This document shows, piece by piece, positions 1 to 59,079 of a DNA stretch of 59,079 nt. The notes beneath the pieces are model-generated. The model did no database searches, was not told the origin of the DNA, and saw nothing but the letters and a program-made list of their open reading frames with translations. The position numbers were made by a program, and so were the translations under genes. This DNA is from Pseudomonadota bacterium (GTDB lineage: Bacteria; Pseudomonadota; Gammaproteobacteria; Steroidobacterales; Steroidobacteraceae): NCBI GenBank assembly GCA_021808195.1, contig JAKBCE010000023.1:3690-62768 (forward strand). The letters run 5' to 3'. How positions within the stretch are numbered: position 1 is the stretch's first letter; each line of letters begins with the position of its first letter.

Positions 1-2110
1 CGGTTTGGTTGATGCCCGAGACCGTGAGCGCACCGGTGTTCACCAGCGAGATGTCTCCACTGGTGCCGTTCGTGGCGTTGAACCCCCCGATCGCGTTCGC
101 TCCCCCGAGCACCGTGCCGCCGCTCGAACTCGTCGTGAGCGTGCCGGAAGTCACGATTTTGCCTGCAGTGCCGCTCTCACTGATTGCGCCTGAAGAGGTC
201 AAGGCGACCGCGCCGCCTTGGGTCGCCACTTCGTCCTGAAGTGCTATGGCGCCACCGCTGTTGTTCAGCGATACCTCACTTCCGGTGGTCGTGATTCCCG
301 ACACAGTCGTCCCGCCCGGAGGGGTCAGGGAACTCACGGTTACCGTGTCCCCGGTCCCACTGTCCGAGACGTAAACTCCATTGGTTGCGCTCGAATCACT
401 CGCGGCAAGACTGCTCAACCCCACGGTATCAATCGGAGCGGCAAGCGAGCCGATACCGCTCTGGGCCTGCATCACGAGCGATGGCGAGCCGCCGAGCGTC
501 AAAACCTCTCCTGATGCACTCGGCGAGATGGCACCGTGCGGCGCGTTGAGCACCAGTGCACCGTTGTTCGTGTAGGACCACGAGCTGTTCCAGGTGATGT
601 TTGCGGCAGAATTCAATGACAGCGCCGAAGCACTCTGTGTCGCAGGCTGTATCGCGACCGTGCCGTCCGCATTGGAGATCGTAATATCGCCGCTCGAGCT
701 CGAGAGAGAAACTTGCGCGGTACTCAGCTCGGTGCTGAGCGTCCCGTCGGTGACGGTCGAACTCGTGCCTGAGCCGTTGGCGCCATGCACGATGGAAATC
801 GTCGCCGGATCCAGAAGCAGCGTTCCGACTCGGCCCGCCGGCGCGCGCAAGTCAACTCCGCCCTGAAACTGAAGCGTCTGTCGGCCAGAAACTTCTGCCG
901 ACCCGCCGCTACCTTGTCCGCTTCCGCGGGCGGAGATGTGCCCGAGAAATTGCGTACTGCCGTTCGACCAGACCGTTACCTGACCACCGTTGCCATTATC
1001 CAAGGCATTCGCATTGATGGTGGCTCCCGCTCCGATGTGCGTCGCGGCTGAATCCTCGAGCCCCGGGTTCGCGCCGTGCGCGCCACCGCCAACATATACG
1101 CTGCCACCGCCGGCACCGCCGTTTGCATCAATGACGGAGTGTCCGTCGAGCGATACAGTTTTACCCAGGACTTCAACTGTTCCACCGATGGAACTCGCAC
1201 CCCTGCCGCTGGCATCGAGTGTTCCGCTGTTTGATACGGCGCCATCCGGGCCCGACAGCACGATCGTGCCGCCAATACGATCTATGTGACTAGCGCGCAC
1301 GATCCCGCTATTGTTGACGGCGGATGCAAACACGGCCTGGGTTGCCCGTGCGGTAAGCAGCACCTGTCCGCCATTCGCCTCAATACGTCCGGCATTTTGC
1401 ACCGCAGCACTGGCGTTCGTTGGATTGCTGTGAAGATCTCCGCTGACTTGCAGTCGCAGCAGGCCGCCTCCATAAAAATCCAGGGTCGCCACCTTGCCCG
1501 CCGCCATGGCGACCGTGCCGTAATCTGCCACCACGAGTCCGCTGTTAAGAACGGTGCCGCCGAGCAGCGCCACAGAGCCGCCGTTTGTCGCCCTGATCGT
1601 GCCGTCATTGATGACGGCGCCGGGTGCGCCGTTCAGGGCGCGAAACGAAAAATGCCCCGTGGCGGAATCGAAACCGGTCATCTCCAGAGAGCTCGCGATG
1701 AGCGAGCCGACGTTGAGCTCGGCACTGCGGCCGAACAGAATGCCGTTCGGATTGAGCAATACGATCCGGCCGTTCGCATCGATCTTGCCAAAGATCTGGC
1801 TCGGATTTGCATCCAGAATTTCATTGATTGCCACAGAGCTGGCCGAGGGCTGGGCAAACTGTACGGTGTCGCCGGCACCGACATTGAAGCTCTTCCAGGT
1901 CAACGTCAGCTGGTTCGAGAGCTGCTGGATCAGCGTTGTCGAGGAGCTGGGATGCAAAATGCTGCCGGTACCACTCGTCACGGCACCACCGCTCGGACCG
2001 GCCGCCAGGGCCGCTGGCACGCCCGCACCGAAGCCGATGGCCGTAGCCAAGCCCACTGTGACCGCGCGCAGCTCCCTGCGAATGAACAGTCGAATGGTCG
2101 GATTACCCAT
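1..2110 (-). CDS. Two-partner secretion exoprotein TpsA (filamentous hemagglutinin-like), 3' end outside window
   Basis: An open minus-strand frame of about 703 codons runs from an ATG at 2110 to the window edge, so only the N-terminal part is visible. It begins with a basic stretch and a hydrophobic, Ala-rich segment that reads as a signal peptide. The TPS secretion domain follows: the sequence around residue 130 contains NPNGILFG, the hallmark of TpsA hemagglutinin-type exoproteins, and repeated Gly/Ser/Asn-rich beta-helix turns fill the rest. In this family the N-terminal domain is recognised in the periplasm by its TpsB pore and the protein folds as a long right-handed beta-helix on or outside the cell. 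The tpsB partner lies 50 bases upstream in the same orientation. Adhesin, hemolysin or CdiA-type toxin roles cannot be separated because the C-terminus is missing. Confidence 0.9.
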   Translation of the reverse strand, partial: MGNPTIRLFIRRELRAVTVGLATAIGFGAGVPAALAAGPSGGAVTSGTGSILHPSSSTTLIQQLSNQLTLTWKSFNVGAGDTVQFAQPSASSVAINEILDANPSQIFGKIDANGRIVLLNPNGILFGRSAELNVGSLIASSLEMTGFDSATGHFSFRALNGAPGAVINDGTIRATNGGSVALLGGTVLNSGLVVADYGTVAMAAGKVATLDFYGGGLLRLQVSGDLHSNPTNASAAVQNAGRIEANGGQVLLTARATQAVFASAVNNSGIVRASHIDRIGGTIVLSGPDGAVSNSGTLDASGRGASSIGGTVEVLGKTVSLDGHSVIDANGGAGGGSVYVGGGAHGANPGLEDSAATHIGAGATINANALDNGNGGQVTVWSNGSTQFLGHISARGSGQGSGGSAEVSGRQTLQFQGGVDLRAPAGRVGTLLLDPATISIVHGANGSGTSSTVTDGTLSTELSTAQVSLSSSSGDITISNADGTVAIQPATQSASALSLNSAANITWNSSWSYTNNGALVLNAPHGAISPSASGEVLTLGGSPSLVMQAQSGIGSLAAPIDTVGLSSLAASDSSATNGVYVSDSGTGDTVTVSSLTPPGGTTVSGITTTGSEVSLNNSGGAIALQDEVATQGGAVALTSSGAISESGTAGKIVTSGTLTTSSSGGTVLGGANAIGGFNATNGTSGDISLVNTGALTVSGINQT

Positions 2111-2160
2111 TTAGCATCACCCCCGCCAGCCAGAATCGCCTAGTCGCGCTTCGCCTGGCG

Positions 2161-3966
2161 CTAGAAACTGATTCCCATCCTGAAGAAGTACTCCGGTCCG
2201 CTGCCGGTTCCCGGCAATCTGGCGGTCACCGGTGTCGCGACATCGACGCGTGCGAAAATTCGCCCGGGCACGTTGAATTGAACGGCGCCGCCCCAGCCGC
2301 CGAGATTCACGTAACGGGTATTTGTCGGTTCGGGGACGGACGTTGAAAAGCCATTCAGCCAGCCCGCTCCGTAATCGACGAATAGCGAGAACTGCAGCTC
2401 CTGGCCCCACGTACGGCCGCGAAACGCCGGCCGGTTCGCAAAGCCCGGCGCACCGACGATCAATTCCGCAGTTCCAATGAGTCCTTTGTCGACCAATTCC
2501 GTAGCGACGGGGTAGGCGCGCACGGCATCGGGACCGGCAAGCGAGAGCTGCTCGAGCGAGACCAGGGGATCGGTGCTCTCCTGTCCCTGTACGTGCAGCA
2601 GCAACGAGATGTTCGATGTGAGGCGCTGCAGGCGCTGAATGGAGAGCGCGACCTTATTGAACTGACCGGTGGCGCCGTAGCGGCTCGCGTTTGGATTGGC
2701 TGCGGGCTTGTACGTGCCGAGCGCGCCGAGCAGATTGTTAAAGCCGTGTACGTATGCGAGCAGCAGCTGGTTGATGCCGTGAAAGCGTGCATCGATCCGC
2801 GTCCACTTGTAATCCAGGCGCACCGTGCTCAGGTTGTCCTGGAAGAGCTTGGTTCCATCGGCCGTGAATGAGGCCCGCTTGACATCAAATGCGACGCCAA
2901 CGCTCGAACTGCCGAGACGGCTTGGTGAAAATTTGTGCTGATAACCAAGCTGCGCAATGGACGAATGTCCGGTCGCGTGCAGGAGTTGCAGGCTACCACT
3001 GAGCCCGCCGATCACGTAAGCATTCGTGTAATACGAGACGTCGAGAAAATCATTTGCGGTGAGTACCGGTACGGTGTAGGCGGCCCCGCCATATGTGCCG
3101 TGCTCACTGTGGTGCTGCGGGTCGAATTCATACATTCCGGAGAACTGCAGCTTATCGGCGAGACCGAACGGGTCGTTCAACGTGACGCCGATCTGCGCTC
3201 GATACTTCCCCGAGACTCCCACGCCTTCGTTGTCGATGGAGAAATTTCCGTTTGCACGAGCCACTTTCTGTACCCGCAGCGTCAGATCGCTGGTGCCAAG
3301 TCGGCGGCCGGCAGACAGTACGCCAAATGCGCTCACGCCAGGGTAGCCGTTGATGGTCAACAGGGCTGACTCGATCGCATCTTTGTTGATCGGTTGCCCT
3401 AGCAGGGTTTTCAATGGACGGCGCAGCACGCGCTTCGAGTAACCCCTGTTGCCGATGATGCGTACGCCCGCAAGCGTTGCCGGAAGCACCTCGACCGTCA
3501 CGACACCGTTCACGACGGTCTGCGCCGGCACGAAGGCCTGGGCGAGCACCAGGCCTTTGCTGTGGTAATAATTGGCCACTTCCGCAGCGATCGCCTGCAA
3601 CTGGTTGATCGCATAGCCCCGCGGGGGCTGCTTGGCCAGTGCTCGAGCCAGAATGCGCTCGGCCGCTGCAACGCGAATGCCGTATTGTGGCATGTCATGC
3701 ACGCCGATCAGATGGAATGCCTTGACGAGAAGTTTCGGCCCCTGCGTCAGGCCGAATGGGCGCTCGTTGACCCCCGGGATGACCAAGCGCGGCACGGGCG
3801 GGGTGAGCGCTGGCGAGGTGCTCTGGGGGGTCGGCGGCAGCACGCCATTGGATGGAGCCAGCGGGAACGCCTGCACCACTGCATTGTGCACCGCTGCCGA
3901 TGCCAGCCAAGTCATGGCCAGAAGCAACGCTCGATTGTTACTGATGGAAAGCTTGTCGAAACGCAC
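2161..3966 (-). CDS. TpsB outer-membrane transporter (ShlB/FhaC/HecB family)
   Basis: About 601 residues. After a signal peptide (hydrophobic segment followed by a VVQA-type cleavage region) and a Pro-rich linker, a POTRA_2-like region spans roughly residues 75-230 and a 16-strand ShlB-type beta-barrel fills the rest, ending in Phe (GISF) as expected for Bam-inserted barrels. TpsB proteins sit in the outer membrane and export the cognate TpsA, whose gene follows after 50 bases. The frame stays open upstream to 4089. I chose the GTG at 3966, which sits behind a GGGGGAA purine tract and gives a proper basic signal-peptide start; an ATG at 3915 would shorten the signal sequence. The gene lies downstream of the T6SS regulatory genes, separated by about 165 bases, so it may have its own promoter. 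Confidence 0.9.
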   Translation of the reverse strand: MRFDKLSISNNRALLLAMTWLASAAVHNAVVQAFPLAPSNGVLPPTPQSTSPALTPPVPRLVIPGVNERPFGLTQGPKLLVKAFHLIGVHDMPQYGIRVAAAERILARALAKQPPRGYAINQLQAIAAEVANYYHSKGLVLAQAFVPAQTVVNGVVTVEVLPATLAGVRIIGNRGYSKRVLRRPLKTLLGQPINKDAIESALLTINGYPGVSAFGVLSAGRRLGTSDLTLRVQKVARANGNFSIDNEGVGVSGKYRAQIGVTLNDPFGLADKLQFSGMYEFDPQHHSEHGTYGGAAYTVPVLTANDFLDVSYYTNAYVIGGLSGSLQLLHATGHSSIAQLGYQHKFSPSRLGSSSVGVAFDVKRASFTADGTKLFQDNLSTVRLDYKWTRIDARFHGINQLLLAYVHGFNNLLGALGTYKPAANPNASRYGATGQFNKVALSIQRLQRLTSNISLLLHVQGQESTDPLVSLEQLSLAGPDAVRAYPVATELVDKGLIGTAELIVGAPGFANRPAFRGRTWGQELQFSLFVDYGAGWLNGFSTSVPEPTNTRYVNLGGWGGAVQFNVPGRIFARVDVATPVTARLPGTGSGPEYFFRMGISF

Positions 3967-4131
3967 GAGGTCCGTTCCCCCGGAACCGGGTCTTAAGCGC
4001 GTGTGCCCGGCCCTCTGCTGGCGCTTTTTTCGGCGCGCGCCGCGTTGATTCTTGGCTCGTTGCGAGCGCCGGTACGTTAGCCCGTCCAATGCGGCTTTGC
4101 AAGCGACCCATGGTATCGGCCGGGCGCAGAA

Positions 4132-4827
4132 TTAGCGCTCGGGGCGTGCTGGCGCAACAGGCGGATTCACTGCGATTGCAAGTGTTCTCGCCAGGGCCGC
4201 CAGCGGGCTTTTGGAGGGAGTAATCGGTGTGCTCGACAGTGCCTGCTGTTGGCGCAGCCGTTCGCGCACGCTATCCATGACGGCAGCGAACCAATCGGTG
4301 TCACGGTCCGCTGCGATGCGAGCCGGTCCGAGCCGAATGAGTGCGGCAGTCACAGCCCGCATGTGAGCATCGCTCCAGTGGCGCTCGGACAGCAGAGGGC
4401 GCAGCAGCTCGCGCACTGGGTCGGCGGACGGCTTGCGCAGCCGCCGCTGCAGGACGCGGCTGGATGCAGGCGCCGGGACGGGACTTTTCATGGCGGTCCA
4501 CACCAAGAGCGAGAGCAAAATCGCGAGCAGCGCAGCGAGCGCACTCAGCACCGCGATTCGCCTGGCGCGGTGCGCCGTCGGCAGGCTGCGCGCCGCGCCA
4601 GGCGGCAGGTGCGCGGCGGTTGACGGCCTGATGCTCCGCGGCTGGGTCGTGATTTCGAACTCGGAAACTTCCGGCGCGCTGCCGTTCTCCACGGAGCGCT
4701 GCCGTGTGTCCGGGTCCGATCCGTCGAGCAGGGGCGCGCGCAGCCGCCGATAGGTTTCGCGACTGATGCGTCCGTCCAGATGCTCGCGACCGAGGGCGCG
4801 CAGCCTGTCAGTGATGTCTGCTCTCAT
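4132..4827 (-). CDS. Unknown membrane protein with SHOCT-like N-terminus, T6SS-linked
   Basis: 231 residues from the ATG at 4827, which follows a GGGGAGG run. The first 35 residues form a short amphipathic helical unit (LRALGREHLDGRISRETY) resembling SHOCT-type oligomerisation modules. A Pro/Ser-rich linker follows, then one strong transmembrane segment (around residues 93-115, AVLSALAALLAILLSLLVW), and a charged helical C-terminal half. I do not recognise a named family. It starts 17 bases after the kinase stop codon, so it is almost certainly co-transcribed with the kinase/phosphatase/TagF genes and may be a membrane partner of the phosphorylation switch. That role is inferred from position only. 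Confidence 0.7.
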   Translation of the reverse strand: MRADITDRLRALGREHLDGRISRETYRRLRAPLLDGSDPDTRQRSVENGSAPEVSEFEITTQPRSIRPSTAAHLPPGAARSLPTAHRARRIAVLSALAALLAILLSLLVWTAMKSPVPAPASSRVLQRRLRKPSADPVRELLRPLLSERHWSDAHMRAVTAALIRLGPARIAADRDTDWFAAVMDSVRERLRQQQALSSTPITPSKSPLAALARTLAIAVNPPVAPARPER

Positions 4828-4844
4828 CCTCCCCTGCCGGCCGG

Positions 4845-7800
4845 CTATTGGATCTGCCGCACCACTCGAAAACCGGTCACCGCCGAGGGCGCGCCGCTTT
4901 GCGGCCGCGCCGCACGCGGTGTGCACTCAGAGAAGCTGTCACGGTAATCGCCACCGCGTGCCTGCAGTTGGCTGCCGTGGCGGACCCATTGCTGGACATT
5001 GCCATAGGGATTGTATAGGCCCCACGCATTCGGGGAACCGGAGTTGACCGGCAGCAGCGATGCGGCAACGCCGGGTTTGCGGCAGTTCGCATTCTCCATC
5101 GGCGCGCCCTTCGCACCGGCATCCGCCGCATAAACATACTGCGCGGCGGTCGGCAGCCTGTAGATCGCCCCTGTTTCCCGCGACAGCCAGTGCAGGTACT
5201 GTCTGGCCTGCCCAATCGAAATCGACGTGACCGGCAGATTCGGCGAGGCGGTGCTCGGCGCGCACTTTCCGCTCGCATCGCAGTAGCGTGCAAAATCAGC
5301 ATTGCTGACCGTGTAGCGGCCGATGGCAAACGGATGACCGCCGGGCGGCGCCGGCACCACCACCAGGATCGGTCCACGCGCGCCCGCGATCCGATCCCAG
5401 CAGCTTGCCCGGGGGTTGGCCCCCGCACCGACAAGCTCCGGATTTGCGCAGCTGTGCAGCGCGGGCGGGCCCGCGAGGACAGGGTGAGATATTGCGGGTG
5501 TCGAACGGGCAACTGGCATCGCAGGCGCCGTTTGCGCGGGCGCGAGCGGGCGTGCCCGTTCGGGCGTCGTCGAGGCGCTGCGCACAGCAGGCGTGGCGAC
5601 CGATTGAGACTGTGCAGGCGCGCTTGGTGGTGGTGGCGTTGCTCGCGCGAATGTCTTGTCATTCGGGAAGAGACTGTGGCCGATGGCCATCAGGTGCGCC
5701 GCAGCGCTCGGATTTGCCGTTCCGGCGAGTCGTGCCGCAAAGTCGCGCTCAAGTGCCCGCATGAGCGCCCTCGCCTCCACGGGGGATTGCTGTGACGCCT
5801 GTGTGATCTGCGCGCGGACGCGGGCGAGATCCTTCTGGTCGACCCTGCGCATGGCGTGCTCGAGACTCACATAGCCGGCATAGCGCTGCGCCGCGGCGGC
5901 CAGGGGAGCGAAGGTGGGCACAGTCGCACGGCCCTTGGCAACGAGACGTGCCGCCTCGGCAAAGCGGCCATCGAGGGCCGCGCTGGCGGCGAGGCGCAGA
6001 TAGGCCGCACCGAGTGCGGCGGGTGCATCGACGGTGAGAAACGAACTCTGAGGCGGCAAACGCCCCTGCAGCACGTGCAGCGATGCGAGCGCTTCGCCGA
6101 CGTTGTTCGCTGCGGCCTGCAGCCGAAGCTTCTGCTCGATCGCTTCGGTCTGCGCCTGCTGCTGTTGCGTCATCTCCTGGGCGGCGAGGCGTGCACGGGC
6201 CGCCGTCAGCGACTTAAGTGCCTGAGCGTACTGCGATGGCGGTACCCCGTAAGTCTGGGCGCGCGCGAGCATCTGTCCGGCCGCATGCAACTGGCCGGTG
6301 CGGCGCAAATGGTTCGATTGCTCGAGGTAATCGGCCGCGGCCTGCGCTCGCGTTCGGCTGAAGAAAGGATCGCTCGCCGCAAGATACACTCGCAGTTCAC
6401 TCTGCCGCGCACGCAACTTCATGTCCCACAGTGCCGGGGTGGTCCCTGGACCCTCTTTGAGCAAGATCGCAACATCACTCTGCAGCTCGGCGCTGCGTGC
6501 CGCCCGCATTCGAGCCACTTGCGCGGCCCGGTTCGGGCCACGCAATCTCGCCATCGCCAACTGGTCACGTTCGCGCTCCACGAACGCGGCAGAAGCAAGC
6601 GAGGCATATCGCTTTAGGAGGCCCTGTGCATCGGCGTAAGCCTGGTGCTTCTCGAGTCGCTCCAATCGGGGCGCCAGCTGCAGCTCGCTGTAGTGCTGAA
6701 CCGCGCTCAGCACCGGATCTTGCGGCGCGTTGACACGCAGAGCCGTCACGTCCTGCTGAAGGGCGAGCAAGCCTTTCAACGACGGTTGCCTCTTCAGCAA
6801 TGCGCGCAACGACTGCTCACTGTGCGCGATCTGGGTACTCGTCTGCTGCGCCTGGACGGTAGCGCGCACGCGCTCCTCCAGGTTAAGCAGCATCGGATTG
6901 GACGGCGCGCTCGATAGCGCGCTCGTGAGCAGCTGGGCAGCAAGCCCCGTATCGGCGTGTGCGAGCGCAAGCCGCGCCTGGGTTGCGAATGCGCCCGGCA
7001 GACGCGGATCATGCAGCAACGCGCTGTGCGGATCGATGCGGCGCACCGCCGCAAGTACCGCCTCGACGTTGTCCGGAGCCTGCGCCGGGATGAGCCGGCC
7101 GGCGGTGAGATCCGCATCGAACAGGTTGCTCTCTCGTTCGAGCGCATTGCTCGCATCACTGGCGACCTGCTGCGCGATGCGCTGCGCGTCGGCATAATCC
7201 GGCAGATACTTAAGCAGCTGGTGCGCGAACGCCCCAGCACTGAAGTAGTTGCCCTCAGCCTCTGCTTTGCGAATTCGCCGCTGATAGAAGTGAATCAAGC
7301 CGTCGCGCGCACCGCGGTCGGCGAAGATAGCGTCGCGTCCGGTGCGTGACAGCCGGTCGATCGCCGGCAGAAGTGCCGCGATCCGGGTGCCGTTACCACT
7401 GCGCAGCGCAGTCAGCCAGCGCTGGCGCTGATAGCGCTGCAGCTGTCCTGGCACAACCACGATCGCCACCACTACCGCTGCCACCAGGGCAACCCCAATT
7501 CCGCCGTAGAGCGCTGCCGATCGTTTCGGCGGCAGCAGGCCATTCAGCAACTCGATTGCAGAGGCGCTGCGCTGCTCGCGCTTGAAGGCCAGCCCGCGCC
7601 TCAAGGCTCGCCATTGGCCCCTCGAGAGGCCGTCTGGGCGCTGCGGCGTCAGCTGTGCATCGCGCGCTTGTACCGCGGACTTGCGTCCGAAAGGATGGCG
7701 GCCCGTCAGCAGCTCGTAGGTGACGCAGGCGATAGCGTAGACATCGTCGCGCACATCGGGTTCCAGACCCTCGATCATCTCGCAGCTGGCGTACGCTGGT

Positions 7801-8849
7801 GTCAGCCCGCCGAGCGTGCCAGCATCGAAAACCGTTACCGAGCCGGTCGCCTGGTCGTTTTGTTTCGCCGCGCGAGCGATCCCGAAATCAAATACTTTCA
7901 CCACACCATCGCGTGTCAGGAATGCGTTGGCGGGCTTGAAGTCCGAATGTACGATGCCGCGCTCGTGTGCATAGGCCATGGCACGACAAATGTCGCGAGT
8001 GATGCGTAATGCCCGGTCCTTGCCAAGACCGGCGTTGCCGGCTTGCTTGATGACACGATCGAGCGGTTCGCCGTCGAGTAGCTCCATGGTCATGAACACG
8101 TTCGAGCCGTCGCGATCAAAATCGCCGACGGTGACCACGTTCGGATGGGCCAGGCTCTGCGACTTGCGAAACTCGCGCTGAAGCGCCTTGAGGGACTCCG
8201 GATGACGCTTGAACTCATCATTCAGAATCTTCAGCGCCACGTAGGGATTGCGATCCTGAGCCTCCTCCATGCGCAAATCGCGCGACTTGAACACGATGCC
8301 CATGCCACCGCGCCCGATTTCCTCCTCGAGGATGAATCGCTCCTTCAGCACGCTGCCCACGGTGAGGGGCGCGGTCGATCGCGCCCATTGGGTCGGATCG
8401 GTCCAATTCGAGCTGCCGCCACTGGTATCAGACCGAGCCGCGCTCTGCGGTCGCTCGCTCGGCTCGCGGCCCGAATCGGAGTGCATCGGGCGCGCGCGCA
8501 GGCGGGTGAGCTGCGCATCAGAGTGCATCGCGGGCGGTAGGTTGGGGTTCGCCGGGCTCGCACGAAAGCGGGTCGGTTCAACCTCGCTTGCTCCGGACGG
8601 CTCGGCACTGGCCTTCGGTGCCCGTAGGATCGTCTGGACGGCGGGCGCCGCGGCCTCGATAGCCTGCACGAGCGTACGCTGCGCATCCGGTGAGATGCGT
8701 CCAGCGCGAAGCAGTGCATCCACCGCGGCGCGATACCCAGACGCCTGCTGCGGCTCGCTCGCAAGACTGGCCGCGAGCACGCGCTGCAAGGTCTCGAAGT
8801 CGGCTTGACCGGTCGCGTAGGCCGCCAGCGTTTCCCGAAATCCGCTCAT
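4845..8849 (-). CDS. Ser/Thr protein kinase with C-terminal FGE/sulfatase-modifying-like domain (PpkA-type T6SS kinase)
   Basis: 1334 residues. Kinase domain about residues 171-430: Gly loop GRGGMG, VALK lysine K207, catalytic loop HSDFKPAN with D303 and N308 (an HSD, non-RD variant), and DFG at 321-323. A single transmembrane helix follows near 448-467, so the kinase is cytoplasmic and the remaining ~870 residues should be periplasmic. Residues ~470-1080 are Ala/Gln-rich helices like TPR/solenoid repeats; the last ~200 residues match the formylglycine-generating-enzyme fold (IGRYTVSNADFARYC; RLPTAAQY; GLYNPYGNVQQW; RGGDYRDSF). In T6SSs such kinases phosphorylate the FHA protein to trigger TssM-dependent assembly. 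The ATG at 8849 overlaps the phosphatase stop (ATGA); the frame remains open upstream but only with shadow sequence. The paired FGE active-site cysteines are not evident. Confidence 0.9.
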   Translation of the reverse strand: MSGFRETLAAYATGQADFETLQRVLAASLASEPQQASGYRAAVDALLRAGRISPDAQRTLVQAIEAAAPAVQTILRAPKASAEPSGASEVEPTRFRASPANPNLPPAMHSDAQLTRLRARPMHSDSGREPSERPQSAARSDTSGGSSNWTDPTQWARSTAPLTVGSVLKERFILEEEIGRGGMGIVFKSRDLRMEEAQDRNPYVALKILNDEFKRHPESLKALQREFRKSQSLAHPNVVTVGDFDRDGSNVFMTMELLDGEPLDRVIKQAGNAGLGKDRALRITRDICRAMAYAHERGIVHSDFKPANAFLTRDGVVKVFDFGIARAAKQNDQATGSVTVFDAGTLGGLTPAYASCEMIEGLEPDVRDDVYAIACVTYELLTGRHPFGRKSAVQARDAQLTPQRPDGLSRGQWRALRRGLAFKREQRSASAIELLNGLLPPKRSAALYGGIGVALVAAVVVAIVVVPGQLQRYQRQRWLTALRSGNGTRIAALLPAIDRLSRTGRDAIFADRGARDGLIHFYQRRIRKAEAEGNYFSAGAFAHQLLKYLPDYADAQRIAQQVASDASNALERESNLFDADLTAGRLIPAQAPDNVEAVLAAVRRIDPHSALLHDPRLPGAFATQARLALAHADTGLAAQLLTSALSSAPSNPMLLNLEERVRATVQAQQTSTQIAHSEQSLRALLKRQPSLKGLLALQQDVTALRVNAPQDPVLSAVQHYSELQLAPRLERLEKHQAYADAQGLLKRYASLASAAFVERERDQLAMARLRGPNRAAQVARMRAARSAELQSDVAILLKEGPGTTPALWDMKLRARQSELRVYLAASDPFFSRTRAQAAADYLEQSNHLRRTGQLHAAGQMLARAQTYGVPPSQYAQALKSLTAARARLAAQEMTQQQQAQTEAIEQKLRLQAAANNVGEALASLHVLQGRLPPQSSFLTVDAPAALGAAYLRLAASAALDGRFAEAARLVAKGRATVPTFAPLAAAAQRYAGYVSLEHAMRRVDQKDLARVRAQITQASQQSPVEARALMRALERDFAARLAGTANPSAAAHLMAIGHSLFPNDKTFARATPPPPSAPAQSQSVATPAVRSASTTPERARPLAPAQTAPAMPVARSTPAISHPVLAGPPALHSCANPELVGAGANPRASCWDRIAGARGPILVVVPAPPGGHPFAIGRYTVSNADFARYCDASGKCAPSTASPNLPVTSISIGQARQYLHWLSRETGAIYRLPTAAQYVYAADAGAKGAPMENANCRKPGVAASLLPVNSGSPNAWGLYNPYGNVQQWVRHGSQLQARGGDYRDSFSECTPRAARPQSGAPSAVTGFRVVRQIQ

Positions 8850-9586
8850 GCGCGCGAGAACTCCACCACAACGGCTGATACATTGTCCTGGCACGCCCCG
8901 CCAAGCGCCTCCCTGAGCAGCGCGTGGCACACCTCTTGTGGATCGCGCGCTCCCAGCAGGGCCGCGAGCCGATCCCCAGCCACCTCTTTGTACAGCCCGT
9001 CGCTGCAAATCAGATAGCGATCGCGGTCTTGAAGTTCGTGCAGCTCCAAATCGAGGTAGAGTTTCTCCGTGCCGCCCACCGCGCGCGTGATGACGTTCTG
9101 CGCGGCGTGTCGACTCGCACCCGCCGCATCGAGTGCACCCTCATCGAGCAGTTCCTGCACTTCGCTGTGATCGCGCGTGATGCAGCTCAAGCACCCCGTG
9201 CGCCAGCGGTAGATACGGCTGTCACCTGCCCAGACGCTCAGGCAGCGGTCCGCAAATGCAAGCAGTATTGCAACCGTGCTGCCACAGACTCGACCATCCT
9301 CAAGCGATTTTCGATACAGGCGCTCGTTCACGCACTGCATACGGTCTTCCACATCATCCAACAGCTCACTCAGTCGATCGCGCCGGCTGACACCGCAGAG
9401 TGCCTCGACGATCATCCGGCTTGCAAGGTCCCCGGCATTGTGGCCGCCCATGCCATCGGCGACCGCCCACAACCCCACCCCTGGCAGATCCGAAACAGCG
9501 TCCTCATTGTGATCGCGCACATTTCCCTGTGCCGTGACGGCGGCCGATCGCCATGTGAATCCGTTGATGTTCGGCTCCTTCAGCAT
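8846..9586 (-). CDS. pppA: PP2C-family protein phosphatase (PppA/Stp1-type, T6SS)
   Basis: 246 residues from the ATG at 9586. All PP2C metal-site motifs are visible: RDHNEDA near residue 24, VADGMGGHNAGD with the Asp at 44, AGDSRIYRW mid-protein, CSDGLYKEV, and DNVSAVVVEF at the C-terminus. It should remove phosphate from the FHA protein that the downstream kinase phosphorylates, switching T6SS firing off. It overlaps the kinase start by four bases (ATGA). The frame extends further upstream to a TTG at 9724, only 7 bases after the tagF stop; that would add 46 residues including a CPGCGFSGC cluster, but family length and the usual N-terminus favour 9586. Confidence 0.9.
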   Translation of the reverse strand: MLKEPNINGFTWRSAAVTAQGNVRDHNEDAVSDLPGVGLWAVADGMGGHNAGDLASRMIVEALCGVSRRDRLSELLDDVEDRMQCVNERLYRKSLEDGRVCGSTVAILLAFADRCLSVWAGDSRIYRWRTGCLSCITRDHSEVQELLDEGALDAAGASRHAAQNVITRAVGGTEKLYLDLELHELQDRDRYLICSDGLYKEVAGDRLAALLGARDPQEVCHALLREALGGACQDNVSAVVVEFSRA

Positions 9587-9731
9587 GAGCACCGGACACC
9601 CGCTAAATCCGCAGCCTGGACAATACGACTGCAACCCGGATCGCCCCCACCGCGAGCCGCCTTGCGCCCTCGGCCGTCGCCTCCTTCCGGGCCAACGCTC
9701 TGCTGCATCAGAGTGATACGCCAAGCGACGC

Positions 9732-11327
9732 TCAAGGAGCCTCGCCTGCCCGCGCCTCGTCGAGAGTGGATGCCACGGGCCGGATTTCGAGCACCATCAG
9801 CGGCTCGGCAGCCGCAGTTCCGTCGCTCTCGATTCTCACCGACAGGAAATCGCCAAGCCCATCCTCGATTGTCTGTATGACACCCTCACCTGCCGTCAAG
9901 AGTCGTTCGATCTGTGAGGGTCTCATCACCTCTTCCGTGCCGAGCATCCATCGATCATGTGCCTCTAGAGGCTCATAGTGCAGCTCGACATCCGCCGCTG
10001 CGGTTGCTGGCGCCGGTGCCGCCAGCAACCGCAGCAACTCCGCGTCACCGGCACTCGCCCCAATTCGCTCGCAGGTCTCGGCAGGCGGATCGGCCGGAGC
10101 GGCTGGCGCTCGCGGGCTCGCGGCGCCGAGCACCTCACTCAGGTGTCCGCCGCGAACGCGCAGTACCCGCATCGAACCGATGCGCACCAGGGCGCAGTCG
10201 GCTCCCTGAGCGAGAAAAAATACTGCGGCGACGGCTGACTGGCACTGCGTGCTTGCCCGAGCGCTGTGTCCAATTGCACGCTGCAGCGCGCGCCGCAGAG
10301 CCTCCACTTGCGCCTGCAAGGACGCTTGCGGCGCCAGATCATGTGCCACGTCGGCGAGCATCTCGAGACAGGATGCCGATTCGGCGCCTGCGGGCGCCCC
10401 AATCACACCCCAGAGCCCGATGTCCGCACGCCGCACGAATCGCGGCTCCGTGCCCGCCTGCAGGCCGGAGCGATGCGGTCGGGGATGCGCTGCGCGCACC
10501 TCGAATTGCTGCGCCATCAGCAGTGGCTCGCTTTCAGCAGCCGCTGCAGCCGCGCTTGCAGGGCTCGTGGCCGTGTCGCCGGCAAGCGCGATACTGTGCC
10601 ATCTCGCCTGCGACCAGCGACCCTCGAGCAGCGCCACGAAGCTCTGTGGCGCAGGCAGACCGTTGGTGACGAGCCAGGCGGGCTCGAGCGACTCCGTGCC
10701 CTGCGTCCACCACATGGCGCACGGCCGGAAGGCGCGTAATAGCGTCAGGGATGCGAGCGCATTCGCAATGCGTCGCGGCGACTCATCCAGCAAAGAGATG
10801 TGCCACTGCGCCGCGGTGGTCGCGAACGCATTGGCGCGCATACGCGTCATCATTTGGCCGGACAGCTCGAGGTCGCTGTGCGCAAGGCTGTTGGCGAGTG
10901 CCTTGACCTGAGCGTCGAACGCTTCAAAATCAAAATCACCGGAATCAAGTGCCGCGCGCGCCAGCTCTTCGGCCGCATCGAACCACGCGCGGCCAGCCCC
11001 GCAGGCCATTTCGAACAGACAGCTGTCCGCCGGCAGCGGCAGCAGCACGGTGAGCGGGAAATAGCGTCCCACGCGATCGACGCTTGGCATCATGACACCG
11101 GCATACGGAACCTCACCGCAAATCCCTTCGGCGAGCACGAATCGCCAGACCGGGCTGGTCAGGTATGTCTCGAGCCAGCGCGCGCCGAGCAGTTCGCGGC
11201 TTGCGTGCAGACTCTCTTGCAGCCATGCATCCCAGACATCGACGAATGTCTGTGGCGCCCGCCGCTGCACGAAATCGCCCCTGCAGGGAAGCTTGCCGTA
11301 GAAGCCGCTCTCAGATGCCGCCAGCAT
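9732..11327 (-). CDS. tagF: TagF (ImpM) T6SS posttranslational repressor with a degenerate PP2C-like C-terminal domain
   Basis: About 531 residues from the ATG at 11327, 7 bases after tssM (an in-frame ATG at 11366 would overlap tssM). Residues ~7-130 carry the TagF/ImpM domain (GFYGKLPCRGDFV; YPLTVLLP-like segment RYFPLTVLLP). From about residue 290 the chain follows the neighbouring PP2C phosphatase motif by motif: GLWGVIGA against GLWAVADG, ALVRIGSMRVLRV against LSVWAGDSRIYRW, HDRWMLGTEE against RDRYLICSDG, and GDFLSVRIES against QDNVSAVVVE. The metal-binding Asp residues are lost at each position, so this half is probably a catalytically dead binding domain. TagF restrains T6SS assembly through Fha/TssM-level contacts; TagF-PppA fusions are known in other bacteria. 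Confidence 0.88.
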   Translation of the reverse strand: MLAASESGFYGKLPCRGDFVQRRAPQTFVDVWDAWLQESLHASRELLGARWLETYLTSPVWRFVLAEGICGEVPYAGVMMPSVDRVGRYFPLTVLLPLPADSCLFEMACGAGRAWFDAAEELARAALDSGDFDFEAFDAQVKALANSLAHSDLELSGQMMTRMRANAFATTAAQWHISLLDESPRRIANALASLTLLRAFRPCAMWWTQGTESLEPAWLVTNGLPAPQSFVALLEGRWSQARWHSIALAGDTATSPASAAAAAAESEPLLMAQQFEVRAAHPRPHRSGLQAGTEPRFVRRADIGLWGVIGAPAGAESASCLEMLADVAHDLAPQASLQAQVEALRRALQRAIGHSARASTQCQSAVAAVFFLAQGADCALVRIGSMRVLRVRGGHLSEVLGAASPRAPAAPADPPAETCERIGASAGDAELLRLLAAPAPATAAADVELHYEPLEAHDRWMLGTEEVMRPSQIERLLTAGEGVIQTIEDGLGDFLSVRIESDGTAAAEPLMVLEIRPVASTLDEARAGEAP

Positions 11328-11334
11328 GCTGCCA

Positions 11335-14300
11335 CTACGGATTGCAGTGAAATCCGATCGCCGCATCCTGTGCGAAAGGATTGCGGATGGAATCGGCGTT
11401 GAGCAGAACGCTCATCGACTTGCCGCCCGCGCGGAATGCGACGCGATAGCGCGTGCCCGAGAGCGCCACGACACGTGCCTCACCGAGGAGTCGGAACCAG
11501 GCCCAGGGTCCCTGCAGCACAGGACCGGGTATGTTCCCGGCCGGAGCGGTGAACTCGAAAGTGGCTTCGCCGAGGCTCCCCGGCCAGCTCATCTCGCTGC
11601 TCTGGACCGGTCCATGCGCGTACTTGAATCGTTGGCCGTCCACATTGAGACGGAAGCTCGACACCGTCGGATCGAGGACGTCGGCCATCAGGTTGAAGCG
11701 GACTCGCGGTTGCGCGGAACCGGAAGGAAAAAACACCTCGCGGATGCGACGCGCGCGTTCGAATTGCTGCAGCATCGCCGCTGATCCGGCTGCCGCCCCA
11801 GCTCGCCATCGCCACGGTACGCTCGTGGTGTCAACGAGTTGTGCCAAGTGACTGCGGAAGAAGGTCGCAAACACCCCATTCGGTCCGAAGACGTGGGCGA
11901 AATCCCCGAGTGCCGCGTCGCTCGGACTGTTCGGGTCGAGCGGGTAGCGTCCGCTAACCAGCTCGCGACACGGTCTGACGACCTTGGCCTGATAGAGCTT
12001 GGCGAGCTCGCCGCTTGCCTCCGAATTGACGATCGAAGCGCTGCGGACCGCCACTTGAGCTGCCAGACGCCCGATCGGTGCCGGTAGCTCCTGGGCCAAG
12101 AGCGCGAGCGACTGTCGCGCCCCGCGCATCGCCGCCTGGACGCTCGGATCGAGCGCGCTTTGCTGCCCGACGCCCGACCCTGTGGAGAGCAGCCGCTGGT
12201 ACTGCTGATTCAGCGTGGCCAGCATCTGATCGATCGGTGCCTGCCCGGGCGGACCCGACACCAGCTGGCGGATAGGGGCGAAATAGCTCGTCACGCGCGT
12301 CCCCGGCGGTGGCGCACCCTGCGGCCCGGAGCCAATGACTTTCTTCAGCGCGTTGAGCTTTGCGCTCGCGAGCGCACCGCCGAGCGCAGCCGCTGCACTC
12401 TTGGGGGGCTTCAGCAGATCCGTGTTCCGCGCCACCACCCTTAAGAAGCCCTTGAGCGGAGATGCAGGGCTCGAGATGATCCCAAGCGTATCGATGAATT
12501 GCTGCGGGGAGCCGGCAGAGCGGATGCCGACATCCTGAACCAGCGTTTTCCAGTACTGCAGGTAGTCGCTCTCATAGAGGCTCATCACCTGGTACGCCAA
12601 GCCTCCGCTGTCGTGCAAATCGGGTACCTGAGCACCGAAGACCCAGGAATTCTTCAGAAAGTCTGCAACCAGCTCATAGCGGCTCTTGCTGTTGATGCGC
12701 TCGAATACCGCCCGCGTATACAGCGCCGGTATGGGTTGCGACAGGGGTGTGCCGCTGCGACGGACGAGCACAGAAGACCCCGTGCCGATCTTAAGATCGA
12801 GTCTGATCGAGTGCGTCGTGTCGTTCAGATAGCGCAGCTTCAACTGATCATAGATCAACACAGGCAGCGAAGCGCTGCGCAACGCGATGCGCGCCTGGGC
12901 TACGGCCTGCGTGTCGAGCGGAATCGAGCTCAGCCGATCATGGGTGAGCAGCTGGTTGAACTGCTCATCGAGTTCGCGCGCCGTGGCCGAGTCCTGCGGA
13001 TACATCGAATGCCAGAGAACCTTCGCCACGTAGCGCAGGTAATCGGGGTCACGATGTTGAGCGCTGCCCAGCATCAAGTAGCCTTTTAGAAACGCGTACA
13101 GCTTCTGCGGCGAGGCGACACTGCCTTGCAGCGTCTGTTGCCACTGCTCGGCGAGTGCCGGCACCAGAGTTGCGTTGAGCTCGCGGACGTAGGCGTCGCG
13201 CGCTTCGGTGCCGATTTCCGCACCCTGATACAGCCCGGCGCGCATGTACCAGGGAACCTTGCCGCGATACTGCTCGGCCTGCTGCGCCACGTGCCGAAGC
13301 GCATCGAGCCGTGGCAGCCCGGCGGCAACACTGAGGTCAGCGGGCTTGCCGAGTTGCTGGTACGCATGAGTTGCCGTGGAAACGCGCTCGAGGTAAGCCG
13401 CATTGGCATCGTAGCTGCCCATGAGCCACGCCAGCAGCAGCACGAGCACGGCGAGGCAGCCGATATAGGCGCCGGAACGTGCCAGGATCATGCGTGCCTG
13501 CACCACCCGATTCACGCCGGCAAGCCCGGACTCGGGAAAGATCACCCCTCTGAGCAGCGTATCGATGAAGTAAGCACGTCCCCGGCCCGGCGCCGGGGGC
13601 GCCACCGCTCCGCTCACACCGAAAGTGCGCGCGATGGCGCCGAGCATCCGATCGATAGGAGCGCCTTCCTGCGTGCCACTCGTGAAGTACACCCCGCGCA
13701 GCAGCACCAGCCGCTCGAATCCGGAGGCGCTAAAGACGCGCTGCAACAGCTCATTCAGCGCCGGGCCGAGCGCGCTCAGCTGTTGCGGAAAAGCCAGAAC
13801 GCTCGTGCGCCTGCGCGGGTCGCGCTCGGCACTCATACGCACCAGCACCCGTTGCTGCAGGCGCGCAATCAATTCATCGAATTCCGTGCCGTAGTGTGTC
13901 GCCGCCTGTCCAGACTCCGACACTTCGATGGGGAAGGTCGTGCCCCAGACCTGGGCTCGTCCGGCGGCATCGAGATCCTCGAAGAACTCGCTGAACCCAG
14001 CGATCAGGTCGCACTTGGTCACCAGGACATATACCGGTACCGTGATGGCGAGTTCCCGTCCGAGCTCCTCAAGCCGCGCACGCACCGCGTGGATCTGTTG
14101 TTCGCGCTCGCTCTCGCTCAGCACGATCAGATCCGTCGCACTCACCGCGACGATGACGCCGTTGATGGGCTGGCGTCCACGGAATTTGCGCAGCAGTTGC
14201 AGAAATGCACTCCAGCCGGCGGCATCGGCGCTCGCGCTGGAGTCCTGTGTCGTGAACCGACCTGCGGTATCGAGGAGGATCGCCTCGTTGGTGAACCACC

Positions 14301-14799
14301 AGTCGCAATTGCGCGTGCCACCGACGCCGCGCACGGCTTCTTTGCCGAACTTCTGGGCGAGTGGAAAATGAAGCCCCGAATTGACCAGCAGTGTCGTCTT
14401 GCCGGCGCCGGGGGGACCGATAATCACGTACCACGGCAGCTCATAGAGGCTGGCAGCGCCCTTCTTGCGGGACCGTTTGAGCGCCTCGATCGCCTCTTCG
14501 AATCGTTTGCGCAATTGGGCGGCATCGCCACCGGCTGGCGAGGCCGGTGCTGCGCTCGCCTGATTGGCCACCTGTTCGCCGAGCTGGCGGCTCGCCTGCG
14601 CGCTCTTGAGCTGACGAAGTTGCACATATGCTGCATAGCCGACCGCAAGCACAAGCATCACAAGCAGCCGCGCGATGACCGTTGCAAGCGGCGCGTGGCC
14701 CGCGAAGGCGAAATACGGGCCGGCAAACCAGATCAACACACCCAGCAGAATCAACCCGAGGGTCACCAGGAATACCCGGCTCTTGAGGAGCTTGATCAC
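11335..14799 (-). CDS. tssM: TssM (IcmF/VasK) T6SS inner-membrane protein
   Basis: 1154 residues, GTG start directly after the tssL stop (TAAGTG). Two N-terminal transmembrane helices (about 9-33 and 36-58), a cytoplasmic NTPase-like domain with Walker A GPPGAGKT at 128-135 and a LLDTAGRF switch segment, a third transmembrane helix near residue 440, then a large periplasmic region with the IcmF-related and C-terminal beta domains. TssM, TssL and TssJ form the envelope-spanning membrane complex that docks the baseplate. The intact Walker A lysine suggests a nucleotide-responsive TssM. The C-terminal domain should contact lipoprotein TssJ. Confidence 0.95.
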   Translation of the reverse strand: MIKLLKSRVFLVTLGLILLGVLIWFAGPYFAFAGHAPLATVIARLLVMLVLAVGYAAYVQLRQLKSAQASRQLGEQVANQASAAPASPAGGDAAQLRKRFEEAIEALKRSRKKGAASLYELPWYVIIGPPGAGKTTLLVNSGLHFPLAQKFGKEAVRGVGGTRNCDWWFTNEAILLDTAGRFTTQDSSASADAAGWSAFLQLLRKFRGRQPINGVIVAVSATDLIVLSESEREQQIHAVRARLEELGRELAITVPVYVLVTKCDLIAGFSEFFEDLDAAGRAQVWGTTFPIEVSESGQAATHYGTEFDELIARLQQRVLVRMSAERDPRRRTSVLAFPQQLSALGPALNELLQRVFSASGFERLVLLRGVYFTSGTQEGAPIDRMLGAIARTFGVSGAVAPPAPGRGRAYFIDTLLRGVIFPESGLAGVNRVVQARMILARSGAYIGCLAVLVLLLAWLMGSYDANAAYLERVSTATHAYQQLGKPADLSVAAGLPRLDALRHVAQQAEQYRGKVPWYMRAGLYQGAEIGTEARDAYVRELNATLVPALAEQWQQTLQGSVASPQKLYAFLKGYLMLGSAQHRDPDYLRYVAKVLWHSMYPQDSATARELDEQFNQLLTHDRLSSIPLDTQAVAQARIALRSASLPVLIYDQLKLRYLNDTTHSIRLDLKIGTGSSVLVRRSGTPLSQPIPALYTRAVFERINSKSRYELVADFLKNSWVFGAQVPDLHDSGGLAYQVMSLYESDYLQYWKTLVQDVGIRSAGSPQQFIDTLGIISSPASPLKGFLRVVARNTDLLKPPKSAAAALGGALASAKLNALKKVIGSGPQGAPPPGTRVTSYFAPIRQLVSGPPGQAPIDQMLATLNQQYQRLLSTGSGVGQQSALDPSVQAAMRGARQSLALLAQELPAPIGRLAAQVAVRSASIVNSEASGELAKLYQAKVVRPCRELVSGRYPLDPNSPSDAALGDFAHVFGPNGVFATFFRSHLAQLVDTTSVPWRWRAGAAAGSAAMLQQFERARRIREVFFPSGSAQPRVRFNLMADVLDPTVSSFRLNVDGQRFKYAHGPVQSSEMSWPGSLGEATFEFTAPAGNIPGPVLQGPWAWFRLLGEARVVALSGTRYRVAFRAGGKSMSVLLNADSIRNPFAQDAAIGFHCNP

Positions 14800-16164
14800 T
14801 TAAAGGCCTCGCAAGAGCAAGATTTCAACGCGGCGGTTGCGCGCCCGGTTCTGCGGCAGATTTGCCGGCCGGTAAAGCGGATCGGAGGCACCCTTGCCGA
14901 TCGTTGCAATTCGGCCTGCATCGGGAAGCTGCCGCGCGAGCAACGCGGCCACGGTCCGCGCGCGCGCGCGGGAGAGCACGAAATTGTTGGGGAATTCGAA
15001 GGAATGCACTGGCACATCGTCCGTATGCCCGACGACGACCACGCGCCCTGGGATGCCCTGCAGCGCCGCACCGACGGCCGAGACGAGCGGCAGATAGCGT
15101 GGGCTCACCCGTGCACTGCCCGAGGCGAACAAATCCGGCACGGTGAGCGTGATGCGCGTGCGAGCGCCGAGGTTCTCGACGGTGAGCAGACCGGCGGCGA
15201 TCTGGGGTGCAAGCCGGCTCGACAGACCCGTCGGCGGCAGAGCCGCACCGCCGGCCGGTTGCAGCGGCCTAAGCCCGACGTTCGCCAGCGCAGCACTGAT
15301 CGGCGCCGAGCGCGCATTCAGTCTTGAATTGAACAGCCACCAGGCGCCAAAAACAATCGCCACCGTCGCGACCGCCACGACCCACAGTGGCACCAGATGC
15401 AGCATCGTGTGACGTCGATTCTCGACACCGGTCCAATGCAAAGAAAGTGCCGGATCCGCAGGCCCTCGCAGCTGTTCGATTCTCTGCAACAGATCGCGAC
15501 GAATATCCTCAAGGCGGATCGTGCCGCGCTCATCGAGACGATAGCGTCCCTCAAATCCCAGTGACAGGCAGACATACCAGAGTTCGAGCAGCGAGAGGTA
15601 GCGCTGCGGCTCGCCGAGCAATCGGTCGAGGATCTGAAAGAACTTATCGCCGCCCTGAGCTTCGCGATGGAAAGTCACCAACAGTGACTCGACGGCCCAA
15701 CCGCTCTGCGCACCCCACGGGGTGTTAAGGACCGCCTCGTCGATAACAGTGCAGAGCGCATAGCGCGCTGCCAGCACATCCGCATCGGGTATTGTGGCTC
15801 GCCGCAGCCGCTCCTCGAACGCCCGAATCTCCTGAATGCACTGTGCGCGCAGCCCCTGTACGTTGGCATTGGCGATCTGACCGCGGAGCCGTCCAGCGAG
15901 CACCAGCAGTGGAACGGCAGCCTGCAGCACCGGATTGCGCCCTGCCCCGACAAACTCAGCGACGGTGCCGGCGGTGTCCGGTGCCGGGCCCGACGGGGTG
16001 GGCGGCCCTGGCCACCCTGCATTCGGCGCTCTATTACGCTCGCTGCTCGGGGCGGGCGGCGCCGCTGCGTCTGGCCCCGCTGCGACATTCGGGCGACGCC
16101 CCGGGCGCGGCCTGAGGATGGTCGCATCACTCGGCGCAAATGGATCATCAGGGGGCGTGCTCAT
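14800..16164 (-). CDS. tssL: TssL (DotU) fused to an OmpA-like peptidoglycan-binding domain
   Basis: 454 residues. A Pro/Ala-rich N-terminal tail of about 60 residues is followed by the cytoplasmic DotU helical domain (about 70-245, including YALCTVIDEAVLNTPWG and LWYVCLSLGFEGRY), one transmembrane helix (WVVAVATVAIVFGAWWLF) near residue 265, and a periplasmic OmpA-like domain at about 330-450 (GHTDDVPV, NFVLSRARARTVAALL, NRARNRRVEILLL). This is the specialised TssL form that anchors the membrane complex to the cell wall by itself. It sits between tssK and tssM in the usual J-K-L-M order. Confidence 0.95.
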   Translation of the reverse strand: MSTPPDDPFAPSDATILRPRPGRRPNVAAGPDAAAPPAPSSERNRAPNAGWPGPPTPSGPAPDTAGTVAEFVGAGRNPVLQAAVPLLVLAGRLRGQIANANVQGLRAQCIQEIRAFEERLRRATIPDADVLAARYALCTVIDEAVLNTPWGAQSGWAVESLLVTFHREAQGGDKFFQILDRLLGEPQRYLSLLELWYVCLSLGFEGRYRLDERGTIRLEDIRRDLLQRIEQLRGPADPALSLHWTGVENRRHTMLHLVPLWVVAVATVAIVFGAWWLFNSRLNARSAPISAALANVGLRPLQPAGGAALPPTGLSSRLAPQIAAGLLTVENLGARTRITLTVPDLFASGSARVSPRYLPLVSAVGAALQGIPGRVVVVGHTDDVPVHSFEFPNNFVLSRARARTVAALLARQLPDAGRIATIGKGASDPLYRPANLPQNRARNRRVEILLLRGL

Positions 16165-16167
16165 CGA

Positions 16168-17502
16168 TCAGCTCCGTATCGCCCAGAACTCCAGCGTGAG
16201 GCCGGGAAAACTTCCGGACTGGTGGATCGCAATGCCGCCGGAGGCCTTCAGGCCGCTCCACAGCTCACTCTGGGGGTCGAGTTCGAAGTAGGCATATCCG
16301 GCGTGATACGGAATCTGGCGCGGTGCAACCGGCATGGGGCGGATTGCGATACCGGGTAGTTGCAGGTTGACCAAATCGCGGATCTTCTCGACTGGACCGA
16401 TCTTCAATTGCTGCGGAAATTGGCGTCGGAACTCCTCGGTCGGCATCTCCGCCCGGGCGGCGAGCACGAACACCGCGGAATCGAACAGGGTCCGATCGGG
16501 CACGTTGCCGACGCTGATCCCGAACTTCTTCTGGGCGAGTGGAATCGGTACCGCGTTCTGCTCGAGGACCACGCTGAGCGCGGCTCTGAGCGAGTGGATC
16601 AGCGGCTCGAAACTGCCCCGCAGCGCATCATGATGATATCCCGGAAATTGCGCCGGACGGCGCGCACTCGCGGTGAGGGTGGCCAGATCCCCGGCAATCT
16701 GCAGGCCAATCCGGTAGAACTCCTCCGGGTGACAACGCGCGCCGGCCGCCAGGTGCGCCACGAGCGGCTCATAACGATTGACCGTCTGCAGCATCAGGAA
16801 ATCGGCGATCTCGGCCGCGCCGCCCCGACCGCTTGCGACGGCACGCGCAGCCAGCGCCTCCCCGCGCTGGTGCAGCAGTCCTTGCAGCTCGGACAGAAAT
16901 GTCGCCAGCCGCGGCGCAGCGCTGCATGTCAGCACCGTGGGGATGAACGATTCATCGAGAATCACCTGCTTGTCCGCGCGGCACTCAATGACGCGCGCGA
17001 GCGGGATCTGTGCGAAGTCCTCGGCCGGCTCGCTCTGTGGCATGAGACGTGCGCTCAAGGCGGCCACCTCGAGCTCGACGACCGAGGCGACGTCCGACAT
17101 CACATCGCGCGTCTGGTGATCGATGGTGCGATATCGGCTCGCCTGCATCGCCGCTGAGGCGCGCGTGGTGAGCGTCGCCCCGGCCCTCTGCAAAGGAATG
17201 GCCAGATGCACCACCTGGTCGCGCACCTGCGTACCGACCTCGAGCGGCGCCGGCAGCGGATCGCAGTCCGGCATGACAAACGGCGTACCATCCGGGAATA
17301 CTCCACGGGCACGCCGCAACGCCAATTTGCCGATCGCGAGCAAGTCACGCTCGATCTCGAGCTCCGTGAAACCCCAGGAATCGGCGCGCAGCGCCGCGGT
17401 CCGCCCCTGCAGATAAGCCTCGAGATAACGCTCCTGCTGTTGAAAATGCTGAGGCCGTAGAAACAACCCCTCAGACCAGACGACTCGATTCTTATCAGAC
17501 AT
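16168..17502 (-). CDS. tssK: TssK baseplate protein
   Basis: 444 residues, ATG at 17502. Opens with the characteristic VVWSEGLFLRPQHFQQQERY and continues through the typical RGVFPDGTPF and DLVNLQLPGI segments, at normal family length. TssK is the trimeric adaptor joining the TssE-F-G wedge to the TssM/TssL membrane complex. It lies 3 bases upstream of tssL and 36 bases after tssJ, so the J-K-L-M genes are one transcription unit. Confidence 0.97.
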   Translation of the reverse strand: MSDKNRVVWSEGLFLRPQHFQQQERYLEAYLQGRTAALRADSWGFTELEIERDLLAIGKLALRRARGVFPDGTPFVMPDCDPLPAPLEVGTQVRDQVVHLAIPLQRAGATLTTRASAAMQASRYRTIDHQTRDVMSDVASVVELEVAALSARLMPQSEPAEDFAQIPLARVIECRADKQVILDESFIPTVLTCSAAPRLATFLSELQGLLHQRGEALAARAVASGRGGAAEIADFLMLQTVNRYEPLVAHLAAGARCHPEEFYRIGLQIAGDLATLTASARRPAQFPGYHHDALRGSFEPLIHSLRAALSVVLEQNAVPIPLAQKKFGISVGNVPDRTLFDSAVFVLAARAEMPTEEFRRQFPQQLKIGPVEKIRDLVNLQLPGIAIRPMPVAPRQIPYHAGYAYFELDPQSELWSGLKASGGIAIHQSGSFPGLTLEFWAIRS

Positions 17503-17538
17503 CTCGCTTGCGACCTTCGATTGAGATGGGTCTCGGTA

Positions 17539-18024
17539 TCATTCCGAGACAGCAATACCGACGGCACTCTTGCCGATATGCACCGTGACGCGACGGGACG
17601 CCAGCAGCTTCAGTAGCGATTTCTTCGGTACGCCTACGACAGCACGCCAGCGCGTCGTGCGTACGTTGCGGTACGCGGCGAGGACCCCGAGGTAACGAGC
17701 GCCGGCGGACAGATCGATGTGCAGTGGCAAATCCTGCCCGGGGAAGACCGTACGTTCGTCCCGCGCGATGAGACTCGAGCCGAGCGTGCGGCGCTGGTGG
17801 TCGTAGAGCGCGAAAAAGCCGGCATTCATGAACCGGGATTTGCCCCGCAACTGATACACGCGTACCACCACGGGTGAGGGTTGGCCGAGTGCGTCGGGAT
17901 TGACAGACTTGCTGGCAACGAGGGTTGCCAGCGTGCGGGTCGGCTTCGGCCGACTAGCGGCGCAGCCTGCGAGCCCCAGCAGGCCGCAGGCCATGATCGT
18001 CAGCGCGACGGACCATCGATGCAC
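17539..18024 (-). CDS. tssJ: TssJ outer-membrane lipoprotein
   Basis: 161 residues with a lipoprotein signal peptide ending in the lipobox LAGC (Cys near residue 21). The mature domain shows the TssJ pattern (PVVVRVYQLRGKSRFMNAGFFALY...DERTVFPGQ). TssJ is anchored in the inner leaflet of the outer membrane and holds the C-terminus of TssM. It is followed by tssK after 36 bases and preceded by tagH at an 82-base gap. Confidence 0.93.
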   Translation of the reverse strand: MHRWSVALTIMACGLLGLAGCAASRPKPTRTLATLVASKSVNPDALGQPSPVVVRVYQLRGKSRFMNAGFFALYDHQRRTLGSSLIARDERTVFPGQDLPLHIDLSAGARYLGVLAAYRNVRTTRWRAVVGVPKKSLLKLLASRRVTVHIGKSAVGIAVSE

Positions 18025-18106
18025 TGTGAATTCCCCCTATCCTCCGCGTACTGCGGGTCGCCGCTGCCCCACCGGTTGCCACGCCTGCGAACTTCCATCT
18101 TAAGCG

Positions 18107-19657
18107 CTAGCGCCGCGACTTGCTGTGATTCCGCTTCAGTTCCTCCAGTTGCCGTTCGTACGCCACGGCGAACTCCTCGGCGAACAACTGACGAAACGCC
18201 CGCTCGCGATCCTGCGCAAGCTCCTGGAACTCTTGCACGAATTGCTCCCAATAGCGCGCCTTGGCGTTCACCGCAAGCAGTGAACCGCGGCGAGCCCGTT
18301 TGTCAAACGCCTCCTGCAGTTGCTGCGGATCGAACCGGTCGAGCACCTGCTCGAAACCCGCGCGCATCCCGGCCAGCATGGCAAGCTGGTGATACCGGAT
18401 GTCATTGAACGCATCCTCGAACGCCTCGACAGCCGGCAGGTAGGCAGGATTACGCCGCCCGAGCAGAGAGGCGAGCGCATCGTTCGCATCGGCCGCAAAC
18501 TTAAGGGGATTGTTCTCGACGGTCTTCACCACCGTCTGCGTCAGCCGAAACTGTTCCTTGATCTCCGTTCGGGCGCGCAGCACCTCGATGACCCCCTGCA
18601 CCACGCAGCGCAGGATCTGGCCAAGGGCGGCCGGCGAGTCAGCGGGCAACGCGCCGGGGTCGACGCCCGCGGCCCGCAGCAGCGCGATGACATCGAAGCT
18701 CTGCGAATCAGCGAGGGCGGGTGGCCCGACGCCAGGTCGCGGCGCGCTGGGGGCCGGGGCCGGGAGCGACGTCGCTCCCCCTGTGCCGGCGGTGGCCGTG
18801 CCACCCGCGGGCGCTGCTTGCGGCAGAGCCGAGACTGCTTGAGAGGCCGGGGTGGGACGGATCGGCGGTCGTGCATCGACGCCGGCGGCCGCTTTGCGCG
18901 AGAAGCTGGTCTTGTCCCAATCATCCGGGATCGCGGAACTCACCGCCGGGTTCGAGGGCGCCGGCTGAATCGGTACCGCCCCCCCTGCCGGCGCTGCCGG
19001 TGGGGATGACTTGGCGCGACCGAACGTCGTCACGTTCCAATCATCGGGTATCACCGGTTGCGCGGGGTTCGCCGTCGCGGGACTCGGGCGGGGGGCAGAG
19101 AAGTGATCGCTCAACCCAGGGGTATGATTCCAGCGGGCTTCCTGGGCAGGCGGTGCGCTTGCCCGCACATCGCTCGATCCGCCCAGATGGCGAAGCGGAT
19201 CCAGCTCATCCGCGGAGGCCTCGAGCGGGCCCCCCACTGGGGGCACGAGGTCCCGTGGCCGCAGATCGAACGGGTCATCCGACGGAATGAGCGGCCGGGC
19301 ATCCCATTCACCGCGCGGCGTGCCGGCCGGTTCCACTGCAGCACCTTCGAGCCCGACGCAGATTTCGTACTCGTCAATGAACAGACGATCGCCATGGCGC
19401 AACGGGCGCCGTTCGAGCTTCGGTATCAGGCTCTGCGGTGAGCCGATTGCCACGCCATTTTCACCGGCACTTTCGATGTAGTACGTTCCACTGATCCAGC
19501 GGACGGTCGCGTGATGGCGCGAAATGTACGGATTCGCCAAGACCCAGTCGCAGTCCGGCGCCCGCCCGATGCGCCCGCCCTCGGGTCCGAAGACCTTGCG
19601 GCGGTCCGATCCGAGGCTTTCACCGTTGCCGCTGATTATGTCGAGCGTGAGATTCAT
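18107..19657 (-). CDS. tagH: TagH/Fha FHA-domain T6SS regulator
   Basis: 516 residues from the ATG at 19657. The N-terminal ~100 residues are a forkhead-associated domain (GRIGRAPDCDWVL, ISRHHATV, SAGENGVAIG), which binds phosphothreonine. A long Pro/Ala/Ser-rich low-complexity linker (~120-330) contains a duplicated IPDDWN/DKTSFSRK-like element. The C-terminal ~190 residues are the helical TagH/VasC domain (LLRAAGVDPGALP; FAEEFAVAYERQLEELKR). It is the expected target of the kinase (4845-8849) and phosphatase (8846-9586) and a scaffold for TssM-level activation. The frame is open upstream to 19876, but the extension is shadow-like. A 215-base gap separates it from the immunity gene, enough for its own promoter. 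Confidence 0.92.
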   Translation of the reverse strand: MNLTLDIISGNGESLGSDRRKVFGPEGGRIGRAPDCDWVLANPYISRHHATVRWISGTYYIESAGENGVAIGSPQSLIPKLERRPLRHGDRLFIDEYEICVGLEGAAVEPAGTPRGEWDARPLIPSDDPFDLRPRDLVPPVGGPLEASADELDPLRHLGGSSDVRASAPPAQEARWNHTPGLSDHFSAPRPSPATANPAQPVIPDDWNVTTFGRAKSSPPAAPAGGAVPIQPAPSNPAVSSAIPDDWDKTSFSRKAAAGVDARPPIRPTPASQAVSALPQAAPAGGTATAGTGGATSLPAPAPSAPRPGVGPPALADSQSFDVIALLRAAGVDPGALPADSPAALGQILRCVVQGVIEVLRARTEIKEQFRLTQTVVKTVENNPLKFAADANDALASLLGRRNPAYLPAVEAFEDAFNDIRYHQLAMLAGMRAGFEQVLDRFDPQQLQEAFDKRARRGSLLAVNAKARYWEQFVQEFQELAQDRERAFRQLFAEEFAVAYERQLEELKRNHSKSRR

Positions 19658-19872
19658 GACGTACAGAACTAACTCATAGGAGCTTAAGGCTTGCCGAGGT
19701 GCCGTCGCAAGCGAACGGCGCCCCGATTCCGATGCTGCCCTGGCGCCCATACACCGCAGCGGTATCGCTTGCGTTGCGCCCCGGGACAGCCGCTGGGCTC
19801 GTGCACGACTTGGCCACACGGGCCGCTTGACCGAGCACGCAACGCTTGCCCAAGGGCGCGCCTCGCGCCGGC
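19658..19872 (-). other. Intergenic gap between immunity gene and tagH
   Basis: This 215-base stretch separates the effector/immunity block from the tagH-tssJKLM-tagF-pppA-kinase block. I see no convincing open frame and no obvious hairpin-plus-T terminator. It is the largest gap inside the cluster apart from the one between the Fic gene and the 92-codon gene, so it may carry a promoter for the downstream regulatory half of the locus. Confidence 0.4.
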
Positions 19873-20454
19873 TCAAAACATGTAGTCTTCCGGTGGGTAG
19901 AACCTCACCCCCGTGATTCGCGCCGTCTCACAGGCGTCCTTCACTCGCGTGCTGGCGATCAGGATTTCGGGCACCTCGCCGAGTCGGAAAAAATCCTGCC
20001 CATGGATGCGCCCGGCATCGAGCGCCAATGTTTCGATGAACTCGATGTGCTGCGGATCGGTCGGCGGATGCTTCACGACCGATTTCGCCCGATCCAGGCA
20101 GCTGATCCGCCCCAGGACGTTGATCAGCGCATAATCACGTGTCTCGGTACCATCGTGCGGATTGCGCACGAGCACCGGAAAGTGCTGCAGGTTGTCAATC
20201 CCCAGCGCCTGCAGCAATTCGCGCAGACGCGTTGAGAACAACAAGCCCTTCACGCCGGCCGCGATCAAATTGTCCGTCAACCGACCCTGCGAGTCCGCAT
20301 CCCGTTCTATCTCGATCAGCGGCACCGGTTGCGTGACCAGGTACCCCTGATTGAACAGCAATCCCTGTGCGGCGATGACCGGCGGCACCCCGTAAATCAT
20401 CGCCTCGTCCTCGGCCGTCGGCTCATTCACCCAGACCCAGTGACGCTCACTCAT
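19873..20454 (-). CDS. Imm11/DUF1629-family immunity protein, partner of AHH nuclease
   Basis: 193 residues. The C-terminal part, with EILIASTRVKDACETARITGVRFYP, matches the conserved end of the DUF1629/Imm11 immunity family (SxRVKDALEAAGxxGVxF pattern). The ATG at 20454 overlaps the last codons of the AHH gene by 8 bases and is preceded by GGGGGACGG, a strong ribosome binding site; the tight coupling suits a toxin-antitoxin pair. Expected role: cytoplasmic protein that binds and neutralises the AHH nuclease delivered by sister cells. Family assignment is by motif; specificity for this toxin is inferred from adjacency. Confidence 0.8.
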   Translation of the reverse strand: MSERHWVWVNEPTAEDEAMIYGVPPVIAAQGLLFNQGYLVTQPVPLIEIERDADSQGRLTDNLIAAGVKGLLFSTRLRELLQALGIDNLQHFPVLVRNPHDGTETRDYALINVLGRISCLDRAKSVVKHPPTDPQHIEFIETLALDAGRIHGQDFFRLGEVPEILIASTRVKDACETARITGVRFYPPEDYMF

Positions 20455-21175
20455 CCGTCCCCCTCATCCGCTCAAGCCGTGCATAGGCCGAGCTACGCTC
20501 ATTCAGCGCATCGGAGCGCAACAGCCAATCCCATTGCCGCACACGGGCCTCGATCTCGCGCGACAGGCGCTCGAGGTCGCCGAGCAATTGCAGCTGATAT
20601 TCACAGGCACCGCTGAACTCCGGCTCGCAATATTTTGCACAACGTTGCTCGAGACGCTCGAGCAACGGCTGGATTCTCGAGTTATAGAGCGCATTCGGAT
20701 GACTGCCCCGATGGGCCTGCAGGTCGTGCTGAACGATATCGAAGGTGTACGACGGCAAACATATGCCGTTCGCCGGTGCATTGACGTCGTATCCGATCAA
20801 AGTGGCGTCGTGCTTCAACTTCGGCACGTTCTTGAACAGGTTGATCGATATGAGGTGATGTTTTTGGGTGTGGTACTGCGGATGTTTCAGCGCCGCAGCA
20901 GTGCTCGCATAGGATGCCTGCGGCGTCTGCTGCTGATACTCCTCGGCGCTTGCCATGCTGTCGATGCCATCGCCATACTTGACCCACGGTTCAAGCCCCG
21001 CATCCACCCAGGCCGAGGCGAAACCGCTCGAGCGCTCAAGTTTGCCGCCGGCCGGATACGAGACCGACTGGGCGTGGTTGCTCAGACAGTCCTGCCAGTC
21101 GCACTTGGCCTGCTGGCTGCTCGTCGAGTGCCCCTGGCCAAACTCCGGTGGGGCAACTGATTCGCCGATCTCCAT
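20447..21175 (-). CDS. AHH-domain nuclease, predicted T6SS effector
   Basis: 242 residues from the ATG at 21175, 7 bases after the PAAR-like gene; an upstream ATG at 21259 lies inside that gene. The central region has the AHH/HNH-endonuclease VII signature: H102, then QKHHLISINLF (H106, H107), NGICLP near 136-141, and HRGSHPNALYNSRI near 155-168, the second His-rich segment. The N-terminal third carries CDWQDC and CKY-type polar sequence and may be the part that loads onto the spike. It should cleave nucleic acid in target cells. Position between a DUF4150 tip and an Imm11-type immunity gene strongly supports an effector role. No signal peptide or transmembrane helix is present. Confidence 0.85.
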   Translation of the reverse strand: MEIGESVAPPEFGQGHSTSSQQAKCDWQDCLSNHAQSVSYPAGGKLERSSGFASAWVDAGLEPWVKYGDGIDSMASAEEYQQQTPQASYASTAAALKHPQYHTQKHHLISINLFKNVPKLKHDATLIGYDVNAPANGICLPSYTFDIVQHDLQAHRGSHPNALYNSRIQPLLERLEQRCAKYCEPEFSGACEYQLQLLGDLERLSREIEARVRQWDWLLRSDALNERSSAYARLERMRGTDE

Positions 21176-21182
21176 GTGTGGC

Positions 21183-21566
21183 TTAACCCATTGCGTTCTT
21201 GCTGTTTTGAAACAGCGGATCGGCCAGCCGGCAGACGTTCTTGCCCTCGAATTTGACATCGAACGAATACATCATGAATTCGCAGGCGCCCATGACCTTG
21301 CCGCTGATCACCCCGCCACCGGCCGAGCCGGCACTGTCGCCTGAGGAGATCATGTACTTTGCGCTCTGGGTCATGGGCATCTGGCCATCGGTCGTGACAC
21401 TCGTCGGTCCGGAACTCGTGTTCGAGGACTGACCAACGTTCGGATACGGGATCGGCACCGGACCGCCGGGCGTCGGGGTCTTGCAGACATCGGGAAAGAC
21501 AGTGCTCATCCCCCCACTGCCCTTGTGCGCAATGCCGAGCATATTGGCAAAGACGGTTCCTGGCAC
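21183..21566 (-). CDS. DUF4150 PAAR-like T6SS spike-tip protein
   Basis: 127 residues from a GTG at 21566, chosen because a perfect GGGGGAGG ribosome binding site ends 6 bases upstream and the product then begins at the family's usual TVFANMLGIAHKG...MSTVFPDVCKTPTPGGPVPIPYPN. The open frame continues upstream to 21737 but overlaps the 3' end of the ketosynthase-like gene. DUF4150 proteins are PAAR-like caps that sharpen VgrG and carry effectors. Here the toxin is a separate adjacent gene rather than a C-terminal fusion. The ~90 central residues show the compact beta PAAR-like pattern (GVISGKVMGACEFMMYSFDVKFEGKNV, given in part). Confidence 0.9.
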   Translation of the reverse strand: MPGTVFANMLGIAHKGSGGMSTVFPDVCKTPTPGGPVPIPYPNVGQSSNTSSGPTSVTTDGQMPMTQSAKYMISSGDSAGSAGGGVISGKVMGACEFMMYSFDVKFEGKNVCRLADPLFQNSKNAMG

Positions 21567-21585
21567 GATTGGCCTCCCCCACCCC

Positions 21586-22635
21586 TCAGGTGCGACTTCT
21601 CGACAATAAGGCACAGGCACGCGTTTCGCCATCGGAGGCCGCCCAGACGAGCGCTGGATCCGGCCGATCCCCGCGAGCGATGGCGCGCGCACAGATCGCG
21701 AGCAACAACGCGCCGAGCGCAGCTCCAGGATCTGCAAAGCAGTCCGCCGGGTGACTCATGGGCGCCTCTTCGGCAAAGAAATCCGCATGCCGGATCCGAG
21801 CCACGCCCCACTGCTTCGCATCGAAACTCTCCCCGGTTAACCCTGCGAAGGTCGCGCCGACCATCGCTCGCTGATCGGGCAATCGCGTGCGCAACTGCTC
21901 GATCGCCATGGCGAGTCCCTCGCCGCGAGCCGGTACCGTGCCGGCGCGGTGCCCGGGGTCGCGAGCGGAGGCGGCCGCCTCGATGCTCACTGCTGCGCCG
22001 TCACGGGAAGCCTTCGGCTGCGACAGCACTAAAAAGGCGGCCCCCTCGCCGGGGATAAATCCATCGCTCACCGTCGATCCGAGCAGGCGTCGATCGGCAT
22101 CGAGCGCTGCGAGCACGCTGAGGTCGAGGTACGTGTCTACGCCGCCGACGATGACCGGTCGCTCCGGTTCCTCAGCCAGGGCCTCGAGTGCGAGTTCCAG
22201 GGCGAGAAGTGCCGCTGCCCGGCCCGCGGGCACGATGCGACTGTTGGCCAGATCGAGTGTCGTGCCGGCCATCGTCGCCAGATACAGCGCGAAGCTGCGC
22301 AGCCACGGCGCCTGCTCCAGCGTGAGCTGCGGCAGCCCGAGAAACAGCCGCAATGGGGGCGGGCCGGCCTGCGCGAGCACCGTACGCAGTGCCGGTGCGC
22401 CCAGACGCAGCATCCGTCGTGCGCGGGCAGGCAACGGCACAGAGGCAATCTGCGCAGGCAAGTCCGCCTGTAGCGCAGTCTGTGGCACCAGTCCCATTCG
22501 AATCGGCTCGCCGCGCCGGTCGAGAATGCCGGAATTGCCGATTGCCGATAGCCCGGCGCGAATCGACGCCCAGATTTGCTCGACGCCATTGCCTGCCGAG
22601 CAAAGCGCCGCGACTGCCGTGATCTGCCCGGCCAT
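21586..22635 (-). CDS. Beta-ketoacyl-synthase-like pseudoenzyme in T6SS cargo module
   Basis: 349 residues with thiolase/ketosynthase fold signatures: AALCSAGNGVEQIWASIRAGL at the start, VIVGGVDTYLD, and SDGFIPGEGAAFLVL, the strongly conserved glycine-rich strand. The nucleophile elbow, normally DTACASS, reads PAGRAAALL with no Cys, and the two catalytic His motifs (HGTGT and GHxxGAAG) are replaced by FAGLTGES and ADPGAALG. It is therefore unlikely to condense acyl groups. Homologous ketosynthase-like proteins occur beside DUF2169 and DUF4150 genes in other T6SS loci, where their job is unclear; a structural or loading-adaptor function is my inference. The ATG overlaps the DUF2169 stop by one base. 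Confidence 0.8.
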   Translation of the reverse strand: MAGQITAVAALCSAGNGVEQIWASIRAGLSAIGNSGILDRRGEPIRMGLVPQTALQADLPAQIASVPLPARARRMLRLGAPALRTVLAQAGPPPLRLFLGLPQLTLEQAPWLRSFALYLATMAGTTLDLANSRIVPAGRAAALLALELALEALAEEPERPVIVGGVDTYLDLSVLAALDADRRLLGSTVSDGFIPGEGAAFLVLSQPKASRDGAAVSIEAAASARDPGHRAGTVPARGEGLAMAIEQLRTRLPDQRAMVGATFAGLTGESFDAKQWGVARIRHADFFAEEAPMSHPADCFADPGAALGALLLAICARAIARGDRPDPALVWAASDGETRACALLSRSRT

Positions 22636-23642
22636 CAGCTGGCGGCTCCCGCTCGCTCGCGACGCACCGTGACTTTTTCCACCTTCAGCACCTTGCGATC
22701 ACACGGCAGGGCCGCCCGCCACGTGAAGCAGACGCGATTTTCATCGGGTTCGATCAACACCGTCTCGAGATTGGCGGTCGGATGCTCGAGGCTGCCGGCC
22801 ACTTTGACATCAAGGCGCAGGTTCGCCGCCGGGATCACAAAGGCAATCGGTCCGTCCGGGGAGGCTCCCACGACCTCAATCGGCTCACCACCACGCAGAA
22901 ATCGGTCGAAGGCCAATTCCGCAGCGGCGCACTGCAGGAAGCGCGGATCGAAATCCACCGGCAGATACGGCGCGCGCTTGCGCTGCCAGGCCGTGTCATA
23001 CGTGCCGGCGAAGCGCCGCCTCGGCAGCCAATGGGCTGCCGAGGGCGCAAAGCACACCGGTGAGGCGTTCTGGCCGAGCCGCTCGAGCGGCTCACCGGGG
23101 TGTTCAAGATTCGGTACGGGCAGACCGATGAAATCGGCCGGTGCATTTTTTCCAGCAAAGCCGATCCCGACCGGATTGCGTTCCTCGGCGAGCCACTGCG
23201 TACCCAACGCCTGTGTGCCGCCGAATGCGCGCTCCCAGACCAGCGGCATCGCTTCGAAAGGCGCGGGCTCGCTGGGCGTTCCATCGGGCTGCCAGTGACG
23301 CTCGCCGAGCACGCGAATGGTCTTGTGGCGCTCGGCAGCCGAGACCCGGACCAGCATTTCGCGGACCGGCTGGCCTTGCGCCCCCCAGGCCCGCCCGACG
23401 AGCAGGACATCCGTACCAGGCTTGCCCACATGAATCTCGGAGACCGACTTCAGACTCGAATCGCTCGGGTCGGCGTAGTACTCGTCCGCGAGCGTCACCG
23501 GCAGTTGCGCGCTCGCGAGCGCGAGCTTCGGACGCAGGACCAGCGTTGCCTTGAGGATGACGTACAGCGTGTCCACCGCATCAGCATTGGGCAGGACCGA
23601 CAGGAGCGCATAAAACGGCGTTTGATTATCAATCTGTAACAT
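22635..23642 (-). CDS. DUF2169-family T6SS adaptor
   Basis: 335 residues beginning MLQIDNQTPFYALLSVLP, typical of DUF2169. Further family features are VILKATLVL, the GRPVRE-like segment GQPVREMLVRV, VWERAFGGT and RNPVGIGFAGK. DUF2169 proteins act as adaptors or chaperones that bring PAAR-like effectors to VgrG in several characterised systems. Here it sits in the run vgrG - DUF6484 - TIGR02270 - DUF2169 - KS-like - DUF4150 - AHH, so its likely client is the DUF4150/AHH pair. No membrane segment is seen. Confidence 0.92.
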   Translation of the reverse strand: MLQIDNQTPFYALLSVLPNADAVDTLYVILKATLVLRPKLALASAQLPVTLADEYYADPSDSSLKSVSEIHVGKPGTDVLLVGRAWGAQGQPVREMLVRVSAAERHKTIRVLGERHWQPDGTPSEPAPFEAMPLVWERAFGGTQALGTQWLAEERNPVGIGFAGKNAPADFIGLPVPNLEHPGEPLERLGQNASPVCFAPSAAHWLPRRRFAGTYDTAWQRKRAPYLPVDFDPRFLQCAAAELAFDRFLRGGEPIEVVGASPDGPIAFVIPAANLRLDVKVAGSLEHPTANLETVLIEPDENRVCFTWRAALPCDRKVLKVEKVTVRRERAGAAS

Positions 23643-23645
23643 CGC

Positions 23646-24953
23646 TCAGCGCACCGTCCCGGCGGCAAGGCTCGTCCGCCCCGCCCGCATCATGGCCTGC
23701 TGTACGTGCGCAAATGCGCGCGGTTCGAGGTCGTATTGACGGCCTGTGCGCACCGTCAACTCCAACGCCAGATCATCCCGGTGGAGCATCGGTCCGCTCT
23801 CAAGCGCGCTCACCAAAGCCTCGAGGGTGACGGCTTGTCCGCGCCAGTGCCGCACGCCCGGGGCCAACTGGCCTTTGATCCTCTGCCAGTGCCGCTGCAC
23901 TGCCGCCGGATCCGGTAGTGGCCACAGATCGGCCCCCCTCGGCACCAGGTCTGCATCGAGCGGATCGCTTGTCAGCGGCGGCGGCGATGCGGCTTCGGCT
24001 GGCTCCGGTGCGGTCAGTTGATCGCGCACGAGCTCCGCGCCCGTGATCGCACAGTAGGTCTCCCCCGCCGTTCGCGCCAGATGCGGCTCGAGCATGCCGG
24101 CCAGAACGATCTGCACCGCCTCGGGTGTGCCGATGTATGCGAGCGCAGACAATGCGGCTGTCTGCAATGTCGGTGAACGCAGAGCCGCGACCACCAGCGC
24201 CTGCTCCTCGGAGGAACCTAACGCCGCGACACCAGCGAGCATCGGCGCGCAATCCGGATGCCGTTGTTCGATGAGCTGCACTGCCAAACGCCATGCCAGG
24301 GCGTGACCGTGGCGAATACCCGCGACGATCGCGGCCTGGCGCACCGTTGGTGCGCTGCTGTTCAGTCCCTCCGGCACATAACGCTGCACCATGGCCGTCT
24401 CACCGGCGCGGCCGAGCGCCGCCAGCGCCTGTGCCTGAGCTTGTGCGAGCGTGGAGTGCAAAGCCTCGAGCGCCTCGCGACCGGGTGCGACCCGCCGAAA
24501 GGCCTTGATGCGGCAGAGCACTGCGCTGTGCTCCGGGCCGCTCTCGGCGAGCGCACGGGATACCGGCGCAAAAGATCCATTCAGTGCGGCGGTCTCGATA
24601 CCGCGCGCCATGGCCTGCAATGACGCACCGCGGGCGTCCCGCACGGCCGCCGCCAGTGCGGTAGGAGCGTCGGCGGCCTCGGCACTCGCCAGTAGATGCG
24701 CCGCGACGGTCTGTGCCGAGAGATCCTTCCCGCGCAGCGCCCCGGCCGAGACTGCGACGATGCGTTCCCCAGCAATGCGAACCCCATCGAGTGCGCCGTG
24801 CAGACGCTCCTCAGTCCACGTCCAGGTCGCTGCGAGATTTCGCGTAAGACTGCTGAGGTCCGACTCCCAGCGCTTCCAGAGAAACTCGGCCTCCTCGAGG
24901 CTTTGTTCCACGAGATCCCAGTACGGTCCGGCGTCGGTGCAGGTGGCGGTCAT
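23646..24953 (-). CDS. TIGR02270-family HEAT-repeat protein, T6SS accessory
   Basis: 435 residues rich in Ala/Leu helices arranged as HEAT-like repeats (AAIVAGIRHGHALAWRLAVQLIE; ALVVAALRSPTLQTAALSALAYIGTPEAVQIVL, in part), matching the TIGR02270 family found next to vgrG/DUF2169 genes. Its C-terminal region (LPDPAAVQRHWQRIKGQL) is also family-typical. The biochemical role is not established; as an alpha-solenoid it is likely a protein-protein scaffold in effector loading. Starts 14 bases after DUF6484. Confidence 0.8.
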   Translation of the reverse strand: MTATCTDAGPYWDLVEQSLEEAEFLWKRWESDLSSLTRNLAATWTWTEERLHGALDGVRIAGERIVAVSAGALRGKDLSAQTVAAHLLASAEAADAPTALAAAVRDARGASLQAMARGIETAALNGSFAPVSRALAESGPEHSAVLCRIKAFRRVAPGREALEALHSTLAQAQAQALAALGRAGETAMVQRYVPEGLNSSAPTVRQAAIVAGIRHGHALAWRLAVQLIEQRHPDCAPMLAGVAALGSSEEQALVVAALRSPTLQTAALSALAYIGTPEAVQIVLAGMLEPHLARTAGETYCAITGAELVRDQLTAPEPAEAASPPPLTSDPLDADLVPRGADLWPLPDPAAVQRHWQRIKGQLAPGVRHWRGQAVTLEALVSALESGPMLHRDDLALELTVRTGRQYDLEPRAFAHVQQAMMRAGRTSLAAGTVR

Positions 24954-24966
24954 GACAGCGATCGCC

Positions 24967-25548
24967 TCAGTTGATTCGCACCTGTCCGCCTTTGATCCGA
25001 TTGGTCCCCTCGGAGTACGTCTCGACGTAGTTGCCGCGAATCACCACCCGGCCGTTGCTGCGCAGCGTGATGGACGCATTGCCGCACTCAAGCACAATCT
25101 CCTCCTGCGCACGGATGTGCACCCGCCGGCCATCCACCTGCAGCACCACGTCCGCAGCGGCTGGCCCATCGTCCTGCTTGTGCGCAGCGCCAGCGCCTTG
25201 CGCGCCGTCGCTCTGGGGCATCAGCCCGAGTATGAGCGGCAGCGTCGGATCGCCATTTTCGAAGGCGAGCACCACTGCCCGGCCGCTCAGCGCTGCGGCG
25301 GCCAATTCCTCGACCGGTAGCGCGAGCGCGAGGCGCGCAGGTCGCGTTCGCTCCGATCCGGCGAAGCTCACCTGCACGCCACCCGCCCCGTCCACCGCAA
25401 CGACGCGACCGAGCACCACCGCCGCGGCAGCAGCCGGTGCGCGGGGCGATTCGGCCCGCAGCAGCGCCTCGAGCTCGTTGCGCGCCGTCGTGGCGCTCTC
25501 ATCGGCAACGGCGAGGGGGTGCGGTGGCTCGGATCGATTTGCGCTCAT
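24967..25548 (-). CDS. DUF6484-domain protein, T6SS accessory
   Basis: 193 residues. The central part (VLGRVVAVDGAGGVQVSF...LPVEELAAAALSGRAVVLAFENGDPTLPLILGL, in part) is the DUF6484 OB-like beta domain, and the end (EIVLECGNASITLRSNGRVVIRGNYVE, in part) repeats the short beta pattern seen at VgrG C-termini (compare its TIKASGNVVIKGSKV). It probably belongs to the spike assembly and may associate with VgrG or the tip, but no function is proven. It begins 63 bases after the vgrG stop. Confidence 0.78.
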   Translation of the reverse strand: MSANRSEPPHPLAVADESATTARNELEALLRAESPRAPAAAAAVVLGRVVAVDGAGGVQVSFAGSERTRPARLALALPVEELAAAALSGRAVVLAFENGDPTLPLILGLMPQSDGAQGAGAAHKQDDGPAAADVVLQVDGRRVHIRAQEEIVLECGNASITLRSNGRVVIRGNYVETYSEGTNRIKGGQVRIN

Positions 25549-25611
25549 GGTGTCCTCGGTGATTGGAACGCCGCGGGAGTGAAGTGAACTGACACCTGGC
25601 CGAGGCGCAGC

Positions 25612-27702
25612 TCAGTTCTGGGTCACCTTGCTGCCCTTGATGACCACATTGCCGCTCGCCTTGATGGTGATGTCGCCATCTCCAGATAACGTGATGTTAT
25701 TGCCCTTCAAGGTAATCGTGCCATCCTGATTCATCGTCAGGCGAGCTGAGCCGACGACGATCTCGACGGCTTCTCCGGCGTTGATCGCGAGCTTCTTGCC
25801 GATCGACTGCGTGTCGTTATTGCCGATCTTGTGGGTGCGATTCTCACCGATATTGACTTGCTCGTCCTTGTCCACTTGATCGGTGCGACCGCCATTGATC
25901 GAGATATTCTCATCCTTGCTCACCGCAAGGGTGCGGCTTCCGGAGATGTTCTTCGAGTAATCCTTGCCGATGTCGATCGATTCACTGCCTTGCACGCTAC
26001 GCGTCCGGTCCTTGGCGACCGTGATGCTCTCCTTGCCACCGACGGTCTCGTTGCGATCCTTGCCGATCGAAGTCGTCTCATTGTTCTTGACGCTCTTGGT
26101 ACGATCGTGACCGACAGAGTGTTGCTCGTCGTTTTCGACTTCGATCGCCTGATCCTTCTCGGCATGCAGCAGCAGCAGCTCTGCGCCTTTCTTGTCCTCG
26201 AATCGCAGCTCGTTGAAATTGTCGCCGGTTCCCTCCAGTGCGCTACGCGAGCGGATGCCGCTTTGCGTCTTGTTGTCCGGCAACGGATACGGTGGTTTAT
26301 TCGTGCCGTTGTAGACACTGCCGATGATGATCGGGCGATCCGGGTCACCCTCGAGAAACGAGACGATCACCTCCTGGCCGATTCGGGGAATATGGATGCC
26401 TCCCCAGCTCTTGCCGGCCCAGAGCTGTCCGACCCGAACGAAGCAGGAACTCTGCTCGTCGAGCTTGCCGTAGCGGTCCCAGGGAAACTGCACCTTCACC
26501 CGCCCGAACTGATCGGTGTAGATCTCCTCGCTCTTCGGCCCCACCACCACGGCGGTCTGCGTGCCGTGAATCATCGGCTTCGGCGTCAATCGCGGCGGCC
26601 GATACGGCTCGCGCGCATCGACCGCATCGAGGGCGATCGAGAACTCGGTCTCTGTGCCCGAGCCGGCGTGATAGGCCTGCGAGTTGAGCTCGATCGAGGT
26701 CGAGGTGATGAGGTACTGGATGTCGAGACTGCTGCGTGGATAGCCCGTCAGCTTGAATACATGACCCGCCGCAAGCCCCGCGGCATCGCCACTGCCGCGG
26801 GCAACCATCTGCGCAGCCTGCAGCTCCTGCACGCGTAGTTTCGCGATGCGCTCGACGCTGTCGGAGGTGACTTGCGACCCGTCCGAGCCGACCTGGTCCG
26901 CAACGGCCGGGAAATCGTACACCTCGTACGCCGATGACTCATAAGAGCGCGAGATGGAAGCGGTGCCTGCGGGAATGGGCGATGGGCGCTCAAAATCATA
27001 ATCGCGGGCCGCGTAGCGGCTCGGCTGAAAGGATTTCTGGAACGACCAGCTTTGCAGGTGATCGCGTTCGCGCAGCGCATCGGTCGCGCTCGAGGGATAG
27101 TAGGGGACCGAATCGTAGCCCGCGACCGCCTTGCAGTTCCCGACGTCATCACTCAGCACCATGACGTGCTTGTTATCGGAATGCTCGAAGTAGTAGAAAA
27201 TGCCCTCATGCTCGAGCAGCCGGCTGAGGAAGTTGAAGTCGCTCTCGCGGTATTGCACGCAGTACTCGCGCTGCGGATGAGTGCCGAGGTGCAACTCAAA
27301 ATCGCTGAAGCCGGCGTTCTGGCAGACTTCCTTGAAAATCTCCGGCGCGCTCTTGTTCTGAAAGACGCGGCAGTCGGCTGTTCGCGTCAGAAACCAGAAC
27401 CACGGCCGCGTGACCGCCCGGTATTGGTGCATGCGCTCTTCGTAGCCCACCTGTTGGAATTCGCTGACCAGACCGTGAAAGTAGCGCAGCGGTTCCTGCC
27501 GCGTCGTCGCGAGCGACACGACGAGGGGTTTGCCGAGGATCTTGTCCGGGTCGAGTTCTCCGCTCTCGCTCAGCAACGAGATGGTGCACTCAAAGGGCCG
27601 GCTCAGGTGCTCCGTGCCGGTCATGCTCGCGAACACGAGCACGTTCGGTCCGAAGGGAGTCGTCACCTTCACGGACCGGTTGTCCTGGTACTTGGTGCTC
27701 AT
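25612..27702 (-). CDS. vgrG: VgrG (TssI) spike protein
   Basis: 696 residues from the ATG at 27702 (MSTKYQDNRSVKVTTPFGPN). The N-terminal gp27-like part includes RYFHGLVSEFQQ, CVQYRESDFNFLSRLLEHEGIFYYF and the gp5-like OB domain contains PWDRYGKLDEQSSCFVRVGQ, all VgrG hallmarks. The C-terminal ~170 residues form the triple-stranded beta-needle with about seven 16-residue repeats (SIGKDRNETVGGKE-type). No C-terminal effector extension is present: the protein ends shortly after the needle, so cargo must be carried by the separate PAAR-like tip. Followed by the accessory genes that likely load the tip. Confidence 0.97.
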   Translation of the reverse strand: MSTKYQDNRSVKVTTPFGPNVLVFASMTGTEHLSRPFECTISLLSESGELDPDKILGKPLVVSLATTRQEPLRYFHGLVSEFQQVGYEERMHQYRAVTRPWFWFLTRTADCRVFQNKSAPEIFKEVCQNAGFSDFELHLGTHPQREYCVQYRESDFNFLSRLLEHEGIFYYFEHSDNKHVMVLSDDVGNCKAVAGYDSVPYYPSSATDALRERDHLQSWSFQKSFQPSRYAARDYDFERPSPIPAGTASISRSYESSAYEVYDFPAVADQVGSDGSQVTSDSVERIAKLRVQELQAAQMVARGSGDAAGLAAGHVFKLTGYPRSSLDIQYLITSTSIELNSQAYHAGSGTETEFSIALDAVDAREPYRPPRLTPKPMIHGTQTAVVVGPKSEEIYTDQFGRVKVQFPWDRYGKLDEQSSCFVRVGQLWAGKSWGGIHIPRIGQEVIVSFLEGDPDRPIIIGSVYNGTNKPPYPLPDNKTQSGIRSRSALEGTGDNFNELRFEDKKGAELLLLHAEKDQAIEVENDEQHSVGHDRTKSVKNNETTSIGKDRNETVGGKESITVAKDRTRSVQGSESIDIGKDYSKNISGSRTLAVSKDENISINGGRTDQVDKDEQVNIGENRTHKIGNNDTQSIGKKLAINAGEAVEIVVGSARLTMNQDGTITLKGNNITLSGDGDITIKASGNVVIKGSKVTQN
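25830..26160 (-). repeat. In-gene 16-residue beta-needle repeats of VgrG
   Basis: About seven consecutive 48-base units encode a 16-residue motif with the consensus (S/T)xxVxKDRxxSVxGxE, equal to two octads of the gp5/VgrG triple beta-helix. Units differ in sequence, so this is protein architecture rather than a DNA satellite. Confidence 0.7.
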
Positions 27703-27784
27703 TGCTGTTCTCGATGCCCCCCTGCAGCGGTCATCCCGGACAGACCGCCCCATCCGCCCGCGTCGCGATCGGCTTGCCCGCCGC

Positions 27785-28063
27785 TCACTCGATCGTCTGC
27801 AGGCGCAGGCAACCTTCGTCGTTCTTCGAGTAGAAGTATAAACCGTCTGTGTCGAGCCCCTCGTCGATGATCACTGGGATGGCCTGCTCGAACTTCTGGC
27901 GAGCGATGGCCGTGGCACCTACTTCATTGATTCCATGAGATTTTACGTAATCGGTCCAGCGCTGGCCGTCCGCCTTGTCGATCCGCTTGCCCGCGTCGGT
28001 CGCTCGGCGCATGAGCCCGATGAACTGGTAATAGTCGAACTCGACTACCTTCGCGCGCGCCAT
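27785..28063 (-). CDS. Unknown 92-residue protein between Fic gene and vgrG
   Basis: 92 residues from the ATG at 28063, which has GGAG five bases upstream; an ATG at 28078 lies before that site. Acidic/charged soluble protein with VEFDYYQFIGLMRRATDAGKRID at the start and a C-terminal DGLYFYSKNDEGCLRLQTIE. No transmembrane segment, no recognised domain. It lies 82 bases upstream of vgrG and about 360 bases downstream of the Fic gene, same strand. Candidate roles are a VgrG-linked adaptor or the immunity partner of the Fic protein; both are guesses from position. The lack of tight coupling to the Fic gene argues mildly against immunity. Confidence 0.65.
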   Translation of the reverse strand: MARAKVVEFDYYQFIGLMRRATDAGKRIDKADGQRWTDYVKSHGINEVGATAIARQKFEQAIPVIIDEGLDTDGLYFYSKNDEGCLRLQTIE

Positions 28064-28419
28064 CGATGCTCCAGACAAGGCTGAGAAATTACGCTACAAA
28101 TAGCAGGAAAAGACATGAGTTTTCAAGGACTACCGCAGCTTAGTGCGAGGTTCGCCTCGTTTCCGCGGCACACCCGGCACAGATCGTGTCCCGCCCCGCC
28201 GGGGCGGCTGCCGACAGCAGCGCCTGGCAGTGCCGAACAGACGCACCGCTCGCAGTGGCGCTAACCGCCGTGGATCGCAACCCAGGCGGTACCCTGCTCT
28301 GCGAGCGCGGTCGTTGCGCGCATGTGAGCACGAGCGACCGTGCACGCCAGGGCGCACAGCGCGGCCCTGGGGCCCTTGCCAATCCTCTGCGGCGGGACCG
28401 CGCTTGAGCACAATCCGGA
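28064..28419. other. 356-base gap without a convincing gene
   Basis: Between the Fic gene and the 92-codon gene there are overlapping Arg/Pro-rich frames on both strands, none with homology signs, good start context or normal composition. One minus-strand frame, broken by a TAG near 28260, contains two CxxC pairs (CERC and CRVC) and could be a decayed zinc-finger gene. The AT-richer stretch at about 28083-28125 may hold the promoter of the downstream small gene. Confidence 0.4.
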
Positions 28420-29280
28420 TCAGGCAACGCTGTCGAGACCATGAATCAGCTTCTCGGTCGATGGTTTAAGCGCCGCGAACGGCAGACCGCCGGTCAGCAT
28501 CGCCGCCGCGTAAGCACCGCGACCGACCCGACCATTGCCATCGGTGAATCCGTGTGAGCGAACCACAGCGCCGAACAGGTAGCAGGCAAGATCAAACCAT
28601 CTCCGATCAGCGTGTGCCGGCAACCCGATGCCCTGGGCCAGCTTGAAGGACGTCGCGAGCAGGAAGCCCGCTCCGCCAGTCGTCGGATACGGCGCCTCTT
28701 TCGCTGGACCACGCGTCGGGCGCAGCCCCGCCTGATTGACCAATTGAGTGTGCAGATACCGCAGGGTGTCCTCGGCACGGATGTCCTTCGTGGTCGAGGC
28801 CGTCTGCAGAGCCGTTCGGATCTTTGCGCGGTTGATCGGCGCCTTCACATCATCAGCCGACTTCACCAGACTGTTCGACGATGAGATGATCCACGCGGTC
28901 GCCTTGTCCAGATCCGAATCCGTCGCCTTGGCACCGTAGTCGGCAACCGCGAGCGGCTGGGTGGCGAAGCCGTGGTGAAACGCCCCCATTCTGGCCTGCA
29001 GCTGCAGCTTGCCCAGATAGTAATGACCCTGCAGCACGCAGTCGATCTCATGTTGGAATAGACTCGCCAGCGCGTCCCAATATCCTTTCTTGTTATCGGC
29101 TTGGTACATCGCCTTGCCATTCATGGCGAACTTGTTCCAAAAGGCGAGGATGCTGGCCTCGGTATGTGCGGTGCCGATCAGTCGTGTCAGCTGCTTGACC
29201 TGGGTAAGTGATTTCACCTGCTTGGTGAAGTCTTTCTGCCCCAGTTCAACCCAATTCGATTTTTTGCCGAAAAGACCCAT
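28420..29280 (-). CDS. Fic-domain protein, candidate T6SS effector (AMPylase-like)
   Basis: 286 residues from the ATG at 29280, with GAGG eight bases upstream. Near the C-terminus, residues 243-254 read HGFTDGNGRVGR, a complete Fic active-site motif (HxFx(D/E)GNGRxxR) including the catalytic His, the metal-binding Asp and both Arg. Fic enzymes transfer AMP or related moieties onto target hydroxyls. The N-terminal half is helical and unlike known Fic N-domains (KQVKSLTQVKQLTRLIG; HEIDCVLQGHYYLGKLQLQ); I do not see the inhibitory (S/T)xxxE(G/N) helix. It starts 49 bases after clpV and lies upstream of vgrG, inside the core cluster, so a secreted effector is plausible; an internal regulator modifying T6SS parts is the alternative. 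No signal peptide. Confidence 0.75.
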   Translation of the reverse strand: MGLFGKKSNWVELGQKDFTKQVKSLTQVKQLTRLIGTAHTEASILAFWNKFAMNGKAMYQADNKKGYWDALASLFQHEIDCVLQGHYYLGKLQLQARMGAFHHGFATQPLAVADYGAKATDSDLDKATAWIISSSNSLVKSADDVKAPINRAKIRTALQTASTTKDIRAEDTLRYLHTQLVNQAGLRPTRGPAKEAPYPTTGGAGFLLATSFKLAQGIGLPAHADRRWFDLACYLFGAVVRSHGFTDGNGRVGRGAYAAAMLTGGLPFAALKPSTEKLIHGLDSVA

Positions 29281-29329
29281 GATCAGACCCTCTGCGTAGA
29301 CTTGTGTTGTTTGCTCGGCATACCCGATC

Positions 29330-32089
29330 CTATGCGAACGAATAGCCGAACTCGCCGTCGTTGACCGATATCGCGATCTCCCGCGTCGACACGCCTTGCG
29401 AGATCCGCTCGAGGAATGCACGGCTCACCTGAGGCAGCAATGTGTTGGTGAGAATTGCATCGATCATGCGCCCGCCGCTCTCGGGCTCGGTGCAGCGTGA
29501 GGCGATCAGGCGCACGACGGCCTCGTCATAGCGCAGCGCAGCCTCGTGGTTCTGCCGGATGCGCTGCACGACCCGATCGAGCTGCAGGCGGATGATGTTC
29601 TGCAACACCGCATCGGCGAGCGGGTAGTAGGGAATCACCACGATCCGCCCGAGAAGCGCGGCGGGGAAGGTCTGTAGCAAGGGCGCTCGCAACGCCTTGG
29701 CGATCCCCTGCGGGTCGGGCAGCAGCTCCGGGTCCTTGCACATGCCCATGATGAGGTCCGTGCCGACGTTGGTCGTGAGGATGATGAGGGTGTTCTTGAA
29801 ATCGACGAGCCGGCCCTCCCCGTCCTCCATCATGCCTTTGTCGAAGACCTGGAAGAAGATCTCGTGCACATCAGGATGGGCCTTTTCCACCTCATCGAGC
29901 AGCACGACGCTGTAGGGTCTGCGGCGCACAGCCTCGGTGAGCACGCCGCCTTCCCCATAGCCGACATAACCCGGTGGGGCGCCCTTCAGCGTCGAGACCG
30001 TGTGCGCCTCCTGGAACTCGCTCATGTTGATGGTGATCAGGTTCTGCTCGCCCCCGTAGAGCGCCTCGGCCAGGGCGAGCGCCGTTTCGGTCTTGCCGAC
30101 GCCCGAGGGTCCGGCCAGCATGAACACCCCGATTGGTTTGTTGGGATTCTCCAGGCTGGCGCGCGAGGTCTGAATCCGCCGGGTAATCATCTCGAGCGCG
30201 TGGTCCTGGCCGACGACGCGCTGTGCCAAGGTCTTGGCGAGGGTGAGCACGGTCGCCACCTCGTCCTTCACCATGCGCCCGACGGGGATACCGGTCCAAT
30301 CGGCGATCACCCCGGCGATGGCCTGCTCGTCCACGCTCGGCAGCACGAGCGGTCGCTCACCCTGCGCCTCGGCGAGCAGTGCCTGCAGCTCCTGCAGGCG
30401 CGCGCGCGCGGCCGCCTGCTCGCTTTCGTTCAACGGCGCATCGGCACTCGGCGCACTCGCGGTCGCTTCCTGCGCACTGGCGGGCGCCGCGACCGCACCG
30501 CCCGTCCCGGCTCCCGCCGGGAGGTCCGCCGACACCCCGGATGCTCTGAGTTTCGCGCGCAGCGCCAGGATTTCCTCGACTATCGTCTTCTCCCGCGCCC
30601 ACGCCGCCCGCAGCGCCTGCAGCCGCTCACGCTCCTCGCGCAACGCCGACTGTGCGCTCTCGAGCCGCTCGGCAACCTCGATGCCGATCGCCGCCTCCCG
30701 GCCAATGATCTCGAGTTCCGTCTCGAGCGCCTCGATACGCCGCTGGCTGTCCTCGACCTGCGCGGGCGTCGCGTGGTGACTCACCGCGACCCGAGCGCAG
30801 GCCGTATCGAGCAGACTCACCGACTTGTCCGGCAGCTGGCGGTCGGGTACGTAGCGATGGGCGAGCTTCACCGCCGCCTCGAGCGCCTCATCGAGGACTT
30901 GCACGCGGTGGTGCTTTTCCATCACCGAGACGACCCCGCGCATCATCTGCACGGCCTTCGCCTCGCTCGGCTCCTCGATCTTCACGGTCTGGAACCGCCG
31001 CGTCAGCGCCGGATCCTTCTCGATGTATTTCTTGTACTCAGCCCAGGTCGTCGCGCCGATCGTGCGCAGCGTGCCGCGCGCCAACGCGGGTTTGAGCAAA
31101 TTGGCCGCATCGCCGGTTCCCGCCGCGCCGCCAGCCCCGACCAGCGTGTGCACCTCGTCGATGAACAGCACGATCGGTTTCGGCGATGCCTGCACCTCGT
31201 CGATGACCTGACGCAAGCGCTGCTCGAACTCGCCCTTCATGCTCGCCCCGGCCTGCAGCAGTCCGACATCGAGCGCCCGCAGAGTCACCTCCTGCAACGA
31301 CGGCGGGACGTCCCCGGCCGCGATGCGGCGTGCGAAGCCCTCGACGACCGCGGTTTTTCCGACGCCCGCCTCGCCAGTCAGGATCGGGTTGTTCTGGCGT
31401 CGCCGCATCAGGATGTCGACGATCTGGCGGATCTCCTCATCGCGGCCGACCACCGGATCGATTTTGCCGAGTCGCGCCTGCTCGGTCAGGTCAACCGTGA
31501 AGCGCTTCAGTGCCTCCTGCTTGCCGAGCTGCGCCGGTGGCAGCGCCCCGCTCGCCTCGCCGGGGGATGCCGCCTCGGTGAGCCGGCTGCCGTCGCTCGC
31601 CCCGAGGGCTTCCTCCGGGGAGCTGGCGACGATTCTTGCGAAATCGTCCGCGAGTTTGTCCGGATTCACTTTCTCGAACTCGTGCGACATCATGAGCAGG
31701 GCGTTGCGCAGGCCTGCAGTCTTCGCCAGGGCGACCAGCACGTGGCCCGTGCGGATGCGCGACTCGCCGTACTTGAGGGTCGCCCAGACCCACGCACGCT
31801 CGGTCGCATCCTCGATGTGCGAGGACAGGTCGGAGATCGAGCTCGCCCCGCGTGGCAGCCGGTCGAGCGCATCGGTCATATCGCGGGCAAGCCGGCCCGG
31901 ATCGACTCCGAAGGCGCGCACGATCAGATGGACATCGGAGCTCTGCAGTTGCAGCACCTGGTGCAGCCAGTGCACGAGCTCCACGTACGGATTGCCCCGG
32001 AGCTTGCAAAATACCGTGGCGCTCTCGATCGCCTTGTAGGCGAGGCTGTTGAGCTTACCGAATAGCGCCACACGACTGATGTCACTCAT
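29330..32089 (-). CDS. clpV: ClpV (TssH) AAA+ sheath-disassembly ATPase
   Basis: 919 residues from the ATG at 32089, which overlaps the tssG stop (ATGA). N-terminal Clp-N repeat region (1-150), Walker A of the first AAA+ domain GEAGVGKT at 239-246 with Walker B VLFIDEVHTLVGAGG, a coiled-coil middle domain (about 420-540) with an Ala-rich insertion, and the second AAA+ domain with GPSGVGKTETALALAEALYGG. ClpV recognises contracted TssB/TssC sheath and recycles it. The open frame continues far upstream (to 32482) only as shadow sequence inside tssG. TagJ, encoded in the same operon, is its usual partner. Confidence 0.97.
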   Translation of the reverse strand: MSDISRVALFGKLNSLAYKAIESATVFCKLRGNPYVELVHWLHQVLQLQSSDVHLIVRAFGVDPGRLARDMTDALDRLPRGASSISDLSSHIEDATERAWVWATLKYGESRIRTGHVLVALAKTAGLRNALLMMSHEFEKVNPDKLADDFARIVASSPEEALGASDGSRLTEAASPGEASGALPPAQLGKQEALKRFTVDLTEQARLGKIDPVVGRDEEIRQIVDILMRRRQNNPILTGEAGVGKTAVVEGFARRIAAGDVPPSLQEVTLRALDVGLLQAGASMKGEFEQRLRQVIDEVQASPKPIVLFIDEVHTLVGAGGAAGTGDAANLLKPALARGTLRTIGATTWAEYKKYIEKDPALTRRFQTVKIEEPSEAKAVQMMRGVVSVMEKHHRVQVLDEALEAAVKLAHRYVPDRQLPDKSVSLLDTACARVAVSHHATPAQVEDSQRRIEALETELEIIGREAAIGIEVAERLESAQSALREERERLQALRAAWAREKTIVEEILALRAKLRASGVSADLPAGAGTGGAVAAPASAQEATASAPSADAPLNESEQAAARARLQELQALLAEAQGERPLVLPSVDEQAIAGVIADWTGIPVGRMVKDEVATVLTLAKTLAQRVVGQDHALEMITRRIQTSRASLENPNKPIGVFMLAGPSGVGKTETALALAEALYGGEQNLITINMSEFQEAHTVSTLKGAPPGYVGYGEGGVLTEAVRRRPYSVVLLDEVEKAHPDVHEIFFQVFDKGMMEDGEGRLVDFKNTLIILTTNVGTDLIMGMCKDPELLPDPQGIAKALRAPLLQTFPAALLGRIVVIPYYPLADAVLQNIIRLQLDRVVQRIRQNHEAALRYDEAVVRLIASRCTEPESGGRMIDAILTNTLLPQVSRAFLERISQGVSTREIAISVNDGEFGYSFA

Positions 32090-33174
32090 GTTCTCTCTTC
32101 CCGCGCAGTGCGCTCTGAAGTCGGTTCCTGGATCACCACATCGTCCGCCATCTGTCCCCGCCCGCCGAGCCAGGTGGTCCACCCGAGCTGCCCGGCGCTG
32201 CCGAGGCACACTCCCGGCACCTCGACATCCCGCAGCAGCAGACGCAACTGCCAGCTCCACTCCTCGTTGGTATACAGGCGCACGTGAGCGGCGAGCTCGG
32301 TGAGCCCGCGCGAGCCGGGAAGCAAGTCCCGGAAGCTCATCAGATCGAGCGGCCCCATGACGATCTCGAATTTGTGCTGGCACTGCCAGCTCATCGCCCC
32401 GAGCGATGTCGTGCGGCCCAGTGAGACGACCGACGGATCGTGTCCGAGTCGGCTGAACAGTTCGGCCGGCACCTCCATCCATTCGCCCACGAACTGGCGC
32501 ACCACCACCGGCAGCCCAAAATGCTCGGCAAGCACGCTCTCGAGCCCCTCGGCCGAGCGGGCCTGCGGTGCGAAATGGGCCACCCGGCTGAGCTTGGCGC
32601 GATCGGACAGCGCATCGCGGTTGAGGGAGGACGGTGCGCCGAGACCGAGCAGCGCACCGAGATACAGGATGAAGCGGTCGCTTGCGGGGCGATCGAAGCT
32701 CGTCGCCGGATCGGACTCGGCCCAGGCGCGGTAAAAGAGCGAGATCAGCCGGTGCTGGAAGAGATTGACGAAATCGGTGAGCGTCGGGTCTTCACGTTGC
32801 CGGTCGCGCTCGTAGGCATGCTCGGTCAGATGCAGCGGCAGCGCCCCGTTCGGACCGAAAATGCCGAACGAAAACTGCTCGAGTCGCCCCGGCGTCTGTT
32901 CCGAGGCGTCCTGATAGCCGACGACATCCGAGGGCGCGAACGACAGACTGGGCTTCTGCCCGAGACGAACGGCATCGTCCGCGCTGCGACGTGACTCCCC
33001 GAGACGCGGACGCTCCGGGAAGCTCTGCTCGAGGAGCCGCAACGCGGCAAACAGCTTGAACCGATGCGGCTCGGCGCCGAGCTGCTCGAGCGCTGCGGAC
33101 CGCTCGGGCGCAGCCGTGCGCGCGGGCGTCTCCGCGCTCACACGATCTGACGTCTGCCCGCTCGTACCGGCCAT
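32086..33174 (-). CDS. tssG: TssG baseplate protein
   Basis: 362 residues from the ATG at 33174, with family features EPHRFKLFAALRLLEQSFPERPRLG, FGPNGALPLHLTEHAYER and DPTLTDFVNLFQHRLISLFYRAW. TssG pairs with two TssF subunits in each baseplate wedge. The ATG start overlaps tssF by 37 bases; a GTG at 33141 overlapping the tssF stop as GTGA is an equally plausible start and would remove 11 residues. It is translationally coupled to clpV downstream. Confidence 0.95.
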   Translation of the reverse strand: MAGTSGQTSDRVSAETPARTAAPERSAALEQLGAEPHRFKLFAALRLLEQSFPERPRLGESRRSADDAVRLGQKPSLSFAPSDVVGYQDASEQTPGRLEQFSFGIFGPNGALPLHLTEHAYERDRQREDPTLTDFVNLFQHRLISLFYRAWAESDPATSFDRPASDRFILYLGALLGLGAPSSLNRDALSDRAKLSRVAHFAPQARSAEGLESVLAEHFGLPVVVRQFVGEWMEVPAELFSRLGHDPSVVSLGRTTSLGAMSWQCQHKFEIVMGPLDLMSFRDLLPGSRGLTELAAHVRLYTNEEWSWQLRLLLRDVEVPGVCLGSAGQLGWTTWLGGRGQMADDVVIQEPTSERTAREERT

Positions 33175-35012
33175 GTCTTGATCGTCCCGCGCGCCGCGGA
33201 ATCGAGGCGCATCTGGGTGAACGAGTTGATGGAAACGTAGCGCGCGAAGAACCGCTCCAGCACGCTTGCCAATATCATGATGCCTGCGCCCTCGAACGGC
33301 GCATCATCCAGCGTCAGGGTGATCTCGAGACCCCGGCCGTAGCTGATCGGACCGGGGATGGGCATGCGCCGCACCAGCGGTCGATAGCCGATGCCCACCA
33401 CGCCCTCGATCTGGCGCGCCGCCGACGCATCATTCGGATCGCGGTAAAGCGCGAGCATGTCGCGCAACATCTGCGCCCCAGCCGGACCGTCCTCCTCGAT
33501 GAGCGAGAGATAGTTGAGCGAGAGGTGTCCGATCAGCCTCCACGCCGTGTCGCCGAAGGCCGGCGATGGGTGCGGTGCGCTGGGGCCGGCGATGCAGCGG
33601 ACCGACTCGACGGGGATGCCGCCCTCGATGAGGAAGCTCGTGCGGCCCTGTCCGACGGCGAGCTGCACCGGTAGATCCCGATTGGTGCACAGTACCTGCG
33701 CGTCGATCTGCCGGATCCGGCCCTCGAGCTGGCGTTGGGCGCTGTCTACGACCGAGACGAAGCACTCGCTGCCGACGTAAGCGGCCCGCGTACCAAATTG
33801 CTGCTGGCGCGCCGAGGGCAACCGCGCTCGCCGCTGCAGCGTGTAATAGAGCGCGGGCGAGCCCGGGTCGGTCTGGTGATCGGTGGCGTAGAAGGGACGG
33901 ATTTCGCCGATCGGCTCCCCAGCGGTGTCGACGGCACTCAGGCGCTCGATGCCGAAGATTTCGAAATCCATCGGCCGATTGCGGTCGACGACCAGATGCT
34001 GCTCGGTGTCGAACGGCTCGAGGTGAATGCGGTCGGCGGTGCGCTGGAACAAGTTGATCGCGGGCGCGCAGAAGAGGCGGAAGTGGCTCGCATCGAGCGC
34101 GTTCTCGAGCGCCGCGTGCGCGCGACCGAGCATCAGATGGATCTCGAGCTCCTCGCCCGCGCACTGTGCGATGCCCTCACGCAGGTGCTCGAGCGCGAAG
34201 AAATGGAAGCGTTCGGGAAAGGCAAAGTACTCCTGCAGCAGGCGGTAGCCCTGAAAGCCGCGCCGGCTGACCGGCAGCAGAGCCTCCTCGTCCTCGAATC
34301 CGACCTGACGCACGCTCGCGGCCGAGCGTGCGACCGCCGTGGCGCCCTGGCGCGTCGAGCGCAGGCAAAAGCCGACGCAGTCGGCGGTGATCTGCTCGTA
34401 CAGCGCCTGCGTGAGGCCGGGGGTCGCTTTGATGAAAAAAGTGAGGGAATCCAGATCCAACGTGTCGATGCTCACCCCGGGAGCCGCCTTCAGCCGCAGG
34501 CGAATTCCCGCACGCGCGCGTGCATCGAGCGCAATGCCCTGCACGGCGAGTGCACCGGTACCCGAAAGATACTTCGCCTCGACCACCGTCAGCGGCCAGA
34601 GGCTCACCGCGTGGGCAGTACGGAACTCGCAAGCGGTCCGATCTCCCTTGCCGAGTGGTGTCCTCAGGATGGCGCCGCGGGGAATGGTGACACCGGCGAG
34701 TTGCGGGCCCTCCTTTGGATCGGGCGTGAATTCCACCACCGTGCACGAGGGCACCGGCGCGAGGAAATGCGGATAGATCATCTCGAGCAGGTGCTGGGTG
34801 AAATCCGGGTGGCGCGCGTCGAGTTTCAGCTGAATGCGCGCAGCAAGGAACGCGAAGCCCTCGAGAAGCCGCTCGACATACGGGTCCGCGCACTCGAGTC
34901 CCTCGAGCCCGAGGCGCGCGGCGATCCGCGGATAGGATTCGGCAAACTCTGCGCCCATCTCCTGGATGAACTGCAGCTCGCGGTTGTAGTACTCGAGAAT
35001 GCGCGGGTCCAT
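33138..35012 (-). CDS. tssF: TssF baseplate protein
   Basis: 624 residues from the ATG at 35012, two bases after the tssE stop (TGA-AC-ATG). It begins MDPRILEYYNRELQFIQEMG and contains ARHPDFTQHLLEMIYPHFLAPVPS, the standard TssF opening, plus FYATDHQTDPGSPALYYTLQR-like internal motifs. Full family length. TssF, with TssG and TssE, forms the wedge around the VgrG hub from which sheath polymerises. Confidence 0.97.
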   Translation of the reverse strand: MDPRILEYYNRELQFIQEMGAEFAESYPRIAARLGLEGLECADPYVERLLEGFAFLAARIQLKLDARHPDFTQHLLEMIYPHFLAPVPSCTVVEFTPDPKEGPQLAGVTIPRGAILRTPLGKGDRTACEFRTAHAVSLWPLTVVEAKYLSGTGALAVQGIALDARARAGIRLRLKAAPGVSIDTLDLDSLTFFIKATPGLTQALYEQITADCVGFCLRSTRQGATAVARSAASVRQVGFEDEEALLPVSRRGFQGYRLLQEYFAFPERFHFFALEHLREGIAQCAGEELEIHLMLGRAHAALENALDASHFRLFCAPAINLFQRTADRIHLEPFDTEQHLVVDRNRPMDFEIFGIERLSAVDTAGEPIGEIRPFYATDHQTDPGSPALYYTLQRRARLPSARQQQFGTRAAYVGSECFVSVVDSAQRQLEGRIRQIDAQVLCTNRDLPVQLAVGQGRTSFLIEGGIPVESVRCIAGPSAPHPSPAFGDTAWRLIGHLSLNYLSLIEEDGPAGAQMLRDMLALYRDPNDASAARQIEGVVGIGYRPLVRRMPIPGPISYGRGLEITLTLDDAPFEGAGIMILASVLERFFARYVSINSFTQMRLDSAARGTIKTWPVRAGRRQIV

Positions 35013-35014
35013 GT

Positions 35015-35803
35015 TCAGCCTGCGCCGGAATCGCTGACCGCGACGTCGCCGGTGTCGGTCTCGATGCGCGTTCTCAGGATCAGCTGCTGCGGCGCCGGTT
35101 GACCCCACAGCTCCGCCTCGATCCGAAATGACAGCTGATGGCCGTCCTGCCCGCCGGCGCGCGCCTCGGGCACCACATGCACCTTGCGCAGACGTGGCTC
35201 GAAGCGCCGGATGGCCTCCTCGATGCCCGCGGCCGCCCTCGCCGGATCGACCGCAACGGCGGACAGCCCCGCCAGCGAGCGCATGCCGTAGTTCAGCACC
35301 GAGCGCTGCACGCGCGGATAGCGCTCGAGCGCGACGCTCGTCTCGAGGTTAAGCGCATTGAGCAGACTCGCCACATCGCGCAGCACGCACTCACGCAGCC
35401 GCCGCATCGAGACGTTGCGCCGCTCACTCGATTCAAGCATGGCATTCGGCACGTTGCGTGTCTCGATCCGGCAGAACTCCTGCACCGCGATGCCCTGCGG
35501 CGCCCCCGGAGGCTTCAGCAGCAGCGCTTTGAGATGAGCGGGACTGACTCGTCCAGTCGGCGCGAACAGCCGCAAATGCAGTGTGTCCTCAGCGCCATGA
35601 TCCGCCGTGCCGTCCCGCTCTTGTTCGACGATCCGTAGACCTTGCGCGAAGAGGATGTCGAGCCATTCACGTTCGGCGAGCTGCAGTTGCGCGAGTTGCG
35701 CGCGACCGACCTCGACATGAAAGATGGTGAGGAAACGCTCGTCGTCCTCGAGCCGATCGAGCAACGCCGGTTGGAGGCGCTCGCGCAGACTGAGCTCGGC
35801 CAT
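35015..35803 (-). CDS. tssE: TssE (gp25-like) baseplate protein with an internal insertion
   Basis: 262 residues, clearly longer than the usual ~140-170. The N-terminus (LSLRERLQPALLDRLEDDE) and the gp25 core (NVSMRRLRECVLRDVASLLNALNLE...YPRVQRSVLNYGMRSLAG, in part) are both standard, but about 105 extra residues sit between them (FLTIFHVEVGRAQLAQLQLAE to NAMLESSERR). The insert is in frame, without stop codons, and of normal composition, so it looks like a real domain. gp25-like proteins initiate sheath assembly at the baseplate. ATG at 35803; nine bases separate it from the tagJ stop. Confidence 0.9.
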   Translation of the reverse strand: MAELSLRERLQPALLDRLEDDERFLTIFHVEVGRAQLAQLQLAEREWLDILFAQGLRIVEQERDGTADHGAEDTLHLRLFAPTGRVSPAHLKALLLKPPGAPQGIAVQEFCRIETRNVPNAMLESSERRNVSMRRLRECVLRDVASLLNALNLETSVALERYPRVQRSVLNYGMRSLAGLSAVAVDPARAAAGIEEAIRRFEPRLRKVHVVPEARAGGQDGHQLSFRIEAELWGQPAPQQLILRTRIETDTGDVAVSDSGAG

Positions 35804-35812
35804 GATTCGCGC

Positions 35813-36607
35813 TCAGTCGCCGTTAAGCACGAGCTCTCGCACCTCGAGCAGCCCCAGTTCTGGGCCGCTGGTCGCGAGCACCCGTTGGCCGAGGCCCGCA
35901 AATGCGCCCTCCCCGATGTCCTGCCACTGCGTCCTGCGAGCCATTCGCACGCGATCATCCTCACTGTGTTCGGAGCCCGGGTAGCGCGCGGGGATAAAGC
36001 CGAGCGCCTCCCCCTCGTTGCTCCAGGTGAACTGAGCCGGCACCCACACGAGGTCCCTCGCGTCCGTCGGCGGCTCGATGACGATGCGCCGGATGCGCGC
36101 GAACGGTGCCCAATAATACGCGCCGTTCAGGAACACCTCGAGGACCGGACCCAAGCGCGAGTCGCCATCGGCGATCCAGTCGAACTCGGTCCCGTTCACG
36201 CTGCCTGCCGTCGCCTGAGCCGCCTCGAGCGCTTGCGCGCGCAGCTGCGCGGATTGCTGCGAGTTGCCCTGCGCGAGCGCGCTGAGGGCCTGCAGCAACC
36301 CGGCGATCCACGACGGCGGATCGCCGAGGATGAGCGGCCGCTTCTCACCGGCGAACACCGCCGAGCGCAGCCGCTCGCAGCCAATGGCTGCCGTGTAGGC
36401 ATGCTTCATCGGCAACGCCGAGGCATCGAGCTCGCCGGCCACCTGCAGCTGGTTGACGGCCCGGTCCCACTGCCCGGTCAGCATCAGCATCTGCGCCAGG
36501 AAGGTGCGCAGCTTCGCATCGGCCGGCGAAGCGCGCACCTGGTTGGTGAGCTCCGCGAGAGACTCGCGGAGCTTGCCGTCTCGAAAGAGCTGCTGCGCGT
36601 CGCTCAA
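35813..36607 (-). CDS. tagJ: TagJ (ImpE) T6SS accessory protein
   Basis: 264 residues. N-terminal TPR-like helices (QQLFRDGKLRESLAELTNQVRASPADAKLRTFLAQMLMLTGQWDRA, in part) followed by the ImpE C-terminal domain with FDWIADGDSRLGPVLEVFLNGAYYWAPF and DLVWVPAQFTW. TagJ binds the sheath small subunit TssB and the ClpV N-domain, adjusting sheath disassembly. The start ATG overlaps the last four bases of hcp. Confidence 0.93.
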   Translation of the reverse strand: MSDAQQLFRDGKLRESLAELTNQVRASPADAKLRTFLAQMLMLTGQWDRAVNQLQVAGELDASALPMKHAYTAAIGCERLRSAVFAGEKRPLILGDPPSWIAGLLQALSALAQGNSQQSAQLRAQALEAAQATAGSVNGTEFDWIADGDSRLGPVLEVFLNGAYYWAPFARIRRIVIEPPTDARDLVWVPAQFTWSNEGEALGFIPARYPGSEHSEDDRVRMARRTQWQDIGEGAFAGLGQRVLATSGPELGLLEVRELVLNGD

Positions 36608-37092
36608 GACTTGGCGTTCTCGGCGATATTCCAGTCGAAGCTCTGCGTGCCTTTCTTGCCGCCCTTGTCCGCCTGCTGCGCGTATTCCACCTTCACCTGC
36701 GCGAAGTTGAGCGATACGTTCTCAGTCAGGCGATCCTCTCCCCCGCTGCCACCGGTCGTGTACGCGGTCACGAGAATATTCTTCATCGTGATCTTGAGGT
36801 ACTCGAGCGGATTCTCTCCGGCCTTGCGCACGGTGATCACACCTTCTTCGATGTGCTTTCCGTTCGCGCAGCACAGCATGATGTTCGGCGTTGCGAGATC
36901 GACGTACTTGGTGATGCTGATGTCCTGGAAGTTGGCCTTGCCCGCCCCACCGCCGGTGCCCATGTGGAACGTGCCCGCGTTGGACATACCCCAGGTCCAG
37001 GCGAGGATATCGATCGCCTTCTTATCCTTGAACGTCTTATCGACGGTCTCGCCATCGATGCCCTTCAACTCGAGAAACATGTCGACTGCCAT
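36604..37092 (-). CDS. hcp: Hcp (TssD) tube protein
   Basis: 162 residues: AVDMFLELKGIDGETVDKTFKDKKAIDILAW, ISITKYVDLATPNIML and KNILVTAYTTGGSGGEDRLTENVSLNFAQVKVEY (in part) are diagnostic for Hcp. Hexameric Hcp rings stack into the inner tube expelled with VgrG. An AGAGGAG ribosome binding site precedes the ATG at 37092. The 111-base gap before it (37093-37203) is the longest between core structural genes here, which would allow a separate hcp promoter or RNA processing for high expression. No C-terminal effector extension. Confidence 0.98.
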   Translation of the reverse strand: MAVDMFLELKGIDGETVDKTFKDKKAIDILAWTWGMSNAGTFHMGTGGGAGKANFQDISITKYVDLATPNIMLCCANGKHIEEGVITVRKAGENPLEYLKITMKNILVTAYTTGGSGGEDRLTENVSLNFAQVKVEYAQQADKGGKKGTQSFDWNIAENAKS

Positions 37093-37203
37093 TGGCCCAA
37101 CTCCTCTTGTGGTTCGTTCGTCGAATGGTTCGTTCTAACTATCGGTCGTCCGTCGCGCGCGAGTGCCCATTGCGCCGCTGCACGCTCGCGATATCCGGCC
37201 CCC

Positions 37204-38697
37204 TCAGCCCTGGCGCTGTGAGGGCAAGCGCGAGACCAGCCGCATGGAGATGTTCACCCCTTCCAGCTGGTAGTGCGGTCGCAGGTGGAAGGTCGCCGAG
37301 TAGTATCCGGGGTTGCCTTCAACTTCCTCCACCTTGACCTCTGCGCCCGCGAGCGGCTTCTGCGCCCGGGCGGTTTCTCCCGCGTTCTCCGGATTGAGAA
37401 TCACGTAGCTCGCGATCCAGTCGGAGAGGAAGCGCTCCATGTCGGCGCGTTCCTTGAATGAGCCCACCTTGTCGCGCACCATGCATTTGAGGTAGTGCGC
37501 AAAGCGGCAGCTCGCAAACAGGTACGGCAGGCGCGCCGAGAGGCGGGCATTGGCCGTTGCATCCGGATCCATGTACTCCTGCGGCTTCTGCAGCGACTGC
37601 GCGCCGATGAACGCGGCCATGTCGGTGTTCTTGCGGTGAATGAGCGGCATCAGCCCGCAATTGGCGAGTTCCGCCTCGCGCCGGTCACTGATCGCGATCT
37701 CGGTCGGACACTTCATGTCCACGCCGCCGTCGTCACTCGGGAAGGTATGCACCGGCAGTCCCTCGACGAGTCCCCCCGACTCCACGCCGCGGATCGAGGT
37801 GCACCAGCCATAGAGCTTGAATGCCCGATTGACGTTCACGGCCATCGCATAGGCTGAGTTTGCCCACGCATAGCGCGTGTGCTGTCCACCGCTCGCCTCT
37901 TCCTCGAACTCGAATTCTTCGACGGGATTGGTCTTGGCGCCGTAGGGCAGTCGAGCAAGGAAACGCGGCATTGCGAGTCCGATGTACTTCGAGTCATCCG
38001 ATTCGCGCAGCGATCGCCAGGCGGCATAGTCCGGTGCACCGAAAATCTTACCCAGATCGCGCGGATTGGCGAGTTCCTGCCAGGAGTCCATGCCCATGAG
38101 CGTCGGGCCGGCCCCGGCGATGAACGGCGCATGAGCCGCGGCGGCAACCTGGGCCATCTGGCCGAGCAGTTGCACATCGCCCGGGGTGTGATCGAAGTAA
38201 TAATCGCCGACGAGACAGCCGTACGGTTCGCCGCCGAGCTGCCCGTATTCTTCCTCGTACAATTTCTTGAAGATCGGGCTCTGATCCCAGGCCGCGCCCG
38301 CGTACTTCTTCAGCGTGCGACCGAGGTCCTTCTTCGAGACGTTCATGACGCGGATCTTCAGCATCTCGTCGGTCTCGGTGTTGCTGACGAGGTAGTGCAA
38401 CCCGCGCCAGGCGCTCTCGAGCTGCTGGAAGCGCTCGTGATGCAGAATGAGGTTCACCTGGTCGGAGAGTTTCTTATCGATCTCGGCGATGATCGCCTTG
38501 ATCGTACCGATCACATCGTCGGAAATTACCGCAGTCTCGCTGAGCGCCTGCTCGGCGAGGGTCTGCACGGCGCGCTCGACTTCAGCGCGCGCCCTGTCGG
38601 TCTTCGGCCGGAACTCTTTCTGCAGCAGCGCCGCGAACTGATCGGCCTCGGTGCCGGCAACGGCGGCGTTTTCAGTGGATTGGGTGGCTTCAGCCAT
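37204..38697 (-). CDS. tssC: TssC (VipB) sheath large subunit
   Basis: 497 residues with the family's conserved LESAWRGLHYLVSNTETDEMLKIRVMNVSK, FIAGAGPTLMGMDSW, YGAKTNPVEEFEFEE and a C-terminal HYLKCMVRDKVGSF segment (each cited in part). With TssB it makes the contractile sheath; the C-terminal region also holds the ClpV-accessible helix partner. It starts 3 bases after tssB. Confidence 0.98.
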   Translation of the reverse strand: MAEATQSTENAAVAGTEADQFAALLQKEFRPKTDRARAEVERAVQTLAEQALSETAVISDDVIGTIKAIIAEIDKKLSDQVNLILHHERFQQLESAWRGLHYLVSNTETDEMLKIRVMNVSKKDLGRTLKKYAGAAWDQSPIFKKLYEEEYGQLGGEPYGCLVGDYYFDHTPGDVQLLGQMAQVAAAAHAPFIAGAGPTLMGMDSWQELANPRDLGKIFGAPDYAAWRSLRESDDSKYIGLAMPRFLARLPYGAKTNPVEEFEFEEEASGGQHTRYAWANSAYAMAVNVNRAFKLYGWCTSIRGVESGGLVEGLPVHTFPSDDGGVDMKCPTEIAISDRREAELANCGLMPLIHRKNTDMAAFIGAQSLQKPQEYMDPDATANARLSARLPYLFASCRFAHYLKCMVRDKVGSFKERADMERFLSDWIASYVILNPENAGETARAQKPLAGAEVKVEEVEGNPGYYSATFHLRPHYQLEGVNISMRLVSRLPSQRQG

Positions 38698-38700
38698 GAC

Positions 38701-39210
38701 TCAACTCCCGGACTCTTCCTGTTTGGGTTGTGCAGCGAGAGACTTGAGCAGCGCCGGATCGTTGAGCGCTTTGGCAATCAACTCTTCGGCGCCGGACTTG
38801 CCGTCCATGTAGGTGACGAGGTTCGCAAGCTGACTGCGCGCCTCGAGCAGCTTGCTGAGCGCTCCGACCTTGCGCGCCACTGCTGCAGGTGAAAAATCCT
38901 CCATGCTCTCGAACGTGAGGTCGACGCTCAGATTGCCCTCCCCGGTGAGGGTATTGGGCACGCTGAATGCCACGCGCGGCTTCATCGACTTCATCCGTTC
39001 GTCGAAATTGTCGACGTCGAAATTGAGGAACTTGCGCTCCTCGACGCCGGGCAGAGGCTCCTTTGCATCGCCTGAGAGATCGGACATCACCCCCATGACG
39101 AACGGAATCTGGACCTTCTTCTGCGCCCCGTAGACCTCAACGTCGTATTCGATCTGTACGCGCGGCGCGCGGTTGCGGGCAATGAATTTCTGACTGCTTT
39201 GCTTGGCCAC
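38701..39210 (-). CDS. tssB: TssB (VipA) sheath small subunit
   Basis: 169 residues: KFIARNRAPRVQIEYDVEVYGAQKKVQIPFVMGVMSDLSG (in part), RKFLNFDVDNFDERM and AFSVPNTLTGEGNLSVDL are TssB signatures. Forms the handshake sheath with TssC; the C-terminal tail (ALNDPALLKSLAAQPKQEE) is slightly extended. ATG at 39210; 27 bases from the tssA stop. Confidence 0.98.
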   Translation of the reverse strand: MAKQSSQKFIARNRAPRVQIEYDVEVYGAQKKVQIPFVMGVMSDLSGDAKEPLPGVEERKFLNFDVDNFDERMKSMKPRVAFSVPNTLTGEGNLSVDLTFESMEDFSPAAVARKVGALSKLLEARSQLANLVTYMDGKSGAEELIAKALNDPALLKSLAAQPKQEESGS

Positions 39211-39237
39211 GGTTCGTCTCCAGCTTCAAAATTCGGT

Positions 39238-40236
39238 TCACTCGTCGTCGCGTATCCCACCGATGCTCTTTGCCTGCGCGACAGACTCGGGAACCACATC
39301 CTCGAGCACTGCCAGGAAGTCTTTGCCGATCAGACGTTTGGCGCGCTCGAGGAACATGGGTATGGGGCTCGACGGCTCGTTCGTGCGGAAATAAGCAGCC
39401 ACGGCATCCAGCGCCTTGATCGCCTCGGCGCGGGTGCCGATGGCGTGCGGCACGCCTGCGGTGTGCGCTACCACGGCACCGTCTTGCACCGGCTCACCTG
39501 CCGGATCCGGCGCGCGCGCGCGCAGCTGAGTCTCAATGAGTGTGAGGGTCCGCCCAAGCAGTGCCAGCGCCGCGGTGAAGTCCGGTACCGCCTCGCTACC
39601 GGCACGATCCCGTGTGAGGGTCTCGATGGCTCGGTAACTGTCGAGGGCCTGATGCAGTGCGCCGGCGAGGGACTGCAGCGGCTCGAGCTCCATCGCCGCG
39701 AGCAGCGCGTCGATCTCGGCCGGATCCCGGGCGGTCTCATCGGCAGCGGGACTGAACTGCCCGTGCGCGATCTCGATGTCCCGAATGCAGCAAGCGCCGA
39801 GTTGTCGGTGCTCGAGCAGCGGTGCGCGGCGCAACCCATCGAGCACGGCGACCCGATCGGCCAGCGCATTGAGCGCGTTGCGCCGCAGGATGGCATCCTC
39901 GTCGACGCGCGGATACAGCGGCTCCCACCACTCGCCGAGCCACTGCGCGGCAATGCTGAGCGAGCGGCTGAAGCCCTCAATGCCCTCGATGCGCAGCATG
40001 GCGACCGCCAGATGCGACAGGATGCGCAGATCCCGACTCTTGGCGAGCGCCTCGAGCGATCGGTCGCGGATCTCGCGCCAGTCGGGCTGCGCGTCCTTCG
40101 GCCAGGGGCTCAGCAGCCCAAAGATCCGGTAGGCGTCGAACGCGGCCAGCAGCAGCGGCTCAGACTCATCTAGATCGACTCCGCAGGGGGAGTCGGCGGA
40201 AATTGGCGTCGTTAGGTTTGAAGCTTCGACTTGCAT
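39238..40236 (-). CDS. tssA: TssA T6SS assembly protein (ImpA_N family)
   Basis: 332 residues from the ATG at 40236. The ImpA_N domain opens with LTTPISADSPCGVDLDESE and WPKDAQPDWREIRDRSLEAL, then FSRSLSIAAQWLGEWWEPLYP. C-terminal region shows the short TssA form with AEAIKALDAVAAYFRTNEPSSPIPMFLERAKRLIGKDFLAVLEDVVPE (in part). TssA primes baseplate and sheath polymerisation. It is the first gene of the T6SS operon; the frame is open upstream to 40638 but that part overlaps thiD and is not used. Confidence 0.95.
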   Translation of the reverse strand: MQVEASNLTTPISADSPCGVDLDESEPLLLAAFDAYRIFGLLSPWPKDAQPDWREIRDRSLEALAKSRDLRILSHLAVAMLRIEGIEGFSRSLSIAAQWLGEWWEPLYPRVDEDAILRRNALNALADRVAVLDGLRRAPLLEHRQLGACCIRDIEIAHGQFSPAADETARDPAEIDALLAAMELEPLQSLAGALHQALDSYRAIETLTRDRAGSEAVPDFTAALALLGRTLTLIETQLRARAPDPAGEPVQDGAVVAHTAGVPHAIGTRAEAIKALDAVAAYFRTNEPSSPIPMFLERAKRLIGKDFLAVLEDVVPESVAQAKSIGGIRDDE

Positions 40237-40475
40237 TCGCTGCTTGGTGTTTTCGGTTGCCGCGCCGCCGGTTCGCGCGCTGTAACCCACAGCCACAAAC
40301 CGCCCAGGCTCCATCCCCCCCGGGATCAGCCAGAGCGCGCAGGTCCACAGGATGGACCAATATTGCGCTAAGTCAATAGCTTGAGCGTTCAAACGGAACT
40401 GTCGCACCAATTTGTGACAGATTCCCGCTTGTGCGGCACGGCGAGCGACACCGCGAGCCTCGGTTGAGCGCCTGC
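40237..40475 (-). other. Intergenic region between thiD and tssA, presumed T6SS promoter region
   Basis: 239 bases with local AT-rich stretches around 40360-40415, unlike the surrounding coding DNA. It contains two palindromic elements (40381-40392 and 40399-40420) and a TTGACT at 40370-40375 on the minus strand that could serve as a -35 box. No open frame of note. It should carry the end of the thi transcript and the start of the T6SS transcript. Confidence 0.5.
40399..40420. promoter_or_regulatory. 22-bp near-palindrome upstream of tssA, candidate operator
   Basis: The sequence CTGTCGCA-N6-TGTGACAG is a dyad with 8-base arms and a single mismatch. It lies about 165 bases before the tssA start codon, next to another near-perfect dyad, TTGAGCGTTCAA at 40381-40392. 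Such spacing suits a dimeric regulator. Which protein binds is unknown. Confidence 0.4.
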
Positions 40476-41237
40476 CTAGCGGGTACTCGCCTCGGCAAGC
40501 AGGGTTCGCACGTGCGCTCGGCCTCGTCGACAGGCCTGCGGCAGATCCGCGCCCTCGGCAAGCGCGGCGGCGATCGCCGCGGCGAGTGCGCAGCCCGTTC
40601 CGCGCCGTTGCGCGGGGAGCCGCGGTGCGGTCAGCCACAGCGGTTCGGCGTCGGCACGGGCCAGCAAATCGGCCGCTTGCTCACCCGGGGCGTGTCCGCC
40701 CTTGATGAGCACCGCATGCACGCCCTCGGCGAGCAGCCGCTGCGCCCAACCGAGGATGCGCTGCGGGTCGGGCGGGCAGGAGGTGGTCTCCCCGACAAGA
40801 CAGGCCGCTTCCGGCAGGTTCGGCGTCAGCAACGTGGTGCGTGGAAACAGTCGCGAGCGCAGCGGCTCGTAGCCCGCCTCCTCGAGCAGGATGCCCCCGG
40901 AGCTGGCGCGCAGCACCGGATCGAGCACCACCGGCACGGCCGGGACAGCCTCGAGCGCATCGGCAACCGCTTCGATTGTCTCGCGCGCCGCCAGCATGCC
41001 GATCTTGATCGCGCCGATGGCGCGGGTTGCGAATGCCGCCTCGATCTGGGCCCGCACATGCTCGCCCGGCACGCGGTGTACCGCCGCGACCCGGCTGTCG
41101 CTCTGTGCCGTCACGGCCGTGACCGCGCAGAGCGCATCGGCGCCCATCAGCTCGAGGGTGCTCACATCGCGCAGCAGACCCGCCCCACCACTGCTGTCGG
41201 AGCCGGCGATCACCAACACGGCCGGACGCTGTCCCAT
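40476..41237 (-). CDS. thiD: ThiD hydroxymethylpyrimidine (phosphate) kinase
   Basis: 253 residues of normal length. Ribokinase-type motifs: VLVIAGSDSSGGAGLLRD at the N-terminus, AIKIGML, VVLDPVLRASSG, LTPNLPEAACLVG and the anion-hole GTGCALAAAIAA near the end. It phosphorylates HMP and HMP-P to HMP-PP, the pyrimidine half for thiamine phosphate synthase ThiE. Last gene of the thi operon, four bases after thiF. Confidence 0.95.
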   Translation of the reverse strand: MGQRPAVLVIAGSDSSGGAGLLRDVSTLELMGADALCAVTAVTAQSDSRVAAVHRVPGEHVRAQIEAAFATRAIGAIKIGMLAARETIEAVADALEAVPAVPVVLDPVLRASSGGILLEEAGYEPLRSRLFPRTTLLTPNLPEAACLVGETTSCPPDPQRILGWAQRLLAEGVHAVLIKGGHAPGEQAADLLARADAEPLWLTAPRLPAQRRGTGCALAAAIAAALAEGADLPQACRRGRAHVRTLLAEASTR

Positions 41238-41241
41238 GGGC

Positions 41242-42210
41242 TTACTCCCCGAGCGCGATCAGCGCCACCTCGCGCGCCTCGCGTTGCAGCAGTGCGCGTG
41301 CGGCCCGCCAGGCGCGAATCCCGGAGCGACAGCACAACACGACGCGCCCGCCTGAGGGCAGCGGCTGCGCTGCAATCTGCTCCACCTCGATGCGCAGCGC
41401 GCTCGCAAACGGCGAGACCGGCGCCTCGGCGCGCGTGCGCAAATCGATCACCACGTCATCCGGGCGGACCTGCGGGGCGGCGATGAAGCGCAGCACCGGC
41501 TCAGCCGGCTCCGGGGCGCGGGCAAAGGAAAAACCACCGAAGCGCAGCGTTGCCAGATCCACACTCACCAGTCTGCCGAGCACCGTCGGGGCAAGTCGCA
41601 GCAGCAGCGCGAGCGTCAGGTGCGCCTGCAGCGTGCCCAATACCCCAACGGCACTGCCGAGCACGCCGGTCTCGGCGCACGCCCCGGCACGCTGCGGCAT
41701 GTCGGGAAAGACCGCGCGATAACTCGGCGCGCCGCCACAGAACACCCCGGCGTAGCCCGACAATCCGAGCACCGAGGCGCTGATGAGCGGCTTGCCCTGG
41801 CGTTGGCATTCATCGCTCAGCATGTAGGTGAGCGCCAGGCTGTCGGCGGCATCGACCACAAGGTCGGCCTGTGCGCACCAGGCTGATGCGTTTGCCGGCG
41901 TGACCCGCTCCACGGCCGCCTCGATGCGCACCTCGGGATTGAGGGCGGCAAGGCTCGAGGCGGCCGCCGGGGCCTTCGCCGTGCCGATATCGGCCATGCG
42001 GTAAAGCGGCTGGCGATGCAGGTTGGACTCTTCCACCCGGTCCGGGTCGAGCACCACCAGTTGCCCGACGCCGGCGGCGCACAGATACTGCAGCACGACG
42101 CAGCCGAGTCCCCCGGCACCGATGACGAGTACGCGAGCCGCGGCGAGTCGCGCCTGTCCCTGGGCTCCGACTTCGGGCAGCACGCTCTGACGTGCGTATC
42201 GTGCGCTCAT
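41242..42210 (-). CDS. thiF: ThiF/MoeB-type adenylyltransferase with C-terminal rhodanese domain
   Basis: 322 residues from the ATG at 42210, overlapping the thiE stop (ATGA). N-terminal E1-like domain: RYARQSVLPEVGAQGQ, VLVIGAGGLGCVVLQYL (ATP-binding), VLDPDRVEESNLHRQ, and the catalytic-Cys region GACAETGVLG. The paired CxxC zinc motifs of MoeB/ThiF are absent (SYRAVFP where CYRCLFP is usual). The last ~75 residues form a rhodanese-like domain with VIDLRTRAEAP and the active loop CCRSGIRAWRAA. It should adenylate the ThiS C-terminus and pass sulfur to it, giving ThiS thiocarboxylate. Confidence 0.9.
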   Translation of the reverse strand: MSARYARQSVLPEVGAQGQARLAAARVLVIGAGGLGCVVLQYLCAAGVGQLVVLDPDRVEESNLHRQPLYRMADIGTAKAPAAASSLAALNPEVRIEAAVERVTPANASAWCAQADLVVDAADSLALTYMLSDECQRQGKPLISASVLGLSGYAGVFCGGAPSYRAVFPDMPQRAGACAETGVLGSAVGVLGTLQAHLTLALLLRLAPTVLGRLVSVDLATLRFGGFSFARAPEPAEPVLRFIAAPQVRPDDVVIDLRTRAEAPVSPFASALRIEVEQIAAQPLPSGGRVVLCCRSGIRAWRAARALLQREAREVALIALGE

Positions 42211-42806
42211 GCCTGCTTCTCGCCCGCCGCCACCCAGGCGCGCATGCGTGCCAGGGGATCGGCATCGCGCACGATATCGTTGACCACCGCGGCACAATCG
42301 GCGCCGGCGGCGAAGACGCCCGGGAGACGCTCGAGTGTCAGACCGCCGATGGCTACGAGCGGCAGCGCTGCGATGCGAGCCTTCCACTGCCCGATGCGCG
42401 CCAGTCCCTGGGGCGCAAACGGCATCACCTTCAACAGCGTCGGATAGATCGGCCCGAGCGCAACGTAGTCGGGCTCGAGCGCGAGTGCGCGCTCGAGCTC
42501 GGCCTCATCGTGGGTGCTGATGCCGAGCCTGACCCCGGCGCGGCGCAATGCCGGCACATCCGCGCTGTCGAGATCGCCTTGTCCGAGGTGCACGAAATCG
42601 CAGTCTTCCTCAAGGGCAATCTGCCAGTAATCGTTGACGATGAGCTGTGCCCCCGCGCTCAGGCACAGCGCGCGCGCGGCGCGAATCTGCGCGCGCAGCG
42701 TCGCCGGCCGATCCTTGATGCGCAGCTGAATCAGCCGCACCCCGCACGGCAGCAGCCGCGCGATCCACTCGGCGCTGTCCACGATCGGATAGACGCGCGC
42801 GAGCAT
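42207..42806 (-). CDS. thiE: ThiE thiamine-phosphate synthase
   Basis: 199 residues from the ATG at 42806, sharing one base with the thiG stop (TGATG). TIM-barrel signatures: GVRLIQLRIKD, LIVNDYWQIALEEDCDFVHLGQGDL (in part), GISTHDEAELERAL, YVALGPIYPT, and ALPLVAIGGLTLERLPGVFAAGADCAAVV (in part). It couples HMP-PP to the thiazole phosphate. The TxTK loop reads TLLKVMPFAPQG. Short N-terminus, but complete barrel. Confidence 0.93.
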   Translation of the reverse strand: MLARVYPIVDSAEWIARLLPCGVRLIQLRIKDRPATLRAQIRAARALCLSAGAQLIVNDYWQIALEEDCDFVHLGQGDLDSADVPALRRAGVRLGISTHDEAELERALALEPDYVALGPIYPTLLKVMPFAPQGLARIGQWKARIAALPLVAIGGLTLERLPGVFAAGADCAAVVNDIVRDADPLARMRAWVAAGEKQA

Positions 42807-43579
42807 CAGCGCAGCAGCGCGGTTCCCACCACAGGGGTGGAGGGCACGGCCATGTCGCGCGGTTCCATCGGTCCGGCGAGGAAACCCTCGCGGCCGGCGG
42901 CGACCGCCTTCGCGAAGGCTGCAGCCATGCGGACCGGATCGACCGCCTGGGAAACGGCCGTGTTGATCAGCACCGCATCGAATCCGAGCTCGAGCGCCTG
43001 GGCGGCATGCGAGGGCACGCCGATACCGGCATCGATCACGAGCGGAATGTCGGCAAAGCGCGCGCGCAGTGCCTTCAGGCCAAACAGATTGTTCAGTCCG
43101 TGGCCCGAGCCGATCGGTGAGCCCCAGGGCATCAACACGCGGCAGCCCGCCGCGCACAAACGCTCGGCGACGATCAGATCCTCGGTGGTGTACGGGAACA
43201 CCTCGAAGTCCTCGGCGCACAGAATGCGTGCCGCTTCGACGAGCGCAAACACGTCTGGCTGCAGGGTGTCCTCCTCCCCGATCACCTCGAGTTTCACCCA
43301 GCGGGTCCCGAACACCTCGCGCGCCATGTGCGCCGTGGTCACCGCTTCCTTGACCGTGTGACAGCCGGCCGTGTTGGGCAGAACCCGCACCCCGAGCTCG
43401 CGCACGATCGACCAGAAGGCCTGCCCGGCCCGCTCGCCGGCCGCCTCGCGCCGCAGCGACACCGTGAGCACCTGCGCGCCGCTCGCCTTGACCGCCTCGG
43501 CGAGCACCGCGGGCGAGGGGTAGCGGGCGGTGCCGAGCAGCAGCCGCGAGTGCAGCGGCACGTCATACAACTTCAGCAT
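42806..43579 (-). CDS. thiG: ThiG thiazole synthase
   Basis: 257 residues from the ATG at 43579, preceded by GGGAGGGTGAC. Motifs include [38 protein letters not shown] (in part), [13 protein letters not shown] with the Schiff-base Lys, [15 protein letters not shown] and [24 protein letters not shown] (in part). It makes the thiazole from deoxyxylulose phosphate, ThiS thiocarboxylate and dehydroglycine supplied by ThiO. Follows thiS by one base. Confidence 0.97.
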
Positions 43580-43580
43580 G

Positions 43581-43778
43581 TCACCCTCCCTGCATGGGAG
43601 CGAGAATTTCGAGCCGATCGCCCTCGGCGAGCAGCGCACTCGGGCGCGCCGGCGCCGGCACGAACTCGCCGTTCAGCGCCGTGGCGATCACCGCCGCGGC
43701 GAAGCCGAGCTCGCTGAGCGCCGCGGCCAGATCCGCCGCGCGCACCTCGCGCCACTCACCGTTCACCTGGATGTTCAA
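43581..43778 (-). CDS. thiS: ThiS sulfur carrier protein
   Basis: 65 residues with a TTG start at 43778 that overlaps the thiO stop; reading from TTG gives [21 protein letters not shown], the normal ThiS opening. The beta-grasp fold ends in the required Gly-Gly (LAPMQGG), which ThiF adenylates and converts to a thiocarboxylate. The gene lies between thiO and thiG with no spare sequence. Confidence 0.92.
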
Positions 43779-44761
43779 TGCATCACCTCCGGGGCCTCGC
43801 GCCCCTCGAGCACGAACGCTGCGGCGCGGCGCGCGAGCGCCGGTGCGGCGAGAAACCCGTGGCGGAACAGCCCATTGACGTACAGCGTGCCGTTGCGGTG
43901 CGTCAGCCGCGGCAGATTGTCGGGAAACGCCGGGCGCACGCCGGTGCCGATCTCGACGATTTCCGCCTCGCCGAAGGCCGGATGCAGCGCGTACGCCGCG
44001 CCCAGCAGCTCGAGCATCGAGCGCGCCGAGATGCGGCTCGCCTGATCGCTCTCGATCATGGTTGCCCCGATCATGTACCGGCCCTCGCCCCGTGGCACCA
44101 CGTACACCGGGGTGCGCGGGTGCAGCACGCGGATCGTGCGCGTGAGGGTCAGATCCGCAGCCTGCACGTGCAGCATCTCGCCCTTGACCCCGCGCAGGTC
44201 CGTCAACACCGCGCGGGCGGCGAGTCCGGTGCAGTCGATCGTGCAGGCGCCAGCCCCCGGGGTGCCCCCGGGCGCCTCGGTGCCGAAGTGGATCGTGCCG
44301 CCGAGGCTGCGCAGCCGCTCGGCGAGCGCGATGAGCGCGGCACGCGGATCGATGTGCGCCTCGTCCTTGAAGAACAGCCCGTGCTCGAACCGCCCGGCCA
44401 GATCGGGCTCGAGCGCACCGATGCCATCGGCATCGAGCCACGCATAGTTCTCAGTCCGGCGCGCAAAGTGCTTGAGCTCCCCGACATCGCGCGCGTGCGC
44501 CAGTACCAGCGTGCCGCGGCGCACCATCCCCGGGTAGCGCTCGGCCCACCAGGCGAACCCCTCATCGCCGAGCGCCACGATGTGCGGCGGCGAACTGACC
44601 CGCTCGCACCAGGGCGCGAGCATGCCGCCGGCAAACCACGAACAGCCGGCATTGTCGAAACCCGCGTGGCGCTCGAAAACCTCCACACTCGCGCCCCGCT
44701 CGGCGAGCTCCACGGCGCAGGCGAGTCCGGCGACGCCGGCCCCGAGGATGGTGGCGTGCAT
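43775..44761 (-). CDS. thiO: ThiO glycine oxidase
   Basis: 328 residues. FAD-binding Rossmann start ATILGAGVAGLACAVELAERGASVEVFE (in part), then FAGGMLAPWCE, and C-terminal NGLFRHGFLAAPALARRAA, typical of ThiO/DAAO. It oxidises glycine to the imine used by ThiG, indicating an oxygen-dependent thiazole route in place of tyrosine lyase ThiH. Begins three bases after thiC. Confidence 0.95.
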   Translation of the reverse strand: MHATILGAGVAGLACAVELAERGASVEVFERHAGFDNAGCSWFAGGMLAPWCERVSSPPHIVALGDEGFAWWAERYPGMVRRGTLVLAHARDVGELKHFARRTENYAWLDADGIGALEPDLAGRFEHGLFFKDEAHIDPRAALIALAERLRSLGGTIHFGTEAPGGTPGAGACTIDCTGLAARAVLTDLRGVKGEMLHVQAADLTLTRTIRVLHPRTPVYVVPRGEGRYMIGATMIESDQASRISARSMLELLGAAYALHPAFGEAEIVEIGTGVRPAFPDNLPRLTHRNGTLYVNGLFRHGFLAAPALARRAAAFVLEGREAPEVMH

Positions 44762-44764
44762 CGC

Positions 44765-46606
<1,842 letters not shown>

Positions 46607-46629
46607 TCAGTGCCAGAAAGCGCGCGAGA

Positions 46630-46732
46630 ACAACTTTCCTACGCCAGCATGAACTGGATCAGGTTCGAAGGGTCGCCGCGCTGCGCCCACAGGCGCCATC
46701 GGCCTCTCAGCCCCTTGGCGGGGCTCCCCCAG
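46630..46732 (-). promoter_or_regulatory. TPP riboswitch (THI element) of the thi operon
   Basis: On the minus strand the leader contains the diagnostic blocks in order: GGGGGAGC, then GGGGCTGAGA, a variable GC-rich P3 arm, GACCCTTCGAACCTGATC, and CAGTTCATGCTGGCGTAGG. These are the pyrimidine- and pyrophosphate-sensing helices of the TPP aptamer. It ends about 70 bases before the thiC ATG, leaving room for an expression platform (46562-46629). It should repress the operon when TPP is abundant. Confidence 0.97.
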
Positions 46733-46768
46733 TCACGGCGGTGACGATAGTACGGCCGCCTGTCCCGG

Positions 46769-48388
46769 TCAACGGCGCGCGGCCAGGCCGAGGCCGGGCA
46801 GCACGCCGGTGTGCTCTTGGCGCACGGCCTGCAGCAAGCGCGGCTGAAGGCCCAGCAGCGCGAGGATCGTGGGCGCGATCTGGGCGGTCTGCACGGTGCG
46901 CCGCACGATGCGCGGTGCGCGGTGCGGGGTGGCCACGAGCAGTGCCACGTGGCGGTCGTCCTCGTGGAAGCCTCCGTGCTCGGCGATCTTGCCCGCGTGG
47001 TTGCTGTAGATCACCCCAAGAGGCGGCTCGAGGATGAAATCCGGGACGCGGGGATCGGTGCGCGGATTGCCGAACAGCGCGGTGAGTTCGGCGCCGCTGT
47101 AGAACTTGCCGATGCCGAGGTCGTGTCCGGCGGCCTGCGCCGCGATCAGCCCGTCGATCACCGCGGCGACACGGCTTCGATAGGCCGGGGTTAACCACTC
47201 GAGCAGCACATCGTCGGCGACGTGGAAGCGGTCGGCGGGTCCGAGGGCATCGAGCGCAGGGTCGAGCACGGCCCGTGCCGAGATGATCCGCACGCGGGAG
47301 CGGTCGATCGGTGCGTTGCCGCTCTTGGCGCTGAGGATGAGCACGGTCGAGTTGAGTCTGCCGCTGCGTTGCAGCGCCGCGACGATCTGTCCGAGGGAGC
47401 GGTCGACGAAGGCAATCGCCGCGCGCAGCGCCGGGCTCGGCCGGCCGGCGGTGTTGAGATAGCCGCCCTGCGGCCGTTTCTCGGCGACATTGACGGACTG
47501 GAAGTCCATGCCATAGAGCGCGGGCACGCCCACCCGGTGTCGGCCGGTGTGATCAAAGCCGGCAATCTCATTGAGCAGCGCGCGCAGCTTCAGGCCGTCA
47601 TACAGCCGAATCGCTGCGGTTGAGTCCTGGAAGGACAACCCCGGGTTGCGCAGGCGCAGTGCACCGGCCCCGAAGCGCAAGAGGTTTGCGCCCGTCAGCG
47701 CCGAATGCACTTCCGGGGCAAAGAAATCATCGATGTTCGCGCCAGGCCCCGCGAACGGCCGGCCGGGACCGTTCAGAATGTCGTAAGCGGGATGCTTGTC
47801 GATCCATGCGGTGCGCCAACCGCGCGCATGCAGTACGCCGAAGACGGTGTTGACCCGCAGATAGTTGTGCGGCCACAGCGGCTCGCAGCGACCGCCGATC
47901 CGCCGCTGCGGCAGGCGCGCCGGATCAATCGCCTCCGCGCTGTTGGCGGCAAGGTCCGGTGCCCCACCGTCCAGCCGGTGCTCATCGCGGTCCAGGTAGC
48001 CGGTCAGGCGAACCTCGGCGCCGGGAGGACCGCTGCAGTGCGAACCGGGCGGGTACAGCGCCCGATCGAACGTATCGTCATAGTAGACACCCGTCACGCG
48101 CGGGGTGCCGCCAGTCACCTGGGCGAGCAGTCCCGGAAAAGAGTCCGACGGTCTGGGCGTCATGGCATCGCTATAGAGCACGCCGTGGCGAGTCAAAGCC
48201 GCCACGTGCGGACAGGTTCCCGAGGCGATGCAGCGCGCGAGGTCCACCTCGTGAAGCCCGTCAACGCTGATCAGCAGCACATGCCGCACCCCGGACCCTC
48301 GCGCTGCCGGGACCGCGCCGGCCGGTGTGACCAGGAGCAGGCACAGCAGCAGCGCGCTCAGGCGCGCGAATGCACTTCTGCAACGCAT
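46769..48388 (-). CDS. Secreted alkaline-phosphatase-superfamily phosphodiesterase/nucleotide pyrophosphatase
   Basis: 539 residues with an N-terminal signal peptide (LSALLLCLLLVTPAGAVPA). The mature start HVLLISVDGLHEVDL supplies the first metal Asp, and PRPSDSFPGLLAQVTGG holds the nucleophile region of type I phosphodiesterases; a later HEDDRHVALLVATPH gives metal-binding His. It likely hydrolyses phosphodiester or nucleotide substrates in the periplasm. A PHO box lies 52-69 bases upstream, so phosphate starvation should induce it. Convergent or operonic links to neighbours are not evident; its 3' end lies 36 bases from the riboswitch. Confidence 0.85.
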   Translation of the reverse strand: MRCRSAFARLSALLLCLLLVTPAGAVPAARGSGVRHVLLISVDGLHEVDLARCIASGTCPHVAALTRHGVLYSDAMTPRPSDSFPGLLAQVTGGTPRVTGVYYDDTFDRALYPPGSHCSGPPGAEVRLTGYLDRDEHRLDGGAPDLAANSAEAIDPARLPQRRIGGRCEPLWPHNYLRVNTVFGVLHARGWRTAWIDKHPAYDILNGPGRPFAGPGANIDDFFAPEVHSALTGANLLRFGAGALRLRNPGLSFQDSTAAIRLYDGLKLRALLNEIAGFDHTGRHRVGVPALYGMDFQSVNVAEKRPQGGYLNTAGRPSPALRAAIAFVDRSLGQIVAALQRSGRLNSTVLILSAKSGNAPIDRSRVRIISARAVLDPALDALGPADRFHVADDVLLEWLTPAYRSRVAAVIDGLIAAQAAGHDLGIGKFYSGAELTALFGNPRTDPRVPDFILEPPLGVIYSNHAGKIAEHGGFHEDDRHVALLVATPHRAPRIVRRTVQTAQIAPTILALLGLQPRLLQAVRQEHTGVLPGLGLAARR

Positions 48389-48439
48389 GAAGGACTCTTT
48401 TCAAGACGGCACGACGGGCGCGCAGCCTAGAGTCCCTTT

Positions 48440-48457
48440 GTGACAGTCCGATGACAG
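48440..48457 (-). promoter_or_regulatory. PHO box (PhoB site) upstream of the phosphodiesterase gene
   Basis: On the minus strand the site reads CTGTCAT-CGGA-CTGTCAC: two 7-base direct repeats separated by 4 bases, as in the PhoB consensus. It sits 52-69 bases before the ATG at 48388, the position expected for a PhoB-activated promoter. Confidence 0.8.
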
Positions 48458-48595
48458 AAGGGGGGCGATTGTGACGGCATGCCTAGCGCGTGGGCGCTCG
48501 CACTCGATCGAGCACACCTGCATCGCAGGGCCCGCACGCCCAATGCGTTCCCGCGCTGCACCGACTTCCCGTGGGCGCAGCGCGCGAGCCCTACC

Positions 48596-48958
48596 TCAGT
48601 CCCGGTGGACGGAGTGACTGGCCTGTCCGCCCTTACGGCCGGCTTCGGCGGCGAGCTGACGGTTCTGGGAGAAGCTGCGCTTCTCATCCGGCACGCTCTG
48701 TCCACCTTTGCGGCCGGCTTCGGCGGCGAGCTGGCGGTTCTGGGAGAAACTGCGCTTCGCATCCGGCACGCTCTGTCCACCCTTGCGGCCCGCTTCGGCC
48801 GCCAAGCGTCGATTTTGCGAGAAGCTGCGTTTGCCGTCAGGCACCGCCTTACCGCCCATACTGGCGATCTGGCGCTGACGCTCCTGACTCATGGATGCAA
48901 AACCCCGTCCGCTGGTACCCTTCTGGACTTGCTGTCCCTCGTGGGTTGGCTGAATCAT
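48596..48958 (-). CDS. KGG-repeat stress-induced protein
   Basis: 120 residues from the ATG at 48958, preceded by GGAGAG at a 7-base distance; the frame is open further upstream without a better start. After a Gln-rich N-terminus and SMSQERQRQIASMGGKA, three near-identical 25-residue units occur (RSFSQNRQLAAEAGRKGGQS-type). This is the KGG stress-induced (acidophilic) repeat family, small hydrophilic proteins linked to general stress. It lies alone between the phosphodiesterase and ccm genes, with 207 and 133 bases either side. Confidence 0.88.
   Translation of the reverse strand: MIQPTHEGQQVQKGTSGRGFASMSQERQRQIASMGGKAVPDGKRSFSQNRRLAAEAGRKGGQSVPDAKRSFSQNRQLAAEAGRKGGQSVPDEKRSFSQNRQLAAEAGRKGGQASHSVHRD
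48623..48847. repeat. Three tandem 75-bp repeats inside the KGG gene
   Basis: Units begin at about 48623, 48698 and 48773, each 75 bp. The first two are almost identical in DNA, the third more diverged, pointing to recent in-frame duplication. Copy number should be able to change without shifting the frame. Confidence 0.85.
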
Positions 48959-49091
48959 GGGCGCTCTCCTTATGGTCGGGATACGGAACGGGCTCTGAGG
49001 AACCCGCGGCGGCACCGCCGCCACTCTACATAAGACTCGCGCGCGGCCCCTGGGGTTCCTGCGACGTTCCCGCCCGTGCAGGCGGTACGCC

Positions 49092-49775
49092 TCAACCGGG
49101 AGCCGGTTTCACCCTTTTCGCGACATGTTCTGGTTGTTTTACACCCAATTTAGCATCGATCGCCGCAATTTCCTGCTGCAGCATCGACCGGACATCCGGC
49201 GGGGGGTTCATGGCCAAGAGCTTGTTGAACCGGGTCCGCGCCAGCGTCAGGTCACCGCGTCGCATCGCCGCGGCTGCGCCAAAGAATAACGCTTTCGGGG
49301 AGTTCGGGTCGAGCACTAACGCACGCTCGATCAGCTGGCCGGCCTGGCCATCGAGCGAGGAATCGTGGATCAGGATCATCGCCTCGGCTTCCCCGAGCAG
49401 CGCTGCGGCGTTGCGCCCGCCGGCCACGCGATCGGCGTGGCGGAAGGCCCGCACGGCAAGCGGATACTCCTGCAGGATGTTGTAGGACTTGCCGAGCTTC
49501 AGCCACGCCGTCAGATCACGCGGATGGCGGTCCAGGTGATCGATCAGCTGTACGACTGGCGACTGCGGCGAGGCGACCCCCGGATTTTTCTGCCACGACC
49601 AGTTGCTGAAGGTCATGTAGAGCGCCGCGGAGCCTCCGGCCAGCACGACACAGGCGAACAGCGCCGCCCAATGTGCAGGCGCGCGCTGCGTGCGCAACGG
49701 GCGGATGAGCGGGATCACGACCAACCCGGCAGCGACGGCGGTGAGCAGCGTCGCGAATAGAATGAATACGATCAT
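49092..49775 (-). CDS. ccmI: CcmI-like TPR protein of cytochrome c maturation
   Basis: 227 residues: two N-terminal transmembrane helices (FILFATLLTAVAAGLVVIPL and WAALFACVVLAGGSAALYM) and a periplasmic TPR region (LTAWLKLGKSYNILQEYPLAVRAFRHADRV in part). CcmI/NrfG-type proteins hold apocytochrome c for haem ligation by CcmF/H. It is shorter than the usual ~400-residue CcmI, lacking the extended C-terminal domain. Its start overlaps the ccmH stop by one base; last gene of the ccm operon. Confidence 0.85.
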   Translation of the reverse strand: MIVFILFATLLTAVAAGLVVIPLIRPLRTQRAPAHWAALFACVVLAGGSAALYMTFSNWSWQKNPGVASPQSPVVQLIDHLDRHPRDLTAWLKLGKSYNILQEYPLAVRAFRHADRVAGGRNAAALLGEAEAMILIHDSSLDGQAGQLIERALVLDPNSPKALFFGAAAAMRRGDLTLARTRFNKLLAMNPPPDVRSMLQQEIAAIDAKLGVKQPEHVAKRVKPAPG

Positions 49776-50251
49776 CAGCTGTGCTTTCCAGGGCCGGTGA
49801 GGCCGTCATCGAAGGACTCATCCTCATCACCGCTCTCGCGCGTCACCAAGGCCGCACGACGGCGGATCACCCACACTGCGCTCAGCGCGCCGACCCCGAG
49901 CAGCACCCCCGGGGTGAGCCACAGCCAGGCGGTCCGCCAGGCGAACGGCGGTTTGAACAGGATGAAGTAACCGTAGCGCGAGACGAAGAAGTGACGAATC
50001 TGTTGATCGGTGTCGCCGGCGAGGAGCATCTGGCGGATCTGCCGGCGCATGTCGGCAGCGAGGCTCACCGGGGAGTTTGCGAGCGACTCGTCCTGACACT
50101 GCATGCAGCGGAAGTTGTGAATCAACCTCTCGTAGCGTGCCTGCAGTTCGGGCGTCGGCATGCGCGTCGGGGCGATCGCGTGCGCAAAGGGCGCCACCAG
50201 CAGTGCCAGCAGCACCAGCAGCGTACCCCGCATCGGCGAGCGGCGCCTCAT
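49775..50251 (-). CDS. ccmH: CcmH cytochrome c maturation thioredoxin-like protein
   Basis: 158 residues from the ATG at 50251 that overlaps the ccmG stop (ATGA). Signal peptide, then the periplasmic domain with RCMQCQDES (C49, C52), equivalent to the LRCxxCQxxS redox motif, and one C-terminal transmembrane helix (LWLTPGVLLGVGALSAVWVI). It reduces the CxxCH site of apocytochrome c before haem attachment. Confidence 0.95.
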   Translation of the reverse strand: MRRRSPMRGTLLVLLALLVAPFAHAIAPTRMPTPELQARYERLIHNFRCMQCQDESLANSPVSLAADMRRQIRQMLLAGDTDQQIRHFFVSRYGYFILFKPPFAWRTAWLWLTPGVLLGVGALSAVWVIRRRAALVTRESGDEDESFDDGLTGPGKHS

Positions 50252-50787
50252 GAGCCGCTCGCCTGACCCGCCGGCAACCGCGGCAGGATGTCGTGCGCCC
50301 AGGCGCGAGGGGTGATCGGGCCGATGTATTTGTACACGATGATGCCCTGGGGATTGACGATGAAGGTTTCCGGCGCGCCGTACACGCCCCACTGGATGGC
50401 CTCGAGCCCGCCCGGATCGAAGGCCACTTGTTGATAAGGGTTGCCCTTCTGGTGCAAATAGGCGAGCGCCTCGGCGCGACTGTCCTTCCAGTCGAGTCCG
50501 ATCAGCGGCACGACGCCGGTGTGCGCGATGGCGAGCAGCTCCGGGGACTCAATGCGGCAGGAGATGCACCAGGTTCCCCAGACGTTGAGCAGGTACCAGT
50601 GGCCACGCAACGCTGCGGAGGTCACCTTCACGTTTGGATCGGCCAGACTCGGCAGCGCGAAGCTTGGCGCCGGCTTGCCGATCAGTGGCGAGGGCACCAG
50701 GTCCTTGCGCGGCGCCTGATGGATCGCGAGCGCGAGCAGCACCACCACCGCGGCGAACACCCCGAGCGGCACGAAGTAGCGGATCAT
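50248..50787 (-). CDS. ccmG: CcmG/DsbE thiol:disulfide oxidoreductase
   Basis: 179 residues: an N-terminal membrane anchor (YFVPLGVFAAVVVLLALAI) followed by a periplasmic thioredoxin fold with WCISC (C74, C77), the cis-Pro region YGAPETFIV, and PSFALPSL. It supplies reductant to CcmH/apocytochrome. Overlaps ccmF by four bases. Confidence 0.95.
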   Translation of the reverse strand: MIRYFVPLGVFAAVVVLLALAIHQAPRKDLVPSPLIGKPAPSFALPSLADPNVKVTSAALRGHWYLLNVWGTWCISCRIESPELLAIAHTGVVPLIGLDWKDSRAEALAYLHQKGNPYQQVAFDPGGLEAIQWGVYGAPETFIVNPQGIIVYKYIGPITPRAWAHDILPRLPAGQASGS

Positions 50788-52742
50788 CGCGCATCACCCC
50801 CAGCGAGCAGCGCAGCGGCCTCCTTCGCCGCGGACTGCGAGAGACGGTAGCGCCGATCCGTGATCGCAAGCAGGCCGCCGCCGGCCATGATCAGCGCCCC
50901 GATCCAGATATAGAGCACCAGTGGACGGACCTGCAGCCGGAAGCTCCAGCGTCCATCGCCCAGGCTCTGTCCGAGCGCGACCAGGATGTTGCTGCCGCCG
51001 TGAATGGTGATCGCCGAGTGGGTGGTGGCGATGTGCTGCACCCAGTAATCGCGCTTGGCCGGGTGCATCACGGCCACCGGTTTGCCCTCGTGCGTCACCA
51101 CCATCGTCGCATCGGTTCCGCCGTAGTCGGGTCCCTGAATTGGACCGATGCCCTGGAAGTGAAAAGTGTACCCGCCGTCGCGCACGCTCGAGCCGATCGT
51201 GAGCGCCACGTCGCGCTCGGCTGTAAAGGCCTGCACGGCGGTCATCGAGAACACAAAGATGCCGAGTCCGATGTGCGCGATGGTCATGCCGAGCACGGCA
51301 CGCGGAATGGCAATGCGTCGCCGCAGCCGGTCGATCGGGTCGAGCAGCGAGGCAATGATGATCCACGCCCCGAGCGTCATGCTCACCGGGGAGAGAATAC
51401 CGGCGCCGGTGAACACCCCGAAGGCCACCGCGCAACCGATCACGGCGGCCGCACCGAGGGCCACCAGCAGCGCGCGGCCGCGCCCGCCGAGGCCCCCGCG
51501 TTTCCAGCGTGCGTGCATGCCCAACGGCACCAGTACCAGCAGCGGCAGCATCGAGACCAGGAACGTCGGATTGAAATACGGCGGACCCACCGAGAGCTTG
51601 CCGAGCCCGAGCGCGTTGGAAATGATCGGGGCCATCTCCCCGGCGAACACCGTGCCGCAGGCCGTCACCAGCAGGATGTTGTTAAACAGCAGGAACGACT
51701 CGCGCGCGCTGAACTCGAAGCCGGCCTCGGACTGCATCTGCGGGGCGCGCCAGGCGTACAGCGCGAGCGCCGCGCCGATCATGATCACGAGGAAGGTCAG
51801 GATGAACTCCCCGCGGCCCGGGCTGACTGCGAAGGAATGCACCGAGATCAGCACGCCTGAGCGGACCAGGAACGTGCCGACGAGGCTCAGCGAGAAGCCG
51901 AGTACCGCCAGCAGCAGCGTCCAGCTCTTGAACAGTCCACGCTTTTCGGTCACGGCCAGCGAGTGGATGAGCGCGGTGCCCATCAGCCAAGGCATGAACG
52001 AGGCGTTTTCGACCGGATCCCAGAACCAGAACCCGCCCCAGCCGAGCGTGTAATAGGCCCACCAGCTGCCAAGGGCGATGCCGCAGGTGAGGAAGGCCCA
52101 CGCCGAGGTGGCCCACGGGCGGGTCCAGCGCGCCCATTCGCGGTCGAGCCGGCCCTCGAGCAGCGCCGCCCCGGCGAACGCATAGGCGACCGCCAGCCCC
52201 ACGTACCCGGTGTAGAGCACCGGCGGATGTGCGGCGAGCCCCGGATCCTGCAGGATCGGGTTCAGGCCCTGCCCGTCCGCCCATGGCGGACTGAGACGCA
52301 AAAAGGGGTTGGAGGTGAGCAGCGTGTAGAGAATGAAGCCGAAGCTGATGGTGCCGAGCACCCCCAGCACGCGTGCAGCGAAATTGCGCGGCAGTCGCGC
52401 CGTGCCGACGGCGGCGGCCACGGTCCAGCAGCTGAGCAGGAAGATCCAGAGGATCAGCGAGCCGGCATGTGCCCCCCACAGGGCCGCGACGCGGTAAAAG
52501 AGCGGCAGTGCCGAATTGGAGTTCTCGGCCACATAGGCTACGGAGAAGTCATTGGCGACGAACGAGGCGATCAGACACCCCATCGAGGTTGCCACCATGA
52601 CGAACTGTCCGGCCACCGCCGGGGTGACGGCGGCGGTCCAGCGCTCGCGCCCCAGTGCCGGACCGACGATGCCGAACAGCGCCTGCAGTGCTGCGAGCAG
52701 CAACGCCAGAATCAGGGCAAATTGGCCGAGCTCGGGAATCAC
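50784..52742 (-). CDS. ccmF: CcmF haem lyase subunit
   Basis: 652 residues, many transmembrane helices, with the tryptophan-rich WWD motif GWGGFWFWDPVENASFMPW and flanking His residues (ALIHS). CcmF with CcmH/CcmI ligates haem from CcmE to apocytochrome c. Full length. Starts overlapping the ccmE stop by four bases. Confidence 0.97.
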   Translation of the reverse strand: MIPELGQFALILALLLAALQALFGIVGPALGRERWTAAVTPAVAGQFVMVATSMGCLIASFVANDFSVAYVAENSNSALPLFYRVAALWGAHAGSLILWIFLLSCWTVAAAVGTARLPRNFAARVLGVLGTISFGFILYTLLTSNPFLRLSPPWADGQGLNPILQDPGLAAHPPVLYTGYVGLAVAYAFAGAALLEGRLDREWARWTRPWATSAWAFLTCGIALGSWWAYYTLGWGGFWFWDPVENASFMPWLMGTALIHSLAVTEKRGLFKSWTLLLAVLGFSLSLVGTFLVRSGVLISVHSFAVSPGRGEFILTFLVIMIGAALALYAWRAPQMQSEAGFEFSARESFLLFNNILLVTACGTVFAGEMAPIISNALGLGKLSVGPPYFNPTFLVSMLPLLVLVPLGMHARWKRGGLGGRGRALLVALGAAAVIGCAVAFGVFTGAGILSPVSMTLGAWIIIASLLDPIDRLRRRIAIPRAVLGMTIAHIGLGIFVFSMTAVQAFTAERDVALTIGSSVRDGGYTFHFQGIGPIQGPDYGGTDATMVVTHEGKPVAVMHPAKRDYWVQHIATTHSAITIHGGSNILVALGQSLGDGRWSFRLQVRPLVLYIWIGALIMAGGGLLAITDRRYRLSQSAAKEAAALLAGGDAR

Positions 52743-53245
52743 TGCGCGTACTCCGTCGCGGCCGTGACGCTCGCGGGCGTGCCGTTGGACTGCGCGGCCA
52801 GGGCCGCATCGCGCGGGTCGCCGTGGCGGATGCCCCAGGCCTGATGAATGCCGGGCGGCCGGTAGTTCTGATCGTGCTTGGCGAGCACCTGGTCGGCGAG
52901 GAACACCCCGTTTGGCAGCAGCTTGCCGTGCACGATCACCCCCGCGTTTTCACGGAACAGATCCGGCAGCACGCCGGTGTACTCGACCGGAATTTCGTGC
53001 TTGAAGTCCGTCACCAGGAAGCGCACCTGCATGCTGCCGGGCTTGCGATGCACGCTGCCCTTGGCGACCAGGCCCCCGAGCCGGAACGACTCCCCGCGCG
53101 GGGCCTTGCCGGCGGCCACCTGCGAGGGCACGAAGTAGAACGTCACGTTCTGGCGAAACGCCGAGAGCGCCAGTCCGCCGGCGATCGACACACCGACGAG
53201 AATTCCGATCACCAGCAGCAGCCGGCGGCGTCGAGTCGGGGTCAT
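52739..53245 (-). CDS. ccmE: CcmE haem chaperone
   Basis: 168 residues from the ATG at 53245, which has AGGAGG upstream and overlaps the ccmD stop (ATGA). One N-terminal transmembrane helix, then the OB-fold domain ending in VLAKHDQNYRPP: H124 binds haem covalently and Y128 is the axial ligand. The usual HDENY reads HDQNY here. It carries haem from CcmABCD to CcmF. Confidence 0.96.
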   Translation of the reverse strand: MTPTRRRRLLLVIGILVGVSIAGGLALSAFRQNVTFYFVPSQVAAGKAPRGESFRLGGLVAKGSVHRKPGSMQVRFLVTDFKHEIPVEYTGVLPDLFRENAGVIVHGKLLPNGVFLADQVLAKHDQNYRPPGIHQAWGIRHGDPRDAALAAQSNGTPASVTAATEYAQ

Positions 53246-53403
53246 GATTCCTCCTGCATCTGCAGTCTGCGCAGCGCCGTGCGCTGCGCACGAGTGAGCA
53301 GTCGCTTCGCCCAATACACATTAAGACCCATCACCACGAAGGTCACGGCGTAGGACGGCCACACCCACGGGTAGTACCCGCCCATGTCGAGAAATCTCAT
53401 CAT
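53242..53403 (-). CDS. ccmD: CcmD small membrane protein
   Basis: 53 residues starting at ATG 53403 (a second ATG follows at 53400), overlapping the ccmC stop and the ccmE start. One transmembrane helix (YAVTFVVMGLNVYWAKRLL) with a basic cytoplasmic tail and the GGYYPWVWPSY opening typical of CcmD. It is needed to release holo-CcmE from the CcmABC complex. Confidence 0.93.
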   Translation of the reverse strand: MMRFLDMGGYYPWVWPSYAVTFVVMGLNVYWAKRLLTRAQRTALRRLQMQEES

Positions 53404-54137
53404 GCGCCGATCTCCTCCTCCACCCAGTGCGCGCGCCGCTCGCGGATCAATACCTCGGCGCGCAGCCGCACCATCAGCACCGCCGCAAAGAACAGTGTAA
53501 ACCCGAGAAACATCATCAGCAGCGGCACCAGCATCGAGGGCGGCATGGTTGGCTTGCCCAGGTACATCACCGAGGGTCCCTGGTGCAGCGAGTTCCACCA
53601 CACCACCGAATAATGGATGATCGGCACGTTGATCACGCCCACCACCGCGAGCACGGCGCTCACGCGATCGGCGCGCTGCAGATCCTCGAACGCCGCGCGC
53701 AGTCCCATGTAGCCGAGGTAGAGAAAGAACAATAGCAGCTCGGAGGTCAGACGCGGGTCCCACTGCCAGTACGTGCCCCACATCGGCTTGCCCCAGAGCG
53801 AACCGGTCACGAGCGTCGCGAGCGTGAAGGATGCGCCGATCGGGGCGGCCGCAGCGGCGAGGGCATGGGCCGCCTTCATGCGCCAGATCAGGCCGATGCC
53901 GCCGGCCACTGCCATGATCGTATAGACCATCAGTGACAGCCAGGCACTTGGGGCATGTACATACATGATGCGATAGGCATCGCCCTGCTGGTAATCCGGG
54001 GGCGCGAGCCACAGCCCGCCGATCAGGCCGGCGAGAATCAGCAGCGCCGCCGGCCAGGCGAACCACGGCGTCAAGCGCCGCGCCGTGCGGTACAGATATG
54101 GTGGGGAAGCCAGCCGATGAAACCAGGTCCAGGCCAT
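53400..54137 (-). CDS. ccmC: CcmC haem exporter/handling protein
   Basis: 245 residues, six transmembrane helices, with the WWD motif MWGTYWQWDPRLTSELLLF and conserved periplasmic His residues (VHAPSAWLSL). CcmC presents haem to CcmE. The gene is preceded by ccmB at 13 bases. Confidence 0.96.
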   Translation of the reverse strand: MAWTWFHRLASPPYLYRTARRLTPWFAWPAALLILAGLIGGLWLAPPDYQQGDAYRIMYVHAPSAWLSLMVYTIMAVAGGIGLIWRMKAAHALAAAAAPIGASFTLATLVTGSLWGKPMWGTYWQWDPRLTSELLLFFLYLGYMGLRAAFEDLQRADRVSAVLAVVGVINVPIIHYSVVWWNSLHQGPSVMYLGKPTMPPSMLVPLLMMFLGFTLFFAAVLMVRLRAEVLIRERRAHWVEEEIGA

Positions 54138-54150
54138 TACGGGTATGCCC

Positions 54151-54888
54151 TCACTCGAGATTGATGCGCACGGCCGCCGCCGCCGCGAGCGGTGCCAGCG
54201 TCATGCCGAAGACTGCCAGCGCGGCCAACAGGGTGAGCGGCGCGCCGTAGGCCTCGCCGCGGATTGCCAGCTGCGTCGCATGCGCGCCGAAAATCAGCAC
54301 CGGGATGGCCAGCGGCAGCGTCAGCAGCGACAGCAGAGCCCCGGCGCGCCGTACGCCGAGCGTCAGGGCCGCCCCGACCGCCCCGAGCAGGCTGAGCGTC
54401 ACCGTGCCGAGCGTCACCGAGGCCAGAATCCCGGGCAGCGCCCGACCCGGCACCCCGAGCGCCACGGCCGCGACGGGCGCCATGAGCGCAAGCGGCAGTC
54501 CGGTGAGCAGCCAGTGCGCGGCGGTCTTCGCCGAGAGCAGTCCGGTCAGCGCACGGCCCGAGAGCGCGTACTGCTCGAGCGTGCCGTCCTGGGCATCGTC
54601 GCGGAAGAGAAATTCGAGCGCAAGCAGCGAGGAGAGCAAGGCCGCCGCCCAGAGCACGCCCGAGGCGATGTGCCGCAAGCGGGTCAATTCAGGGGTAATG
54701 GCCAGCGGAAAGAGCGTGGTCACCATCGCAAAGAAGGCGAGCGGCTGCACGAGCTGGCTGGCCTTACGAAACGCAAGGCGAAGGTCTCGCTCGAGCATCA
54801 GGCGAGCCACCGCAAACGCCGACGGCGCACTGGGGTGATCGCGGTCCGCCCTCGCCAGTCCGGCCTGCAGGATATTGATCTCAGCCAA
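54151..54888 (-). CDS. ccmB: CcmB haem-release ABC permease
   Basis: 245 residues; about six hydrophobic helices, the LLALEFLFRDDAQDGTLEQ motif typical of CcmB, and LGVPGRALPGILASVTLGT. It pairs with CcmA to drive release of holo-CcmE. The frame overlaps ccmA by eight bases. Its first ~20 residues (AEINILQAGLARADRDHPSA) are longer than in many CcmB proteins. Confidence 0.93.
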   Translation of the reverse strand: MAEINILQAGLARADRDHPSAPSAFAVARLMLERDLRLAFRKASQLVQPLAFFAMVTTLFPLAITPELTRLRHIASGVLWAAALLSSLLALEFLFRDDAQDGTLEQYALSGRALTGLLSAKTAAHWLLTGLPLALMAPVAAVALGVPGRALPGILASVTLGTVTLSLLGAVGAALTLGVRRAGALLSLLTLPLAIPVLIFGAHATQLAIRGEAYGAPLTLLAALAVFGMTLAPLAAAAAVRINLE

Positions 54889-55567
54889 TGCCCAGCTCCA
54901 GTCGCCGCAGGCCCTGCTCGGACACTGCGAGTGGATGGTGCACCGCGGCCATGGCGAGCCCGCCGGCGGCGAGGTGTTCGTCTATCAACGTACCCACCAG
55001 TCGCTGCCCTTCGACATCCAGATTGGTGGTCGGTTCATCCAGCAGCCACAGGGGCACCGCCATCAGCAGCAGCCCCGCGAGTGCAATACGCCGCTTCTGA
55101 CCGGCCGAGAGGGTACGGACCGGACGATCCGCCCAACGCTGGGCACCGACCCGCTCGAGCGCCCCGTCGAGTTCGGCGCGACCGAAACGCCGTCGCACGC
55201 CGATCCAATAGTGCAGATTCTCCCGTCCGGTGAGTTCCCCTTTCAGCGGGGGCTCATGCCCGAGATAGGCCATCTCGGCGTGAAATGCGGGCAGATCCTC
55301 GTTCACGTCCCGCTCGCGCCAGCGGATTCGCCCGCCCTCGGGATAGGACATGCCGCACACGGTGCGCAGCAGGCTGGTCTTGCCGGCCCCGTTCGGACCG
55401 GTCAATTGCAGGCACTCCCCGCTCGTGACGGTAAAGCTGACCCCCCGCAAGACGTGACGCTCCCCGCGCCACAAATGCAGACTTTCGCCCCTCAGCGTCG
55501 CCTCGGACATGCCGGTGCTTGACCCACCATAGTCTTGATGGGCGGTAAGTCTCGCCAATTCGGACAT
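54881..55567 (-). CDS. ccmA: CcmA haem-release ABC ATPase
   Basis: 228 residues from the ATG at 55567, which has GGAG four bases upstream; an ATG at 55510 would give 209 residues, closer to the family norm, but with a weaker site. Walker A GPNGAGKTS, signature LSAGQKRRI, Walker B LWLLDEPTTNLD and H-loop VHHPL are all present. Cytoplasmic ATPase of CcmAB. First gene of the ccm operon, divergent from tRNA-Leu. Confidence 0.95.
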   Translation of the reverse strand: MSELARLTAHQDYGGSSTGMSEATLRGESLHLWRGERHVLRGVSFTVTSGECLQLTGPNGAGKTSLLRTVCGMSYPEGGRIRWRERDVNEDLPAFHAEMAYLGHEPPLKGELTGRENLHYWIGVRRRFGRAELDGALERVGAQRWADRPVRTLSAGQKRRIALAGLLLMAVPLWLLDEPTTNLDVEGQRLVGTLIDEHLAAGGLAMAAVHHPLAVSEQGLRRLELGIG

Positions 55568-55630
55568 TTATCTCCATAGGCAGTGCGCAGCTTCACGTAC
55601 GTAGCGATGCGTATTGCATCGCGCATCGCT

Positions 55631-55661
55631 TTGCTCCAGAGGGACGCGCCTCGGGTAGAAT
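55631..55661 (+). promoter_or_regulatory. Candidate promoter of tRNA-Leu
   Basis: TTGCTC (55631-55636) and TAGAAT (55656-55661) resemble sigma-70 boxes, with a long 19-base spacer. Transcription would begin just before the tRNA at 55677. The matches are moderate. Confidence 0.35.
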
Positions 55662-55711
55662 GTCGCGCCTCCCAATGCCCGGGTGGCGAAATGGGTAGAC
55701 GCAAGGGACTT

Positions 55712-55968
55712 AACGAAGTTGAGCACCCGGGGCGGAAACGCCCGGTGTGAATGGGGTCAAAGTCGGTGGACCAGCAGCACGTTACGGTGGCTGCAATACC
55801 GAGCTAAGCCGCGCCATCCGTAGCGCGGAAAGTGTAGAGACTTGACGGCCCCTGCCTAAACCACGCAGCGTGTGCGCGGCACGGCAAAGGTAAAGTCCAG
55901 ACCCCAAATGCGTTCGCTCTCCGCTCCGGCGGTCCGCGAGCGCAGCGGCGTAAGCCGTAGCGGGTACG
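55712..55968 (+). ncRNA. Group I intron in tRNA-Leu(UAA)
   Basis: 257 nt with no ORF. It follows the exon U (CUU paired to GAG of the intron as P1, with a U-G at the splice site) and ends in G. P2 is a hairpin with a GAAA loop (about 55722-55748). P3 is GGGGTC at 55753-55758 with GACCCC at 55900-55905. The P7 strands are ACTT at 55840-55843 and AAGT at 55893-55896; the surrounding GTGTAGAGACTTGACGG and GGTAAAGTCC blocks match the conserved core of cyanobacterial tRNA-Leu introns. P9 is GCGTTCGC/GCGAGCGC (55910-55917 with 55936-55943) and a CGGC-GTAA-GCCG hairpin follows. This fits subgroup IC3, self-splicing. Confidence 0.93.
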
Positions 55969-55990
55969 AAAATCCCTCGGGGGTAACTCC

Positions 55991-56020
55991 GTGCCGGTTC
56001 GAGTCCGGCCCCGGGCACCA
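55991..56020 (+). other. Putative attachment site at the tRNA-Leu 3' end
   Basis: P4-type integrases usually recombine at tRNA 3' ends, and the integrase gene begins 211 bases downstream in the same direction. The T arm and acceptor strand with encoded CCA would be the left copy of the att repeat. The right copy is not in the window, so the core is not defined. Confidence 0.45.
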
Positions 56021-56040
56021 GGTGGCTTCAAACTCCACCT
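56020..56040 (+). terminator. Hairpin directly after tRNA-Leu
   Basis: AGGTGG and CCACCT can form a 6-bp stem with a 9-base loop immediately after the CCA end. There is no following T run, so it is either a weak terminator, a processing guide or an arm-type element of the att region. Confidence 0.3.
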
Positions 56041-56171
56041 TCCCTGCCCGTCCTCCAACATCCCAACATTGCGCTGAAACACTGGGAATCGTAGTGTTTC
56101 CGCATCGACATCTGCCGACGCCCGTCTACCGCCATCCAGGGGCATGATCACACGCCTGAGGTGCGAAAAGT

Positions 56172-56207
56172 GGGGTAAGGCGGGTCGGTTTGAGTCCCGG
56201 TTACCCC
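56172..56207. repeat. Inverted repeat before the integrase gene
   Basis: GGGGTAA at 56172-56178 and TTACCCC at 56201-56207 pair perfectly, with CGGG/CCCG continuing inside. The loop contains a CGGTTTGAGTCC segment close to the tRNA-Leu T-arm CGGTTCGAGTCC. It could be an operator or recombinase arm site, or a relic of another tRNA end. Confidence 0.45.
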
Positions 56208-56230
56208 AAAGGGCGGGTGGAGCAGCGTCA

Positions 56231-57496
56231 ATGTTGTCGGATGCGAAGATTCGGAGCCTGAGACCTAAGGAGAAGGCATACAAGGTTTATGACGATCGCG
56301 GGCTGTATATGGTGGTGAACCCGAACGGGTCGCGGTGGTGGCGGTTCAAGTACAAGTACGATGGGCGGGAGCGCGGGATTTCGCTCGGCGTGTATCCGGA
56401 TGTCACGCTGCAATATGCGCGGGAGCAGCTGCAGGAGGCCCGGCAGCTGCTTACTCGGGGGATCGACCCGAGTAAGCAGCGGCGGACGGTCAAGATCGCT
56501 AGGGCGGACACCTTCAAGGTGATTGCCGAGGAATGGCTGGAGATGCAGGCGGAACGGCTCGCGCCGATCACGATGACCAAGGCGCGGTGGATTCTGGGAT
56601 CGTTCGTCTACCCTCGCCTGGGATCGCGGCCGATCGCCGCGATCGCGGCACCTGAGGTGCTGGCCGTGCTGCGGCCGATCGAGAGCCGTGGGATGAACGA
56701 GACCACCCATCGGGCATTGCAGCGTTGCGGACAGATTTTCCGGTACGCCATAGCGACGGGTCGAGCGACGCGGGATATCACGTCCGACCTGCGGGGCGCT
56801 TTGGCGCCGGTCGTGGTGGAAAACCGGGCGGCTATCACGGCGCCGGCGAAGATCGGCGCCCTGCTCCGCGCCATCGATGACTACATCGGGCATCCGGCGA
56901 CGCTGATGGCCCTGAAGTTGTCCCCTCTCGTCTTTCTACGTCCCAGCGAGCTGCGGGCGGCGGAATGGCGGGTCCCGGCAGTGCGGATGAAGATGCGGGA
57001 GCGGCATATTGTTCCGCTGGCCTGCCAAGCGGTTGCGATCCTCCGAGATCTCCGCAGCGTGACCGGCAAGGGCAGATATCTCTTTCCGTCGCTACGGACC
57101 TCGGATAGGCCGATGTCCGTGAACACGGTGAATGCCGCCTTGCGACGCCTCGGCTATACGCGTGATGAAATGACGGGACACGGGTTTCGAGCCATGGCCT
57201 GCACGTGCCTCAATGAGCTCGGCTGGCATCCCAACCTGATCGAATTGCAGATGGCTCACGCGGAGCGGAATAAGGTCCGGGCTGCGTATAACCGGGCCGA
57301 GCGATTGGCGGAACGAAGAAAGATGATGCAAGCTTGGGCGGATTACCTCGATGGGCTGCGAGCAGGCCAGCGCGAATCGAGGGTCACGGAAGAAGCAGTT
57401 CGACGCGCGGAGGGAACCACGCCATCCGGGAACCAGGCACTAAGACCGAGTAATTGCCGAAAACCGGCCAAAAATGGGGCTACCGCCGTTTCTTAA
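56231..57496 (+). CDS. P4-type tyrosine integrase (DUF4102/phage integrase)
   Basis: 421 residues from the ATG at 56231 (GGAG eight bases upstream; the frame is open to 56144). N-terminal arm-binding domain MLSDAKIRSLRPKEKAYKVYDD and WRFKYKYDGRERGISLGVYP; central SAM-like core-binding domain; C-terminal catalytic domain with R237 (RPSELR), HGFR (H317, R320), H343 and the nucleophile Y353 (AAYNRAE). Between RPSELR and WRVPAVRMKM about 12 residues usually present in the family (a second EWxExDxxxxxW unit) are missing, so the enzyme may be impaired. C-terminal tail of ~45 residues is unrelated, polar. Integrates mobile islands at tRNA genes. Confidence 0.92.
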   Translation: MLSDAKIRSLRPKEKAYKVYDDRGLYMVVNPNGSRWWRFKYKYDGRERGISLGVYPDVTLQYAREQLQEARQLLTRGIDPSKQRRTVKIARADTFKVIAEEWLEMQAERLAPITMTKARWILGSFVYPRLGSRPIAAIAAPEVLAVLRPIESRGMNETTHRALQRCGQIFRYAIATGRATRDITSDLRGALAPVVVENRAAITAPAKIGALLRAIDDYIGHPATLMALKLSPLVFLRPSELRAAEWRVPAVRMKMRERHIVPLACQAVAILRDLRSVTGKGRYLFPSLRTSDRPMSVNTVNAALRRLGYTRDEMTGHGFRAMACTCLNELGWHPNLIELQMAHAERNKVRAAYNRAERLAERRKMMQAWADYLDGLRAGQRESRVTEEAVRRAEGTTPSGNQALRPSNCRKPAKNGATAVS

Positions 57497-57570
57497 CTAG
57501 AGCTATTTTGCGTCCCCGGTAGTGAGTGACGGGCTGCCATCCAGCCATCAGAGGCTCGACCGAGGATGCT

Positions 57571-57813
57571 ATGTGCGTTCCAAATGGCGTTGTCATCGAT
57601 TCCGAAATCCATCACGGAAGGCCAGTGATAAGGGGCACGCGATTGCCGGTCCGCATCGTCGTTGGCAGCCTCGCTGGCGGGATGTCATTTGCCGAGGTCG
57701 AGTGCGAGTACGAGTACGAGTACGACATTACTGCTGACGATATTCGCGCCGCGTTGAGGTTTGTTATGGAGCTAGTGCAACAGGAGTCGTTTCATCCGCT
57801 TCCCGCTGCATAG
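57571..57813 (+). CDS. DUF433 antitoxin-like protein
   Basis: 80 residues from the ATG at 57571 (GAGG five bases upstream; an in-frame ATG at 57526 adds 15 residues). The DUF433 core is clear: VIDSEIHHGRPVIRGTRLPVRIVVGSLAGGMSF (in part), ITADDIRAALRFVMEL. DUF433 proteins are small HTH-like antitoxins, usually paired with PIN-type toxins. A PIN gene follows 23 bases later. The stretch before ITADDI is an acidic ECEYEYEYD encoded by a GAGTAC microrepeat. Confidence 0.88.
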   Translation: MCVPNGVVIDSEIHHGRPVIRGTRLPVRIVVGSLAGGMSFAEVECEYEYEYDITADDIRAALRFVMELVQQESFHPLPAA

Positions 57814-57836
57814 TTATTCCTTAAAGCGACGCGACA

Positions 57837-58286
57837 ATGCGAACCGTATATCTGGATCTCTGCTGCCTCAATCGGCCGTTTGACGACCAGCACCAGGCTC
57901 GGGTGCGACTCGAGGCCGAGGCGGTCCTCGCGTTAATCGAACTGGTGAGACATGGCGGACTGAAATGGATCGGGAGCGATATTCTCGACCTGGAATCGAG
58001 TCGCCATCGGAATGCCGACCAGCGGCGAGGGGTCGAAGCGCTACTGAGTTGCGCCACCTCCAAAGTGGCGGCAGGAGAACGGGAGCGACAAAGGGGTCGA
58101 GACCTCGAAGCCGTGGGATTTGGCGCTTTCGACGCCCTGCACCTCGCTTGCGCCGAGAGTGGTGGTGCCGAGGTTCTATTGACCAGCGACGATCGGCTGC
58201 GAAACCGCGCCACCCGTGAAAAGGCCCGACTGGCGGTGCAGGTGGAAAATCCGGCAAAATGGTACTCAGAGGCGATTGCACCATGA
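57837..58286 (+). CDS. PIN-domain ribonuclease-like toxin
   Basis: 149 residues. PIN acidic residues: the first Asp in VYLDLCCLNRPFDD, DILDLE mid-protein, and FDALHLACAESGGAEVLLTSDDRL at the C-terminal half, giving the four-acid metal site. Likely a VapC-like RNase held in check by the upstream DUF433 protein. It overlaps the next gene by four bases (ATGA). N-terminal CCLNRPFDDQ is typical of PIN proteins found with DUF433 or with small third genes. Confidence 0.88.
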   Translation: MRTVYLDLCCLNRPFDDQHQARVRLEAEAVLALIELVRHGGLKWIGSDILDLESSRHRNADQRRGVEALLSCATSKVAAGERERQRGRDLEAVGFGAFDALHLACAESGGAEVLLTSDDRLRNRATREKARLAVQVENPAKWYSEAIAP

Positions 58287-58522
58287 GCGCGGCAGTAGAG
58301 ACTATCGACGGTGGCAGCGCGACCCCTGCTGAGCTGCGGCGGGTCGGAATTGACGCGCTCGTGAAGGCCCTGGGGCCGGTCGGAATGGCCCGGTTTCTCC
58401 AGCAGTTCGACCCTGGACACGGGGATTACACTGCCCAGCGGTACGCGATCCTAGGCAATCCGACCGTCGACGAACTTATGGATGAAGTGGAACGGCGGCG
58501 CGGAAGTCCGTCCGGCAAGTAG
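58283..58522 (+). CDS. Small protein coupled to PIN toxin, unknown family
   Basis: 79 residues from the ATG at 58283, overlapping the PIN stop. It reads VGIDALVKALGPVGMARFLQQFDPGHGDYTAQRYAILG (in part), a pattern I associate with small genes next to PIN-domain toxins, with no named function. No membrane segment or DNA-binding motif is obvious. It could be a second antitoxin or a chaperone-like partner; coupling to the toxin argues for a shared role. Confidence 0.75.
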   Translation: MSAAVETIDGGSATPAELRRVGIDALVKALGPVGMARFLQQFDPGHGDYTAQRYAILGNPTVDELMDEVERRRGSPSGK

Positions 58523-58772
58523 CCCGTTCCCGCTTACCTGTTAATTAGGCCAGATTGGCACCGATTTCGGCGGCCGCACGGGCATCTGCCTGCGGCAAAA
58601 TCCCGTCTGAAGATCTTCCGCATCCTCCCTGGAAATCGTCACGTCCTGCGTAATCATTGTTGACTCTATTACCGCAGCTCCTGCTGGTAAACGCGTCCCA
58701 CTGCATGCGGTAGCCCCTGCAACGTTGACCCAGCCGCGACGACCGTGCGCGTGGAAGAGCGGTATTTCCTGC
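58523..58772. other. Intergenic stretch between PIN module and IS630 gene
   Basis: 250 bases. A minus-strand frame without stops covers about 58545-58750 and could be the 3' remnant of an older gene, but I find no start or known motif (it reads GRRGWVNVAGATACSGT in part). One end of the IS630-type element should fall near 58770, though I could not define its terminal repeat. Confidence 0.35.
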
Positions 58773-59079
58773 CTAGTGGCCTGTAACAGCTGAATGTATA
58801 CCGAGGCGCTTACCGGTGTCGGAGTACTTCCACTTCACGGTGCGCGGGGCCTTGTTGTAGTGGCGGATGTAACGCATGAGCTCTTTCCTCAGATCGGCGA
58901 CCGAGGTGAACACGCCGCGGGCGATCACGTCGCGCTCGATCCTGCCGAACCACAGCTCCACCTGATTGAGCCAGGAGGAGTAGGTCGGAGTGAAGTGCAT
59001 CTGCACGTTGGGATGCTCGGTGAGGAAGGTCTTGACCAGTTCGGTCTTGTGCGAAGAGAGATTGTCCGCGATCACGTGG
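58773..59079 (-). CDS. IS630-family transposase, C-terminal part, 5' end outside window
   Basis: At least 102 codons, continuing past the window edge. VIADNLSSHKT contains the second catalytic Asp of the DDE domain and YSSWLNQVELWFGRIERDVI carries the Glu; FTSVADLRKELMRYIRHYNK follows, all typical of IS630. The C-terminal tail (GKRLGIHSAVTGH) is longer than the usual KWKY...RRI ending. Whether the full gene is intact cannot be judged. Confidence 0.9.
   Translation of the reverse strand, partial: HVIADNLSSHKTELVKTFLTEHPNVQMHFTPTYSSWLNQVELWFGRIERDVIARGVFTSVADLRKELMRYIRHYNKAPRTVKWKYSDTGKRLGIHSAVTGH

Follow-up and report, generated by a model that had tools for sequence, protein, structure and literature searches.

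The locus examined here raises the question of how a proteobacterium comes to carry a tRNA-Leu(UAA) gene that is split within its anticodon, whether the insert could remove itself from the transcript, and where it came from. In the window (the whole 59,079-nt stretch of DNA that was analysed) the interrupted gene is made up as follows.

55677..55711, plus strand: 5' exon of tRNA-Leu(UAA), last base U34
55712..55968, plus strand: group I intron of 257 nt, its final base the conserved terminal G
55969..56020, plus strand: 3' exon of tRNA-Leu(UAA) with encoded CCA

Joined, the exons give an 87-nt sequence that folds as tRNA-Leu(TAA) with a full acceptor stem, a long variable arm and the encoded CCA, and the insertion point lies between U34 and A35. 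An earlier note on this DNA had placed a 257-nt insert at 55712..55968, and these coordinates are exact; ARAGORN with introns allowed returns the identical exon/intron split. At default settings ARAGORN reports zero tRNAs across the whole window, as anticipated by the warning in the same note that a tRNA finder may miss the gene. The splice sites are set by two conserved features, the guide-containing sequence TTGAGCA and the last base G, each of which is invariant in 20/20 aligned introns. From this arrangement we infer that the GAG within TTGAGCA pairs with the exon sequence CUU, leaving a U34.G wobble at the 5' splice site. Eight mechanically called ORFs of at least 30 aa overlap the intron. 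The longest (55804-56283, minus strand, 159 aa, exiting through the tRNA) matches no Pfam family above cut-off, and the HNH endonuclease of related introns, searched against the whole window, finds its best match at E 0.15 outside the intron and none inside it. By the HNH search, and by Pfam on the longest overlapping ORF, the window intron has no endonuclease gene.

The insert contains recognisable group I elements from P1 through P9, and the P3, P7 and P9 pairings, GNRA-capped hairpins and terminal G previously listed for it are all present, the two GNRA loops being GAAA (L2) and GUAA (L9). Percentages below refer to the cells of an alignment of 20 introns.

55709..55723, plus strand: P1, putatively exon CUU with internal guide GAG (U34.G wobble) and AAC/GUU above (AAC/GUU 75.9% of cells paired)
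55724..55747, plus strand: P2 with the GAAA loop (79.3% of cells paired)
55753..55758, plus strand: 5' strand of P3, partner 55847-55852 (100% of cells paired; 2 pairs with two-sided changes)
55763..55802, plus strand: P4 (55763-55767/55798-55802) with P5 inside
55809..55828, plus strand: P6 (93.7% paired; two-sided changes in 5/6 pairs)
55839..55842, plus strand: 5' strand of P7, partner 55894-55897, the guanosine-binding helix (100% of cells paired)
55853..55886, plus strand: P8 with a CCUAA/ACGG element (outer part 95%, inner part 88.9% of cells paired)
55909..55944, plus strand: P9.1, peripheral hairpin (9/9 pairs with two-sided changes somewhere; 78.8% of cells paired)
55945..55958, plus strand: P9 with the GUAA loop (100% of cells paired; two-sided changes in 4/5 pairs)

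This structure was written by hand, including the P3/P7 pseudoknot and after removal of one conflicting pair, and was scored on 11 introns of the genus and nine from other Gammaproteobacteria/Pseudomonadales records. Overall 88.6% of 1170 cells are paired, compared with 78.2% in shuffled alignments (0/500 as high), and 35/63 pairs have changed on both sides across the 20 introns. Sliding the partners drops pairing to 33-41%, a comparison in which the structure, drawn on the window's own sequence, is favoured over the slid versions. The pseudoknot formed by P3 and P7 around P4-P6 and P8 is present, with P3, P4 and P7 each paired in 100% of cells. A U-A pair of P4 is replaced by G-C in 9/20 introns, while P7 is invariant in 20/20 and so supplies no covariation support of its own. 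Pairing is lowest (69-79% of cells) in the inner part of P1, P2, P5 (77.0%; inner P5 75.0%), the innermost pair of P6 (69.2%, no two-sided change) and P9.1. P3, P4, P6, P8 and P9 retain pairing via compensatory changes. P6 is also the site of an HNH endonuclease gene in some relatives, and the CCUAA/ACGG element of P8 resembles a GNRA-loop receptor. The minimum free energy of the intron is moderately unusual (z -2.67), and its thermodynamic stability is a weak signal.

A covariance model spanning the P3-P7 region was built from 22 introns, none of them from the host genus. Its sole match in the window up to E 10 lies at 55751-55902 (103.9 bits, E 1.8e-24, a rough value from a short calibration), and the same model finds no match in five intronless alleles of the genus. 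The window insert is therefore statistically homologous to other group I introns. Together with the rejoining of the exons, this match bears out the proposal of a group I intron in a proteobacterial tRNA-Leu(UAA) gene. The earlier note had also named a search with Rfam RF00028, counting the lack of a hit against the intron. That model gives no match to the window intron, either at the gathering score or at E<=1, a result that taken literally speaks against the proposal; the model is weak for this clade, as the sister intron L250 and the HNH-bearing intron L206 also score below the cut-off of 50 (37.3 and 18.3 bits). The gathering score is a library threshold, not a biological definition.

A further library model, for LOOT RNA (RF03000), matches 55853-55959 at 24.8 bits, below its gathering score of 46.4, with the similarity running from P8 through the 3'-terminal hairpins of the intron. 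The idea that RF03000 is a piece of group I introns was rejected, as LOOT matches with E values of 0.001 or better are absent from 20 intron-bearing genomes. Sub-threshold LOOT matches occur in the window intron, L250, L206 and L236, and likewise in L205, which has no intron core; a rescan of ten loci found the similarity in three introns and L205. Among a sample of 185 genomes, 12 have weak LOOT matches, with none above cut-off, and by a motif check of these 12 a single match, L206, lies within a tRNA-Leu intron, whereas the strongest, L205, does not. The LOOT consensus pattern occurs in 70 stretches of viral contigs, 0 of which are flagged with an intron core, and Rfam finds no match at gathering scores in the 16/70 of these loci that were scanned. 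We read the likeness, with LOOT known here from the RF03000 model alone, as a common module of receptor and GNRA hairpin, not as identity.

The cyanobacterial and plastid tRNA-Leu(UAA) intron likewise sits between U34 and A35. These IC3 introns share with the window intron the gene and the small size, whereas the window host is a proteobacterium; set beside them by description, the window intron may be called IC3-like by resemblance only. The introns of Azoarcus tRNA-Ile and Agrobacterium tRNA-Arg have the same general IC3-type architecture. They too are likened to the window intron by description, and they differ from it in tRNA and insertion context. Vepritskiy and colleagues are said to have described in 2002 a group I intron of about 230 nt in tRNA-Leu(UAA) of Pseudomonas isolate D0715, a gammaproteobacterial intron in the same gene as the window's, the likeness again being one of description. 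Group I introns in this tRNA-Leu(UAA) gene are described for cyanobacteria and plastids in two papers (PMC4476775, PMC4033280). Among Gammaproteobacteria, a putative group I intron splits tRNA-Leu-TAA of Beggiatoa sp. BOGUAY, and Ca. Thiomargarita nelsonii has a similar interrupted gene, the same tRNA as in the window in a different lineage; the paper states that it did not establish the structure or type of these tRNA introns (PMC4853749).

The wider distribution was surveyed with the pattern ACTTAAN{95,125}GTAGAGACTNNACGG, composed to avoid the cyanobacterial form. It occurs in at least 118 stretches of the genome collection and in 16 stretches of viral contigs. An exon-pairing test identifies 109/119 genomic matches among those listed and 9/16 viral ones as introns that share the window intron's insertion site in tRNA-Leu(UAA). 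The 17 failures among 135 matches listed (134 loci) comprise seven viral loci (L001, L006-L009, L015, L016) and ten genomic ones (L029, L032, L043, L053, L056, L062, L083, L102, L110, L120); L029, L083 and L120 are truncated by the locus end, and L032 and L102 are regained under a looser rule. The hosts among the matches listed include Alphaproteobacteria (52/130 tree rows), Betaproteobacteria, Gammaproteobacteria, Acidobacteriota, Bacteroidota, Clostridia and others. Judged by these sequences, group I introns in tRNA-Leu(UAA) are a common yet overlooked class in bacteria and phages. The view in the earlier note that the site characterises cyanobacteria and plastids does not survive the 109/119 matches in other bacteria, nor the cases already published for Beggiatoa and Thiomargarita (PMC4853749). 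Its description of the lineage as under-recognised stands in part, in that RF00028 misses the window copy and tRNAscan-SE 2.0, by the account of its own paper, is not built to find introns of this kind (PMC8450103).

Several smaller searches belong beside this survey. A pattern of the tRNA-Ile type retrieves 4 loci, and a cyanobacterial-type pattern has zero matches in viral contigs. Searched against phage records, the window gene matches the 3' end of ordinary tRNA-Leu genes and nothing else; against plasmids it finds exon-like pieces and two 76% matches in Cupriavidus. An interrupted tRNA-Leu(UAA) is near-identical in a viral contig (L011) and a Burkholderia genome (L067), and the viral contig has a relative of the integrase discussed below near this gene.

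An intron tree was computed, with P6 removed, on 77 of 164 trimmed rows, an author-chosen, non-redundant set from which eight introns lacking a P6 anchor were omitted and whose bootstrap had not settled. One clade (100/100) contains the genus, five gammaproteobacterial introns of HNH type and 9/11 other Gammaproteobacteria-labelled rows, together with some phage, Clostridia and Blastocatellia introns. The other holds the alphaproteobacterial, betaproteobacterial and most acidobacterial introns, plus L027 and L119. In this tree the window intron lies weakly beside L251 instead of L252.

The surroundings of the window gene place it between cytochrome c maturation genes and a presumed island; a distant riboswitch completes the list.

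46619-46740, minus strand: TPP riboswitch (69.3 bits)
54881..55567, minus strand: CcmA-like ABC ATPase (Pfam ABC_tran), followed by CcmB and other ccm genes
56144..57496, plus strand: tyrosine integrase at the 3' side of the tRNA (Arm-DNA-bind_3, Phage_int_M, Phage_integrase; start codon uncertain)
57837-58286, plus strand: PIN-domain ORF, presumed island
58773-59075, minus strand: piece of a DDE_3 transposase, presumed island

Two metagenome-assembled loci, L060 (YS5.bin55) and L102 (DBS2-1.bin82), align at 83-84% identity over 2.9 and 2.3 kb up to the end of the tRNA. Genome G037 was drawn into both the class sample around the genome of L018, a record titled Gammaproteobacteria, and the family sample around the genome of L060, which puts the host, on present indications, in Gammaproteobacteria in the sense of that taxonomy. 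Among 41 genomes of the genus, 8 contain the intron pattern, 5 the intact-gene pattern and 0 both; as the remaining 28/41 matched neither, the census is incomplete. A ccmA match is found in 14/14 loci tested (the 8 intron-bearing and 5 intact genus loci, and L236 of the family sample), which means that alleles with and without the intron share a single chromosomal site. One state change is enough for the intron pattern on a 16-row tree built from the ccm region. In it ten intron-bearing rows, the window among them, group together with good support (98/99), and the branch tying L250 to the remaining intron-bearing rows is weak (72/58). The single-change reading, which can explain the pattern, depends on this weak branch, and the change count leaves gain and loss indistinguishable. 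At its fixed site beside ccmA the intron of this gammaproteobacterial genus is vertically inherited, not freshly transferred. Recent horizontal transfer into the window organism, which the earlier note had entertained, is not supported, given the ccm tree and the synteny of the intron with sister species of the genus; an older acquisition through homing may have taken place.

One alternative holds that the wider group possessed the intron from the start and that the intronless sisters lost it, as opposed to a single gain in the genus. The change count on the ccm tree is compatible with either direction, and the gathering of most gammaproteobacterial introns in one clade (100/100), with L027 and L119 outside it, would suit an ancestral intron. 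The same clade, however, takes in introns from Clostridia, Blastocatellia and phages, and among 60 genomes sampled from the family the gene is intact in 36, interrupted in 2 and matched by neither pattern in 22, such that loss alone requires many events. We therefore consider an ancestral origin unlikely, albeit a serious contender.

Another alternative is that the intron was delivered by the integrative element whose integrase begins ~120 nt downstream of the tRNA. A related integrase follows the tRNA in 7/9 other intron-bearing genus loci (partial in L250 and L254), and two intronless loci, L256 and L257, have no integrase within ~1.4 kb after the tRNA; in the intron-bearing loci L236 and L248, which have no integrase match, there is little or no sequence beyond the tRNA. 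Against delivery by the element, 3/5 intronless loci also have the integrase, L238 and L255 with the same family downstream of the tRNA and L258 with a partial match (three of these ten matches thus being partial), and the integrases of the genus loci are 53-90% identical, while a 130-row intron tree recovers pairs of the ccm tree (L102-L249, L236-L060, L251/L253/L254). We regard delivery by the element as very improbable. The simplest reading is that intron and integrative element are independent, the 3' side of the genus tRNA-Leu being an integration hot spot with or without the intron. In genome G205, two contigs (L217/L218, C2 and C123) have exactly 127 nt in common, up to the 3' end of the tRNA, as if what lies beyond the tRNA differed across the population; a variable point of insertion would fit this. 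A search of the window for a duplicate of the tRNA 3' end, as an att site would leave, found none. By eye, the region 56171-56208, between tRNA and integrase, reads TGGGGTAA ... GTTACCCCA around a T-arm-like sequence and may be what is left of a tRNA.

A last alternative, that the insert no longer splices and that the tRNA gene is dead while another, intact tRNA-Leu(UAA) serves the cell, draws on genome G010, which has both forms of the gene, and strikes us as scarcely credible, given that the exons still form a perfect tRNA, the core elements are invariant, the variable pairs compensate, and the intact-gene pattern occurs in 0/8 intron-bearing genus genomes. Intronless copies were also sought in G007 and G205, the genomes of L060 and L102, with none found. 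Across 20 intron-bearing genomes from several phyla, the spliced window tRNA as query returned 14 full-length matches, 11 of them typed (CAG 5, CAA 4, UAG 1 and intact Leu(UAA) 1, the last in G010). A query taken from this genus may overlook intact copies in remote genomes, and G210, among the 20 searched, yielded no match. In G010 the intact gene is L219 and the interrupted one L070. The interrupted gene is probably the sole tRNA-Leu(UAA) of the window host.

The window intron, then, most likely excises itself, as its sequence and predicted fold suggest. Once transcribed, the intron would fold into the P3-P8 core with the guanosine site in P7, and exon CUU would pair with the guide GAG, placing U34 in the U.G wobble. 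An external guanosine would attack after U34, and the freed U34 would attack after the terminal G (55968), joining the tRNA halves at U34-A35. The lineage was probably once mobile through an HNH homing endonuclease encoded in P6; relatives point to an HNH-bearing ancestor, the gene having perhaps been lost from, or never present in, the window copy. We are highly confident of the reading as a whole, a self-splicing group I intron in tRNA-Leu(UAA) that is vertically inherited beside ccmA and comes from a probably once mobile HNH lineage, in which the anatomy, covariation, synteny, intronless alleles and endonuclease-bearing relatives are observed, and the splicing chemistry, the cell's dependence on splicing, and homing and its direction are what we infer.

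The link to HNH endonucleases comes from introns outside the genus. In locus L206 (genome G199) the tRNA-Leu(UAA) intron is 688 nt long, and its P6 contains an ORF on the opposite strand with Pfam matches to HNH and HNH_3. The protein encoded by this ORF finds matches in 7 of 369 gammaproteobacterial genomes. Four copies are full-length (L264-L267), all within P6 of tRNA-Leu(UAA) introns of 688-698 nt, and 3/4 of these introns are preceded by tRNA-Gly and tRNA-Cys genes. In G364 the copy is broken and lies in a shorter intron, in a tRNA that ARAGORN calls Phe and whose sequence reads Leu(UAA). In G367 (L269) a short piece of the HNH gene persists behind an intact tRNA-Leu(UAA), and in G349 the HNH match has no tRNA in the stretch examined.

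In viral contigs 241 stretches encode relatives of the HNH protein, of which 80 were analysed; many of the viral rows are near-identical, and the counts are not independent events. An intron core is present in 40/80, and ARAGORN links 39 of these 40 to an intron-bearing tRNA. The HNH gene lies inside the intron, in P6, in 11 loci (L273-L276, L282, L292, L299-L302, L319), typed by ARAGORN as 8 Leu (1 in sense direction) and 3 'Stop(tta)', and beside the intron-bearing tRNA in 28 (among L279-L336), typed as 18 Leu, 7 Phe, 2 Ser and 1 Lys, with anticodons perhaps miscalled. The 40 loci without a core include 25 in which the HNH gene is within 120 nt of an intact tRNA-Leu(UAA) (e.g. L277, L287, L303, L344); of the remainder, 1 lies beside Leu(tag), 8 are farther from any tRNA and 6 are tRNA-less. 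An HNH protein tree, from which 3 of 84 rows with stops were excluded, holds the gammaproteobacterial proteins together (SH-aLRT 91) with phage proteins around them; its deep branches are weak and leave the direction of movement unsettled.

One of the phage introns, a group I intron of 278 nt (covariance model E 8.6e-22), interrupts the tRNA-Leu(UAA) gene of an isolate, Agrobacterium phage Atu_ph07, in this position:

L263 2494-2855 (MF403008.1 about 112890-113251): interrupted tRNA-Leu(UAA) of Atu_ph07

The annotation of this stretch has 16 features with no tRNA among them. A literature search by title, with subscription journals outside its scope, found no report of phage tRNA-Leu introns, and a 2014 review states that every phage intron observed until then was in a protein-coding gene (PMC3984707).

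By analogy with their endonuclease-bearing relatives, such introns may move by HNH homing. Bonocora and Shub reportedly described in 2001 tRNA-fMet introns bearing an endonuclease, a precedent for the relatives here, in which the gene encodes an HNH domain and the tRNA is Leu(UAA). A broader reading, on which we find our judgement evenly divided, is that an HNH family dedicated to tRNA-Leu(UAA) circulates between phage tRNA arrays and gammaproteobacterial chromosomes, encoded within P6 of the intron or free-standing at most ~120 nt from the tRNA with or without an intron, the window intron being an endonuclease-free, vertically kept survivor.

The prevalence of these introns corrects the picture of tRNA-Leu(UAA) group I introns as confined to cyanobacteria and plastids. 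They are invisible to the default tRNA finder, and the window copy to RF00028 as well, with the consequence that genomes can seem to lack an essential tRNA. In the genus, alleles with and without the intron form a clean pair at a single locus, and the association with HNH genes and phages offers a concrete, testable route by which such introns may spread.
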